From assembly GCA_003576845.1 (NCBI GenBank), contig QEVJ01000043.1:1-41262 (forward strand): a stretch of 41,262 nucleotides of DNA. Direction: 5' to 3'. Made by a program: the position numbers and the translations under genes. The notes under the pieces were generated by a model, which was not told where the DNA came from, searched no databases, and saw only the letters and a list, made by a program, of their open reading frames with translations. The stretch is from Planctomycetota bacterium. GTDB lineage: Bacteria; Planctomycetota; Planctomycetia; Pirellulales; PLA5. Position 1 is the stretch's first letter. Each line of letters starts with the position of its first letter. Shown piece after piece: positions 1 through 41,262 of this stretch.

Positions 1-702
1 GAGGCCGTGCTGGCCGACATCGCCTCGCAGGGAAGCACCGAGGTTTATTGCCTGGGCGATATCGTCGGCTACGGCCCGAATCCCCGCGAGTGCATCGACC
101 TCGCCATGCAGTGCCAGGTCTGCCTGCTCGGCAATCACGACCAGGCCGCGCTTTTCGACCCGGAAGGCTTTAACACCGGGGCCGAGAGGGCGATTTTCTG
201 GACCCGAGATCAACTCGAAAAGCCGACCGACGACCCCGAATTGCAGGCCAAACGCTGGGATTTCTTGGGCGAGTTGCCGCGGCATCACCGCGAAAACTCG
301 CTGCTGTTCGTCCACGGTTCGCCGCGCAACCCGCTCAACGAATACGTCTTTCCCGAGGACATCTACAACCGGCGGAAGATGGAAAAAATCTTCAGCCTGA
401 TCGAGAAGTATTGCTTTCAGGGGCATACGCACGTGCCGGGCGTGTTCACCGAGGGCCTGCAATTCCATACGCCCGAGGAAGTCGGCCACCAATTTCGTTT
501 GGCCGGCGAGCGGCTGATGTTCAATGTCGGCTCCGTCGGCCAACCCCGCGACGGCGATCCGCGATCGTGCTACGTCGTGCTGGAAGACGACCTCGTCACC
601 TACCGCCGCGTCGATTACGACCGGGACAAGACGATCCAGAAGATTTACGACGTCCCGGAACTCGATAACTTCTTGGGCGACCGCCTCCGCGAAGGGCGAT
701 AG
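1..702 (+). CDS. Metallophosphoesterase family protein (5' truncated)
   Basis: The window opens inside this gene, so the first metal-binding motif (the usual N-terminal DxH) is missing and the GTG at position 7 is not the true start. What remains is 233 codons in frame. It shows the calcineurin-like phosphoesterase motifs in order: [10 protein letters not shown], then LLGNHDQA, and later QGHTHVP, which together supply Asp, Asn, His and paired His ligands of a di-metal centre. The arrangement matches the short cytoplasmic YfcE/MJ0936-like phosphodiesterases. The substrate cannot be read from the sequence. No signal peptide can be judged because the N-terminus is absent. The gene ends with TAG and is followed 44 nt later by a small membrane-protein gene on the same strand. 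Family assignment is firm; specific function is open. Confidence 0.9.
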
Positions 703-746
703 TCGGCAAGCTCGCAAATCTTCTTGCGACGGAGAGCGGACTCGTC

Positions 747-971
747 ATGTACGCCGCGTTTCTTGGCTTCGCATGGGTCGCGGCAATGACGTGGTACTAT
801 TCGTCGCGCCCGCGCGCTTTCTTGCGAAGGTTTGTTCCACGCGATGAGTGGCTTTCCGTGTGTCGCGAGTTTCGACGGCCGGAGAATTGTCGAGCGATCC
901 GCGCAATGGCAGTTTTGCAGTTGACGCTTGGATTGGTGGTTGGAATGGTCGCGCTGTTGTCGGGCGAATGA
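747..971 (+). CDS. Small two-helix membrane protein, hypothetical
   Basis: This is a 74-residue open frame starting at ATG, with a GGAG about 12 nt upstream (near 731) as a weak ribosome site. The product has a hydrophobic stretch at residues 1-17, a central basic segment rich in Arg and Glu (roughly 22-52, including RRFVPRDEW), and a second hydrophobic helix at about 53-71. That pattern predicts a two-pass membrane protein with a charged loop. No family is recognised. It sits between the phosphoesterase and the large exporter on the same strand. The hydrophobic pattern supports real coding, but a frame this short in GC-rich DNA could be spurious. Confidence 0.5.
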   Translation: MYAAFLGFAWVAAMTWYYSSRPRAFLRRFVPRDEWLSVCREFRRPENCRAIRAMAVLQLTLGLVVGMVALLSGE

Positions 972-1126
972 GGTTTCCAGCGTCGCGCTACCAGCTTCTA
1001 TAGGTCGAGCGCCAGCAATGCCAGCACGAGCGTCCGTCGGCAGTTCGCCTTGTTCCCCGCGTGCGAATCGAACTACAATCGGCCGGCTCAGGGACGAGAT
1101 TCTCACGCTCGCATTGAGGAAATCGA

Positions 1127-4039
1127 ATGTCCGCGGAACGGATGCCGCCGGATGAAACTTCGTTTCTATCGCGTCCTCTGGGGGCTGCCACGGCTTTGGT
1201 CGTCAAGCATCCGCGCGCGACGCTGGCGCTCGCCGGCGCGCTGGCGGTGGCCTGCTCCGTGTACTCGGCGCTGGGTCTCGGCTTTCGGACCAGCCGCCTC
1301 GACCTGTTGAATCCCAAGAGCAGCTACAACCAACTCTGGCTGCGGTACGTCGACGAGTTCGGCGACGAAGACGACGCCGTAGTCGTGTTTCAGGCGAAGT
1401 CGCCCGACGCGCTGCTTCCCGCGATCGACCGATTGAATCAAGCGGTGACCGCACAACCGCAGTTCTTTCGCTCCGTGCTGGCGAAGGTCGATTCGGCGAA
1501 GTTGCGAGCCAAGGGTTTGTATTATCTTTCTGCCGCGGATCTCGCAGCGATCCGTTCCTTCGTCGTTCAGCTCGAACCGGTGCCGGCCGGCGATTGGGGC
1601 GCGATCAAGCCGGCGAATTTGATCTATCAAGCGGCGCGGCAATGCGATCAAGTCCGGAACGATCCGATCGGACACGCATCCAGCGCGGCCGAAGCGAACG
1701 TTGCTCGGCTCGTCGGCGGCGTGGCTGCAGCGCTCGAACGCCGCGAATATCGTTCGCCCTGGCCGCCGATGCCGCAGCCGGCGATGGCCGACTTGGATAC
1801 GTTCGGCGAGGCGAGTTCCGCCGACGAAGCGATGGCCGGAGCGATGACCGAATCGAAGCCGCAATACCTTCTCGCCGAAGAGGGCCGGCTGGGCTTCGTG
1901 CTCTTGAAGCTCAACCTCGACGAGCAGAGCGGCCAATTCGACCGCGGCAGCAAGGCGGTCGACGCATTGCGGCTGCTAATCGCACAAACGGCCAAGGCAC
2001 ATCCCGAAGTAAAGATCGGCCTGACCGGCTTGCCGATCATGGAGAACGACGAGATGCGCGAAAGCGCCTCGTCGATGTGGCAGGCCAACGTGTTAAGCCT
2101 CGGCGGCGTGTCGCTCGTGGTGATCGCCTGCTTCGGCGGCATTCGCCATCCGCTGTTGGCTGCGGCAGCGTTCACGCTCGCGATGGCCTGGTCGTTCGGA
2201 TTCACGACGCTGGCCGTGGGACACCTGAACATCTTAAGCGCGGCGTTCGGCGCGATCCTCATCGGCATCGGAATGGACTTTGGAATCCATTACGTTGCCC
2301 GTTATGTCGACCTGCGCAACCGCGGCTTCGACGGAAGCGACGCGCTCGTCGGCGCGTCGCGGTCGGTCGGTCCCGGCATCGTGACCGGCGGCGTGACGAC
2401 GGCGATCGCGTTTTTCACCGTGGCGTTGACCGATTTTACCGGCGTCGTCGAGCTGGGCGTGATCTCCGGCGGCGGCGTGCTGCTGTGCATCGTGGCCGCG
2501 ATGCTCGTATTGCCCGCGATGGCGCGTCTGGTGGACCGCAAGCGGCAGTTCGACCACGTGCCGCAGCCGCTTCCCGTCGGTTCGTGGCTCGCGCCGCTGG
2601 CGAAAACGCCCGGTACGGTGTTTCTCGGTTCTTTGGTGGCGACGGCGCTCGTCGCGCTTGGATGTTACCAACTTCGGTACGACCATAACCTGTTGAACTT
2701 GCAGCCGGTCGGTCTGGAAAGCGTCGCCATCGAAGAGCAGTTGCTGGCCGGTTGCGACCAGAGCGTGTGGTACGCCGTATCGCTGTGCAGTAGCCGCGCG
2801 GAGATGGTCAAAAAGCGGCAACTGTTCGAGAAAATGCCGAGCGTGCAGCGGACCGAAGAGATCATGACGATGCTGCCCACGGGCATCGAGCAGAAGCGGC
2901 CGATCGTTGCCGAGATTCGCGAGTGGCTGACCCCGCTTTCGCGAGACGTGCCGCTATTGCCGGTGGACCAACCGGCGGAGTTGGACCGGGCGCTTGCCCA
3001 ATGCGAAGCGGTTCTGCGAACGTCTCCCGATGCGTCCCAAACGGCCGACCTGGTGCGGCACGCCCGACGACTGCTTGCGGAAATGGACCCGCGCCAAGCG
3101 ATGGCGCGGATGGCCGAGTATCAGCAGCGCGCAGCGGGAGAGCTGCTCGCGCGGCTCGCGGCGCTGGCCCAATGCACGAGTCCCGAACCGCCGACGTTCG
3201 ACGATTTCCCCCGACCGCTCGTCGAGCGATTCATCGGCCGCACCGGCAAGCATCAGTTGCGGATTTACGGCCACGGCAGTCTCTGGGACATGGCGGCGCT
3301 CGAAAAGTTCGTCCACGACGTGAAGCGAGTCGATCCGGCCGCGACCGGCAAACCGCTGCAAACCTACTACGCCTCGCACCAGATGCAGCGGAGCTACGTT
3401 CACGCCGCCTGCTATGCCCTTGTGGCGATTACGATCGCGATCCTGCTCGACTTCGGCAACCTCCGCGATTCGCTGCTCGCGCTGCTGCCCATGGCGCTCG
3501 GCGTCGTGCAAATGTTCGGCTTAATGGGGCTTTTCGGCATTCCGCTCAACGCGGCGAACATGATCGTCCTGCCGTTGCTCCTGGGTATCGGGCTGGACAC
3601 CGGCGTCCACATGGTACACGATTTCCGCTCGCAACCGGGGCCGTATCGCGTGAGCGGTTCGACGGCCGTTGCCGTGCTCATCACCGCGCTCACGACGATC
3701 GTCGGGTTCGGCGCGTTGATGATTGCCAGCCACCGCGGGCTCGCAAGCTTGGGCCGCGTGATGACGATCGGCGCGACGTGCTGCCTGTTCACGTCGCTCG
3801 TCGTGCTGCCGGCGCTGCTCACGTGGCTGAGCCGCAATCGGCGACGGCAAGAAGATGCCGACGACGACTCCTTCGAAACCTCGACCGAACTCGCGTCGCC
3901 GCGCAAAACGGACGGCGACGGTCCGGCAGAAGCCGTGCCGCTCATCCCCCGACCGCACTTCGACCTGCTACCCGCCGACGGCAAACGCCGGCAAACGCGG
4001 GCAGCCGCTACGGTCGCGAGCGAAGCGCTGCGTGAGTAA
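1127..4039 (+). CDS. MMPL/RND-family exporter (HpnN-like)
   Basis: A 970-residue RND-superfamily permease. It has one N-terminal helix (about 26-50), a large extracytoplasmic domain, a five- to six-helix bundle, a second extracytoplasmic domain and a second helix bundle. Each bundle carries the diagnostic acidic motif in its helix 4: GIGMDFGIHYVARY near residue 382 and GIGLDTGVHMVHDF near 819, the Asp/His residues associated with proton relay in MMPL and Patched-like carriers. The twin-repeat layout and length match hopanoid-associated HpnN transporters and other lipid exporters. The start ATG has GAGGA six nt upstream, which decides it. The C-terminal 60 residues are hydrophilic. Substrate is inferred to be a lipid or hydrophobic compound; no hopanoid genes are visible nearby, so HpnN identity is not claimed. 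Confidence 0.9.
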   Translation: MSAERMPPDETSFLSRPLGAATALVVKHPRATLALAGALAVACSVYSALGLGFRTSRLDLLNPKSSYNQLWLRYVDEFGDEDDAVVVFQAKSPDALLPAIDRLNQAVTAQPQFFRSVLAKVDSAKLRAKGLYYLSAADLAAIRSFVVQLEPVPAGDWGAIKPANLIYQAARQCDQVRNDPIGHASSAAEANVARLVGGVAAALERREYRSPWPPMPQPAMADLDTFGEASSADEAMAGAMTESKPQYLLAEEGRLGFVLLKLNLDEQSGQFDRGSKAVDALRLLIAQTAKAHPEVKIGLTGLPIMENDEMRESASSMWQANVLSLGGVSLVVIACFGGIRHPLLAAAAFTLAMAWSFGFTTLAVGHLNILSAAFGAILIGIGMDFGIHYVARYVDLRNRGFDGSDALVGASRSVGPGIVTGGVTTAIAFFTVALTDFTGVVELGVISGGGVLLCIVAAMLVLPAMARLVDRKRQFDHVPQPLPVGSWLAPLAKTPGTVFLGSLVATALVALGCYQLRYDHNLLNLQPVGLESVAIEEQLLAGCDQSVWYAVSLCSSRAEMVKKRQLFEKMPSVQRTEEIMTMLPTGIEQKRPIVAEIREWLTPLSRDVPLLPVDQPAELDRALAQCEAVLRTSPDASQTADLVRHARRLLAEMDPRQAMARMAEYQQRAAGELLARLAALAQCTSPEPPTFDDFPRPLVERFIGRTGKHQLRIYGHGSLWDMAALEKFVHDVKRVDPAATGKPLQTYYASHQMQRSYVHAACYALVAITIAILLDFGNLRDSLLALLPMALGVVQMFGLMGLFGIPLNAANMIVLPLLLGIGLDTGVHMVHDFRSQPGPYRVSGSTAVAVLITALTTIVGFGALMIASHRGLASLGRVMTIGATCCLFTSLVVLPALLTWLSRNRRRQEDADDDSFETSTELASPRKTDGDGPAEAVPLIPRPHFDLLPADGKRRQTRAAATVASEALRE

Positions 4040-4112
4040 CGCAGCGTCGCCCTGTCAGCCCGCGGCACCCGCCAGTATCATTCGTTCACGCCGCGCGGAG
4101 CGAAGCGACACG

Positions 4113-4147
4113 CGAATCCCGAATCCCGAATCCCGAATCCCGAATCC
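4113..4147. repeat. Heptamer tandem array, 5 x CGAATCC
   Basis: Five exact, contiguous copies of the 7-nt word CGAATCC occupy 4113-4147. The array ends seven nt before the ATG of oligoendopeptidase F, taking up the space where a Shine-Dalgarno sequence would lie. It belongs to the window-wide family of 7-nt-period intergenic arrays. Confidence 0.9.
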
Positions 4148-4154
4148 GGCCTCC

Positions 4155-5948
4155 ATGAAAACGCTTCCCCGCCGCGACCAAGTCCAACCTCAGGACACCT
4201 GGGACCTTTCGAGCCTGTTTGCCGACGATGCCGCGTGGGAATCTGCTTTCCGCAAGTGGGAGAAGCGGATCGGGGGATATCAGAAGTTCCGCGGGCATCT
4301 CGCCGACAGTCCCCGGTCGCTTGCCGCGGCGCTGAAGTTTGAATCGCTCTTCGACCGCGCCGGCGAGGCGCTCGGGAACTATGCCTTTCTTAAATCGGCT
4401 GAAGACCAGTCGAACAGCACGTATCAGCGAATGGTTGGGCGCTATCAAAGCGCGGCCAGCCGCGCGGCCCAAGCCGCCAGCTACATGCGGCCCGAGATTC
4501 TGGCGATACCGCAAGGCAAGATGAAGCGGATGCTCGCCGACCGCGCGCTCAAGCCGTATCGCGTCCTGCTCGTGCGGATGCGGCGATTCAAGAAGCACAC
4601 GCTCTCGAAACGCGAGGAAGAACTCCTCGCGATGCAGAGCGAGATGGCATCGGCCACCAACAAGATTTTCACGCAGCTCAATAACTCCGACCTTAAGTTC
4701 GGCCTGGTGAAGAACGAACGGGGCGAAGAGATCGAACTGGGGCACGCCACGTTCAGCACCCTGCTGCATGCGCCCAAGCGCGCCGTCCGCAAGACGGCGT
4801 TTCACCAGTACTACGGTCAGTTCAAGGCGCACGAAAACACACTCGCCGCGACGCTTTCCGGTTCGATTCATCGCGACGTGTATTATGCCAAGGCCCGCGG
4901 GTACGCCAGCGCGCTCGATGCGGCGCTGTTTCCGGACAACGTTCCGCAAGCCGTGTACGACAATCTGATCTCCGCGGTCCATAAACATTTGCCGGCCGTG
5001 TATCGCTACCTCGATCTGCGGCGGCGAAAGATGAAGCTGCCCGACATCCACCACTACGACACGTACGTGCCGATTCTCAGCGACTTGGACACGCGGTATA
5101 CCTGGGATCAGGCGGTGCAAACGGTGATCGACGCGCTTACCCCGCTGGGAAGCGAGTATTGCGGCGTCCTCGAACGCGGCCTCAAGGGGCGCTGGTGCGA
5201 TCGCTTTCCGAACGTCGGCAAGCAGAGCGGGGCATTCAGTAGCGGGGCCTACGACGGCCAGCCCTACATCCTGATGAACTACCAGGAAGAAGTGCTCGAC
5301 CACGTGTTCACGCTTGCCCACGAAGCGGGACACTCGATGCACACGTATTATTCCGCCGCCAAGCAGCCGTTCCAGTATTACGACTACACGATCTTCGTCG
5401 CCGAAGTGGCGAGCACGTTCAACGAACAACTGTTGAGCAATCACTTGCGCGCGCGGGCCAAGAACGATCGCGAGCGGGCCTACCTCATCAACCGCGACAT
5501 CGACGCGATCCGCGCGACCATCGTTCGCCAGACGATGTTCGCCGAGTTCGAGAAGGTCGCCCACGCCCAAGTCGAATCCGGCGAACCTCTGACGGTCGAG
5601 GCGTTCAAGTCGATCTATCGCGGGCTGCTCGAAAGGTACTTTGGACCGGAGTTCGCGTTGGACGAGGAGCTTTCGCTCGAATGCTTCCGCATTCCGCATT
5701 TCTATCGTGCGTTCTACGTCTACAAGTACGCGACCGGCCTGGCCGCGGCGATCGCGCTCGCCGACCGCGTCACGACGGGCGGGAAGCAGGAACTGGCCGA
5801 CTACCTCGGCTTTCTTTCCGGCGGCTCATCGAAAGACCCGCTCGATCTGCTCCGCGGCGCGGGGGTCGACATGGCCAAGCCGGAGCCGGTCGAAACGGCC
5901 CTGGTTCATTTCGGGCGGCTGGTGGACGAACTCAACTCGCTGCTTTGA
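4155..5948 (+). CDS. pepF: Oligoendopeptidase F, M3 family
   Basis: A 597-residue cytosolic zinc metallopeptidase that cleaves short peptides. The zinc site is clear: HEAGH at residues 389-393 gives two His ligands and the catalytic Glu, and E417 in FVAEVASTFNE is the third ligand, 24 residues after the second His as is usual for M3 peptidases. Length is typical for PepF (about 600). The N-terminus reads MKTLPRRDQVQPQDTWDLSS; the 'TWDLSSLF' segment is a family hallmark. The frame is open for 100 codons further upstream, but that part overlaps the preceding gene and contains a translated heptamer array, so the ATG at 4155 is chosen. No Shine-Dalgarno is visible, because the CGAATCC array lies directly upstream. 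The C-terminal PF03-type helical domain is intact. Probably a housekeeping peptide-recycling enzyme. Confidence 0.95.
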   Translation: MKTLPRRDQVQPQDTWDLSSLFADDAAWESAFRKWEKRIGGYQKFRGHLADSPRSLAAALKFESLFDRAGEALGNYAFLKSAEDQSNSTYQRMVGRYQSAASRAAQAASYMRPEILAIPQGKMKRMLADRALKPYRVLLVRMRRFKKHTLSKREEELLAMQSEMASATNKIFTQLNNSDLKFGLVKNERGEEIELGHATFSTLLHAPKRAVRKTAFHQYYGQFKAHENTLAATLSGSIHRDVYYAKARGYASALDAALFPDNVPQAVYDNLISAVHKHLPAVYRYLDLRRRKMKLPDIHHYDTYVPILSDLDTRYTWDQAVQTVIDALTPLGSEYCGVLERGLKGRWCDRFPNVGKQSGAFSSGAYDGQPYILMNYQEEVLDHVFTLAHEAGHSMHTYYSAAKQPFQYYDYTIFVAEVASTFNEQLLSNHLRARAKNDRERAYLINRDIDAIRATIVRQTMFAEFEKVAHAQVESGEPLTVEAFKSIYRGLLERYFGPEFALDEELSLECFRIPHFYRAFYVYKYATGLAAAIALADRVTTGGKQELADYLGFLSGGSSKDPLDLLRGAGVDMAKPEPVETALVHFGRLVDELNSLL

Positions 5949-5950
5949 AA

Positions 5951-6080
5951 TGCAAAAGGCAAAATGAAAAGTGCAAAATGCGGAACGATCCGGCGTTCGG
6001 ATCGACGGAAGGCGAGCGTCCGGCTATCGGACTTCCTTCATTTTTCATTCTTCATTTTGCATTCGGCATCCTTCAACTGT
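5951..6080. repeat. Inverted pair of heptamer arrays between convergent genes
   Basis: Left arm 5951-5985 is five 7-nt words of the type TGCAAAA/GGCAAAA/TGAAAAG. Right arm 6039-6080 is six words of the type CATTTTT/CATTCTT/CATTTTG/CATTCGG. The arms are partly complementary (for example GCAAAATG with CATTTTGC), so a long imperfect hairpin can form. It fills the gap between the convergent pepF and ybaK genes and could work as a two-way transcription end. A small inner hairpin (CGATCCG...CGGATCG, 5985-6005) lies between the arms. Confidence 0.8.
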
Positions 6081-6082
6081 CC

Positions 6083-6550
6083 TCATTCCGAAAAACTCCC
6101 GCGAGACGGCTGCTCTGCCTTCAGATAGTCCGCCAGCGTCATGCCGATTGAGATGGCGTGGTCTCCGGCGTTGAAGTTGATCGCCGGCTCTTCGCACAGC
6201 CGTTCGTCGCAATAGGTGGGCAGACCGAACAAGCTGCCGAACGGCGGAATCGAACCCGGCGCGAGGCCCGTGAGCCGCGCGACTTCCGCGCGGTCGGCGA
6301 ATCGCAAGCTCTTCGCGCCGAGCGCCTGCCGGACCGCTTTGCTGGCCAACTTGCGATTGGCGGACAGCACGAACATTACGAACGCATCGTCGAGCTTGCA
6401 AACAAGCGCTTTCGCGCCGCTGGACAGCGGCGTGCCGCGAACGGCGGCCGCTTCCTGGCTCGTAAACACCGGTTCGTGCCGTAGGACGTTGAACTCGACG
6501 CCGGAGTTGCGCAGACGGGCTTCGAGCCGGGAAAAGACCGTTTCGGACAT
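6083..6550 (-). CDS. YbaK/EbsC-type aminoacyl-tRNA deacylase domain protein
   Basis: A 155-residue single-domain protein of the YbaK/ProX editing family, which hydrolyses mischarged aminoacyl-tRNAs. Visible hallmarks are the early 'LRHEPVFTSQEAA' segment, the lysine-bearing strand GAKALVCK (about residues 45-52, with the family's functional Lys), the FVLSANRKL strand and the loop GLAPGSIPPFG (about 95-105) that lines the substrate pocket. The start is the ATG at 6550 (MSETVF); a longer open frame upstream overlaps cpaE and is rejected. The gene follows cpaE on the same strand after 86 nt, in the position where a Tad locus would normally continue with cpaF. Family is firm; which tRNA it edits (Cys-tRNA(Pro), Ala-tRNA(Pro) or another) cannot be decided. 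Confidence 0.9.
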   Translation of the reverse strand: MSETVFSRLEARLRNSGVEFNVLRHEPVFTSQEAAAVRGTPLSSGAKALVCKLDDAFVMFVLSANRKLASKAVRQALGAKSLRFADRAEVARLTGLAPGSIPPFGSLFGLPTYCDERLCEEPAINFNAGDHAISIGMTLADYLKAEQPSRGSFSE

Positions 6551-6636
6551 CGTCGGTTCCAGGTGCAACGCGAGCGTTTGCGGAAGACGCACGCGCCGAG
6601 CGCGCGGCAAGCTCAAATGTCGTTCGACGAAGCGAT

Positions 6637-7845
6637 CTACGCCTTGGTCTTCGACGACCAGAGGCCGAACCACTTTCCTTTGCCGCCCTTGTCCGCATTG
6701 CCGGCAAGCTCGGGATCGTCGCAGAGTTCGGCGGCCAGCTTTAGTACGGCCTGCGTGATGGCGGCGCGCGGGGCTTGCTCGACGAGCGGCACGCCGTTGT
6801 TGCGAACTTCGCTCATCGTGCGGTAGTCGTTCGGCAGTTGCGAAAAGATCTCCTTGCCGAGCGTTTCCTGGGCTTTCTTGAGCGTGATTTGCCCGCTTTC
6901 GAGCCCCACGCGGTTGACGACGATTTTCACCTTGTCCTTGATCGCCGAATGTTCGTTGAGCGACGTGTTGAGCCGCACGACGTTCCGCAAGCACGGCAGA
7001 TCGAGCTGCGTGACGAGCAGGACGTGGTCGGAAACCTGCATCGCCAGCATGTCGAGCCGGCTGTAGCTCTTCGACAGGTCGATGATCATGTGCGTGAACG
7101 TGGCCTTCAAGAGGCCGAACACGCGCTGCATGTCGTCTTCGGTGATTTGCGGAATGTCTTCCAGGTGCACCGGCCGCGGCAGCAGGAACAAACCCGACGA
7201 ATGCTTGGTGAGCGAGCGCTTGAGCAGGGCAAAGTCGAGCCGAGTGACGTTCTGGGCAAGGTCGAGCACGGTGTATTCGGGGATCGCGTCCAAGAACACG
7301 TCGGCATCGCCCAAACACATATCCAGGTCGACCAGGACCACGGTGTTCTTCTCGTCGGCGGCCAGCGCACAGCCGAGATTCACGGCCAGGCTGGTCGTGC
7401 CCACGCCGCCGGTCGAACCGGCTACGGCGATCGTCGTGCAGCCGCGCGATTTGCCCGTGCCCTTGCCGAACCGCAGCGTCGTGATACGGTCGAGCGCGGT
7501 GAGCAGATCTTCGAGCTTGATCGGGTGGGTGAGAAACTCTTTCGCACCGGCCCGCATCGCCCGCAAGATCAAGCTGCCGTCGCTCGAACTGCTGACCACG
7601 AGGATGCTGCACTCGGGCGAGGTCTTATGAAGCTGCGAGACGAGGTCCAGTCCCTTGTCGGGGTCGGCGTCGAGCGAGATCACGCCCACGTCGGGATGCG
7701 TCTGGCTGACGACGTCGGCGAAGAACTCGTAGCGCGAGGCTTCCGCTTCGAGCCAGATGCGATCCATGCCCAAGAGCAACGACTTCAGCGCATCGCGCGT
7801 CGTGTCTTTGGGGTCGACGATCGCTAATCGAAGAACTTGAGTCAT
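6637..7845 (-). CDS. cpaE: CpaE/TadZ-type pilus assembly ATPase
   Basis: A 402-residue protein with an N-terminal receiver-like domain (about residues 5-120) followed by a ParA/MinD-type ATPase domain (about 135-375). This is the architecture of CpaE/TadZ, which places the Tad/Flp pilus machine at the pole. The receiver part keeps D11 and a VISLDAD segment at 55-61. The nucleotide loop reads GSTGGVGTTS at 143-152, so both lysines of the deviant Walker A (KGGxGKT) are missing and are occupied by Thr145 and Thr150. Variant loops are known in TadZ proteins, but this one suggests weak or absent ATP hydrolysis. A VLVDLDM strand (about 170-176) is the Walker A-prime/switch I region. It is the last recognisable Tad gene of the cluster, 208 nt downstream of cpaC. 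Confidence 0.93.
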   Translation of the reverse strand: MTQVLRLAIVDPKDTTRDALKSLLLGMDRIWLEAEASRYEFFADVVSQTHPDVGVISLDADPDKGLDLVSQLHKTSPECSILVVSSSSDGSLILRAMRAGAKEFLTHPIKLEDLLTALDRITTLRFGKGTGKSRGCTTIAVAGSTGGVGTTSLAVNLGCALAADEKNTVVLVDLDMCLGDADVFLDAIPEYTVLDLAQNVTRLDFALLKRSLTKHSSGLFLLPRPVHLEDIPQITEDDMQRVFGLLKATFTHMIIDLSKSYSRLDMLAMQVSDHVLLVTQLDLPCLRNVVRLNTSLNEHSAIKDKVKIVVNRVGLESGQITLKKAQETLGKEIFSQLPNDYRTMSEVRNNGVPLVEQAPRAAITQAVLKLAAELCDDPELAGNADKGGKGKWFGLWSSKTKA

Positions 7846-8053
7846 GAATGTCGACCGCCGCCTTCGCTGTCCATCGGGATGAGTCCGTTCGCGGCGCTTC
7901 CGGTAGCGCCGCCTGGGTCGAAATCCACCGCGGCGAGCGCCGCGTCGCTGTCACGTTGCACCGTCGTGCTCCGGCGACAGCCTTTCCGAAAACACTCCCG
8001 GCGCGAGGACGGCCAGATTTCCGTCCACGCGCCGCGGAATTGTTCACCTCTAT

Positions 8054-9802
8054 CTAGTCTAGGACATCGTAGCCCATCGGTCCGACCAAACCCGGTCCTT
8101 GCGAGGCCGGGGGCCGCGCCGGCTCTGCATACCGAGAGGTCGGACCTTGCGGGTTGTAACGGTCGCGCGCCATGACCGGCGGGGGAACGGCGCTCGGCTC
8201 GCCTTGCGTCACCACGGGGGCCGTTGGCTTCACCGGGGCGGCATAGTATGTCGGGCTGGCCGAACGCATCCTCAGCGACGCGCCGCTGGACTTCGTGGCC
8301 GGCGGTTCCGGAGCGACGTTTCCGTTGCCCGCGGGCGGCGGCGCGATCTCTTCGCTGCTGGCCGGGCCGAGGCCGCCGGGAATCGCATGTCCGTTGCCGT
8401 TCGGGCCACAACCGTTCGGACCGCAACCTGCGCCGCCGTTCATCGCACACGGGCCGTCGCAACGCGGAACTTCGAGATGGCCGCGGAAGTACAGGTCGAT
8501 ATCGCAGGGGCTGACGCTGCTCATGCCTGGGCCGCACGGCGGAACTTCGTTCGGGTCCATGCCGTCGACGAGTTCCGGCGTGACGAGGACGAGCAGCTCG
8601 ATTTCGTTGACGTCTTCCTCGACGCGGCGGAAGCCGGCTCCGACCCAGGGCAGATCGGCGAGGAACGGGATACCCTTGTTCTCGGCTTCGACGCGGTGTT
8701 CGAGCAAGCCGGCCAAGGCCAGCGTTTGCCCGGCCTTGAGTTCGACGCCCGTGTCGAGTTCGCGAGTCTTGAAGCCCGGCACGACGCGGTTGCCGACCGG
8801 AATGCCGATCGACTCGTCGAGCTGGCTGACGCGGGGCCGCACTTCGAGGCGGATCGCGCCGTTGCCCAGCACGATCGGGACGAAATCGAGCCGCGTGCCG
8901 AACTTCTTGAACTCGATCGTCGTCGTGCCGAGGCTCTGCGGGATTTCGTAGGGGATTTCGCCGCCGACTTCGAAGTACGCCGGCCGGCCGCTGACGGTCA
9001 CGAGCGTCGGCTCCGAGATGATCTTCGCCAGGTTGTAACGCCGCATTGCTTCGAGGAAGCCGAAGAAACTCTCCGACCCGACGACGCCGAACTGGATGTT
9101 CGCGCTGGTGCCGCCGCCGATCGTGTTCACGGCCGCGGCGCTAATCAAGCCGCTGATCGACGACACGAGGAAGTCGCCGCCGCTGCCGATCGCCTGGAAG
9201 TCGAAGCCCATCGCCCGCAGCTTCGTGCGCGAGACTTCCATCACCTTGCAGTGCAGCAACACTTGTTGCACGCCGCCGACGGAAATGTTGTTGATGACCT
9301 TGGGATAATAATCCTCGGCCATGCGGATGATCCGCGACACGTGGTCGGGGCGATCGACGTAGCCGGAAATGACGACGCTATTGGCCAGCGGCCGGACTTT
9401 GAGGGCCGACTGCGGAAACTCCTGTTCGAGCAGGATCGCTAGCTCGCGGGCGTCGCCATAGATGATCAAGTCGACCGAAAAGATTTCACCCGACTCCGTC
9501 CACATGTTGATTTGAGTGACGCCGGGCTTCTGGGCGGCGACTTGGAGCTCGGTGGCCGACAGCGGCAACACCTTGAGCATGTCCGGGTTGTTGACGACGA
9601 ACCGCGGAATCTTCTGGTCGAGCTTGAGGATTCGGCTCGTGTTGACGGTCATTTCCATCCGTTCGTTGGCCCCCTGGACCTTGAACGTGATGGATTGGCC
9701 GCTGGTGCCTTGCGCCGCGACAGGTGCGGCGCAACAGAGGAGCGCGAGAACCGATGCCGCAAAACCGGTGGCGCAGTCGCGCCCAAAGCGAGACGAAAAC
9801 AT
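8054..9802 (-). CDS. cpaC: Tad pilus outer-membrane secretin CpaC/RcpA
   Basis: A secretin subunit of about 582 residues that forms the outer-membrane pore for the Flp pilus. From the chosen start it has a signal peptide (MFSSRFGRD, then a hydrophobic core ending VAAQG). A pilus-assembly N-domain follows (about 35-120), then a BON-like segment with 'VVISGYVDRPDHVSRII', and the secretin core (about 180-420) ending in 'FLADLPWVGAGF' and 'IELLVLVTPELVDG', which is the typical end of the barrel. The last 140 residues are low-complexity, rich in Gly, Pro, Asn and Cys, and look lineage-specific. Two ATGs compete: 9811 has AAGG directly against it, whereas 9802 has AAGG nine nt upstream, so 9802 is preferred. 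A longer open frame to 9985 lacks signal-peptide character at its start. Confidence 0.93.
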   Translation of the reverse strand: MFSSRFGRDCATGFAASVLALLCCAAPVAAQGTSGQSITFKVQGANERMEMTVNTSRILKLDQKIPRFVVNNPDMLKVLPLSATELQVAAQKPGVTQINMWTESGEIFSVDLIIYGDARELAILLEQEFPQSALKVRPLANSVVISGYVDRPDHVSRIIRMAEDYYPKVINNISVGGVQQVLLHCKVMEVSRTKLRAMGFDFQAIGSGGDFLVSSISGLISAAAVNTIGGGTSANIQFGVVGSESFFGFLEAMRRYNLAKIISEPTLVTVSGRPAYFEVGGEIPYEIPQSLGTTTIEFKKFGTRLDFVPIVLGNGAIRLEVRPRVSQLDESIGIPVGNRVVPGFKTRELDTGVELKAGQTLALAGLLEHRVEAENKGIPFLADLPWVGAGFRRVEEDVNEIELLVLVTPELVDGMDPNEVPPCGPGMSSVSPCDIDLYFRGHLEVPRCDGPCAMNGGAGCGPNGCGPNGNGHAIPGGLGPASSEEIAPPPAGNGNVAPEPPATKSSGASLRMRSASPTYYAAPVKPTAPVVTQGEPSAVPPPVMARDRYNPQGPTSRYAEPARPPASQGPGLVGPMGYDVLD

Positions 9803-10036
9803 CCGTGTCATCCTTGCGCCCGCAAGAGCGCGGTTACCGTCCTGATCCTCGAGTCCGTTGCGCAAGACTCTCCGCTTTCTTGCCGGACGCGAGCTGGGCC
9901 AATCCGTGAATTCTCCCGGTGTGCGCTGGGGCGATACCCTCGTCGTAGGACGGAATGAATTCCGTCCAACTTTGTTGGCGGCCAATGTTCGCTTTGCGTT
10001 TTGACCTCACTACCACCCAGTTCCACCTCAACATTT

Positions 10037-10080
10037 GCCGCCACGGTCGGTCTCGGGACCGGCCGTGGCGGCGTTGTTTT
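10037..10080. terminator. Strong hairpin downstream of cpaB
   Basis: GCCGCCACGG (10037-10046) pairs perfectly with CCGTGGCGGC (10063-10072), and an inner CGGTC/GACCG stem extends it. A T-rich GTTGTTTT follows on the plus strand. On the minus strand, where cpaB ends just before it, there is no T tract, so it is better read as an mRNA-stabilising or attenuating hairpin between cpaB and cpaC than as a classical terminator. Confidence 0.45.
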
Positions 10081-10083
10081 CAG

Positions 10084-11163
10084 CTATTCGATCGGCGATG
10101 CCTCGTAGTCTTCAGCCGGCCGCGAATTGCGAGCCGGATGGTTCGGCGCGACCCGCAAGTGCGGGCCGGGTTCGCTCGGTTCGTCGACGGCGGGCGCGGG
10201 CGGCGCAGTCGTCGAGGCAGCACCGTCGACGGGACCCCAGTTCAGCGGCGGCTTGGCCGGATCGCCGAACGTGTACTGCACGATATTGTCGCCGCGGACT
10301 TCGAGCATCACGAAGTGGTCCACGCTCGGAGCGACTGCCGCGGGCGTGAGGTTCTTCGCCGCGTCCACGAATTCTTGCGCTTTCGCCACGAAGCCGTCTT
10401 GCTTCGGCGGCGTCAAATCGTCTTTCGGCTTTGCCTTCGCGTTCTGATCGCCCGGCGAGTCGGTATTGCCGGCGATGTCTTTCCAGTCGATGGGTGTGGT
10501 AATGACATCCTTTTCCGTGTCGCCCACCCCGCGCATGACGAGTTGGATTTGGCCGATTTGCGACGCGTAGGTCAGCTTGGCGGCTTGCTCGGGCGTCACG
10601 AGCAGCGACACGGTTCGCGTCGAGGCGCTGCCTTGTTCCTCTTCCGATTGGCTCACCTTGCTGTCGACGGCGTAAACGCGAACGTCCGTAAGGAATGTTT
10701 GCAACGTTGGCTCGCTAACTTGCGGCACAGCGTTCGCCCGCACGTAAACCTGTACGTCGACGCGGTCGCCCGGCTTGAGCAGGTTTCCGCCGCGGTCGGC
10801 CGTGGCGCGAATCGTGTTCACGCGGAAGCCCGGCGGAATCGGCGCCGCCTTGGCTTCGCCCAGGTTGCCTTCGCGAATGATTTCGCCGACGAGCAGCTTG
10901 CCGTTCGGGCGTTTGCCTTCGACTTCCTCGATCTTGGTCAGCGTGTCGGCCGCGACGATGTTCTTGGGCACTTTCTGGACGGCGACCATCTCGGGCTTGA
11001 TCGCTTCGCCGGCCGGTATTTCGACCTTGGCGACCAACACCTCGACCTGCTCGGCTTCTTCTCCGCCGGATCCGCGACGTTCCATGACCTGGCTAATGCC
11101 GATCGACGCGACGAGGCCGCAGCCCAGCGCGAGCACGAGCAATAGGATGGATTTTGGACGCAT
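10084..11163 (-). CDS. cpaB: Flp pilus assembly protein CpaB/RcpC
   Basis: A 359-residue periplasmic component of the Tad/Flp pilus that supports the secretin. It opens with an uncleaved or signal helix (MRPKSILLLVLALGCGLVA), followed by the SAF domain typical of CpaB: VLVAKVEIPAGEAIKPEMV at about 43-61, and later the 'NTIRATADRGGNLLKPGDRVDV' region (about 115-136) of the RcpC-type domain. The C-terminal part is a variable linker and a proline-rich tail. The start is supported by a strong GGGGGA about four nt upstream of the ATG. It lies upstream of cpaC in the same orientation, but with 281 nt between them and a hairpin in that gap, so the two may be differently expressed from one transcript. 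Confidence 0.93.
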   Translation of the reverse strand: MRPKSILLLVLALGCGLVASIGISQVMERRGSGGEEAEQVEVLVAKVEIPAGEAIKPEMVAVQKVPKNIVAADTLTKIEEVEGKRPNGKLLVGEIIREGNLGEAKAAPIPPGFRVNTIRATADRGGNLLKPGDRVDVQVYVRANAVPQVSEPTLQTFLTDVRVYAVDSKVSQSEEEQGSASTRTVSLLVTPEQAAKLTYASQIGQIQLVMRGVGDTEKDVITTPIDWKDIAGNTDSPGDQNAKAKPKDDLTPPKQDGFVAKAQEFVDAAKNLTPAAVAPSVDHFVMLEVRGDNIVQYTFGDPAKPPLNWGPVDGAASTTAPPAPAVDEPSEPGPHLRVAPNHPARNSRPAEDYEASPIE

Positions 11164-11665
11164 GATTCCCCCTTCGACATGTTCGGCCTAGGACCGCGCC
11201 GTCCATGTCGTCGGCGTTCCTGGCGGGTGGGTGTTTCCACGGCCTCGCAGCGTGTCCACGCTGCGGTTGAAAACGTCTGACCCCGAATGAGAAGATTGGC
11301 AACTTTCCCGCGGAATCTTGATAATCTGGGGAAAGCGCCGCACGCCTCACGCGACTGCCAGAATCGTTACCCTCCGTGGGAAGTGTCTCGATGCGCCAGC
11401 ACGAATGCGTGCGACATCGCCCAACGCCGAAACGCAGGTTGCCGCCGGGTCGCCAAGATCAACGTTCCGTTTACCCCGATCGCTCGGGTCGGCGGAACGC
11501 GTGGGTCGACGCACCTGGACGGCTATTCGGAACCGCGCGCGCCTTGCGGAAGGCGACCGCGGTCCCTCGTCGTTGTCTTCGGCATCTTCGCTACGAACTC
11601 TCCAGTTTAGGAGCCGCGCCGCGAGGGCGATTTCACGGATGTGTTGCTAGCAGTGACTTGAGTGA
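11164..11665. other. Gene-free leader region upstream of cpaB
   Basis: About 500 nt without a credible gene; open frames here are arginine-rich and lack family signals. It holds a 20-nt palindrome at 11246-11265 (CGCAGCGTG, two-nt loop, CACGCTGCG), which would fold into a tight hairpin in the cpaB leader. The region probably contains the cpaB promoter, but no convincing -35/-10 pair was found. Confidence 0.5.
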
Positions 11666-11671
11666 GTGAGC

Positions 11672-11748
11672 GGTGGGCGGTGGGCAGTGAATAGTGGACA
11701 GTGGTCGGTAGAAACTGCCCACTGCCCACGATCCACCGCCCACTCGTC
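11672..11748. repeat. Inverted heptamer arrays (GGTGGGC / ACTGCCC words)
   Basis: Six 7-nt words (GGTGGGC twice, AGTGAAT, AGTGGAC, AGTGGTC, GGTAGAA) at 11672-11713 are followed without a gap by five words of opposite sense (ACTGCCC twice, ACGATCC, ACCGCCC, ACTCGTC) at 11714-11748. The two halves are roughly complementary and make an imperfect palindrome. The array lies seven nt downstream of the stop codon of the prepilin peptidase gene, so it would form a hairpin at the end of that transcript. Confidence 0.85.
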
Positions 11749-11754
11749 GGCCTC

Positions 11755-12324
11755 TTACATCAACATTCCCATCCAGGCGAAATAGGCAATCGTGCCGATC
11801 GCCATGGGTATCCCGTAGGGCAGGAGCATCATCGTGCTCTTGCGGTCAGCGGCGATGGCCGCCAATTTGTTCGGGTCGCGAATCGTCGAGATTTCGTTGA
11901 GGATGCCGAAGAATTGGTTGCGATGGTGGCTCCATTTGCCTTGGATCAGCACCATCGCCACGGCCAACGCGCCGCCGACGACTGCGCTCGCGCAAAAGGC
12001 GAACAGCGTGATCGTGCTCCAGCACCAGGCGCCGATGCCGGCCATCAGCTTCACGTCGCCTGCGCCCATGCCGCCGATGGCATACGCCGGCAGCAGGACC
12101 GCCAATCCAACGCCCGTTCCGGCCAGGCTCCAACCGATTCCTTCCCAGCCGAATGCATACGCGCTGTAGGCCCAGCCGCTGAGAATCATCGGGAAAGTGA
12201 GCCAGTTCGGCACCTTGAGCAGCTTGCCGTCGATGACGGCGGCCACGACGAGCACGACCGTCACCAGCCAAACGACCCAAGGCTCTTCGGCCGGGGTGTC
12301 CCAAATCATCGACGAGTTGAACAT
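11755..12324 (-). CDS. cpaA: Prepilin peptidase CpaA/TadV (A24 family)
   Basis: A 189-residue polytopic membrane aspartyl protease that trims Flp prepilin leaders at the inner membrane. The two catalytic aspartates are visible: one in AAVIDGKLLKVPNWLT (D32) and one in the GMGAGDVKLMAGIG motif (about D92), the GxGD signature of the family. About five or six hydrophobic helices cover the chain, and it lacks the N-methylation domain of PilD-type enzymes, as is normal for Tad-associated forms. Its substrate is almost certainly the Flp pilin encoded 0.6 kb upstream on the same strand. A 28-bp perfect inverted repeat lies 57 nt in front of the start codon. No strong Shine-Dalgarno is evident. Confidence 0.93.
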   Translation of the reverse strand: MFNSSMIWDTPAEEPWVVWLVTVVLVVAAVIDGKLLKVPNWLTFPMILSGWAYSAYAFGWEGIGWSLAGTGVGLAVLLPAYAIGGMGAGDVKLMAGIGAWCWSTITLFAFCASAVVGGALAVAMVLIQGKWSHHRNQFFGILNEISTIRDPNKLAAIAADRKSTMMLLPYGIPMAIGTIAYFAWMGMLM

Positions 12325-12381
12325 GGTCGAATTCTCTCACCGGGTGTCGTGTGTGTCGGTTATGATTCGTCGCATCGGCCT

Positions 12382-12458
12382 GCCTGTAGGAGGCGAATCC
12401 CTTCGCCGACCGAGGCGGCAGCCGAGCCCATCGGCGAAGGGATTCGCCTCCTACAGGC
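12382..12458. repeat. 28-bp perfect inverted repeat (REP/MITE-like)
   Basis: Positions 12382-12409 and 12431-12458 are exact reverse complements over 28 nt, separated by a 21-nt GC-rich loop. The arm begins GCCTGTAGGAGGCGAATCC. It lies upstream of cpaA and downstream of the small membrane-peptide gene. There is no T tract, no transposase and no obvious target duplication, so it is more like a dispersed palindromic element than a terminator. Its register is not heptameric. Confidence 0.9.
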
Positions 12459-12553
12459 GCGGGCCTATTACAGGCGCAAGTCTAGGCTGCGACGGCGCGA
12501 CGGACGCGGCTCGAATGCGATTTTGGAGCCGCGTTCGCCGAGCTGGCGCCGCG

Positions 12554-12667
12554 CTAAGCCATGCGACCCGTCATCAGCCAGCCGAATACCGCGCCCACCA
12601 TCGTGACGAAGTAGCAGGCCAACTGAATGCAGGCGTCCAACATTTCTTCGGGCACGAGCGGATACAT
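12554..12667 (-). CDS. 37-residue single-helix membrane peptide, hypothetical
   Basis: A short frame reads MYPLVPEEMLDACIQLACYF at its start, continues through a hydrophobic VTMVGAVFGWLM stretch, and ends TGRMA before TAG. It would make a peptide with an acidic N-terminus, one transmembrane helix (about residues 14-32) and a basic end, a layout common for small membrane subunits. It lies between the flp pilin terminator and the prepilin peptidase gene on the same strand, so a role in the pilus cluster is possible. A weak GGA is the only ribosome site seen. No family is recognised; coding is suggested by the clean helix and by position. Confidence 0.45.
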   Translation of the reverse strand: MYPLVPEEMLDACIQLACYFVTMVGAVFGWLMTGRMA

Positions 12668-12860
12668 ACGGTTCGATCCAAGCGGTACGGGCGTCCGGCG
12701 CAGTTCCGACATGCGCGGTCCGGCGACAATCGGCCGCTATGCAAACGTAGGTCACAAAACCGCGTCGTGTGGAACGGCCGGCGGTATCGGTCGTCCCGGC
12801 GGATTTCTGCGAGCGCTGCGACCCGGCCGTCGCCGCGGCGAAAGGTCGCCTCCGCGCAAT

Positions 12861-12897
12861 AAAAAACCCTCTCGGCGCTCTTAGCGCAAAGAGGGTT
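12861..12897 (-). terminator. Intrinsic terminator after flp
   Basis: On the minus strand AACCCTCT pairs with AGAGGGTT, with an inner GCGC/GCGC stem, and is followed directly by a T run (TTTTTT, from 12866 down to 12861). It lies 63 nt downstream of the flp stop codon and is a textbook intrinsic terminator. It should let the pilin be made in excess over the distal Tad genes. Confidence 0.88.
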
Positions 12898-12959
12898 ACG
12901 ATCGTTACGGCAAACGCGCCAATCGCAGGGCGACCGACGCCATCGCAAAAGCGGATCGA

Positions 12960-13148
12960 CTAGCTACCGCCACCGTTCTTGATGGAGTCGGCGACCGTCG
13001 AGAACGTGGTGTTCGCTTCGGTGCCGATCGAGCTAATCGCCGTCAAGCAGACGATGATAATCAAGGCCAGCATCACCGCGTATTCGACCGCGGTCGGGCC
13101 GTCTTCCGACGCCAGGAAACGACGAATCTTCAGGGCGAAATCTTTCAT
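12960..13148 (-). CDS. flp: Flp-type IVb pilin prepilin
   Basis: A 62-residue prepilin, the major subunit of Tad/Flp fimbriae. A basic leader (MKDFALKIRRFLASEDG) precedes the Flp processing motif; cleavage after G17 gives a mature start PTAVEYAVMLALIIIVCL. Glu5 and Tyr6 of the mature chain are the conserved Flp residues, and a long hydrophobic helix follows. The C-terminus is short and Gly/Ser-rich. The start ATG at 13148 has GGAG nine nt upstream; a longer frame beginning further out lacks pilin character. The gene is followed by an intrinsic terminator and preceded by a leader region of about 900 nt with no gene, which fits a separately controlled, highly expressed pilin. Processing would be by the A24 peptidase encoded nearby. 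Confidence 0.95.
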   Translation of the reverse strand: MKDFALKIRRFLASEDGPTAVEYAVMLALIIIVCLTAISSIGTEANTTFSTVADSIKNGGGS

Positions 13149-14056
13149 TGCAAGACTCTCCAGTTGCACGGTCCGGCGACGGAACGCGCGAGGCGCCGCC
13201 ATGTGCCGGACCGAAATCAAAGGTGCACGAGTTTCCGCCGACAGCCACGCCCGCCGAAACGAACGTCAGCCTGCTCGGCCCGACGAAAACCCTACAAGTT
13301 CAATCGCGCCCTTCCCCTCGATCGCACTCCGTTGTGTTGTCCGATGTGACCGGCCGCCGCGACGCACCCCCGCGTCGCGACCGCCAAACGCACATCATCC
13401 CTTCGGCAGCCAGGCTGTTCCCGCGAGCTCCGCGAAGAGCACCGCCGGACCCTGTGGCTTTGCGTCCCGGCCGAACCGGCCGAGTTGCCTTTGTCGAGGA
13501 CGAAGCGCCGCAGGCTTTTACACCGCTACGAAGCTTCCGTCTGCACGGATACGAAATGTCAACTAACAGATAGGAGCCAGTAGACGGGAGACGCGACCGG
13601 CAGGCCGCGTCCGTAGCCAACTCGCAGGTTCACTGCTCGCGGCTACATTGGAAACCTACGTCGGCTTTTCGCGAAGTCAAACCGCGGGCTTTAGTCTTTT
13701 CGCGAAAAACTTGCCGCCTGCGGGCCGTTTGCCGGGCGAATGTCGCCATGACCGGCGCGATCGCCGCAAACGGACTCGCTGCGGCCGCACATTCGGCACG
13801 ATTGCACGAAACGCTCGTGCATTGGCGCGGGCGTCTCTGCTGTTCGAGGCGCGATCCGCGCGAAGCAGATGCGAGCGGCAGGCCCCGGCACGCGAAGGCG
13901 GCGGTACGGGCAACCTATTCTTCAAGCAGAGACACAAGAAAGCGCGGCATTGGCGCCAGGCCCGACGATCGAAATCTCAGATCTCAAATCTCAGATTCGA
14001 GATTTGCCTGCCTTCTCCGCGTCTCGGCGCCTCCGCGGTAGATCGAACACCGCGCG
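13149..14056. other. Gene-free region between flp and the prenyltransferase-repeat gene
   Basis: About 900 nt separate two divergently transcribed genes. Open frames here are rich in Arg, Pro and Ser and show no family signal, so none is called. It contains a short stem at 13358-13379 (CGCGACGC/GCGTCGCG), a heptamer array at 13973-14007, and a flanking stretch (13924-14035) with words like CGCGTCT and TCCGCGG in the same 7-nt register. The flp promoter must lie in it, but none was convincingly identified. Confidence 0.5.
13973..14007. repeat. Heptamer array (AATCTCA / GATCTCA words)
   Basis: Five consecutive 7-nt words: AATCTCA, GATCTCA, AATCTCA, GATTCGA, GATTTGC. The last three also form a small hairpin (AAATCTC with GAGATTT). 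Downstream, to about 14035, the same 7-nt register continues with GC-rich words. Confidence 0.8.
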
Positions 14057-14986
14057 ATGCTCTCGGTGCTTCCATTCGCGCGTGCCGGCATGTCGAACTC
14101 GTCGAACCTCCTCGAACGACTCGCCGCGTGCGAGTTCTTTGGCTACGCGGCCGATGGCCCGGCCGCGAGCGAACCGACGGCGCTTGCCGCGCTCGCTTTA
14201 TTGGAGAACGATAAGCCCGAACGCGCCCGGCATGCCTGCGAGTGGCTCGCGGAGCGACAGAACGACGACGGCAGCGTTGGCGTCGCCGACGGCCAGGCGG
14301 AACCTTGTTGGCCGACGAGCCTGGCGATTCTCGCGTGGGAAAAGGCCGCGAAACAAAACGCCTGGCCCGCAGCCGAGGAGTTGCGATCGTCCGTTCGACG
14401 AGCACTCGAATGGTTGATGGCGGCCAAAGGCGAGGCCCTGCGCCGCAGTCCGCAATTCGGACACGATACGACGCTCATCGGCTGGCCGTGGGTTGCGGGG
14501 ACGCACTCGTGGATCGAACCGACGGCCTTTGCGGTGCTCGTCCTCCGCGCGACCGGCAACGTCGATCATCCCCGCTGTCAGGAAGCCATTCGGCTGCTCG
14601 TCGACCGGCAACTTTCCAAGGGCGGCGCGAACTACGGCAACACGTTCGTGCTCGGCCAGGAGCTACTGCCGCATACGCTGCCCTCGGCGATCTCGCTCTT
14701 GGCGCTGGCACAACTCGGCCTCGACGACCCGCGAATCGCGAGCTCGCTTTCTTGGCTGCAAAATGCGGTCGAACAGGAGCGAGGCACGCCATCGCTGTGC
14801 TTTGGGCTGCTCGCGCTCGAGGCGCACGAAAAACGGCATCCCAAGCATCGCGAACTGCTCGCCGCCGCGGAGAAGCGCCTCTCGCTCCGGCATCACTCGG
14901 GCTATCAATACGCGCTGCTCACGCATGCATGGCTCGGAGGTGCTTCGCCATTGATTCCCAACCGACATGAGGGCGCCGCGTCATGA
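14057..14986 (+). CDS. Prenyltransferase/squalene-cyclase repeat protein
   Basis: A protein of up to 309 residues built of alpha-helical barrel repeats like those of squalene/hopene cyclases and prenyltransferase subunits. QW-like motifs are visible: 'WLAERQNDDGSVG' (about 63-75) and 'DRQLSKGGANYGN' (about 182-194). The cyclase DxDD acid motif is absent, so it is probably a non-catalytic or diverged member. A second ATG at 14090 (MSNSSNLL) gives a 298-residue product; neither start has a clear ribosome site. There is no signal peptide from the second start. The stop overlaps the start of the DUF362 gene in an ATGA, which indicates translational coupling and a joint function. Confidence 0.75.
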   Translation: MLSVLPFARAGMSNSSNLLERLAACEFFGYAADGPAASEPTALAALALLENDKPERARHACEWLAERQNDDGSVGVADGQAEPCWPTSLAILAWEKAAKQNAWPAAEELRSSVRRALEWLMAAKGEALRRSPQFGHDTTLIGWPWVAGTHSWIEPTAFAVLVLRATGNVDHPRCQEAIRLLVDRQLSKGGANYGNTFVLGQELLPHTLPSAISLLALAQLGLDDPRIASSLSWLQNAVEQERGTPSLCFGLLALEAHEKRHPKHRELLAAAEKRLSLRHHSGYQYALLTHAWLGGASPLIPNRHEGAAS

Positions 14987-16077
14987 GCGTCGTGCAAGCA
15001 AACTCGGCTCAAGCCGAAGCCCTCGCCGCGGTGAGCGTCGCCGGCGCGACGCCGACGATGGCGCTCAATCCGCCGCGCTACAGGCTCAGCCGGCGCGCGC
15101 TGTTCGTTGGCGGCGGGCTCGCCGCGGCCGGATTGATCGGCTACCCGCTCCTCAAACAAATGCGCCGCGAGAAGACGCCGGTCTTCATCGCCCGCAACCA
15201 GCGCTACGACGGTCCGCTCGCCGACACGATCCGCGACGGGTTGCTCGCCGTCGGTCTCGATCCCGCGCCGCTCCGCGGCAAGCGCGTGCTCCTCAAGCCA
15301 AACCTGGTCGAGCCGACCAAAGTCGCGCCGCATATCACGACCCATCCGGCCGTCGTGCTCGCGACAATCGAAGTCTTTCGCCGCTGGGGAGCGTATGTCA
15401 CCGTCGGCGAAGCGCCCGGACACGTGCGCGACACCGAAATGGCGCTGTTTAACTCCGGGTTTCGCGAGGCGCTCGACGACGCGAGTATCGAGTTCGCCGA
15501 TCTCAACTACGAGGAAGTCCGCTTCGTCAAGAACGCGGGTGGCGCGAGCGATCTGTCCGGGTTGTTCTTCCCGCGCAGCATTTGCGAAGCCGATCTGGTC
15601 GTGTCGATGCCCAAGATGAAGACGCATCACTGGGCGGGCTACACGGCATCGATGAAGAATCTCTACGGCGTCTTGCCCGGCATCAAGTATGGCTGGCCCA
15701 AGAACGTGCTGCACTTCGCCGGCATACCCGAAACCGTGTTCGACATCAACGCCACGGTCGGCAAGACGATCGCCATCGTCGATGGGATCACGGGGATGGA
15801 AGGCGACGGCCCGATCATGGGCAGCCCCAAGCATCTCGGCACGCTCGTCATCGGCGCGAACGTCGCGGCGGTCGACGCGACGGTCGGGCGGCTGATGTGC
15901 ATCGACCCGCGGCAGGTGGGATACTTGCAACTCGCCACGGACCGCGTCGGCCCCATCGCCGAGCGGCACATCGAACAGCGCGGCGAAGCCTGGCAACCGC
16001 TGGCGTCGCCGTTCGAGATTCTCGATGCGCCGCACCTGGAAAAATTCCGCAAGCGACAGGCGGAGTTGGTGAGTTAG
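14983..16077 (+). CDS. DUF362 family protein with Tat-like signal
   Basis: A 364-residue DUF362 protein. The N-terminus has a hydrophilic lead of about 35 residues, then SRRALFVGGGLAAAGLIGY (about 36-54), a twin-arginine-type motif and hydrophobic segment suggesting export or anchoring outside the membrane. The family core follows, with 'VLLKPNLVEP', 'HPAVVLATIEVFRRWG', 'SMPKMKTHHWAGYTASMKN', and 'DGITGMEGDGP'. The cysteine clusters of ferredoxin-fused DUF362 members are absent. The start ATG overlaps the stop of the preceding gene by four nt. Biochemical function of the family is not established; pairing with a cyclase-repeat protein is the main clue. Confidence 0.85.
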   Translation: MSVVQANSAQAEALAAVSVAGATPTMALNPPRYRLSRRALFVGGGLAAAGLIGYPLLKQMRREKTPVFIARNQRYDGPLADTIRDGLLAVGLDPAPLRGKRVLLKPNLVEPTKVAPHITTHPAVVLATIEVFRRWGAYVTVGEAPGHVRDTEMALFNSGFREALDDASIEFADLNYEEVRFVKNAGGASDLSGLFFPRSICEADLVVSMPKMKTHHWAGYTASMKNLYGVLPGIKYGWPKNVLHFAGIPETVFDINATVGKTIAIVDGITGMEGDGPIMGSPKHLGTLVIGANVAAVDATVGRLMCIDPRQVGYLQLATDRVGPIAERHIEQRGEAWQPLASPFEILDAPHLEKFRKRQAELVS

Positions 16078-16223
16078 ACGAGGCACGTGCAACTCGATTG
16101 GTCGGATTTGGCGGCCGCTCGCGCATGCGCCGGAACGCCCACTATTCGCCACTTGGCGATCGCACAAACGCTGCACGCATCCGTTTCGCGAGCAGTTCTC
16201 ATTGGACGAATCGGCGGCCGTCG

Positions 16224-17195
16224 ATGAGAATGGTTTGCATGACGTTCGAGGCGACGAAGTGGGTGGCGTGCGACGAACCGGCTCAAGCGGCCGGACCGGT
16301 TGTGCGCGCGGCGCTGGCCGGGCGGCTTGGGGCGGTCGAGCATTATCTCGAACCGACGTCGCCCGACGAAGCCCACGATCCGGAGCACGTGCACCAGCTT
16401 CGCGTCGCCACGCGGCGTGCCAATGCGGCGGTTCGGGCATTTGGCGAGTTTCTGCCGCGCGGCAAGGCGAAGAAGTTGCGGCGGTTGCTGCGCGAGATTC
16501 GGCGTGCCGCGGGTGAAGCGCGCGACCAGGACGTTATGGCGATGCGGTGCTCGAACCGCTGCGAGGAAGGCGACGCCGCGGCGCAGGACTGGCTCTGGTC
16601 GCGGATTGTCGATGCCCGGCGGGCGGCGTATCCCGCGGTGGACGACGTCTATCGGCAATATGCAGCGGGAACGTTTGCCGAGAAGGCGGAGAAATTGCTC
16701 GCGAGCTTGCGGTGGCGCGGCGACGGCGACGAGCCGACGTTCGCGGCGGTTGCGTCCGAGGGGCTCGCACGAGCGGCCGACGAATTCTTCCCGGAGTCCC
16801 GAAGCCGGCCGAAGCGGGCGGCCAAGTTGCATCGGTTGCGGATTGCCGCCAAGCGGTTTCGCTACGCGATCGAACTGTTTGCGGCGGCAGCGCCGGCGTT
16901 TCGCGACGACGTTTACCCGGCGATCGAGGAAATCCAGGAACGGCTCGGCAAGGCGAACGACCACGCCGTCGCCGCGGAACGAATTGCGTCGTGGGAGAAA
17001 GGTCATGCGGCCAAAGGCTCCGCGCTGCCCAAAGGGGTCGATAGAATCGTCAAGCGCGAAAAGAAGAAAGCCTCCGCGGCCCGGCGCGCGTTTCACGAGT
17101 GGTGGACCGCCGACCGGGCCGAGGCCGTCGAAAGCCGCTACGCGGAAATCATCAAGGCGGCGATTAGAACCGCAGAAAATACGGGGTCACCATAA
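16224..17195 (+). CDS. CHAD domain protein
   Basis: A protein of about 323 residues whose body is a CHAD domain, a histidine-rich helical fold that binds inorganic polyphosphate. The paired helices with basic faces are visible: 'EHVHQLRVATRRANAAVRAF' (about 54-73) and 'KLHRLRIAAKRFRYAIELFA' (about 200-219), each holding the conserved His and Arg/Lys residues. It lacks an N-terminal CYTH domain. Three close ATGs (16224, 16230, 16239) could start it; the first is used and none has a strong ribosome site. The frame is open for another 214 codons upstream, but that part overlaps DUF362 and has no coding character. The 3' end overlaps the convergent small membrane-protein gene by 32 bp. A role with polyphosphate granules is inferred from the family. 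Confidence 0.85.
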   Translation: MRMVCMTFEATKWVACDEPAQAAGPVVRAALAGRLGAVEHYLEPTSPDEAHDPEHVHQLRVATRRANAAVRAFGEFLPRGKAKKLRRLLREIRRAAGEARDQDVMAMRCSNRCEEGDAAAQDWLWSRIVDARRAAYPAVDDVYRQYAAGTFAEKAEKLLASLRWRGDGDEPTFAAVASEGLARAADEFFPESRSRPKRAAKLHRLRIAAKRFRYAIELFAAAAPAFRDDVYPAIEEIQERLGKANDHAVAAERIASWEKGHAAKGSALPKGVDRIVKREKKKASAARRAFHEWWTADRAEAVESRYAEIIKAAIRTAENTGSP

Positions 17196-17388
17196 AGACG
17201 CCGCCGACGGTCGCCATGAGCAGCTTGTGGGCGATGAAGAACGGCACGCAAGGCACGACCATCAGCGCGATTCCGCAGGCCAATGGCACGACGGCGCGTT
17301 CTTTGCGCCCGTAGGTGAAATACGCGAGTCCAAAGGAACCGAACAGCAGTCCCCAGAGCAGCGTCGATTGATCGAACTGTTCGAACAC
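17164..17388 (-). CDS. Small polytopic membrane protein, hypothetical
   Basis: A 74-residue product starting at GTG (17388) with GAGG seven nt upstream. It has three hydrophobic stretches, about residues 9-22 (LLWGLLFGSFGLAYF), 29-45 and 53-70, separated by a basic YGRKER turn, and ends in FLRF. It would be a three-helix membrane protein. No family is recognised. Its 3' end overlaps the end of the CHAD gene on the opposite strand by 32 bp. The ribosome site and the clean helix pattern argue for a real gene. Confidence 0.7.
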   Translation of the reverse strand: MFEQFDQSTLLWGLLFGSFGLAYFTYGRKERAVVPLACGIALMVVPCVPFFIAHKLLMATVGGVFMVTPYFLRF

Positions 17389-17509
17389 GGAAGCACCTCG
17401 CTTGGAATGGCCGTTGCCCCTGGCCAACATCCATCATACGCGGAACGAGGCGGCGAGGCGAATCGTAAGGCAATCTTCTTCCCAAACCGCACCTACCCCG
17501 AGGTCCACG

Positions 17510-18172
17510 ATGCAAAGCAAAGCCACGACCGTCGAAGCGTATCTGGCCGAACTGCCCGAGGACCGCCGGGCGGTGGTCGAGCAAGTCCGCGCGGTGATTC
17601 GCGCGAACCTCCATTCGGGTTTCGAGGAAGGCATTCAATACGGCATGATTGGCTACTACGTGCCGCACCGCCTCTATCCGCCAGGCTATCACTGCGACCC
17701 GAAGCAGCCGCTGCCGTTCGCCGGCATCTCGTCGCAGAAGAACTACATTTCGATGTACTTGGGATGCGTCTACGGCAGCGATGCGGTGGCGGAGAAGTTC
17801 AAACGGGCGTGGGCCGCCACGGGCAAGAAGCTCGACATGGGCAAAGCCTGCATCCGCTTCAAGAAGCCCGAAGATTTGGCCCTCGACGTCATCGCGGACA
17901 CGATCAAGAGCATTTCGGCCGCCGGGTATATTGCGTATTACGAGTCGGCGATCAAGACGACGCGCAATCGGCCCGCAAAAGCGGCGGTCAAGAAGGCCGC
18001 CAAGACATCGAGCCGCAGAACGGCCAAAAAAACGGCAGCGGTCCGCAGGGCTGCGAAAAAGCGTGCCTCGAAGACGGCGGCCTCAGGGGCAGCGTCAAAA
18101 AAAACCCGCACGGTGTCCGGCTCCGATCTGTCGACAAAAAAAGCCGGCCGGCGCGTTTCGCTCAAAAAATAA
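17510..18172 (+). CDS. DUF1801 domain protein with histone-H1-like tail
   Basis: A 220-residue protein. Residues 1-145 are a DUF1801 (YdhG-like) domain: 'VEAYLAELPEDRRAVVEQVR' near the start, then 'GFEEGIQYGMIGYYVPH', 'FAGISSQKNYISMYLGCVYG', and 'LDMGKACIRFKKPEDL'. This is the frataxin-like fold of that family. Residues 146-220 switch abruptly to a Lys/Ala/Arg/Ser-rich, probably disordered tail (AAKTSSRRTAKKTAAVRRAA and similar) of the type found in bacterial histone H1-like proteins, which bind DNA or RNA. The start ATG (MQSKATT) is chosen because upstream codons lack coding character. The combination suggests a nucleic-acid-associated variant; the ligand of the folded domain is unknown. Confidence 0.85.
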   Translation: MQSKATTVEAYLAELPEDRRAVVEQVRAVIRANLHSGFEEGIQYGMIGYYVPHRLYPPGYHCDPKQPLPFAGISSQKNYISMYLGCVYGSDAVAEKFKRAWAATGKKLDMGKACIRFKKPEDLALDVIADTIKSISAAGYIAYYESAIKTTRNRPAKAAVKKAAKTSSRRTAKKTAAVRRAAKKRASKTAASGAASKKTRTVSGSDLSTKKAGRRVSLKK

Positions 18173-18353
18173 GCAAACTGCCAATCAGCATCGGCGGTGG
18201 ATACGACGAAATGCGCGAGCACCTGCCGCACGGTGCCGCCGCGTCGTGCAACCCCCACGTGATATCACACGATTGGCTCACCCGCCGGCAGCAAAGATGC
18301 CCGCCGTCCCGGCAGAACCGCCCCGAAGGAACCGCCGCCGCATAGCGCGTCGC

Positions 18354-19256
18354 TTAAACTGACTCTGCCACGGCCGCCGCGTCGAACATCCGGTCGAGCG
18401 CCCCGAGCGCCACGGCCCACGGCGGGCGCGAATCGCCGTAGATTTGCCACCATGTTGAGAGCGTCGCGGCGATTTCGGCGGCCGGGCGGTCTTTCCAGAT
18501 CCGCCACGACTCGACGGCGAGCGCCAGCGTCTCCGCGTTGAACCGCGCGAGCTCCACTTGTTCCGCCGCCGCGAGCACGGGCGGAACCATCGAAAGCGCC
18601 GCGACTTCGCGCCGCCGAAACGGCGACAAGTGCTCCGAGTACATCGGCAGTTCGAGTTGCAACTGGCTGAGCAGCCACGCGAGCCGCAGCACTTCGGGCA
18701 AGCGGTCGTCGGCGTTGGCCAGCACCGCTTCGATGCGAACCGAGTTGTACGGCGGATGCGCCGCGCCGCCGCCGGCTTGGAGCGGTTCGACGAGGATCAC
18801 GTCGGCCCGTTCGACAAGCAGTTCTCGGGACGCGAGACCGGCGATGAGTTGCAATATGCCCGGGCCGCGGGCTTCCCACGCTTCGCGCAAGGGTCCCACG
18901 CGGAGTTGCAGATCGGCGGCGAGCCTTGGCCGCGCGGTCGACATGGCCGATTCGACGCCGCCAATGACGCGAGCTAGCGCAAGCACGTGCTTCTCCGCCC
19001 GCCCGCGGCCGACCGACTTCGCGAGCGCGACTTCGGCCAACTGGCGATTGCTGTCGAGGTCCGCCGCGAGTCCGCCGAGGTGTTCGAGAAACGCGGGCAG
19101 CACCGAGCGAACGGCAAGGAGCGGCTCGGCCAACTCGACGAGCGCGGGCGCGAGGGCCGTCGCCAGTTGTGGATCGACGACGTGGCCGCCGGTCACCGAA
19201 ACGGCGATCGCGTGCGCACAACTAGCCGAAAAACTCGGTCGCCAGCGAAGTTCCAT
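18354..19256 (-). CDS. Hypothetical alpha-helical protein
   Basis: A 300-residue protein starting MELRWRPSFSASCAHAIAV at 19256, with GAGG seven nt upstream. It has no signal peptide or membrane segment and is predicted to be mostly helical, rich in Ala, Leu, Arg and Glu. The only distinctive segment is 'AHPPYNSVRIEAVLANADD' (about 185-203), followed by a helix-rich stretch and a C-terminal part with 'WWQIYGDSRPPWAVALGALD'. No family was recognised. A longer frame upstream runs into a heptamer array and is rejected. It is upstream of nothing obvious on its strand; the next gene to the left is convergent. Confidence 0.75.
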   Translation of the reverse strand: MELRWRPSFSASCAHAIAVSVTGGHVVDPQLATALAPALVELAEPLLAVRSVLPAFLEHLGGLAADLDSNRQLAEVALAKSVGRGRAEKHVLALARVIGGVESAMSTARPRLAADLQLRVGPLREAWEARGPGILQLIAGLASRELLVERADVILVEPLQAGGGAAHPPYNSVRIEAVLANADDRLPEVLRLAWLLSQLQLELPMYSEHLSPFRRREVAALSMVPPVLAAAEQVELARFNAETLALAVESWRIWKDRPAAEIAATLSTWWQIYGDSRPPWAVALGALDRMFDAAAVAESV

Positions 19257-19293
19257 CGTCGGACCTCGGATCGGATCGCTGCGGTGGTTACTT

Positions 19294-19391
19294 GAACACA
19301 GAGAGCACGGAGGTGGAGCACAGAGGGCACGGAGGAATGCAGAATGAAGAATGCAAAATGAAGAATGTGGGATAACGATGGAAGATGCGGA
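19294..19391. repeat. Fourteen-unit heptamer array with two word types
   Basis: The 7-nt period runs from 19294 to about 19391. The first six words are of the GAACACA/GAGAGCA/CGGAGGT type; at 19336 it switches, in the same register, to AATGCAG/AATGAAG/AATGCAA words and then decays. It occupies the gap between the TrmH-type gene and the unknown helical-protein gene, in the 5' leader of the latter. Confidence 0.85.
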
Positions 19392-19440
19392 CACACCGTT
19401 GGCGTTGTTGGCCGAACGTACCTGAAAGTGTAGCACGCCG

Positions 19441-20256
19441 CTATGGCAGCGGTTTCGTTCGGCGTTGCCGCAGCGCTTCGTAGAACAGCACTGCCGCGGT
19501 GGCGGAGACGTTGAGGCTGTCGGCCACGCCGAGCATGGGGAGGCGAATCGGCGTCGCGCCCGCTTGCTTCCATGAGTCGCTCAGGCCGTGGGCTTCGCTG
19601 CCGAGCACGATCGCCGCGGCGGCCGTGAAATCGGCCTGGGTATACTCCAACTCGGCGTCGACGTGGGCGGCATAGATGCGGAGCCGATTTGCGGCGAGAA
19701 AGGCGACGGCATCGCTCGTGGCCGCGGCGCAGACGCTGACCGTAAACACCGTGCCGAGACTCGCGCGGATGCAGTTGGGGTTGAATAAGTCGGTGCCGCC
19801 GTCGGCGACGATCACCGCCGCGACGCCCGCCGCGTCGGCCGTTCGGAGAATCGCGCCCAGGTTGCCGGGTTTCTCGACGCCCTCGACGACGGCAACGAGC
19901 GGACTGGCCGACAGTTCGAGCGACGCGAGCGACCAATCGGGCATGGTCGCGAGCGCAACCACGCCGTCCGCGCGATCGCCGAACGCCAGGTTCGCGAAGA
20001 CGTGCTCGGCGACTTCGATCCGCGGCACGCCGAGGACGTCGAGACCTTCGAGGGCGGCTTGCGCGTCTTCGCTGCGGCACAGCGGCGTGCAGACGTAGGC
20101 CACTTCGAGACGAATCCCGCCGGCGATCGCCCGCGCGATCTCCCGCGCGCCGTCGATGAGGAACTGGCGACGGGCGTCGCGTTCGCGGCGTTCGCGCAGC
20201 GCGGCCGCGGATTTGATGCGGGGGTTCGCGGTGCTCGTGATCGTGTCGGGAATCAT
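19441..20256 (-). CDS. TrmH/SpoU-family RNA 2'-O-methyltransferase
   Basis: A 271-residue SPOUT-class methyltransferase expected to methylate ribose 2'-OH in rRNA or tRNA. An N-terminal substrate-binding domain (about 1-95, beginning with 'TSTANPRIKSAAALRERRER') is followed by the catalytic knot domain with all three motifs: 'EGVEKPGNLGAILRTADAAG' (motif 1, about 117-136, with the Asn and Arg), 'VLGSEAHGLSD' (motif 2, about 215) and 'LNVSATAAVLFYEALRQ' (motif 3, about 245). The NPNCIRASLGTVF stretch is the usual link. The start at 20256 is chosen over an ATG 27 nt upstream because homologs begin close to the TSxxNPRIK motif. The target nucleotide is not predictable. Confidence 0.93.
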   Translation of the reverse strand: MIPDTITSTANPRIKSAAALRERRERDARRQFLIDGAREIARAIAGGIRLEVAYVCTPLCRSEDAQAALEGLDVLGVPRIEVAEHVFANLAFGDRADGVVALATMPDWSLASLELSASPLVAVVEGVEKPGNLGAILRTADAAGVAAVIVADGGTDLFNPNCIRASLGTVFTVSVCAAATSDAVAFLAANRLRIYAAHVDAELEYTQADFTAAAAIVLGSEAHGLSDSWKQAGATPIRLPMLGVADSLNVSATAAVLFYEALRQRRTKPLP

Positions 20257-20361
20257 GGCGCGAAGCGGGGTGGCACGGGGCAATGTCAGGACGGCGCGGG
20301 TTGAGTCTTTTTTTCCAGTCAGGCCGAACGCCGCTTGTCCTGACCTACGATTCTTCGTTTC

Positions 20362-21216
20362 TCACCAACTGCATTGCCGATACACAAAACCGCTGTGCAG
20401 CCGCCGGCCGCTGCGATCGGCAATCCAGGCGCTGGCAAACCCGTGCTGCTCCTCGCGGCCCTTCGGCAGACCAGGCAGGGATTCGCCGCAGAGCAAGTCG
20501 CAATGGTGCGTTAGCAGCATCGCATTCCTGCCCGGCACGACGAGCGACGCGATGGCTTCCTCCAGTGCGCTCCAATCGCGGAGAAGCTGCCACGTTTGTC
20601 CCTTCGGCCCGTGTCCGTAGGCGGGCGGGTCGGCGATCACCATATCATATTTGTTTCCGCGGCGGAGTTCGCGGTCGACGAACTTGCGGGCATCTTCGAC
20701 GAGCCAGCGAATCGGCGCGGCGGCGAGGGCGGAAAGCTCGGCATTGCGGCGGGCCCACGCGACCGTGTTCGCGGCGGCGTCGACGTGGACGACTTCCGCG
20801 CCCGCGGCGGCCGCGGCGAGCGTGCTTCCGCCCGTGTAGGCGAAGAGGTTGAGCACTCGCGGCCGGCGATTCGGCTCGGCGGCAGCGAAGGCGCGGATTT
20901 TTTCCGCGATCCAGTCCCAGTTCTCGGCCTGTTCAGGAAAAACCCCGACGTGGCCGAACGGCGTCGGCTTGATTTCGAGCGCGAACGGCTCGTGGCGGAT
21001 GGTCCAGCACTCGGGCAGAGCCGCCGCACTGCGCCAGATTCCTTGGTTGTCGCTCGTGCGCTCGTAGCGGGCGTGGGCTTCCTTCCACAAGTCGGGAAAG
21101 CGCTGGGCAAAGTCGGCCGCGGCGAGGGCGGGCCGGTCGAGCACATACGGCCCGAACCGTTCCAGCTTGCGGCCGAGGCCGAAGTCGATGAGCTCGTACT
21201 GATCGGCGGCAAACAT
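20362..21216 (-). CDS. RlmI-like class I SAM-dependent methyltransferase
   Basis: A 284-residue Rossmann-fold methyltransferase. Visible elements are an N-terminal 'YELIDFGLGRKLERFGPYVL' strand region (about 7-26), the SAM-binding motif I 'VLNLFAYTGGSTLAAAAAGA' (about 120-139) with VVHVDAAANT following it, and motif IV 'DMVIADPPAYGHGPKGQ' (about 190-206). This is the pattern of the COG1092 group, which includes rRNA large-subunit methyltransferase RlmI. The PUA domain of full-length RlmI is absent, so this is a shorter relative. The frame extends 26 codons upstream but the ATG at 21216 gives the expected N-terminus. It lies 105 nt upstream of the TrmH-type gene on the same strand, giving an RNA-modification pair. 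Substrate is inferred. Confidence 0.85.
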   Translation of the reverse strand: MFAADQYELIDFGLGRKLERFGPYVLDRPALAAADFAQRFPDLWKEAHARYERTSDNQGIWRSAAALPECWTIRHEPFALEIKPTPFGHVGVFPEQAENWDWIAEKIRAFAAAEPNRRPRVLNLFAYTGGSTLAAAAAGAEVVHVDAAANTVAWARRNAELSALAAAPIRWLVEDARKFVDRELRRGNKYDMVIADPPAYGHGPKGQTWQLLRDWSALEEAIASLVVPGRNAMLLTHHCDLLCGESLPGLPKGREEQHGFASAWIADRSGRRLHSGFVYRQCSW

Positions 21217-21325
21217 CGCGCTCGGCCTCGCCACCGGCGGTCGTCGCCGGTTCGATCCGGTTCTATGCCGAAGCCGAAGCGGTCGCAAGGTCAAATGACG
21301 CGGCTAGGCTCAGCACAAAACGGAA

Positions 21326-21529
21326 CGTAGGGTGGGTCGAACCAAGTGCGGCCCACCGGGACCGGGACGGAATTGTGAATCGTAAATGGTGAGTTGCGAA
21401 TTGTGAATGACGAGTTGCGAGCAACCGACGGCTGCCTCCCGTTCATTCACCATTCACAATTCACTACTTTCCGTTCGCAATTCCATGTCGCGCCGCCGGT
21501 GGGCCTCACTTCGTTCGACCCACCCTACG
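21326..21529. repeat. Nested palindromic element: 34-bp TIRs around inverted heptamer arrays
   Basis: Outer arms 21326-21359 and 21496-21529 are reverse complements over 34 nt with two mismatches (left arm begins CGTAGGGTGGGTCG). Inside, 21372-21420 holds seven 7-nt words (ATTGTGA, ATCGTAA, ATGGTGA, GTTGCGA and so on) and 21441-21482 holds six words of opposite sense (GTTCATT, CACCATT, CACAATT and so on). The whole 204-nt element could fold into one long hairpin. It fills most of the 314-nt gap between the convergent-free methyltransferase start and the stop of the giant CotH gene and abuts that stop (21531). No transposase is present. Confidence 0.88.
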
Positions 21530-21530
21530 G

Positions 21531-24500
21531 CTAGCGCGAGCGGCGACGCGCTCGGAGTCTCGTCGTGGTCGCCAGGTCGTCGCCGGCCGACGATGCGGTT
21601 TGCAAGGCGTCCGGCGTGAGGGCGACGTCGACGGCGGCGCGGTGGATCGTCCGCGTGCGGCGCGATGCGGCGGCCTCGGCGCGAATCGGTTCGGCCCGAA
21701 GCGCTGTGCGAACAACGATGGCGCCTGCCGGGGCGGACGGCGGTTGCGGCGGCGCGGTCGTGAATCCGTAATTCTTCACGAGCAGCGCGAAGTCCGCGTA
21801 GTCGACCGTCCCGTCGCCGTTGGCGTCGCCTTGTTCGAGCGTCGCGCCGGTCGCGCCCAAGTTGAACCGCAGAATGACCATGTCGATCAGGTCCACGCGC
21901 AGATCGCCCGTGAAATCGCCGACGACGATATCGCTTTCGCCGGGCGAGCCGTGCTGTGCATAGCTCGGCCGCCAGTTGCTCGAATTGTTCCAGAGTTCGG
22001 CAAGCGCGAGTTCGTTGAGGACGACCAGCGACGGACCTTGGCCGTCGGTCGTGGGATGCCAGGCGTCGTCGTAGGCGAAGGACTGAATGACGCCGCCGCC
22101 CGCGTCGAGCAGCGTGATTTGCTCGCCGCCGTTGGAAAGGCGGTAGTTCTCGCCCGTGCCGCCGTATTGCCCGGCGATGTTGGTCACATCGGGATAACGA
22201 ACGGCGAACGCGGCGGCGTTTTGCACAACCACGATCCGCTCGCCGGGACCGAGCGTGCCGCCGGCGAACGTGAATTCGACGCCGTCGCTCACGCGGACCC
22301 CGTCGAGATCGATCGTGTACGAATTGCTCGTGTTGACCAGTTCGAGGAACTCGAGGTCGTCGGCGTCGAGAACGCCGGCGTCGATTTCGGCCTGCGTGCG
22401 GGGCGCGGGGTTGTAGTGAATCTCGCCGATTCTCAGCGGCGACTGGACGGTGAAGAACGCATCCGAAAGCGCGCTCCACTGCCCCGCGGAAAACACGCGG
22501 GCTTTGACCGTCGCGCTCGTCGTCAGCGGCACGGGGCCGGTATACGGGAGCGCCGTGGGCGAAATCGCGGCGTCGGGAATGTCGCCGGCGGCCAGCTCGG
22601 CCGAAAGCAGGAAGTCGGTGCTCGTGATTGCCAGGTTCAAGCCGTGCAACGCGAGCACGTTCGCGCCCGGTTGTAGCGCGGACAAGAACGCGGATACGTC
22701 GAACGTGACGAAGGCGACGGCTTCGGCGTCGGGATGCTCGGCCGTGGCGAGCGCGTCCCAGGCCGGCGTTCCAGCCGGGGCATTCGCGCGGGCGATCTCC
22801 TGCCCGTTGAGATACGCCACGAAGCCGTCGTCGTAGCGAACCTTCAGCGACAGGTACTCGAACGTCGCCAAGTCACCGGAATCGACATTGAACGGAATCC
22901 GCACGAACACGGACGTGTTCACGTTGTTCATGGGCGCCGCGAGATCGAGCGACGGCGAAATGTACGGCCCGTAGGTTGCTTCTTCGTCGTAGCCGAGTCC
23001 GCCGGTGCCGGCGATCCAGGCCGAGTCGTTGAACGGCTCGCCGGCGGGAGCGCCTTTCCACGAATCGGCCAGGAGATTGCCGCCATTGCCGGCCGTGGGA
23101 ACGAGGACGCGCTTGGCGGCCGATTCCTGCACCAGCGGCGTGGCGACGGTCGAGGTCGTGCCGCGGGGGTCGCTGCCGTCGGTCGTGTAATAGATGACGT
23201 TGCCGGCCTGGCCGTTGGGATCGGACATCGTGAGCAAATAACCCAGCGGGACCGAGCCGCCGTGGTCGCTGTACTCGGGCGCGGCGATCGTCGGATAGAG
23301 GCCGTCGGCGATGAGCCGGTCGATCGTGAGCGTGTGGCTTTGCGGGAAATAGTTGTCGCGGACGTTGTCACGTTCGGCCCGCCAGTGGTTGACCGTCATG
23401 GTGGGAACGATGACGGCCGGATCGCCCGAATCGACGACGATGCTCTCGCCTTCGCGGGCATCTCCCCAGCGGGCGGACTCGGCGACGATCGCGGCTTCGA
23501 TGCGGTCGGCCCATTCCATCCACAGGCCCTGGTTGGCCTCGGTTGAAAGCGCGCCGCCGTTGAACATGTGCTTCTGCACGCGGTCGGCGAAGTGCGAACG
23601 GAACGCCGGGCTGTTGCGAAGCTCGCTGAACAGCTCCGCCGGCGAGTTCGCGTTGGCCGCGTCGGTGCGGTCGCGATACCGGCCGTCGAGGACGATCTCC
23701 TGATCCCAGACGAAGAACTTGAAGCCGGTCGAGGCATCGGTGCGGTTCCGCGCGGCGTACCAGTTGTGGTGCGGCCAGTCTTCCGCGCCCGCGTAAAGGT
23801 GCAGCAGCATGTAGTCGGCGAAGTTGTCCATGTCGAGCAGCACGGGATACGCCGGGTTGCGCGTGCCGTCGGGGTTGTTGCCGCGGAGTTGCTCGTAGAT
23901 CGCGTCGGGATTCGGGCCGGTGAGCTGATTGGCCAGGGCGAACATCTGGTCCCAGGCGGTGCGGTTGCCGGCGAACAGCTCGTTGAAGTCCTTGATGATG
24001 TCGTAGTCTTCGCGGTCGCCGCCGTAATACTCGGCCTGAAACGCCTCGTCGGGGCGCTCGGCCGGGTTGTACAGGCCCCAGTACAATCCGTTGATGTACA
24101 GGTGAACGTAGTTGTTGTGCGCCGACTGGTGGCCCATCGCGATTTGCGTTTCGCGCATCCACACGTCGCGGAGGTACATCGAGTCGAGCGGCGAGTAGCG
24201 GCCCGTCTGCGTCCGGGTGGCGAAGCTGTCGGTGAAGAAGGCGCGGAGTACGACCGTGTTGATATTGTCGGTGGCCTCGTCGCCGAAGAGCGGGAAGGGC
24301 AGCGTGTTCGGCCCGTCGAACTGGTCGTTGAAGATCAGGCGGAAGCTGTGCTTTTTTTGGCGGACGTTGTCGCGGCTCGCGCCGCCGTGCATCTGGACGC
24401 CGGCGTTGTATTGAAACTGGTCGCCCGAGTTCGGGTCGTAGTATTCGATGGAAGCCTGGCGGCGCCAGGCCGTGCCCGTGCTCGTGGCGTTGGGATAGAT

Positions 24501-27167
24501 GCCCGTCGCCTGGCCCCAAAGGTCGGCGGGGTCCATGACGATGGACATCGTGGGCAGCGACAACAGCGACTGGCGGATGCCGAAGTCGTTGTTGGCGGGG
24601 TTGTTGTCGTCCCACTGCGAAACGACGTTAGGGTCCATCGTAAAATCGCCGCCGGCGCTGGCTTGCCACACGGCCGGATAAAAGCGCGGCACGAGCGTCG
24701 GAACGTCGCCTTGCGAATAGCCGACGCTGTCGAGGAACGTGCGTTTTGCGCCGTCATTGGGCGGCACGTCGTCGAGATACAGGCGGATCACGCCGGAGGC
24801 GTCGGCGACGGCCTGGCCCACGAAACCGTTGTAGAGGATGCGATTGCCGGACACCTGGCCGGTGAAGTAGGCATTGTCGGACGTGAAGAGCGTCAGGGCA
24901 TCGGGGGCGAGGCCGGCGCGGACGTTCCAGACGTTCGCGCCGTCGCCGTCCCAGAAGTTGACGAACGTGTTGTACGTTTCCCCCGGCGTCAGGCCCGACA
25001 TGGCGACGGTAATCATCGGCACGCCTTCGGCGGTGGTGGCGGCGGCCGATTCCCAGGCAGTGACGAACGTGCCGAACGCCGTCGCGCCGCCGGTCGCCTG
25101 GCGGGGAACCCATTGCGTCGAAGACGTGCCGTTGATCGTCGGGAATGCCCAATCGGTCGTGCCGCTGAGCGTGCCGACGGTGTTGGCGTTCGAGATTTCG
25201 ACGTATTGGACGCCGATCTCGCCCTGGCGAACCACGTGGTCGAGGAAGATGTACGTCTGGGTATCGACGTCGGTGGGGCGGAAGCCGTCTTTGTAGGCCG
25301 CGGCGCGAAGCGTGGTGGTCGTGTCGATATGGACCGGCCCGGTGTACAACACGGCGGCGGAATTCGTCGCCACCGGCTCGCTGCCGTCGAGCGTGTAGTA
25401 AATGGTCGCGTCTGCGGTCGCCGTGGCGATCGTCACGTCGAACGGCGCTTCGTAGAATCCGCGGTCGTGGCTGAACGTCGTGTCCTCGACGAAACCGAAC
25501 AAGCCCTCGCCGTTGGGTCCGCCGGGCGTGGCTGTCTCGAAGTATTGGCCGACGCCGCTGCCGCCGAGATTGGTCGCCGTCAACTCGGGCAAGATCAGAA
25601 AATCGTCGTCGTTCGGCGAGGAGTTCAAGCCGTGAAACGCGAGCACGTTCGTCTGCCCCGCGACGAGCAGATTGCGGTGGGCGGAGAGGTCGATTGTTTC
25701 GAACGTGGTGGTGTCGGTGACGCTCCGCTCGGCGGTGGCCGCCGCGTCGAAGGCCGGCGGAACGTTCGCCGCCGTGGGCGCGTTGCGGCGGGTGACTTCC
25801 TGGCCGTTGAGATAAGCGACGAAGCCGGCGTCGTACTTCATCCGCAAGGCGAGCGAGTTGTACGATGCCCCGTCCGGCACGTCGAACGGCACGCGGACGT
25901 AGGCCGAGGCATTCACGAGGGCCATCTGCGTGCGGACGTCGGTGGCGACGAGACCGCCGATGCCCGGGAGTTCGACGCGGAGGGCGTTGAGAAACACGCC
26001 GTGCGAAGTGCCGCCGTTGCGGACGCCGCGGAGGATCAATTCCCCGGTGGGCGATGCCACAAGGTCGGCGGTCATCGTGTCCTCGCCGTCGGTCGTGGGC
26101 GGATCGACGCCGTCGAACGTGTAACCTTGCTCGATCCAGACGGGAGAGCCGCTGGCGATTTCGGTCCAGTCGGAGACGCGCGTGCCATTGCTGCTGTCGT
26201 CGAAGGACCAGAGCGTGACGCGATAGGGCATGTTCGGCGCGAGGCCCTGGAGGCGGACCTGAAGCTCTGCGCCGTCGAACGTGCCGTTGGCGAAAATAAA
26301 GTCGTCGTAGATTTGGCCCGTCGTGAGCGCGCCGCCATTTACGGGCGTCGTGCGGTCGCGATCGTCGAGCGTCGCACCGCCGGCGACGGAAAGGTTGACG
26401 GTGATGCCGTTGAACGACGTGCCGTTCTGGTTGATCGTCATGCCGGTGAAACCGGGCTGCGTGTCGGCGGCGCCGTCGGTCGACGTTCGGGCATTGAAGT
26501 CGAGCGCGAGGACGGCCGCGCCGCCGCCGGGAGCGTAGCCGACGCCGGTCGGGCCGGTCGACCACGAGCCGTCGGGCGCGAACTCCGGCGCGGTCCAGGT
26601 CTGGCCGAGATTGCCGCTTGCCGGAACGAGCACCTGGGCGTTCGCGCCGGGGGCAATGAGCGTCGCAGCCTGGCCGATGCCGTAGGAGACGTCCTCGAAT
26701 TGCCGCGGGTAGCTCTCTTCGTTCGGCCCGAAGCTGGAGACGACGGTTGCGGCGTCCGGTTCGACGAGGGCGATGTATTCGCCGGTGCGTGCAAGCTCGA
26801 AGTTGGTGTGCAATTCGACCGACGCATCGGGGCAGTCAACGCCGGGAACATCGCAACCGGACGCAAACACGACGAGAAACCCGCCGGCCGGCAGGTTGAC
26901 GCTCGGAAACGTCCATTTGGCAAGGTTGTCGGGATCGTCGGTCAAATGCCAACCGGCGAGGTCGATGGCTTCGTCGCCCGAGTTGAAGATTTCGATCCAG
27001 TCGCGAAACGCGCCGGTCGAATCGGCGAGCGTCGAGTCGTTGCTGGCCATGAACTCGCCGATTACGGGCGCGGCGGCGAGCATTTGGCGAGCTTCGAGCG
27101 TCTCCGGCGAAAGGACGCAGCGGCGGGCGCGAACCGGAACACGACGGGGGAGAATTCGGCTGAGCAT
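21531..27167 (-). CDS. Giant secreted CotH-kinase/lamin-tail/dockerin protein
   Basis: A 1,878-residue modular protein. The N-terminus has a basic lead and an LEPR-XLL-like motif (LEARQMLAA, about 23-31), the planctomycete export/sorting signature. It continues with a lamin-tail domain (about 35-130), a duplicated beta-sandwich module containing 'DAGFVAYLNGQEVTRRNAP' (about 421-515) and its copy (about 1417-1520), chitobiase-C-like domains with 'YYTLDGSEP' (about 580) and 'YYTTDGSDP' (about 1322), a CotH kinase-like domain (about 870-1210, with 'YVHLYINGLYWGLYNPAERP' and FFVWDQE), a second lamin-tail domain (about 1577-1655) and a type I dockerin (about 1745-1799, two calcium loops such as DANGDGTVD). 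The start ATG at 27167 has GGAAGGA upstream. It probably acts at the cell surface; the CotH fold in spore-formers phosphorylates secreted proteins, but activity here is unproven. Confidence 0.92.
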   Translation of the reverse strand: MLSRILPRRVPVRARRCVLSPETLEARQMLAAAPVIGEFMASNDSTLADSTGAFRDWIEIFNSGDEAIDLAGWHLTDDPDNLAKWTFPSVNLPAGGFLVVFASGCDVPGVDCPDASVELHTNFELARTGEYIALVEPDAATVVSSFGPNEESYPRQFEDVSYGIGQAATLIAPGANAQVLVPASGNLGQTWTAPEFAPDGSWSTGPTGVGYAPGGGAAVLALDFNARTSTDGAADTQPGFTGMTINQNGTSFNGITVNLSVAGGATLDDRDRTTPVNGGALTTGQIYDDFIFANGTFDGAELQVRLQGLAPNMPYRVTLWSFDDSSNGTRVSDWTEIASGSPVWIEQGYTFDGVDPPTTDGEDTMTADLVASPTGELILRGVRNGGTSHGVFLNALRVELPGIGGLVATDVRTQMALVNASAYVRVPFDVPDGASYNSLALRMKYDAGFVAYLNGQEVTRRNAPTAANVPPAFDAAATAERSVTDTTTFETIDLSAHRNLLVAGQTNVLAFHGLNSSPNDDDFLILPELTATNLGGSGVGQYFETATPGGPNGEGLFGFVEDTTFSHDRGFYEAPFDVTIATATADATIYYTLDGSEPVATNSAAVLYTGPVHIDTTTTLRAAAYKDGFRPTDVDTQTYIFLDHVVRQGEIGVQYVEISNANTVGTLSGTTDWAFPTINGTSSTQWVPRQATGGATAFGTFVTAWESAAATTAEGVPMITVAMSGLTPGETYNTFVNFWDGDGANVWNVRAGLAPDALTLFTSDNAYFTGQVSGNRILYNGFVGQAVADASGVIRLYLDDVPPNDGAKRTFLDSVGYSQGDVPTLVPRFYPAVWQASAGGDFTMDPNVVSQWDDNNPANNDFGIRQSLLSLPTMSIVMDPADLWGQATGIYPNATSTGTAWRRQASIEYYDPNSGDQFQYNAGVQMHGGASRDNVRQKKHSFRLIFNDQFDGPNTLPFPLFGDEATDNINTVVLRAFFTDSFATRTQTGRYSPLDSMYLRDVWMRETQIAMGHQSAHNNYVHLYINGLYWGLYNPAERPDEAFQAEYYGGDREDYDIIKDFNELFAGNRTAWDQMFALANQLTGPNPDAIYEQLRGNNPDGTRNPAYPVLLDMDNFADYMLLHLYAGAEDWPHHNWYAARNRTDASTGFKFFVWDQEIVLDGRYRDRTDAANANSPAELFSELRNSPAFRSHFADRVQKHMFNGGALSTEANQGLWMEWADRIEAAIVAESARWGDAREGESIVVDSGDPAVIVPTMTVNHWRAERDNVRDNYFPQSHTLTIDRLIADGLYPTIAAPEYSDHGGSVPLGYLLTMSDPNGQAGNVIYYTTDGSDPRGTTSTVATPLVQESAAKRVLVPTAGNGGNLLADSWKGAPAGEPFNDSAWIAGTGGLGYDEEATYGPYISPSLDLAAPMNNVNTSVFVRIPFNVDSGDLATFEYLSLKVRYDDGFVAYLNGQEIARANAPAGTPAWDALATAEHPDAEAVAFVTFDVSAFLSALQPGANVLALHGLNLAITSTDFLLSAELAAGDIPDAAISPTALPYTGPVPLTTSATVKARVFSAGQWSALSDAFFTVQSPLRIGEIHYNPAPRTQAEIDAGVLDADDLEFLELVNTSNSYTIDLDGVRVSDGVEFTFAGGTLGPGERIVVVQNAAAFAVRYPDVTNIAGQYGGTGENYRLSNGGEQITLLDAGGGVIQSFAYDDAWHPTTDGQGPSLVVLNELALAELWNNSSNWRPSYAQHGSPGESDIVVGDFTGDLRVDLIDMVILRFNLGATGATLEQGDANGDGTVDYADFALLVKNYGFTTAPPQPPSAPAGAIVVRTALRAEPIRAEAAASRRTRTIHRAAVDVALTPDALQTASSAGDDLATTTRLRARRRSR

Positions 27168-27300
27168 GGGTCCTTCCCAAAAAAACGGTCGCAAGGCGAG
27201 TTGTGCGCAGCCGCACGATAAGCGACGCCGCAATCGATCGTGCGTCGCTCTTCTTTGCGGGCCGCGTTTCCCTGATTTCTGGCTTGACGGCGTTCGGTAC

Positions 27301-27336
27301 AAAAAAAGACGCGCCGCGAAGGTTCGGCGGCGCGTC
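27301..27336 (-). terminator. Intrinsic terminator between the PEP-CTERM and CotH genes
   Basis: On the minus strand GACGCGCCGCCG pairs with CGCGGCGCGTC across a six-nt loop and is followed by seven T residues (27307 to 27301). It lies about 95 nt downstream of the PEP-CTERM gene and 134 nt upstream of the CotH gene start, so it separates the two transcripts. Confidence 0.92.
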
Positions 27337-27431
27337 AGGCGCTGGCGGTATTGATGCGACGGATCGGAGTCGCCGGTGATCTATGCATCGATTCGCAGGA
27401 CGGACGTGGGGCGCGCAGCGCGACGATGACG

Positions 27432-28124
27432 TTACGGTGCCTGCGCGAAGCGGCGCCGGAATCGACGATATTGCGTAAGTCCCAGGCAGCCCGCACCGAC
27501 GAACAAAAGCACGACCGTCGAAGGCTCCGGGATATAGGTGAGCCGAACGGCGTTGAGCCGCGAGCGGTCGAACGTACTGCCGTCGCGGACGAACACGTCG
27601 TAGGCGGATGCGCCGTCGCTGGCGAACATGAAGGAAATGGCGGGGTTGACGGGATCGTTCAGAACCGAAGTGCTGACGATGGTTTCGGCGCCGTTGGTCC
27701 GGTAGCCGACGATCTGCGGGTCGAGGCCGGTGGGAACGAGCGAGTCGTAAGTCCAAAGGTCGACCTGCCACATCCCGGCTTGGAGCGAGCCGGCCGCCCC
27801 GAAGAACAAGATCACGGCCTGATTGGCGCCGTCGTCGAAGATGAAGTCGCCGGTGAGGGCGTTGGGGTTGGGCAAGCCGCTGGCGACGCGAATCCGCGAG
27901 CCGTCCACGCTGCCCACGCTAAACGTGATGCCGTCGATGGTCACGCCGCTGCCATTTCCGGCGGTGGCGTCGAGCGACGTCCAGCCCGGCTCCGTCGCCA
28001 AGGGCGCCGTCGTCGTCGCGTTGACGGTCGTTGAGTCGATGTCGATCTGATAGATCGGGGCGGCAACCGACCGCGAAGCGAAAGCCGCCAGACACAAAGC
28101 GAGGTACATCGAGATGCGGATCAT
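27432..28124 (-). CDS. PEP-CTERM sorted exported protein
   Basis: A 230-residue exported protein. It has a cleavable signal peptide (MIRISMYLALCLAAFASRSVAA) and a C-terminal sorting signal: YIPEPSTVVLLF at about 198-209, a hydrophobic helix, and a basic end (YRRFRRR). This is the PEP-CTERM signal handled by exosortase, which is not encoded in the window. The middle (about 25-195) is Gly/Ser/Thr/Asp-rich beta-type sequence with no recognised catalytic motif. GAGAG lies six nt upstream of the ATG. It ends before an intrinsic terminator and is divergent from the tro operon. Likely a surface or matrix protein; precise role unknown. Confidence 0.92.
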   Translation of the reverse strand: MIRISMYLALCLAAFASRSVAAPIYQIDIDSTTVNATTTAPLATEPGWTSLDATAGNGSGVTIDGITFSVGSVDGSRIRVASGLPNPNALTGDFIFDDGANQAVILFFGAAGSLQAGMWQVDLWTYDSLVPTGLDPQIVGYRTNGAETIVSTSVLNDPVNPAISFMFASDGASAYDVFVRDGSTFDRSRLNAVRLTYIPEPSTVVLLFVGAGCLGLTQYRRFRRRFAQAP

Positions 28125-28301
28125 TAGGCTCTCGCAACAAAAAATGGGATGCTTCGGCGCGATTCAGAGTGCAAGTCCGCCACTTGGGGCAGCGGCGGGG
28201 AAACGGCAAAACGCGTTGCTATTGTGATCGACACGTCCGGCGGAATCAACCTTTTTTTGGGAGGAAGTCGGAACTCGTTGCATTTGTGCGCACTCGATGA
28301 C

Positions 28302-28355
28302 TTGACGAATCGAGAGTCCAGGCTATATTTTGAGTAACCAAAACTTTGTTTTCGG
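28302..28355 (+). promoter_or_regulatory. Candidate tro promoter with operator-like dyad
   Basis: A sigma70-like promoter is visible: TTGACG at 28302-28307, a 16-nt spacer, and TATATT at 28324-28329. Just downstream, where transcription should begin, AAAAC-TTT-GTTTT (28340-28352) is a perfect 13-bp dyad, extended imperfectly by CC and CGG. A dyad overlapping the start site would suit a repressor such as a DtxR/MntR-type protein. No dimensioned consensus for this lineage is available, so the operator is an inference. Confidence 0.5.
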
Positions 28356-28418
28356 ACGATAAAAAACATGTGCCGATCTTCCAACACCCGACCGCAAACC
28401 TCAATCTCGGATCCCGTC

Positions 28419-29363
28419 ATGGTTCCGTCTCCCCGGAAAAAAACGCCCAAGTGGCCGCAACTCTTGGCCGTCTTCGCGCTCGGCGGACTACTCGCGGGTC
28501 TCCCCGGGTGCGCAGGCGTGGACGGCGGTGATGACGGCCGCATACGCGTCGTGGCGACGACCGGCATGGTCGCGGATCTGGTCGAGCGCGTGGGCGGCGG
28601 GCACGTCCTCGTCGAGCAGCTTATGGCCGCCGGCATCGACCCGCATCAATACAAAGCGGTGCCCGACGACGTAATCGCCTGCGAGCGGGCGGACCTGATT
28701 TTCTATAGCGGGCTGCACTTGGAAGGAAAGTTGGCCGATCTGTTCGAGAAGCTCGCGGCCAAGAAACCGACGTACGCCGTGACGAGCAAACTGCCCGAAG
28801 CGTCGTTGCTCCACAGCGGCGGGGCGCACGATCCGCACGTCTGGTTCGACGTGTCCTTGTGGCGGCAGACGATCGCGGTGGTCCGCGACGCGCTCATTGA
28901 GTTCGACGCGGAGCACGCCGAAGAATACCGCAAAAGCGCCGCGGCATACGAAGCCGAACTCGACAAGTTGCACCAAGAGTGCAAAACTGCGCTGGCCCAA
29001 GTGCCCAAAGAACAGCGGGTGATGGTGACGGCGCACGATGCGTTTCAGTATTTCGGCCGGGCATACGACGTTGAGGTTCACGGCATCCAAGGCATCAGCA
29101 CGGAGAGCGAAGCCAGCGTGAGCGAGGTGAACGCGCTCGTGGAGATGCTCGTGTCGCGGAAGATCAAGGCCGTGTTCGTGGAAACGAGCGTCAGCGAGCG
29201 GAACATCCGGAGCCTGCTCGAAGGGTGCAAGGCACAGGGGCACGAGGTCCGCATCGGCGGCGAGTTGTTCTCCGACGCGATGGGCGAGAAGGGCAAACCG
29301 GAAGGCACGTACCCCGGCATGGTGCGGCATAATGTGAAGACGATCGTAGAAGCGCTCAAATAG
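28419..29363 (+). CDS. troA: TroA-like Mn/Zn ABC transporter binding protein
   Basis: A 314-residue metal-binding lipoprotein of the cluster 9 (TroA/ZnuA/MntA) family that delivers Mn2+ or Zn2+ to the ABC permease. The N-terminus has a basic lead, a hydrophobic segment and a lipobox-like LPGC. Ligand positions match Treponema TroA: His in GIDPHQYKA, His in [10 protein letters not shown], His in [14 protein letters not shown], and Asp in [11 protein letters not shown]. The end of the protein ([20 protein letters not shown]) is also TroA-like. The third His rather than Glu fits the TroA/Zn-capable class, so metal identity (Mn or Zn) is open. An ATG 51 nt upstream is possible, but the signal sequence fits 28419. 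The stop codon is fused to the start of a heptamer array that fills the gap before the ATPase gene. Confidence 0.93.
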
Positions 29364-29447
29364 GGGTCAGGTTTCGGGGGTCAGGGGTCAGGAAGAACAC
29401 TTCTCGCGCATGCCCCGACCCCCGACCCCTGAACCCCGACCCCCGAC
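29363..29447. repeat. Inverted heptamer arrays filling the troA-troB gap
   Basis: Words GGGGTCA, GGTTTCG, GGGGTCA, GGGGTCA run from 29363 (the G of the troA stop) to 29390, and words CCCCGAC, CCCCGAC, CCCTGAA, CCCCGAC, CCCCGAC run from 29413 to 29447, two nt before the troB ATG. The sets are complementary in type and could form a GC-rich hairpin of about 85 nt. No other sequence is available for a troB ribosome site. Confidence 0.88.
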
Positions 29448-29448
29448 C

Positions 29449-30207
29449 ATGTCCGTTCTCGACATTCACGACATGACCGTGGCCTACCACCGGCGGCCGG
29501 TGTTGTGGGATGTCGATCTCGTGCTCGAAGAGCCGCGGCTGGTGGGCGTGTTGGGACCGAACGGCGCCGGCAAGAGCACGCTCGTCAAGGCGGTGCTGGG
29601 TCTCGCGCCGATGGCCCACGGAACGGTTCGCGTCTTCGGCGAACCCGTCGAGCGCGTCCGCAAGCGGATCGGTTACGTCCCGCAGCGCGAAAGCGTCGAC
29701 TGGGACTTTCCGGTGAGCGTGCTCGACGTCGTGCTGATGGGCACGTATGGCCGGCTGGGCTGGTGCCGGCGGCCGGGACCGCGCGAGCGGCAGCTTGCCC
29801 GCGAGTGCCTGGCCAAGGTCGGCATGGAAGACTTCGAGCGGCGGCAGATCGGGCAGCTTTCGGGCGGGCAACAGCAGCGGACGTTTCTTGCCCGCGCGCT
29901 CGCGCAGCAGGCCGACTTGTACTTCATGGACGAACCGATGGCCGGCGTCGACGCGGCGACCGAGCACGCGATTTTTACGCTGCTGGGCGAGCTGCGCAAG
30001 GCGGGTAAAACGGTCGTCGTCGTGCATCACGACTTGCGCACCGTCGAGCAGTATTTCGACTACGTCGTGCTGCTCAACATGCGGGTCGTGGCCGCCGGGC
30101 CGACGAACGGAGCGTTCACGGCCGACACATTGCGGCGGACTTACGGCGGGCGGCTGTCGATGCTCGAAGCCGTCGGCGATGCCGTGGAAGCGCGGGAGCG
30201 GGCGTAA
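29449..30207 (+). CDS. troB: Mn/Zn ABC transporter ATP-binding protein
   Basis: A 252-residue ABC ATPase of the cluster 9 metal-uptake group. Motifs are all present: Walker [10 protein letters not shown] (about residues 37-45), Q-loop in VPQRESVDW, signature [15 protein letters not shown] (about 138-152), Walker B LYFMDEP (about 158-164), D-loop, and the H-loop in VVVVHHDL. Translation from 29410 would add 13 residues encoded by the heptamer array ([13 protein letters not shown]), so the ATG at 29449 (MSVLDIHDM) is preferred. It has no Shine-Dalgarno sequence. The stop TAA overlaps the ATG of the next gene (TAATG), so it is tightly coupled to the first permease. Confidence 0.95.
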
Positions 30208-31544
30208 TGAACGCCGGGTGTTTTCTCGTCGCGCAGGCATCGTCGCTCGGCGAGCGCGTCGCGGATCGGTCGTTCGACTTCGTGCAAGCGGCCGCCGAGG
30301 CGCTCGGCGTTCCCTACAACACGCTGCTCGTGCTCGCGACCACGGCGCTGTTGGGCGCGGTGTCCGGCGTCGTGGGATGTTTCGCCGTGTTGCGGCGGCG
30401 GGCACTCGTGGGCGATGCCTTGGCCCACGCCGCGCTGCCCGGGTTGTGTGTGGCGTTTCTGCTGGCCGGCGTGCGGAGCGTGCCGGTCATGCTGCTCGGG
30501 GCACTGGCGTCGGGAGTGGTCGGGATCGGCGCGATCGTCGCCCTGCGCCGCGGGACGCGAATCAAGGAAGACGCCGCCATCGGAATCGTGTTGTCGGTGT
30601 TCTTCGGCGCGGGCATCGTGCTCAGTAGCTGGATCCAGAACAGCACGGCCACCGGCAACAAGGCGGGACTCGACTCGTACATTCTCGGCAAGACGAGCGG
30701 AATTGCGGCCGGCGATCTCGTCGTCGTCGCGGTGGCGTGTCTGGCGTGCATCGCGCTCGTGGCGCTGGCGTTCAAGGAGTTTCGGCTGGTGACGTTCGAC
30801 GCGCCGTTCGCGAGGGCACAGGGCTGGCCGGTCGCGGTGGTCGATTTTGGCCTGCTGGCGATGATTGCGATCGTGGTGGTGATCGGGCTGCCGACGGTGG
30901 GCGTGGTGTTGATGGCGGCGCTATTGATCATTCCCGGCGCGGCGGCGCGATTCTGGACGGAGCGGCTGTGGGCGATGACGTTGCTCGCGGCCGCGTTTGG
31001 GTTGGCGGTCGGCATCGTCGGCGCGGCGGCGAGCTCGCGGGTCGAACGCCTGCCGACCGGACCGATCATCGTGCTCGTCGGCACGCTGTTGTTTCTCATA
31101 TCGGCGACGTCGGCACCGCGGCGCGGGGCGGTGGCGCGGTGGGTGGCGGCAAGGCGGTTTGCGCGGACGATCGCCGTGCATCGGTTGCTGTGCGAGATGT
31201 TCGAGGCGACGACGGAAGTCGCGTCCGATTGGCGGCCGAGCGAACACCGACTCGCGATCGCCGAAGCGCGGCGGCGGGGATACGTGCGACCGGCAGCGGA
31301 TGGTTACGAACTGACCGAAGCGGGCCGCGCAGCCGCGATCGACGCGCTCCGCGACGAACGGCTTTGGCAGGCGGTTCTGGTCGAGTATCCCGAACTGGCC
31401 GTCGGGGCCGCCGATCCGTTTCACGCTTCGGCGAGCGAAGTGTTGCCGCCGGCGATTATCGGCGAACTGACCGAGCGCCTGCGAGCGGCCGGGCGCTGGC
31501 CGGAGGAACTGCGGGCGGTTGCCGCGTCGGGAGGGTCGCCGTGA
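30207..31544 (+). CDS. troC: Metal ABC transporter permease with degenerate DtxR-like tail
   Basis: A 445-residue protein, far longer than the roughly 280-300 residues of a normal cluster 9 permease. Residues 35-305 are the membrane domain, with the family's coupling segment 'RRRALVGDALAHAALPGL' (about 63-80), a run of about eight helices, and 'IGLPTVGVVLMAALLIIPGA'. Residues 315-445 are a soluble extension resembling a DtxR-family repressor: a winged-helix part 'RRRGYVRPAADGYELTEAGR' (about 355-374) and a dimerisation-like part 'DERLWQAVLVEYPELAVG'. The metal ligands are mostly replaced (E384 for His, Q388 for Glu, S410 for the Cys/Glu ligand). The start overlaps the troB stop; the stop overlaps the GTG start of the second permease. 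Confidence 0.9.
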   Translation: MNAGCFLVAQASSLGERVADRSFDFVQAAAEALGVPYNTLLVLATTALLGAVSGVVGCFAVLRRRALVGDALAHAALPGLCVAFLLAGVRSVPVMLLGALASGVVGIGAIVALRRGTRIKEDAAIGIVLSVFFGAGIVLSSWIQNSTATGNKAGLDSYILGKTSGIAAGDLVVVAVACLACIALVALAFKEFRLVTFDAPFARAQGWPVAVVDFGLLAMIAIVVVIGLPTVGVVLMAALLIIPGAAARFWTERLWAMTLLAAAFGLAVGIVGAAASSRVERLPTGPIIVLVGTLLFLISATSAPRRGAVARWVAARRFARTIAVHRLLCEMFEATTEVASDWRPSEHRLAIAEARRRGYVRPAADGYELTEAGRAAAIDALRDERLWQAVLVEYPELAVGAADPFHASASEVLPPAIIGELTERLRAAGRWPEELRAVAASGGSP

Positions 31545-32998
31545 TCGCTCCGCACGACGATCTGCGTACTCCGCACGACGATCTGCTCGCTCCAGCCGAT
31601 AAGCCGCTCGCCCCGCTGCCCGCGCGGCGCGATCCGCGCGGCGATATCGTGCTCGGCGCGGTCGTAATTGCCCTCTTCGTGCTCGGCGTGTGGCTCGTCG
31701 CCCGCTTGCCGGCGCCGGGGCTGTCGTGGTGGACCGTGGCCATCGCGGCGACGTGCAGCTCGGCCTGCGGTCTCGTCGGGTGCTATCTCGTGCTGCGGAA
31801 AATGAGCCTTTTGGGCGACGCCATCAGCCACGCCGTGCTGCCGGGCATCGCCTTGGCCTTCTTTGTTTCCGGCGAAATCACCGGCGTGCCGATCTTCCTG
31901 GGCGCAATGGCTCTCGGCGTGCTCACGACGCTCTTGACGCAGGCGCTTCGCGACTACGGCAACGTGCCGGAGGACACCGGCATGGGCATCGTGTATACCG
32001 CGCTGTTCGCGGCGGGCGTGATCCTCGTGCAAGTCGGCGCGCGGCAGGTCGATCTCGATCCGGGTTGCGTGCTGTACGGGATGCTCGACATGGCGGCGCT
32101 CAACACGACGCGCGTATTCGGCGTCGAAGTGCCGCACTCGATCGTGACGCTCGGCATCGCGCTGGTTACGACGCTGGCCTTCATCGCCGCGTTGTGGAAG
32201 GAGCTGAAGATCGCTTCGTTCGACGCCGGCCTGGCGACCGCGATGGGCTTTCGCGCGATGCTGATTCATTACCTGCTGATGGCCGTGGTGGCGGGCGTGA
32301 CGGTCGCGTCGTTCGAGGCCGTTGGGTCGATTCTCGTCGTCGCCATGCTGATCGTGCCGGGCGCGACCGCCCATTTGCTCACCGATCGGTTGGGTTGGAT
32401 GCTCGCGTGGTCGGTCGTCGTGTCGCTGTTGTCGGCGTTGTTCGGCTACGCGCTGAGCCGGTGGCTGAACGTGAACGTGGCGGGCACGATGGCCGTCGTG
32501 GCCGGAACGCAGTTCGCGCTCGCCGTGTTCCTCGCGCCGCGGCACGGATTGCTGGTCAAGTGGCTGGCGAGCGTGCGGCTATCGCTGCGGATCGTCGGCG
32601 AGGACGTCGTCGCCCGGCTCTACCGCCACGAGGAAGCGGCGACCGGCGCGGCGTTCGACGCGACGCAGGGAGGCGACGGCGAGCCGCAGTCGGTCTGGCA
32701 GCGCTGGCGACGGTCGTGGGCGATCGCGAGCCTCGTCAATAGCGGTCTCGTGCGACGCGCCGCCGACGGCACGCTGCTACTCACGGCGGCCGGCAGGCAG
32801 GTGGGGCGATCGATTGTCCGCGCGCACCGCTTGTGGGAAAGCTATCTCGAACGCCACTTCGAGTTGCCGCTGGACCACGTTCACGAACCGGCCGAACGCA
32901 TCGAGCACTACCTGGGACCCGAGCTCCAGACGCAACTCGCCGAGCAACTGGCGGAACCCGAGCAGGACCCGCACGGGCGAGCGATCCCGCCGTCGTAG
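31541..32998 (+). CDS. troD: Metal ABC transporter permease fused to a DtxR/MntR-like sensor
   Basis: A 485-residue fusion starting at GTG with GGAGG six nt upstream and overlapping the troC stop by four nt. Residues 36-335 are a cluster 9 permease ('RKMSLLGDAISHAVLPGIAL' at about 86-105; 'GSILVVAMLIVPGATAHLL' at about 262-280). Residues 346-485 match DtxR/MntR: helix 1 'GEDVVARLYRHEEA' (353-366; D355 aligns with MntR Asp8), a wing TLLLTAAGRQ, and the metal-binding dimerisation helix region. Ligand equivalents H429, E433, H448, E452, E455 and H456 keep DtxR spacing (79, 83, 98, 102, 105, 106), with Glu at 452 where DtxR has Cys and MntR has Glu. The end 'DPHGRAIPP' matches the usual DtxR exit motif. 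Recognition-helix residues are unusual, so DNA binding is doubtful. Fusion is inferred to sense cytoplasmic Mn/Fe. Confidence 0.92.
   Translation: MIAPHDDLRTPHDDLLAPADKPLAPLPARRDPRGDIVLGAVVIALFVLGVWLVARLPAPGLSWWTVAIAATCSSACGLVGCYLVLRKMSLLGDAISHAVLPGIALAFFVSGEITGVPIFLGAMALGVLTTLLTQALRDYGNVPEDTGMGIVYTALFAAGVILVQVGARQVDLDPGCVLYGMLDMAALNTTRVFGVEVPHSIVTLGIALVTTLAFIAALWKELKIASFDAGLATAMGFRAMLIHYLLMAVVAGVTVASFEAVGSILVVAMLIVPGATAHLLTDRLGWMLAWSVVVSLLSALFGYALSRWLNVNVAGTMAVVAGTQFALAVFLAPRHGLLVKWLASVRLSLRIVGEDVVARLYRHEEAATGAAFDATQGGDGEPQSVWQRWRRSWAIASLVNSGLVRRAADGTLLLTAAGRQVGRSIVRAHRLWESYLERHFELPLDHVHEPAERIEHYLGPELQTQLAEQLAEPEQDPHGRAIPPS
31548..31589. repeat. Two 21-bp (3 x 7) direct copies at the troD N-terminus
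   Basis: CTCCGCACGACGATCTGC plus three nt occurs at 31548-31568 and again at 31569-31589 (18 of 21 identical), starting two codons after the GTG. Each copy is three heptamers and encodes a seven-residue unit (PHDDLRT, then PHDDLLA). This looks like a heptamer array carried into coding sequence. Confidence 0.85.
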
Positions 32999-33002
32999 GA
33001 CA

Positions 33003-33030
33003 GCCCACTGCCCACTGCCCACGATTCACT
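33003..33030. repeat. Heptamer array (GCCCACT words)
   Basis: GCCCACT, GCCCACT, GCCCACG, ATTCACT are contiguous 7-nt words filling the 32-nt gap between the convergent troD and beta-helix genes. The words are close to those of the array at 11672-11748. Confidence 0.8.
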
Positions 33031-34230
33031 TCACTTCGTTTTCGACGAGGGCGGCGGGCTTTCCGCGCGAACGCCTGGGGCGTCGGGTTTTCGGTCTCGA
33101 ATGCGGACGTCGCCTTGCGTTGCATCCGCGAACGTCGGCGGTTCGCCGTGGGTTGCGTCCTTCTCGGCCACGGGCAAGCGAACCAACCGCCGCGTGTCCT
33201 GCGGGCGATCGAGGCAGCTCCAGGCGTTGCCGGAAAACGCGAACGTATCGGGCGCCGTATTGCCGCCGACGTTGACGATCTCGCGCACTTCGTCGGACCG
33301 AAACGCGACGACGTTGTTCTCGACCTTGCCGTTGCGGCAGGGGACGAACCGCGCATCGGTGCTTTCCTGCAAGATGCGGAACACCCAGCGCTTGGGGCGA
33401 TAGATGGTGTTGTGGCGGACGATCGCGCCGTCGACGCCGACAAAAGCGACCGCTGCCTGGCCTCCGAGGAACTCGCAATCTTCGACCGAGATATCCTGCG
33501 CCTCGAACGTGGCGTCGCGGGGGCGAAAGTAGGCCAGTCCCGTGCTGCCGCCGGCGTTCACCGCTCGGCCGCCGGCATTCTCGAAGCGGCACCGCTCGAT
33601 CGCGATGTGGCTGCTGCCGCCTTTGGTTTGCACGCCGTTGGCCATGTCGCCGCGGGCGTCGACGAAGGTGCATTTCGTCACGACGCCGTTCGTGCAGCCG
33701 ACCATGTCGATCGCCGAGCCGCTGCTGCCCCAACGCTCGACGCGGCAGCCTTCGAGGCGAAAATCGCGCACGCCCGACAGCTTGATCCCGTCGGTATTGC
33801 CGCGCGGGCCGATGTTGCGGACGACAACGTTCCGCAGCAGCAGGTGCTCGGCGGGCGTGTCCGTCGAGCCGGAATCGTCGACGTTCAGGCCGTTGCCGCT
33901 GGCGCCGTCGCACACCAGGTCCCGAAGCTCGACGTGTTGCGGCGACGAGAGGTGCAGGCCGCTGCCACCGCCCTCGAACACCGGCGGCGATTTCGGATCG
34001 GCCGCGGCGACGACGATCGGCCGGTCCTTGGTTCCCGAGAGTTTCGTCTGGGCGATGCCGCCGCGATACGTTCCGGCCGCGACGAGGATCGTCGTGCCGG
34101 GCTTGGCGGCCTGCAGCGCCGCGAGGAGTTCGTCGCGATTGGCGACGGGGACGTCATCGGCGACGACGAGCCGCGACAGCACGCTCGCCGCGACCAACGG
34201 TAGCACCACAAACCGGAGAGCTGATTGCAT
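33031..34230 (-). CDS. Secreted right-handed parallel beta-helix protein
   Basis: A 399-residue exported protein with a signal peptide (MQSALRFVVLPLVAASVL, ending before ADD). The start is fixed by AGGAG eight nt upstream of the ATG. The body carries repeated strand-turn coils typical of pectate-lyase-like solenoids: 'HVELRDLVCDGASGNGLNV', 'LLLRNVVVRNIG', 'RDFRLEGCRVERW', 'SHIAIERCRFENA', 'ISVEDCEFLGGQAAVAFVG' and 'IVRHNTIYRP', from about residue 95 to 320. The N-terminal 'VANRDELLAALQAAKPGTTI' is the usual cap (Pfam-type right-handed beta helix). The final 55 residues are hydrophilic and probably unstructured. A polysaccharide lyase or hydrolase is plausible, but no catalytic set is identifiable. 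It is divergent from the sulfatase gene, 208 nt away. Confidence 0.88.
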   Translation of the reverse strand: MQSALRFVVLPLVAASVLSRLVVADDVPVANRDELLAALQAAKPGTTILVAAGTYRGGIAQTKLSGTKDRPIVVAAADPKSPPVFEGGGSGLHLSSPQHVELRDLVCDGASGNGLNVDDSGSTDTPAEHLLLRNVVVRNIGPRGNTDGIKLSGVRDFRLEGCRVERWGSSGSAIDMVGCTNGVVTKCTFVDARGDMANGVQTKGGSSHIAIERCRFENAGGRAVNAGGSTGLAYFRPRDATFEAQDISVEDCEFLGGQAAVAFVGVDGAIVRHNTIYRPKRWVFRILQESTDARFVPCRNGKVENNVVAFRSDEVREIVNVGGNTAPDTFAFSGNAWSCLDRPQDTRRLVRLPVAEKDATHGEPPTFADATQGDVRIRDRKPDAPGVRAESPPPSSKTK

Positions 34231-34438
34231 GACGTTGTCTCCTGTGTTGCGGTACATCATAACCTCGTGCTTTGCGGCAAACCATCGAGCGGCAACCGCA
34301 ACGCGCCGGGAGCGACCGGCTGTCGGCTCGCGATGGACCGACTCCGTCGCTAGAATGCTGGCGCGGTCGGCGGCCGCTCGGATTCGCTCGTACAGGCCGT
34401 GCGTTGGGCCGCCAGGTTATGCGATAGGAGTTCCAAGG

Positions 34439-35806
34439 ATGCGTTCGCCTTTTCTCCTGGGCTGTGGTCGCGTGTTCGTCCGGTTCGCGGCGGTGGCGAT
34501 CGCGCTCTGCGTCGCGCCGGCGGGCAGCATCTTCGCCCAACAAAACGGCGATACAGCATCCAAACGACGGCCCAACGTCGTGCTCATCGTGGCCGACGAT
34601 TTCGGCCACGAATGCGTGCGGGCGAACGGCGGGACTTCGTATCAGACGCCGCGACTCGATCGGCTCTCCGCTGAGGGCGTGCGGTTCGAGCGGTGCTATG
34701 CCCAGCCGCTTTGCACGCCCACGCGGGTGCAACTTCTCACCGGCGCGTACAACGTCCGCAACTATACGCGGTTCGGCGAGATCGATCCCGCGTTGCCGAC
34801 GATCGCGCAGCTTTTCGCCCGGGCCGGTTACGCGACGGCGGCGGCGGGAAAATGGCAACTCGGTCGCGACAAGGAGTTGCCGCGCAAGCTGGGGTTCGGC
34901 GAGTCATGCCTGTGGCAACACACGCGCCGGCCGCCGCGGTACGCCAATCCGGGGCTGGAATATAACGGCGAGCCGCGCGATTTCGACAAAGGAGAATACG
35001 GGCCGGACCTGGTGAGCGATTTCGCCCTCGATTTCATCGCGCGGCACAAGGACCGGCCGTTCTTCCTGTATTACCCGATGCTGCTCACGCATGGGCCGTT
35101 TCAACCGACGCCGGAGAGCAAGAACTGGGACCCGACCACGCGGGGCGAGCAAGCGAAGAACAACCGCCGCAACTTTGCCGACATGGTCGCGTATATGGAC
35201 AAGCTCGTCGGCAAACTGGTCGATCGGCTCGACGCGTTGGGCCTCGGCGAGAACACGCTCGTCGTGTTTGTCGGCGACAACGGCACGGGCCGCGGCATCG
35301 CGTCGCAGTTTCGCGGGGCGGAGTATCGAGGCGGCAAGGGAACGCCGACGGCGGCGGGAACGCACGTGCCGCTCATCGTCCGCTGGCCCGGCGTCGCCAA
35401 GGCGGGCGTTGTCTGCGGCGATTTGATCGACACGACCGATTTTCTACCGACGCTGTGCGCCGCGGCGGCGATCGATGTGCCGAAGGACATGCCGGTCGAC
35501 GGCCGCAGCTTCCTGTCGCAGCTTCGCGGCGAGCGCGGCACGCCGCGCGAATGGGTTTATTGCTGGTACTCCCAGGGCGGCGGCGCGAAGGCCCAACACG
35601 AATTCGCCGCCGGAAAGCGGTACAAGCTCTACCGCGACGGCAAGGTGTTCGACACGGTCGCCGACGCAGCGGAGACGACGCCAGTCGACGTCGAGAACCT
35701 GCCCGTCGAAGGCCGTTATGCAGTAAAACAGCTTGAAGCGGCTCTCCACAAGTACGCCAATGCGCGCCCGGAACGATTTCGCACACCTGCACGAGCGGCC
35801 CGATGA
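34439..35806 (+). CDS. Secreted type I sulfatase
   Basis: A 455-residue exported formylglycine sulfatase. A signal peptide (about 1-32, ending IFAQ) precedes the alkaline-phosphatase-type fold. The metal-binding DD lies in VLIVADDFGHE (about 46-56). C92 in CTPTR is the residue matured to formylglycine, followed by QLLTGAY. A later GDNGTG (about 280) supplies further metal ligands. Maturation would need an FGE or anaerobic sulfatase-maturing enzyme not in the window. GGAG lies about 10 nt upstream of the ATG. A much longer upstream frame overlaps the divergent gene and is rejected. The sulfated substrate (for example an algal polysaccharide) is unknown. Its TGA overlaps the ATG of the next gene by four nt. 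Confidence 0.93.
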   Translation: MRSPFLLGCGRVFVRFAAVAIALCVAPAGSIFAQQNGDTASKRRPNVVLIVADDFGHECVRANGGTSYQTPRLDRLSAEGVRFERCYAQPLCTPTRVQLLTGAYNVRNYTRFGEIDPALPTIAQLFARAGYATAAAGKWQLGRDKELPRKLGFGESCLWQHTRRPPRYANPGLEYNGEPRDFDKGEYGPDLVSDFALDFIARHKDRPFFLYYPMLLTHGPFQPTPESKNWDPTTRGEQAKNNRRNFADMVAYMDKLVGKLVDRLDALGLGENTLVVFVGDNGTGRGIASQFRGAEYRGGKGTPTAAGTHVPLIVRWPGVAKAGVVCGDLIDTTDFLPTLCAAAAIDVPKDMPVDGRSFLSQLRGERGTPREWVYCWYSQGGGAKAQHEFAAGKRYKLYRDGKVFDTVADAAETTPVDVENLPVEGRYAVKQLEAALHKYANARPERFRTPARAAR

Positions 35807-36801
35807 AAGTCGCCTTTTTCGGCACGAAATCGTATGATCGCGGGGCGTTCAACGACGCCAACGCGGCGCATCGGCACGCGATTCACTACCTCGAACCGCG
35901 GTTGACGCTGGACACCGCGCCGCTGGCCGGCGGGTTCGAGGCGGTCTGCTCGTTCGTGAACGACCACATCGACGCCGAGGTCGTCGCACGGCTCAAACGC
36001 GGCGGCACCCGGCTCGTCGCGCTACGTTGCGCGGGCTTCAACCACGTCGACCTGGCCGCCTGTCGCGCCGCGAGTATCGAAGTCGTCCGCGTGCCCGCCT
36101 ATTCGCCGCACGCCGTGGCCGAACACGCCGTGGCGCTGATGTTGGCGCTCAATCGCAAGACGCATCGGGCGTACAACCGCGTGCGCGAAGGAAACTTTGC
36201 CCTCGACGGCCTCGCTGGTTTCGACATGTTCGGCAAAACGGCCGGCGTGATCGGCACGGGCAAGATCGGCGCGTGCGTCGTGCGGCTGCTCGACGGATTC
36301 GGTTGCCGCGTGCTGGCCCACGACGTAGCGGCGAATCCCGAGTGCGTCGCGGCGGGCGCCAGGTACGTGCAGCCGCCGGAACTGCTCGGCGAATGCGACA
36401 TCATCACGCTGCACTGTCCGCTGCTCCCTTCGACGCGGCACATCGTCAATGCCGAGTCGCTCGCCCGCGTCAAACGGGGCATGATGCTCATCAATACGAG
36501 CCGCGGCGGACTGCTCGACACGCGGGCCGTGATCGAGGCGCTCAAGTCGGGCCAGGTCGGGTACCTCGGCATCGACGTCTACGAGGAAGAGGAAGGGATG
36601 TTTTTCGAGGACCAGTCGGCGACGGGCATCCGCGACGACGTGCTGGCCCGGCTGACGACGTTTCCGAACGTGATCGTCACGGGGCACCAGGCGTTTCTGA
36701 CCGTCGAAGCGCTCGCGAACATCGCGGCCACGACGCTGGCGAACATTTCGTGCTTCGAGCGCGGGGAGGTCTGCGAGAATCGCGTTGCATTCAAGGACTG
36801 A
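35803..36801 (+). CDS. D-2-hydroxyacid dehydrogenase, LdhA-like
   Basis: A 332-residue cytosolic NAD-dependent dehydrogenase related to fermentative D-lactate dehydrogenase, which reduces pyruvate to D-lactate. The dinucleotide loop is GTGKIG at 151-156. The catalytic set is present: Arg in NTSRGGLLDT (about 236), Glu in DVYEEEEG (about 264), and His in VTGHQAFLT (about 294). The 'RCAGFNHVDLAAC' segment (about 75-87) and the TVEALANIA ending are LdhA-like rather than PGDH-like. Length is typical. It is translationally coupled to the sulfatase by an ATGA overlap. That gene pairing is not an obvious pathway. Confidence 0.92.
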   Translation: MKVAFFGTKSYDRGAFNDANAAHRHAIHYLEPRLTLDTAPLAGGFEAVCSFVNDHIDAEVVARLKRGGTRLVALRCAGFNHVDLAACRAASIEVVRVPAYSPHAVAEHAVALMLALNRKTHRAYNRVREGNFALDGLAGFDMFGKTAGVIGTGKIGACVVRLLDGFGCRVLAHDVAANPECVAAGARYVQPPELLGECDIITLHCPLLPSTRHIVNAESLARVKRGMMLINTSRGGLLDTRAVIEALKSGQVGYLGIDVYEEEEGMFFEDQSATGIRDDVLARLTTFPNVIVTGHQAFLTVEALANIAATTLANISCFERGEVCENRVAFKD

Positions 36802-36824
36802 GGAACGCTTTGACCGGCACGAAG

Positions 36825-38579
36825 CTACTTTGCTTCGTAGACGAGCCGGCCGTCCAAGTAGGTGCGCAAGACTTTGGCGTCGCGCATTTTGTCCGCTTCG
36901 CACGTCAGGAGGTCGGTGTCGAGGACGATTAGGTCGGCCAGCTTGCCCGGTTCGAGCGAGCCGATTTCGTTCTCGCGAAACGTGAGGTAGGCGTTGTTCG
37001 CCGTATAGAAGCGAATCGCCTGCTCGCGCGACAGGGCCTCTTCGCGATAGAGCGGGCGGTCGCGATGCTTCGACTGCCGCGTCGCGGCGACCCACATACC
37101 GAGAAACGGGTTGTAGGGATTCACCGAGCGGAGCGAACCGATCTTCTGCATGTGGTCGGACCCGCCGCCGACGACCACGCCGCGCTCGAAGAGCGACGCG
37201 AGCGGCTGGAAGTAGCGGAGCCGCAGTTCGCCGAACTGCGCGGCGAGCGTGTGGGCGTCGAGATAGAGCCAGGCCGGCTGGATGTCGGCCACGACGCCGA
37301 GCGACGCCATTTGGTCGACCAGATCGCGGCCCAGGAAGTTCGCGTGGGTGAGACAAGGCCGCGTCTTGGCGACGGGCGCCGACTCGTTCACTTTGGCGTA
37401 GACATCGAGCAGCGTCGCACAGGCGCCGTCGCCCACGGAATGGGCCGTGAATTGCAGGCCGTTCTCGACGGTCGCCCGCACGATCGGCAGCAGCCGTTCG
37501 CGCTCGATCATCAATACGCCGCGGTAGTTCGGGTCGCGGATCGAGTAAATGTCGCTCACGCCCCACGGTTCGCGCATGTAGGCGCTGCCGGTGAGCATGC
37601 CGCCGTCGAGATAGCACTTGACGCCGACGATCCGCAGCCGCCCGTCGCGCGTCTTCGGCGACGAAATCGCGAGCGGATCGGCGGCGAGGGCGGCGAGCCG
37701 CTTCGTGATATCGTCGAGCGCCGCGCTGGGATCGAGGCTCCGCGAAACGGCGACGCGGATGCTGAGCTTGCCGGCGGCGTTGAGCGCCCGATAGCGGTCC
37801 AGCGCGGACCCGTCGGCGTCGCGATCCGCGATAGAAGTAATGCCGACCGAGTGGTAGTCGGCGAATAGTTCCAAGAGCCGGCGAATGCGGTCCTCTTCGC
37901 TAGCCGGTTTGCCGGACGACTCGGCTTTGACGTACCGCGTGCAGCTTCGCAGAATGCCGGTCGGTTCGCCGGTCGCGTCGCGTTCGACATAGCCTGCGCC
38001 GGTGACTTGAAAGTCTTTGCCGATGCCACTGAGCTTCAAGGCGAGCGAATTGACCGAGGCGTCCGGGCCGGTCGAGAAGAGGACCGGGTTTTCCGGCGCG
38101 GCTGCGTCGAGTTCGGCGCGGGTTGGATAACGCTGCTCGCGAAGGCGGGTAATGAACACCTGGCGAACGACGATCCACTTGCCGGGACCGAGCGTCTTCG
38201 CGCGCGAGCGCACGTAGGCGAGCACGTCGGCGATCGTTTCCATGTCCGGAATCGGATGGTCGAACTCGTGCATCGCCGCCGAGTTGGGATGCGTGTGCGA
38301 GTCGATGAGTCCGGGCAGGACGAGCTTGCCGGCGAGATCGACGACTTCGGTGTCCTTGCCGCGGAGGGCGAGAATGTCGGCGTTCTTGCCGAGCCGGACG
38401 ATCTTGTCGCCGCGAACAGCAATGGCTTCGTGGATCGAGAAGTCGCGGTCGACGGACGCGATCTTGCCGCCGTGGAGGATGAGCGTGGCCGGCTCGTCGG
38501 CGGCGCGGGAGGTTACCGCGGCGAACAGACCGGCAAAGACGACGGCGATGGCGATTGCAGAGCGAATTGGCGCGGGCAT
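36825..38579 (-). CDS. Exported YtcJ-like metal-dependent amidohydrolase
   Basis: A 584-residue protein with a signal peptide (MPAPIRSAIAIAVVFAGLFA, ending SRA) and an amidohydrolase body of the YtcJ (amidohydrolase 3) group. Metal and catalytic residues are in 'LVLPGLIDSHTHPN' (about 82-95, the HxH pair), 'VGVKCYLDGG' (the Lys that may be carboxylated, about 295), 'FTAHSVGDGA' (about 347), 'LTHANFLG' (about 380) and 'VVGGGSDHM' (about 437). The closing segment 'SLEPGKLADLIVLDTDL' (about 548-564) is family-typical. The start at 38579 gives the best signal peptide; an ATG 33 nt upstream is less likely. Substrate is unknown. It is convergent with the dehydrogenase gene (23-nt gap) and divergent from the VIT/vWA gene. 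Confidence 0.9.
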   Translation of the reverse strand: MPAPIRSAIAIAVVFAGLFAAVTSRAADEPATLILHGGKIASVDRDFSIHEAIAVRGDKIVRLGKNADILALRGKDTEVVDLAGKLVLPGLIDSHTHPNSAAMHEFDHPIPDMETIADVLAYVRSRAKTLGPGKWIVVRQVFITRLREQRYPTRAELDAAAPENPVLFSTGPDASVNSLALKLSGIGKDFQVTGAGYVERDATGEPTGILRSCTRYVKAESSGKPASEEDRIRRLLELFADYHSVGITSIADRDADGSALDRYRALNAAGKLSIRVAVSRSLDPSAALDDITKRLAALAADPLAISSPKTRDGRLRIVGVKCYLDGGMLTGSAYMREPWGVSDIYSIRDPNYRGVLMIERERLLPIVRATVENGLQFTAHSVGDGACATLLDVYAKVNESAPVAKTRPCLTHANFLGRDLVDQMASLGVVADIQPAWLYLDAHTLAAQFGELRLRYFQPLASLFERGVVVGGGSDHMQKIGSLRSVNPYNPFLGMWVAATRQSKHRDRPLYREEALSREQAIRFYTANNAYLTFRENEIGSLEPGKLADLIVLDTDLLTCEADKMRDAKVLRTYLDGRLVYEAK

Positions 38580-38812
38580 TGCGGACACCGGGGATGGCGG
38601 GAGGAGCAACATTCGAACAGCGCTGGCGATATGATCTGGCCAGCCTCCAGTGTCGAAGGAAAAAACGGCATTTGCAACATAGTTCCGCGGGAACTTGTCG
38701 GCGGGTGAAGTCGACTAATGCTTTGGCGGCTGCCGATTGGGCGGCCGAAGTCCCGCGTTTTTTTAACGAGTTCGTTGTCCATATTGGCGTTTCTCGCCAA
38801 AGGAGTTCCGTC

Positions 38813-41149
38813 ATGGTCGGCTCGATGTTTCGACGAATCGCGGCGCTGGCGTCCGTGGCGGCGCTCGTGGCAATTTGGGCAAACCTGGCCTTTGCGCAGG
38901 TGGTGATTATCAACATCAACGAGACAGCGCCGTACCGGTTGCCGCGGCCGATCTGGCCGCCGCATCCGCACCCGCCGATTCCTCGCCCAATCCCGACGCC
39001 CTCGCCCATCCCCGTGATGGAGTACAAGATCAAGGAATTGAACGTCGAGGCCAAGCTGGACCGGCAGATCGCCAAGGTCCAGGTGTCGCAGACGTTTCAG
39101 AACACGGGCAACCGGCAGATGGAAGTCTGCTTTGTGTTTCCGCTGCCCTACGACGGGGCGATCGACCAACTCACGCTGATGGTCGACGGCAAGGAGTTCG
39201 AGGCGAAGCTGATGGATAAGGACGCGGCGCGGAAGATGTATGAAGACATCGTCCGCCGCTCGCAAGACCCGGCGCTGCTCGAGTGGATCGGCACGGGCCT
39301 GTTCAAGACGAGCGTGTTCCCGGTGCCGCCCGGGGCCGAGCGGAAGGTTTCGCTGCGGTATACGCAAGTCTGCCGGGCGTCGGGCGGGATGACCGACTTC
39401 CTCTTTCCAATGAGCACGGCGAAGTACACGTCCAAGCCGGTCGAAAGCGTCAACGTCCGCGTGGCCATCGAGAGCGACGCCGACATCAAGAACGTCTACA
39501 GCCCCTCGCACCTCGTCGACACGAAGCGGCCTGACGAAAAGCACGCGATCGTGACGTATTCCGGCAAGGAGGTGATTCCGGGAAGCGATTTCCGCCTGCT
39601 GTACGACGTCGGCGCGGGCAAGCTCGGGGCGAGCGTCATCAGCTACCGACCCGACGCGAGCGACGAAGGGTTCTTCATGCTGCTCGCCAGTCCCGAGATC
39701 AAGGCCATGACCGAGGACATGCAGTCGAAGACGGTTATGTTCGTGATCGACCGTTCGGGCAGCATGGCGGGGAAGAAGCTCGAACAGGCCAAGGGCGCGC
39801 TCAAGTTCGTGCTCAACAGCCTCAAGGAAAAGGACCTGTTCAACATCGTGGCTTACGACAGCGAGGTCGAGAGCTTCCGGCCGGAGCTGGAGAAGTTTAC
39901 GGACGAGACGCGAAAGTCGGCCCTGGGCTTCGTTGAAGGTCTGTACGCCGGCAGCGGAACGAACATCGACAGCGGACTCAAGACGGCGCTCGCGCAAGTG
40001 AAAGACGCCTCGCGGCCGAACTACATCGTGTTCCTGACCGACGGCCTGCCGACCTCCGGCGTGACGAACGAGGCCCAGATCGTCGCCAACGCCAAGGCCG
40101 CGAATCAGGGCCGCGTGCGAATCTTCGCCTTCGGCGTCGGATACGACGTCAACAGCCGGCTGCTCGACGCCGTCGTCGGCCAGAACTACGGCCAGAGCGA
40201 ATACGTCCGGCCGAACGAGGACATCGAGGAGCGGGTGAGCAAGTTCTACGCGAAGGTGAGCGCACCGGTGCTGACCGACGCGACGGCGGACTTCGGCTTC
40301 GACGGCGTTACGGCGGAGCAAGGCCCGCCGGTCAGCCGGATGTATCCCAAAGGTCCGTTCGATTTGTTCGCGGGGCAGCAGTTGGTCATCGTCGGCCGCT
40401 ATAAAAAGGACGGCGCGGCCAAGGTGATCATCAAGGGCAAGGTTGGCGGGGCCGAGCAGCGGTTCGATTTCCCGGCGAATTTCGTCGCCAAGAGCACGGA
40501 TAGCACGAACGCCTTCGTCGAGAAGGTTTGGGCGCTGCGGCGAGTCGGCGAGATTATCGACGAGATCGATCTCAAGGGGCGAAACGACGAGCTTGTGAAG
40601 GAACTCGTTTCGCTGGCGACGAAGCACGGGATCATCACGCCGTATACGTCGTTCCTGGCGACGGAACCGAACTTGGCGCTTACCCGTCCCGAAGCGGCGG
40701 CGGGCGCCGCTACCCGAAGTCTCGACGCGCTTGCCGAAGCGGATGGACTCGGCGGCTTCGCGCAACGCCGGGCGAAGGGCGAGCTGAAGCAAGCCGACGC
40801 GCCGGCGACCGCAGCGCCGGCCGACGCGGCCAACGGCGGTATCGCCGGCAAACGTGGCGAACAAGGCTTCGGCGCGGGCGGTCGCGGATATCGCTATCGC
40901 GACAACGCCGACAAGGAGGTTGTCGTCGACACGGTTCGCCAGATCGGTCCCAAGACGTTCTATCGCCGCGATAGCCGCTGGGTCGACGGCAACGTCACGG
41001 CCGAAAAGGCCAAGAACACCGTGAAGGTCGAGCGGTTCAGCAAGCAGTATTTCGACCTCGTCGCCAAGCACGGCCGCGAACTGACGCAGTATCTGGCCGA
41101 CGACGAGCCGATGACGCTGCTGATCGACGGGGTCGTGTACGAGTTTTGA
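38813..41149 (+). CDS. Secreted VIT/vWA domain protein
   Basis: A 778-residue exported protein. It has a signal peptide (about 1-29, ending NLAFAQ), a His/Pro-rich linker (about 41-65), a VIT (vault/ITI) domain (about 68-200, with 'VFPLPYDGAIDQLTLMVDGK') and a von Willebrand A domain (about 305-480). The MIDAS metal site is intact: DRSGS at 313-317 with a later Thr and FLTDGLPTSG. The order VIT-vWA recalls the inter-alpha-trypsin inhibitor heavy chain, and such proteins usually mediate surface binding. The C-terminal 180 residues include a low-complexity Ala/Gly stretch. AGGAG lies seven nt upstream of the ATG. The frame is open much further upstream but lacks coding character there. A candidate terminator follows the stop. 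Ligand is unknown. Confidence 0.93.
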   Translation: MVGSMFRRIAALASVAALVAIWANLAFAQVVIININETAPYRLPRPIWPPHPHPPIPRPIPTPSPIPVMEYKIKELNVEAKLDRQIAKVQVSQTFQNTGNRQMEVCFVFPLPYDGAIDQLTLMVDGKEFEAKLMDKDAARKMYEDIVRRSQDPALLEWIGTGLFKTSVFPVPPGAERKVSLRYTQVCRASGGMTDFLFPMSTAKYTSKPVESVNVRVAIESDADIKNVYSPSHLVDTKRPDEKHAIVTYSGKEVIPGSDFRLLYDVGAGKLGASVISYRPDASDEGFFMLLASPEIKAMTEDMQSKTVMFVIDRSGSMAGKKLEQAKGALKFVLNSLKEKDLFNIVAYDSEVESFRPELEKFTDETRKSALGFVEGLYAGSGTNIDSGLKTALAQVKDASRPNYIVFLTDGLPTSGVTNEAQIVANAKAANQGRVRIFAFGVGYDVNSRLLDAVVGQNYGQSEYVRPNEDIEERVSKFYAKVSAPVLTDATADFGFDGVTAEQGPPVSRMYPKGPFDLFAGQQLVIVGRYKKDGAAKVIIKGKVGGAEQRFDFPANFVAKSTDSTNAFVEKVWALRRVGEIIDEIDLKGRNDELVKELVSLATKHGIITPYTSFLATEPNLALTRPEAAAGAATRSLDALAEADGLGGFAQRRAKGELKQADAPATAAPADAANGGIAGKRGEQGFGAGGRGYRYRDNADKEVVVDTVRQIGPKTFYRRDSRWVDGNVTAEKAKNTVKVERFSKQYFDLVAKHGRELTQYLADDEPMTLLIDGVVYEF

Positions 41150-41162
41150 TTGCAACACTTAG

Positions 41163-41203
41163 CCCGGATTATTCATCCCCTGCGTCTTTGGCATCCGGGT
41201 TTT
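41163..41203 (+). terminator. Candidate terminator after the VIT/vWA gene
   Basis: CCCGGAT (41163-41169) can pair with ATCCGGG (41193-41199), which is followed by TTTT. The stem is seven bp with a 23-nt loop, and it begins 14 nt after the stop codon. The T tract is short, so the call is moderate. Confidence 0.5.
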
Positions 41204-41262
41204 GGGGCGAGGGGGTACTTGCTCGGGTCGTAGAGCCGTGTGGTTGCTCGGCGGGCGTAGCG

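Follow-up and report, generated by a model that had tools for sequence, protein, structure and literature searches.

REPINs are doublets of REP sequences that form hairpins (Bertels and Rainey 2011, PMC3116915). The GTAG REP superfamily comprises 24 families, forms head-to-head dimers and has the PVC superphylum among its hosts (Di Nocera et al. 2013, PMC3733652). Nested arrangements have been described there as well, with GTAG-15 of Anabaena variabilis lying inside long palindromes and Pseudomonas REPs joined to unrelated stem-loops (PMC3733652). A different kind of dispersed repeat, the TAACTGA repeats of Beggiatoaceae, consists of intergenic direct repeats of a heptamer that are found mostly just upstream of start codons (PMC4679880).

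Here we describe a nested palindrome in a planctomycete genome that resembles each of these systems in part. We refer to the whole stretch of DNA that was analysed (41,262 nt) as the window. Like REPINs, the element is an inverted pair of REPs with conserved ends in which the length and pairing of the spacer weigh more than its sequence, and it belongs to a dispersed set in a genome that carries genes for REP-associated tyrosine transposases (RAYTs), the window copy lying between two genes; unlike REPINs, it has a spacer of ~140 nt rather than ~25 nt, occupied by a second repeat family with dispersed copies of its own, and its cognate RAYT is only a candidate (PMC3116915). It shares with the GTAG REP superfamily an unpaired GTAG tag beside a GC-rich stem-loop and the head-to-head dimer, whereas dimer spacers in that superfamily are mostly 20-100 nt and the stem and loop found here were not matched to one of the 24 families (PMC3733652). 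As in the Anabaena variabilis and Pseudomonas cases, one nested structure combines a REP dimer with a second palindrome; in those cases the REP dimer lies inside or is joined end to end, but here the second palindrome lies inside the REP dimer (PMC3733652). The inner arrays are built, like those of Beggiatoaceae, from dispersed, intergenic seven-base units, though they are inverted pairs with unit variants in a fixed order rather than direct repeats (PMC4679880). We found no literature on inverted heptamer arrays within REP dimers among open-licence papers. The composite is a larger version of a well-known kind of miniature mobile element in bacteria.

Results

Layout of the element

The element occupies positions 21326-21529 of the window, where 34-nt inverted arms surround inverted arrays of GAATNGT-like heptamers (Table 1). 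The left arm, CGTAGGGTGGGTCGAACCAAGTGCGGCCCACCGG (21326-21359), and the reverse complement of the right arm, CGTAGGGTGGGTCGAACGAAGTGAGGCCCACCGG (21496-21529), differ at 2 of 34 positions; an earlier note on this DNA had described 34-nt outer arms with two mismatches around heptamer words of opposite sense, and that description is exact. An inverted-repeat search lengthened the paired arms to 43 nt (86% identity), and no longer inverted repeat was found within the 41-kb window. The element sits between two open reading frames (ORFs), directly past one gene's stop codon and ahead of the next co-directional gene, and such a location after a stop codon is typical for REPs. The gene content includes LTD, CotH and dockerin domains, as would fit a planctomycete. 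A c-di-GMP-I riboswitch aptamer scores above the Rfam gathering score on the minus strand at 13402-13499 and is the sole Rfam match reported in the window.

Table 1. Parts of the nested palindrome, in window coordinates
Feature	Position	Strand	Description
Left GTAG-tagged REP	21326..21358	+	Tag GTAG at 21327-21330; stem GGTGGGTC...GGCCCACC; fits the consensus of 88 genomic copies; predicted hairpin; one inner pair covarying
Left spacer, REP to heptamer array	21359..21369	.	REP-to-array distance mostly 12-14 nt across copies
Left heptamer arm	21370..21408	+	GAATTGT GAATCGT AAATGGT GAGTTGC GAATTGT GAAT; weaker units continue to ~21422
Central loop	21409..21444	.	Identity to C109 loop 26/36, to C287 loop 24/36; dissimilar to most other heptamer-family loops
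Right heptamer arm, inverted	21445..21483	-	Inverted copy of the left heptamer arm
Right spacer	21484..21496	.	12/13 identity to the corresponding C287 spacer
Right GTAG-tagged REP, inverted	21497..21529	-	End 1 nt from the stop codon (21531) of the upstream minus-strand ORF

The outer arms are GTAG-tagged REPs

The repeat inventory of the genome was built from pattern lists and fetched stretches. The arm core occurs in 88 copies (≤1 mismatch) across many contigs of the 7.05-Mb genome, against 4 matches for the reversed control. The consensus of these copies, CGTAGGGTGGGTCGAACGAAGTGAGGCCCACC, places a GTAG tag ahead of an imperfect palindrome, and most copies carry GTAG and then GGTGGGTC..GGCCCACC. 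One inner stem pair reads A-T in 40 copies, G-C in 11 and is mismatched (AC) in 2; since its two sides vary together, each arm is predicted to form a hairpin on its own. By their sequence features (an unpaired GTAG tag, a GC-rich imperfect palindrome and a high dispersed copy number), the arms are GTAG-tagged REPs.

Head-to-head dimers with the tags outside account for 42 rows of the inventory, about 40 of them distinct, and the window element is among them. Approximately 30 distinct dimers are plain, with a median length of 90 nt and no heptamers, while 10 distinct dimers bear heptamers and have a median length of 202 nt; the difference is about the length of one heptamer palindrome. A further 27 arms are single and lack heptamers. 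Judged by the criterion for refutation given in the earlier note, the idea that the outer arm always flanks heptamers is contradicted from the REP side by the plain dimers and single arms, and from the other side by the 44 of 66 listed heptamer clusters that have no REP. Some REP copies (C11:30479, C134:14903, C161:18144 and C219:114) are followed by a shared downstream tail, GGCCCCATACGCATNAAGTTA, possibly pointing to another composite or larger element with the same REP.

The inner arrays belong to a lineage-specific heptamer family

The heptamer core has 176 matches in the genome with ≤2 mismatches and none in the control; on these counts, neither the arms nor the heptamers are a chance occurrence. 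From the 48 palindromes in which both arms could be aligned (and hence at least 48 sites), we derived a family arm consensus, GAATTGTGAATGGAAAATGGTGAATTGTGAAT; the arms are ~39 nt long, and their heptamer variants stand in the same order across all 48. The palindromes are mostly 90-120 nt in length, and 5 of the 45 that could be placed lie inside an ORF on a crude ORF call. Loops and flanks are mostly unrelated between palindromes, with loop-to-loop similarity barely above that of shuffled loops. The two arms of one palindrome are no more similar than arms of different palindromes, a comparison biased downward because copies were chosen for at least one good arm. The heptamer palindrome is thus a repeat family separate from the REPs and dispersed through the genome.

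We also compared the distribution of the two repeats across related genomes. The one same-genus genome searched is rich in the same REPs but has a single weak, chance-like match to the heptamer core, and few others among ~390 genomes of the phylum have similar heptamer words. The heptamer family is therefore young or lineage-specific, and the REP family older and wider. The methyltransferase neighbouring the element shares 67% protein identity with its same-genus counterpart.

Heptamer arrays of other wording occur in the window too. GAATGCA/AAATGAA arrays lie at 5934-6071 (an inverted pair) and 19335-19387; this wording has ~175 core matches in the genome, and of ~390 other genomes in the phylum one has 22 matches and the rest almost none. 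In sampled stretches these arrays lie outside dimers of the REP described here. A direct GAATCCC heptamer array lies at 4107-4153, with many such arrays elsewhere in the genome.

Heptamer palindromes are associated with REPs

Among the matches listed, 22 of the 66 heptamer clusters lie next to at least one correctly oriented REP, compared with 7 of 400 random positions, and 11 of 66 are flanked by REPs on both sides, compared with 0 of 400. When clusters with a core of ≤1 mismatch are listed genome-wide, 18 of 60 lie next to at least one REP and 8 of 60 have REPs on both sides; for the two-mismatch copies away from REPs, the figures refer to the matches listed. The two repeats occur together far more often than the background would give. 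On either side of the palindrome, the heptamers mostly lie 12-14 nt from the REP body, a spacing consistent with an insertion mid-way in a ~25-nt REPIN loop.

The composite has full-length homologues with unrelated flanks

Full-length matches to the window element lie at two further loci, C109:8486-8695 (E = 2e-52) and C287:3105-3306 (E = 4e-51), which are ~80% identical to it from end to end. Relative to the window copy, the left REP is identical at 28/34 positions in C109 and 30/34 in C287, the right REP at 32/33 and 28/33, and the right spacer at 8/13 and 12/13; identity in the left spacer is lower, at 7/11 and 4/11. Apart from the left spacer and one right spacer, identities of the parts fall between 67 and 97%. 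The 40-nt outer flanks match those of the window copy at 10-14 of 40 positions (25-35%), which is chance level. Homology among the three copies starts and stops at the GTAG tags, and the flanks beyond are unrelated; the composite has therefore spread as a REP-delimited unit. A mobile unit of this kind predicts end-to-end homology bounded by the tags, and the pattern fits it rather than a larger segmental duplication. The suggestion in the earlier note of a composite non-autonomous element is supported by the nesting of two unrelated repeat families and by these exact boundaries. Copying of the whole unit is visible in one clear subfamily only, that of the three full-length copies; other composites share arms and little loop or spacer sequence. 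No filled and empty pair of one locus was found.

These same comparisons bear on whether the heptamer palindrome instead moves or spreads on its own and has repeatedly landed in REPIN loops, so that the composite is a mere hot spot and immobile as a unit. We regard this as unlikely. It would account for the 44 of 66 listed clusters outside REPs and for the constant spacing in composites whose loops and spacers are for the most part unrelated from copy to copy, and insertion sequences are already known to target REPs (PMC3116915). Against it, the trio C258/C109/C287 has loop and spacers in common and unrelated outer flanks. It is also opposed by the REP-free heptamer palindromes, whose flanks (26 copies) are not palindromic beyond permuted pairs; the family therefore has no general preference for hairpin loops, and we rejected a role for it as a general hairpin-loop inserter.

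The fold and its position after a gene

The earlier note had also offered a folded RNA. Under this reading, a ~200-nt RNA hairpin would be kept for stabilising or terminating the mRNA of the upstream gene, as a structured RNA or transcript-end element. The predicted fold is very stable, with a folding energy of -129.3 kcal/mol where shuffled sequences average -72 (z = -12.5), although this z score simply restates the palindrome. The element begins one base past a stop codon, and on a crude ORF call heptamer palindromes are frequent in convergent gaps and scarce in divergent ones, which hold 3 of the 33 intergenic palindromes but make up 61 of 365 gaps. The homologues speak against this reading: C109 and C287 each show one two-sided (compensatory) change, compared with 11 and 13 broken pairs out of 83. 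Nor are the arms of one element more alike than those of different elements, in the downward-biased comparison given above, and Rfam gave no match at the element at the gathering cut-off. REPs located after genes are already known (PMC3733652), such a position being ordinary for them; the element may still act on mRNA ends, and any such effect would be secondary. These alignments give no support for selection on the 200-nt fold, and we consider an RNA as the selected object to be quite unlikely.

Coincidental drift, in which slippage made heptamer arrays that lie near REPs by chance, is very improbable: the genome does hold many heptamer arrays of other wording, but the fixed order of variants in 48 palindromes, the constant 12-14 nt spacing and a REP association far over random (22/66 listed clusters against 7/400) all oppose it, in agreement with the earlier view that this is not simple drift.

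Candidate transposases

Two proteins in the genome score above the NCBIfam REP_Tyr_transpos cut-off, at loci C26 and C70. The RAYT gene at C26 adjoins inverted GTAGGAGGCGAATCC REPs, which are a different GTAG family. The gene at C70 adjoins GTAGGGTGGGCTGTGCCCACC REPs, which have the same stem as the arms of the window element and another loop and occur in ~50 copies, many of them as ~153-nt dimers. We can only infer the mobilising enzyme, because neither of these two RAYT genes is flanked by exactly the REP of the window element. A search for a Y1 transposase in the same-genus genome rich in the same REPs (assembly 92% complete) gave no match, and the RAYT-like loci in a same-order genome are without the REP of the window element.

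The GTAGGGTGGGCTGTGCCCACC head-to-head dimers, at C70:1992-2152 and ~14 other sites, are strikingly constant in length (~150-157 nt), and the RAYT gene lies beside one of them. The GTAGGAGGCGAATCC family found beside the C26 RAYT gene is also represented in the window, where a second REPIN (12382-12458) has perfect 28-nt inverted arms, GCCTGTAGGAGGCGAATCCCTTCGCCGA, and a 21-nt loop.

Discussion

The element is probably a REPIN whose loop has been enlarged by a lineage-specific heptamer palindrome, with the composite copied end to end as a REP-bounded unit by a RAYT acting in trans. Two GTAG-tagged REPs in head-to-head orientation, tags outside, form the REPIN, and its loop, usually ~25 nt in such elements, is brought to ~140 nt by a second inverted-repeat element. 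The heptamer palindrome may first have entered the REPIN near the loop apex. Copying would then proceed through single-strand DNA processing by the RAYT, which would act on the REP hairpins and GTAG tags while the heptamer palindrome rides along as loop cargo.

The element also brings to light a family of inverted heptamer arrays that is lineage-specific. The arms of this family stay alike while its loops do not, a pattern for which we found no described copying mechanism. We raise the tentative and rather doubtful possibility that the heptamer palindrome represents a separate class of propagating repeat that has yet to be described, behaving as though its two arms were each written or maintained on their own. 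Such a repeat would preferentially enter the loops of REPINs, and the REP system would then carry it. The enlarged REPIN itself offers a natural case of a long, repeat-bearing loop in an element that is seemingly still copied as a unit; the mobile element therefore appears to be defined by its REP ends and not by the loop, and small cargo would be tolerated.

Follow-up and report, generated by a model that had tools for sequence, protein, structure and literature searches.

What does a metal sensor of the DtxR/MntR type do when it is carried at the cytoplasmic end of a metal ABC permease? The question is raised by a 41,262-nucleotide stretch of planctomycete DNA (contig QEVJ01000043.1; hereafter the window), which belongs to a genome of 7.05 Mb (G000, contig C258) and holds a four-gene ABC operon of the Mn/Fe/Zn type on the + strand. 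The earlier note, made from the sequence alone, had read the second permease as fused to an intact sensor, through which the transporter would read cytoplasmic metal itself, either by allosteric inhibition or by tethering a DNA-binding repressor to the membrane. The features of the locus are as follows:

28328..28343, no strand assigned: operator-like palindrome TTTTGAGTAACCAAAA 5' of the operon, with 11/12 fixed positions of TTTTGA-N4-TCAAAA
28419..29363, + strand: substrate-binding protein, ZnuA/TroA family (Pfam PF01297, E 1.5e-79)
29449..30207, + strand: ABC ATPase (Pfam PF00005, E 1.6e-27)
30207..31544, + strand: permease 1 (C position), 445 aa, ABC-3 domain at residues 42-300 (Pfam E 3.9e-60)
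31122..31541, + strand: tail of permease 1, a degenerate DtxR-like domain (from its ligand letters and the model)
31541..32998, + strand: permease 2 (D position) with a fused putative metal-sensor tail, 485 aa, GTG start
31736..32530, + strand: ABC-3 domain of permease 2, residues 66-330 (Pfam E 1e-44, 153.4 bits against a cut-off of 20.1)
32549..32635, + strand: continuous helix 337-365, the joint between permease and tail, equivalent to DtxR helix 1 and carrying D355, R362 and E365 (model)
32636..32782, + strand: degenerate winged-helix part, residues 366-414 (HTH profile scan, column information and model)
32783..32989, + strand: Fe_dep_repr_C metal-binding/dimerisation domain, residues 415-483 (Pfam PF02742)
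32825..32908, + strand: ligand stretch H429-E433-H448-E452-E455-H456, five of the six invariant in 101/101 distinct tails

The two permease genes overlap, and the substrate-binding protein gene has an alternative in-frame start further 5', at 28368. The top NCBIfam matches of the ATPase were Mn and Mn/Fe-type ATPases, every one under its cut-off; for the ATPase and the substrate-binding protein together, the matches, all sub-cut-off, spanned Mn, Mn/Fe and Zn systems. In an AlphaFold2 model of permease 2 (71 sequences; mean pLDDT 90.1, pTM 0.84), the membrane part superposed on PsaBC, the Mn importer of Streptococcus pneumoniae and the closest solved permease, with Z 30.2 and rmsd 2.7 over 271 residues at 32% identity; the aligned PsaBC chain (272 residues in the structure) has no DtxR-like tail. 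Mn, Fe and Zn are thus all candidates for the transported metal.

The tail comprises, as had been proposed, residues 346-485 of the 485-residue permease 2, in a reading frame that is open from 31541 to 32998. Its DtxR character was evident from profile and predicted fold: Fe_dep_repr_C matched with E 4.1e-23 (81.6 bits against a 27-bit cut-off), phmmer searches of solved chains returned the DtxR family over residues ~393-483 (best 8pvt, E 2.7e-14; DtxR itself E 3.1e-9), and the modelled tail took the DtxR fold (Z 17.1, rmsd 2.2, 131 residues). The six ligand equivalents H429, E433, H448, E452, E455 and H456 are all present, with the 4-15-4-3-1 spacing of DtxR. Their DtxR counterparts, which we take to be H79, E83, H98, C102, E105 and H106, fit the structural alignment of residues 348..485 onto DtxR 3..135, and the entry titles name M10, H79 and C102. 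D355 maps to DtxR position 10, i.e., MntR Asp8, and the DPHG..IP motif is also found in the permease-2 tail. The description of the sensor as intact held for the metal-binding/dimerisation domain and failed for the DNA-reading part, in which the DtxR HTH (PF01325) was undetected and only a winged-helix remnant is left. In the model, a long helix (337-365) exits the membrane part nearly without a linker, and the joint is confident. Residues 366-384, at the location of HTH helix 2, have no assigned helix, and confidence drops in part of this segment (block means 84, 67 and 90); helix 385-400 and two short strands persist as the winged-helix remnant, which is covered by the DtxR superposition.

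The predicted metal site is conserved in relatives of permease 2. H429, E433, H448, E455 and H456 were identical in 33/33, 71/71 and 101/101 distinct tails (overlapping sets), and D355 is Asp in 94/101. The H/E/[H or D]/E/H set was complete in 101/101 permease-2 tails, 60/79 permease-1 tails and 36/37 free regulators, the single exception among the last being a shortened row. Position 452 varies (E 16, H 8, D 4, S 3 and M 2 among 33 tails; E 50 and H 25 among 101), so that the suggestion that Glu452 points to Mn selectivity is weak. Certain other residues mark the fused tails and seldom occur in free regulators, namely R362 (101/101 permease-2 tails), E365 (100/101), H446 (91/101) and W432, the last of which occurs in 101/101 permease-2 and 76/79 permease-1 tails versus 1/37 free rows. 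Residues 362, 365, 432 and 446 are possible ATPase contacts or additional ligands.

Tail rows in these comparisons were 110-200 aa long (second-set permease 1 from 100 aa), with identical rows counted once; the permease 2 of L097 was dropped for an unreliable frame boundary, and L098 for its length. The 37 free rows were drawn from the best-scoring PF02742 matches and from regulators found beside operons, a choice that favours conserved ones; at least four genes are represented by two rows that differ in their ends (L001 of the window's own genome, and L085/L027, L086/L021 and L089/L024 as pairs). Alignment A1 held 34 sequences (the window's and 33/36), A2 held 30 (the window's and 29/33 tails), A3 held 71 (P0001 and 70/77) and A4 held 52 (the window's and 51/53).

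In principle, such a fusion might reflect two genes joined by an error of sequencing or annotation, a reading to which we assign a negligible probability. Orthologues repeat the fusion in one frame, both in a same-genus genome and in dozens of others, and it was recovered without using the tail: when the membrane part alone served as query, 63 of the best 71 permease-2 matches (E <= 6.8e-39, order genomes; compared by eye with tail positions) had a same-strand tail match directly downstream. The orthologue comparison yielded no evidence in favour of an artefact, and a frameshift was rejected on the strength of the one-frame orthologues. Eight of the 71 matches had no directly downstream tail match (G274, G295, G326, G397, G401, G405, G296 and G362). 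The G362 match lies at a contig end, that in G326 is partial, and in G274 the frames are short and a tail match is missing altogether; some of the eight are apparently truly tail-less. With free regulators and fused tails pooled, PF02742 matches were present in 161/294 genomes of the phylum, and the tail as query found matches in 107/117 order genomes. A pattern scan of genome contigs gave at least 596 stretches, at least 590 of them relatives; the best 80 came from Planctomycetota in 76 cases, from genomes without a phylum in three and from one labelled Myxococcota. The fusion thus recurs across Planctomycetota.

The fusion is therefore real, as the earlier note had it, although that account omitted a homologous tail on permease 1. 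In the window, this second tail carries E, Q, D, A, S and E at the six ligand positions, i.e., the metal ligands are lost, and it has no Pfam family match; PF02742 was detected in 27/34 homologous permease-1 tails. The best solved relatives of the permease-1 model (pLDDT 85.7) were of the DtxR family, although weak (Z 8.5; Foldseek E >=0.015). Many permease-1 tails of the order (e.g. L073, L076, L080 and L095) have a C-terminal P-x-SPH motif near the position of DPHG..IP, which is absent from permease 1 of the window.

Counted over 86 distinct two-permease loci (L071, L096, L097, L098, L099 and L100 excluded), both tails had a complete ligand set at 54, an incomplete permease 1 accompanied a complete permease 2 at 19, permease 1 lacked the domain at eight, and a complete permease 1 accompanied a winged-helix stub on permease 2 at five. 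No locus of the 86 had two degenerate tails, a count biased by the choice of loci through some tail match. Given that eight permease-1 and five permease-2 proteins are without the domain, a pair of tails is not possible at every locus. The arrangement is reversed at L085-L089, with the full sensor domain on permease 1, an 82-94 aa winged-helix stub on permease 2 and a free regulator gene adjoining the operon. Permease 2 precedes permease 1 at L107 and L118. At L071:1680-4088 (G333), an open frame of 802 aa encompasses both permeases and terminates in a sensor tail, so that the membrane unit of this importer is apparently a single chain. At L096, L098 and L099 (G056, G205 and G211), a single permease was found whose tail of ~230 aa comprises the metal domain and an extra C-terminal region, FeoA-like in L099 (E 0.0045, under cut-off); these long tails form a clade of their own (100/100) and lack the PF01325 HTH.

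The main rival to a sensing function arises here. The tail could be an exit-site acceptor that receives metal as it leaves the channel and hands it over, an assembly module that holds permeases and ATPases together, or both, with no feedback on transport. Such a role would suit the persistence of 19/79 permease-1 tails, the window's included, without a complete ligand set, the DtxR-fold dimerisation part that both tails share, and the extension of the tail from the cytoplasmic end of the permease. Pure assembly, however, would not need five invariant ligands in 101/101 permease-2 tails, and the eight loci without a permease-1 tail also speak against an acceptor or assembly function, which we consider unlikely.

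To what extent the tails can still read DNA bears on the remaining readings. By Pfam scan, the window protein had no PF01325 match at E <= 1. The same profile matched 0/30 permease-2 tails at E <= 0.01, although PF02742 was present in 30/30, and it matched 0/3 long single-permease tails and 1/34 permease-1 tails, the last weakly (E 0.006). Among free regulators it was found in 10/10 scanned, i.e., in 7/7 (seven of the ten collected) plus three of three small ones beside operons. Column information told the same story across helix 2-turn-helix 3 (1.31 bits in permease 2, 1.48 in permease 1 and 2.87 in free regulators) and the wing (1.08, 1.19 and 2.77), whereas the ligand columns held 3.97, 3.18 and 4.07 bits, respectively. 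In a small subset that spans the phylum (11, 15 and 9 rows), the corresponding HTH values were 1.63, 1.86 and 2.97 bits. A nine-residue HTH signature was defined on the free set, which makes its contrast partly circular; the column-information comparison is free of this circularity. The tail thus resembles free DtxR/MntR/IdeR regulators (that on contig C243 of the same genome, DR2539, SloR, DtxR and IdeR) in its two-domain fold and metal-ligand pattern (Z 17 to DtxR), and differs from them in that they have a conserved HTH, a FeoA domain in the seven scanned and no membrane part.

These results argue against the tethered DNA-binding repressor put forward in the earlier note: the HTH signature is unrecognisable in the tail and its relatives, while the operator and the recognition helix of the free regulators are conserved. 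The tail may make nucleic-acid contact of another kind, because a winged-helix remnant persists and the model superposes on most of the two-domain DtxR fold, HTH included. Selection remaining on the tail appears, from its conservation pattern, to concern metal binding and fold.

The operator belongs to a recurrent class. Matches to TTTTGA-N4-TCAAAA at 11/12 positions or better lay before homologous operons in 34/80 upstream regions, against 0.3/80 expected from shuffled sequences. The other 46/80 regions comprised 11 at 10/12 and 35 at 9/12 or fewer, the latter no better than shuffles. An inverted-repeat search of the promoter with seed 6 found none, and the gapped palindrome was seen by direct comparison. 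In the window's own genome, TTTTG-N6-CAAAA occurs at six places, versus one for a reversed control pattern. The five further copies lie on C17, C134, C184, C266 and C275 (L182, L183, L184, L186 and L187); the five candidate genes beside them have no recognisable metal role (DinB-like, RecO and three without a Pfam match), and a wider regulon was not found among them.

Candidate readers of this site are encoded elsewhere. The free regulator of the same genome (C243, 237 aa) combines HTH, metal domain and FeoA, and an exact genome search found no operator copy at its gene. At L085, L086 and L087, a free regulator gene is divergently oriented next to the operon, and a 12/12 operator copy occupies the junction, whereas at L092 the distance from a 12/12 copy to the start of the free regulator frame that follows it is 47 bases; tail ligands are nonetheless retained on one or both permeases at these four loci. 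At L083, L088 and L089 a free regulator adjoins the operon and no exact operator copy was found. The PF01325 HTH was over its cut-off in 37/41 fusion genomes and, among the matches listed, never within a fused tail (compared by eye via coordinates, with a profile that also covers DtxR-type regulators other than MntR). An operator of at least 10/12 was present in 22/35 regions from genomes with an HTH-bearing regulator and in 0/3 from genomes without one (Fisher p 0.066, sorted by eye), numbers too small to be relied on. A conserved site would need a conserved reader, which fits the free regulator and not the tail, and we infer that the operator is likely read by a separate MntR-type regulator.

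The presence of both proteins also allows a reading in which the free MntR-type regulator is captured in hetero-dimers with the tails, such that the number or state of transporters controls the repressor. Tails and free regulators share a fold and a dimerisation domain and coexist in most of the genomes tested, yet the two sets differ in their conserved residues, as with W432 above. A tree built from 107 tails and regulators, moreover, separates the 37 free rows from all fused tails by a 100/99 branch; the branches of this tree are long and its bootstrap unsettled, and the split between free and fused alone was used. We therefore regard capture as improbable. The same split makes a single fused lineage possible.

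Chlamydia is, like the Planctomycetota, a bacterium of the PVC group. Its YtgCR (CT069), in the C. trachomatis ytgABCD operon, combines a permease with a DtxR-like domain at the C-terminus; published accounts describe this domain as metal-binding, released by cleavage, and a repressor of ytg and trpBA that binds promoter DNA in a metal-dependent manner (PMC5599777, PMC7755916). The fusion itself, which the earlier note had presented as a surprise without citing this precedent, is accordingly not new. Both systems have an ABC metal permease with a C-terminal DtxR-like domain, metal ligands and an A-B-C-D operon; the fusion in YtgCR is on the C permease, whereas here both permeases are tailed, with metal ligands preserved on the permease at the D position, the HTH signature gone and a putative free repressor still encoded. 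A protease might likewise free the planctomycete tail as a metal-dependent repressor of its operon, in line with the precedent and with the finding that 4/41 fusion genomes have no PF01325 HTH over the cut-off, i.e., that a free reader is not found everywhere. We hold this to be very improbable: the DtxR HTH is undetectable in 30/30 permease-2 tails, recognition helix and wing are unconserved, the model has neither HTH helix 2 nor a flexible linker, and 37/41 genomes have separate HTH-bearing regulators. A repressor, whether tethered or released, was rejected as the main reading on account of the absent HTH signature. In Treponema, the TroABCD-R operon has the same layout with a DtxR-type Mn/Fe regulator (PMC2628430); TroR is encoded by a separate gene, whereas here the regulator domain is fused to the permease.

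Taken together, the analysis documents the fusion and its spread in Planctomycetota, a conserved metal site, the loss of the DNA-reading signature, a partner tail, a recurrent operator and separate HTH-bearing regulators. The reading that we prefer, and to which we give an even chance, is that the tail is the DtxR/MntR-type metal-binding domain of a former transcription factor, which now serves as a built-in cytoplasmic sensor that trans-inhibits an Mn/Fe/Zn-type ABC importer. In the assembled importer, the two permease tails would pair next to the ATPases to form a DtxR-like (pseudo)dimer, and cytoplasmic metal would fill the site of the permease-2 tail. The filled site would then rearrange the tails and, through the continuous helix 337-365, slow transport, with transcription of the operon left to the free MntR-type regulator at 28328-28343. 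This reading is suggested by a metal site that is kept while the DNA-reading signature is lost, by an operator that recurs while the recognition segment of the tail is unconserved, and by a modelled joint to the membrane part that is a confident continuous helix and not a loose linker. The proposal that the transporter itself reads cytoplasmic metal thus gains support, as an inference. Several points weaken it: the 19/79 ligand-incomplete permease-1 tails would equally fit a purely structural role, the regulatory domain of MetNI and ModABC sits on the ATPase and not on the permease, some loci do not allow a pair of tails, and some permease-2 matches apparently have no tail. The winged-helix remnant and the 46/80 upstream regions below 11/12 operator positions count against it as well. 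In MetNI and ModABC, binding of substrate to C-terminal domains inhibits transport (PMC10710835). The likeness is that of a C-terminal, cytoplasmic, substrate-sensing domain, with sensing and inhibition published there and only proposed here; the domains on those ATPases have other folds, whereas the permease tail would be of DtxR descent. Among open-licence PMC papers, represented mostly by titles and the beginnings of abstracts, neither a planctomycete fusion nor a metal-feedback DtxR tail was found.

More broadly, we tentatively propose, with slightly less than even confidence, that much of the Planctomycetota has a heterodimeric cytoplasmic metal sensor derived from two demoted DtxR copies, one per permease, with a metal site on at least one subunit and with DNA reading lost. 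The DtxR family would then control metal import twice, as a free repressor and as a brake on the pump. The reading leads to a concrete prediction, built on a single operator, a single free repressor, a set of five invariant ligands and tails that are easily cut, and it may bear on how the cleaved permease-repressor of Chlamydia arose or diverged. Should it hold, these importers would offer a clear example of a transcription factor that became an allosteric transporter domain, and direct metal feedback on an ABC-3 metal importer would add an extra level of Mn/Fe control.
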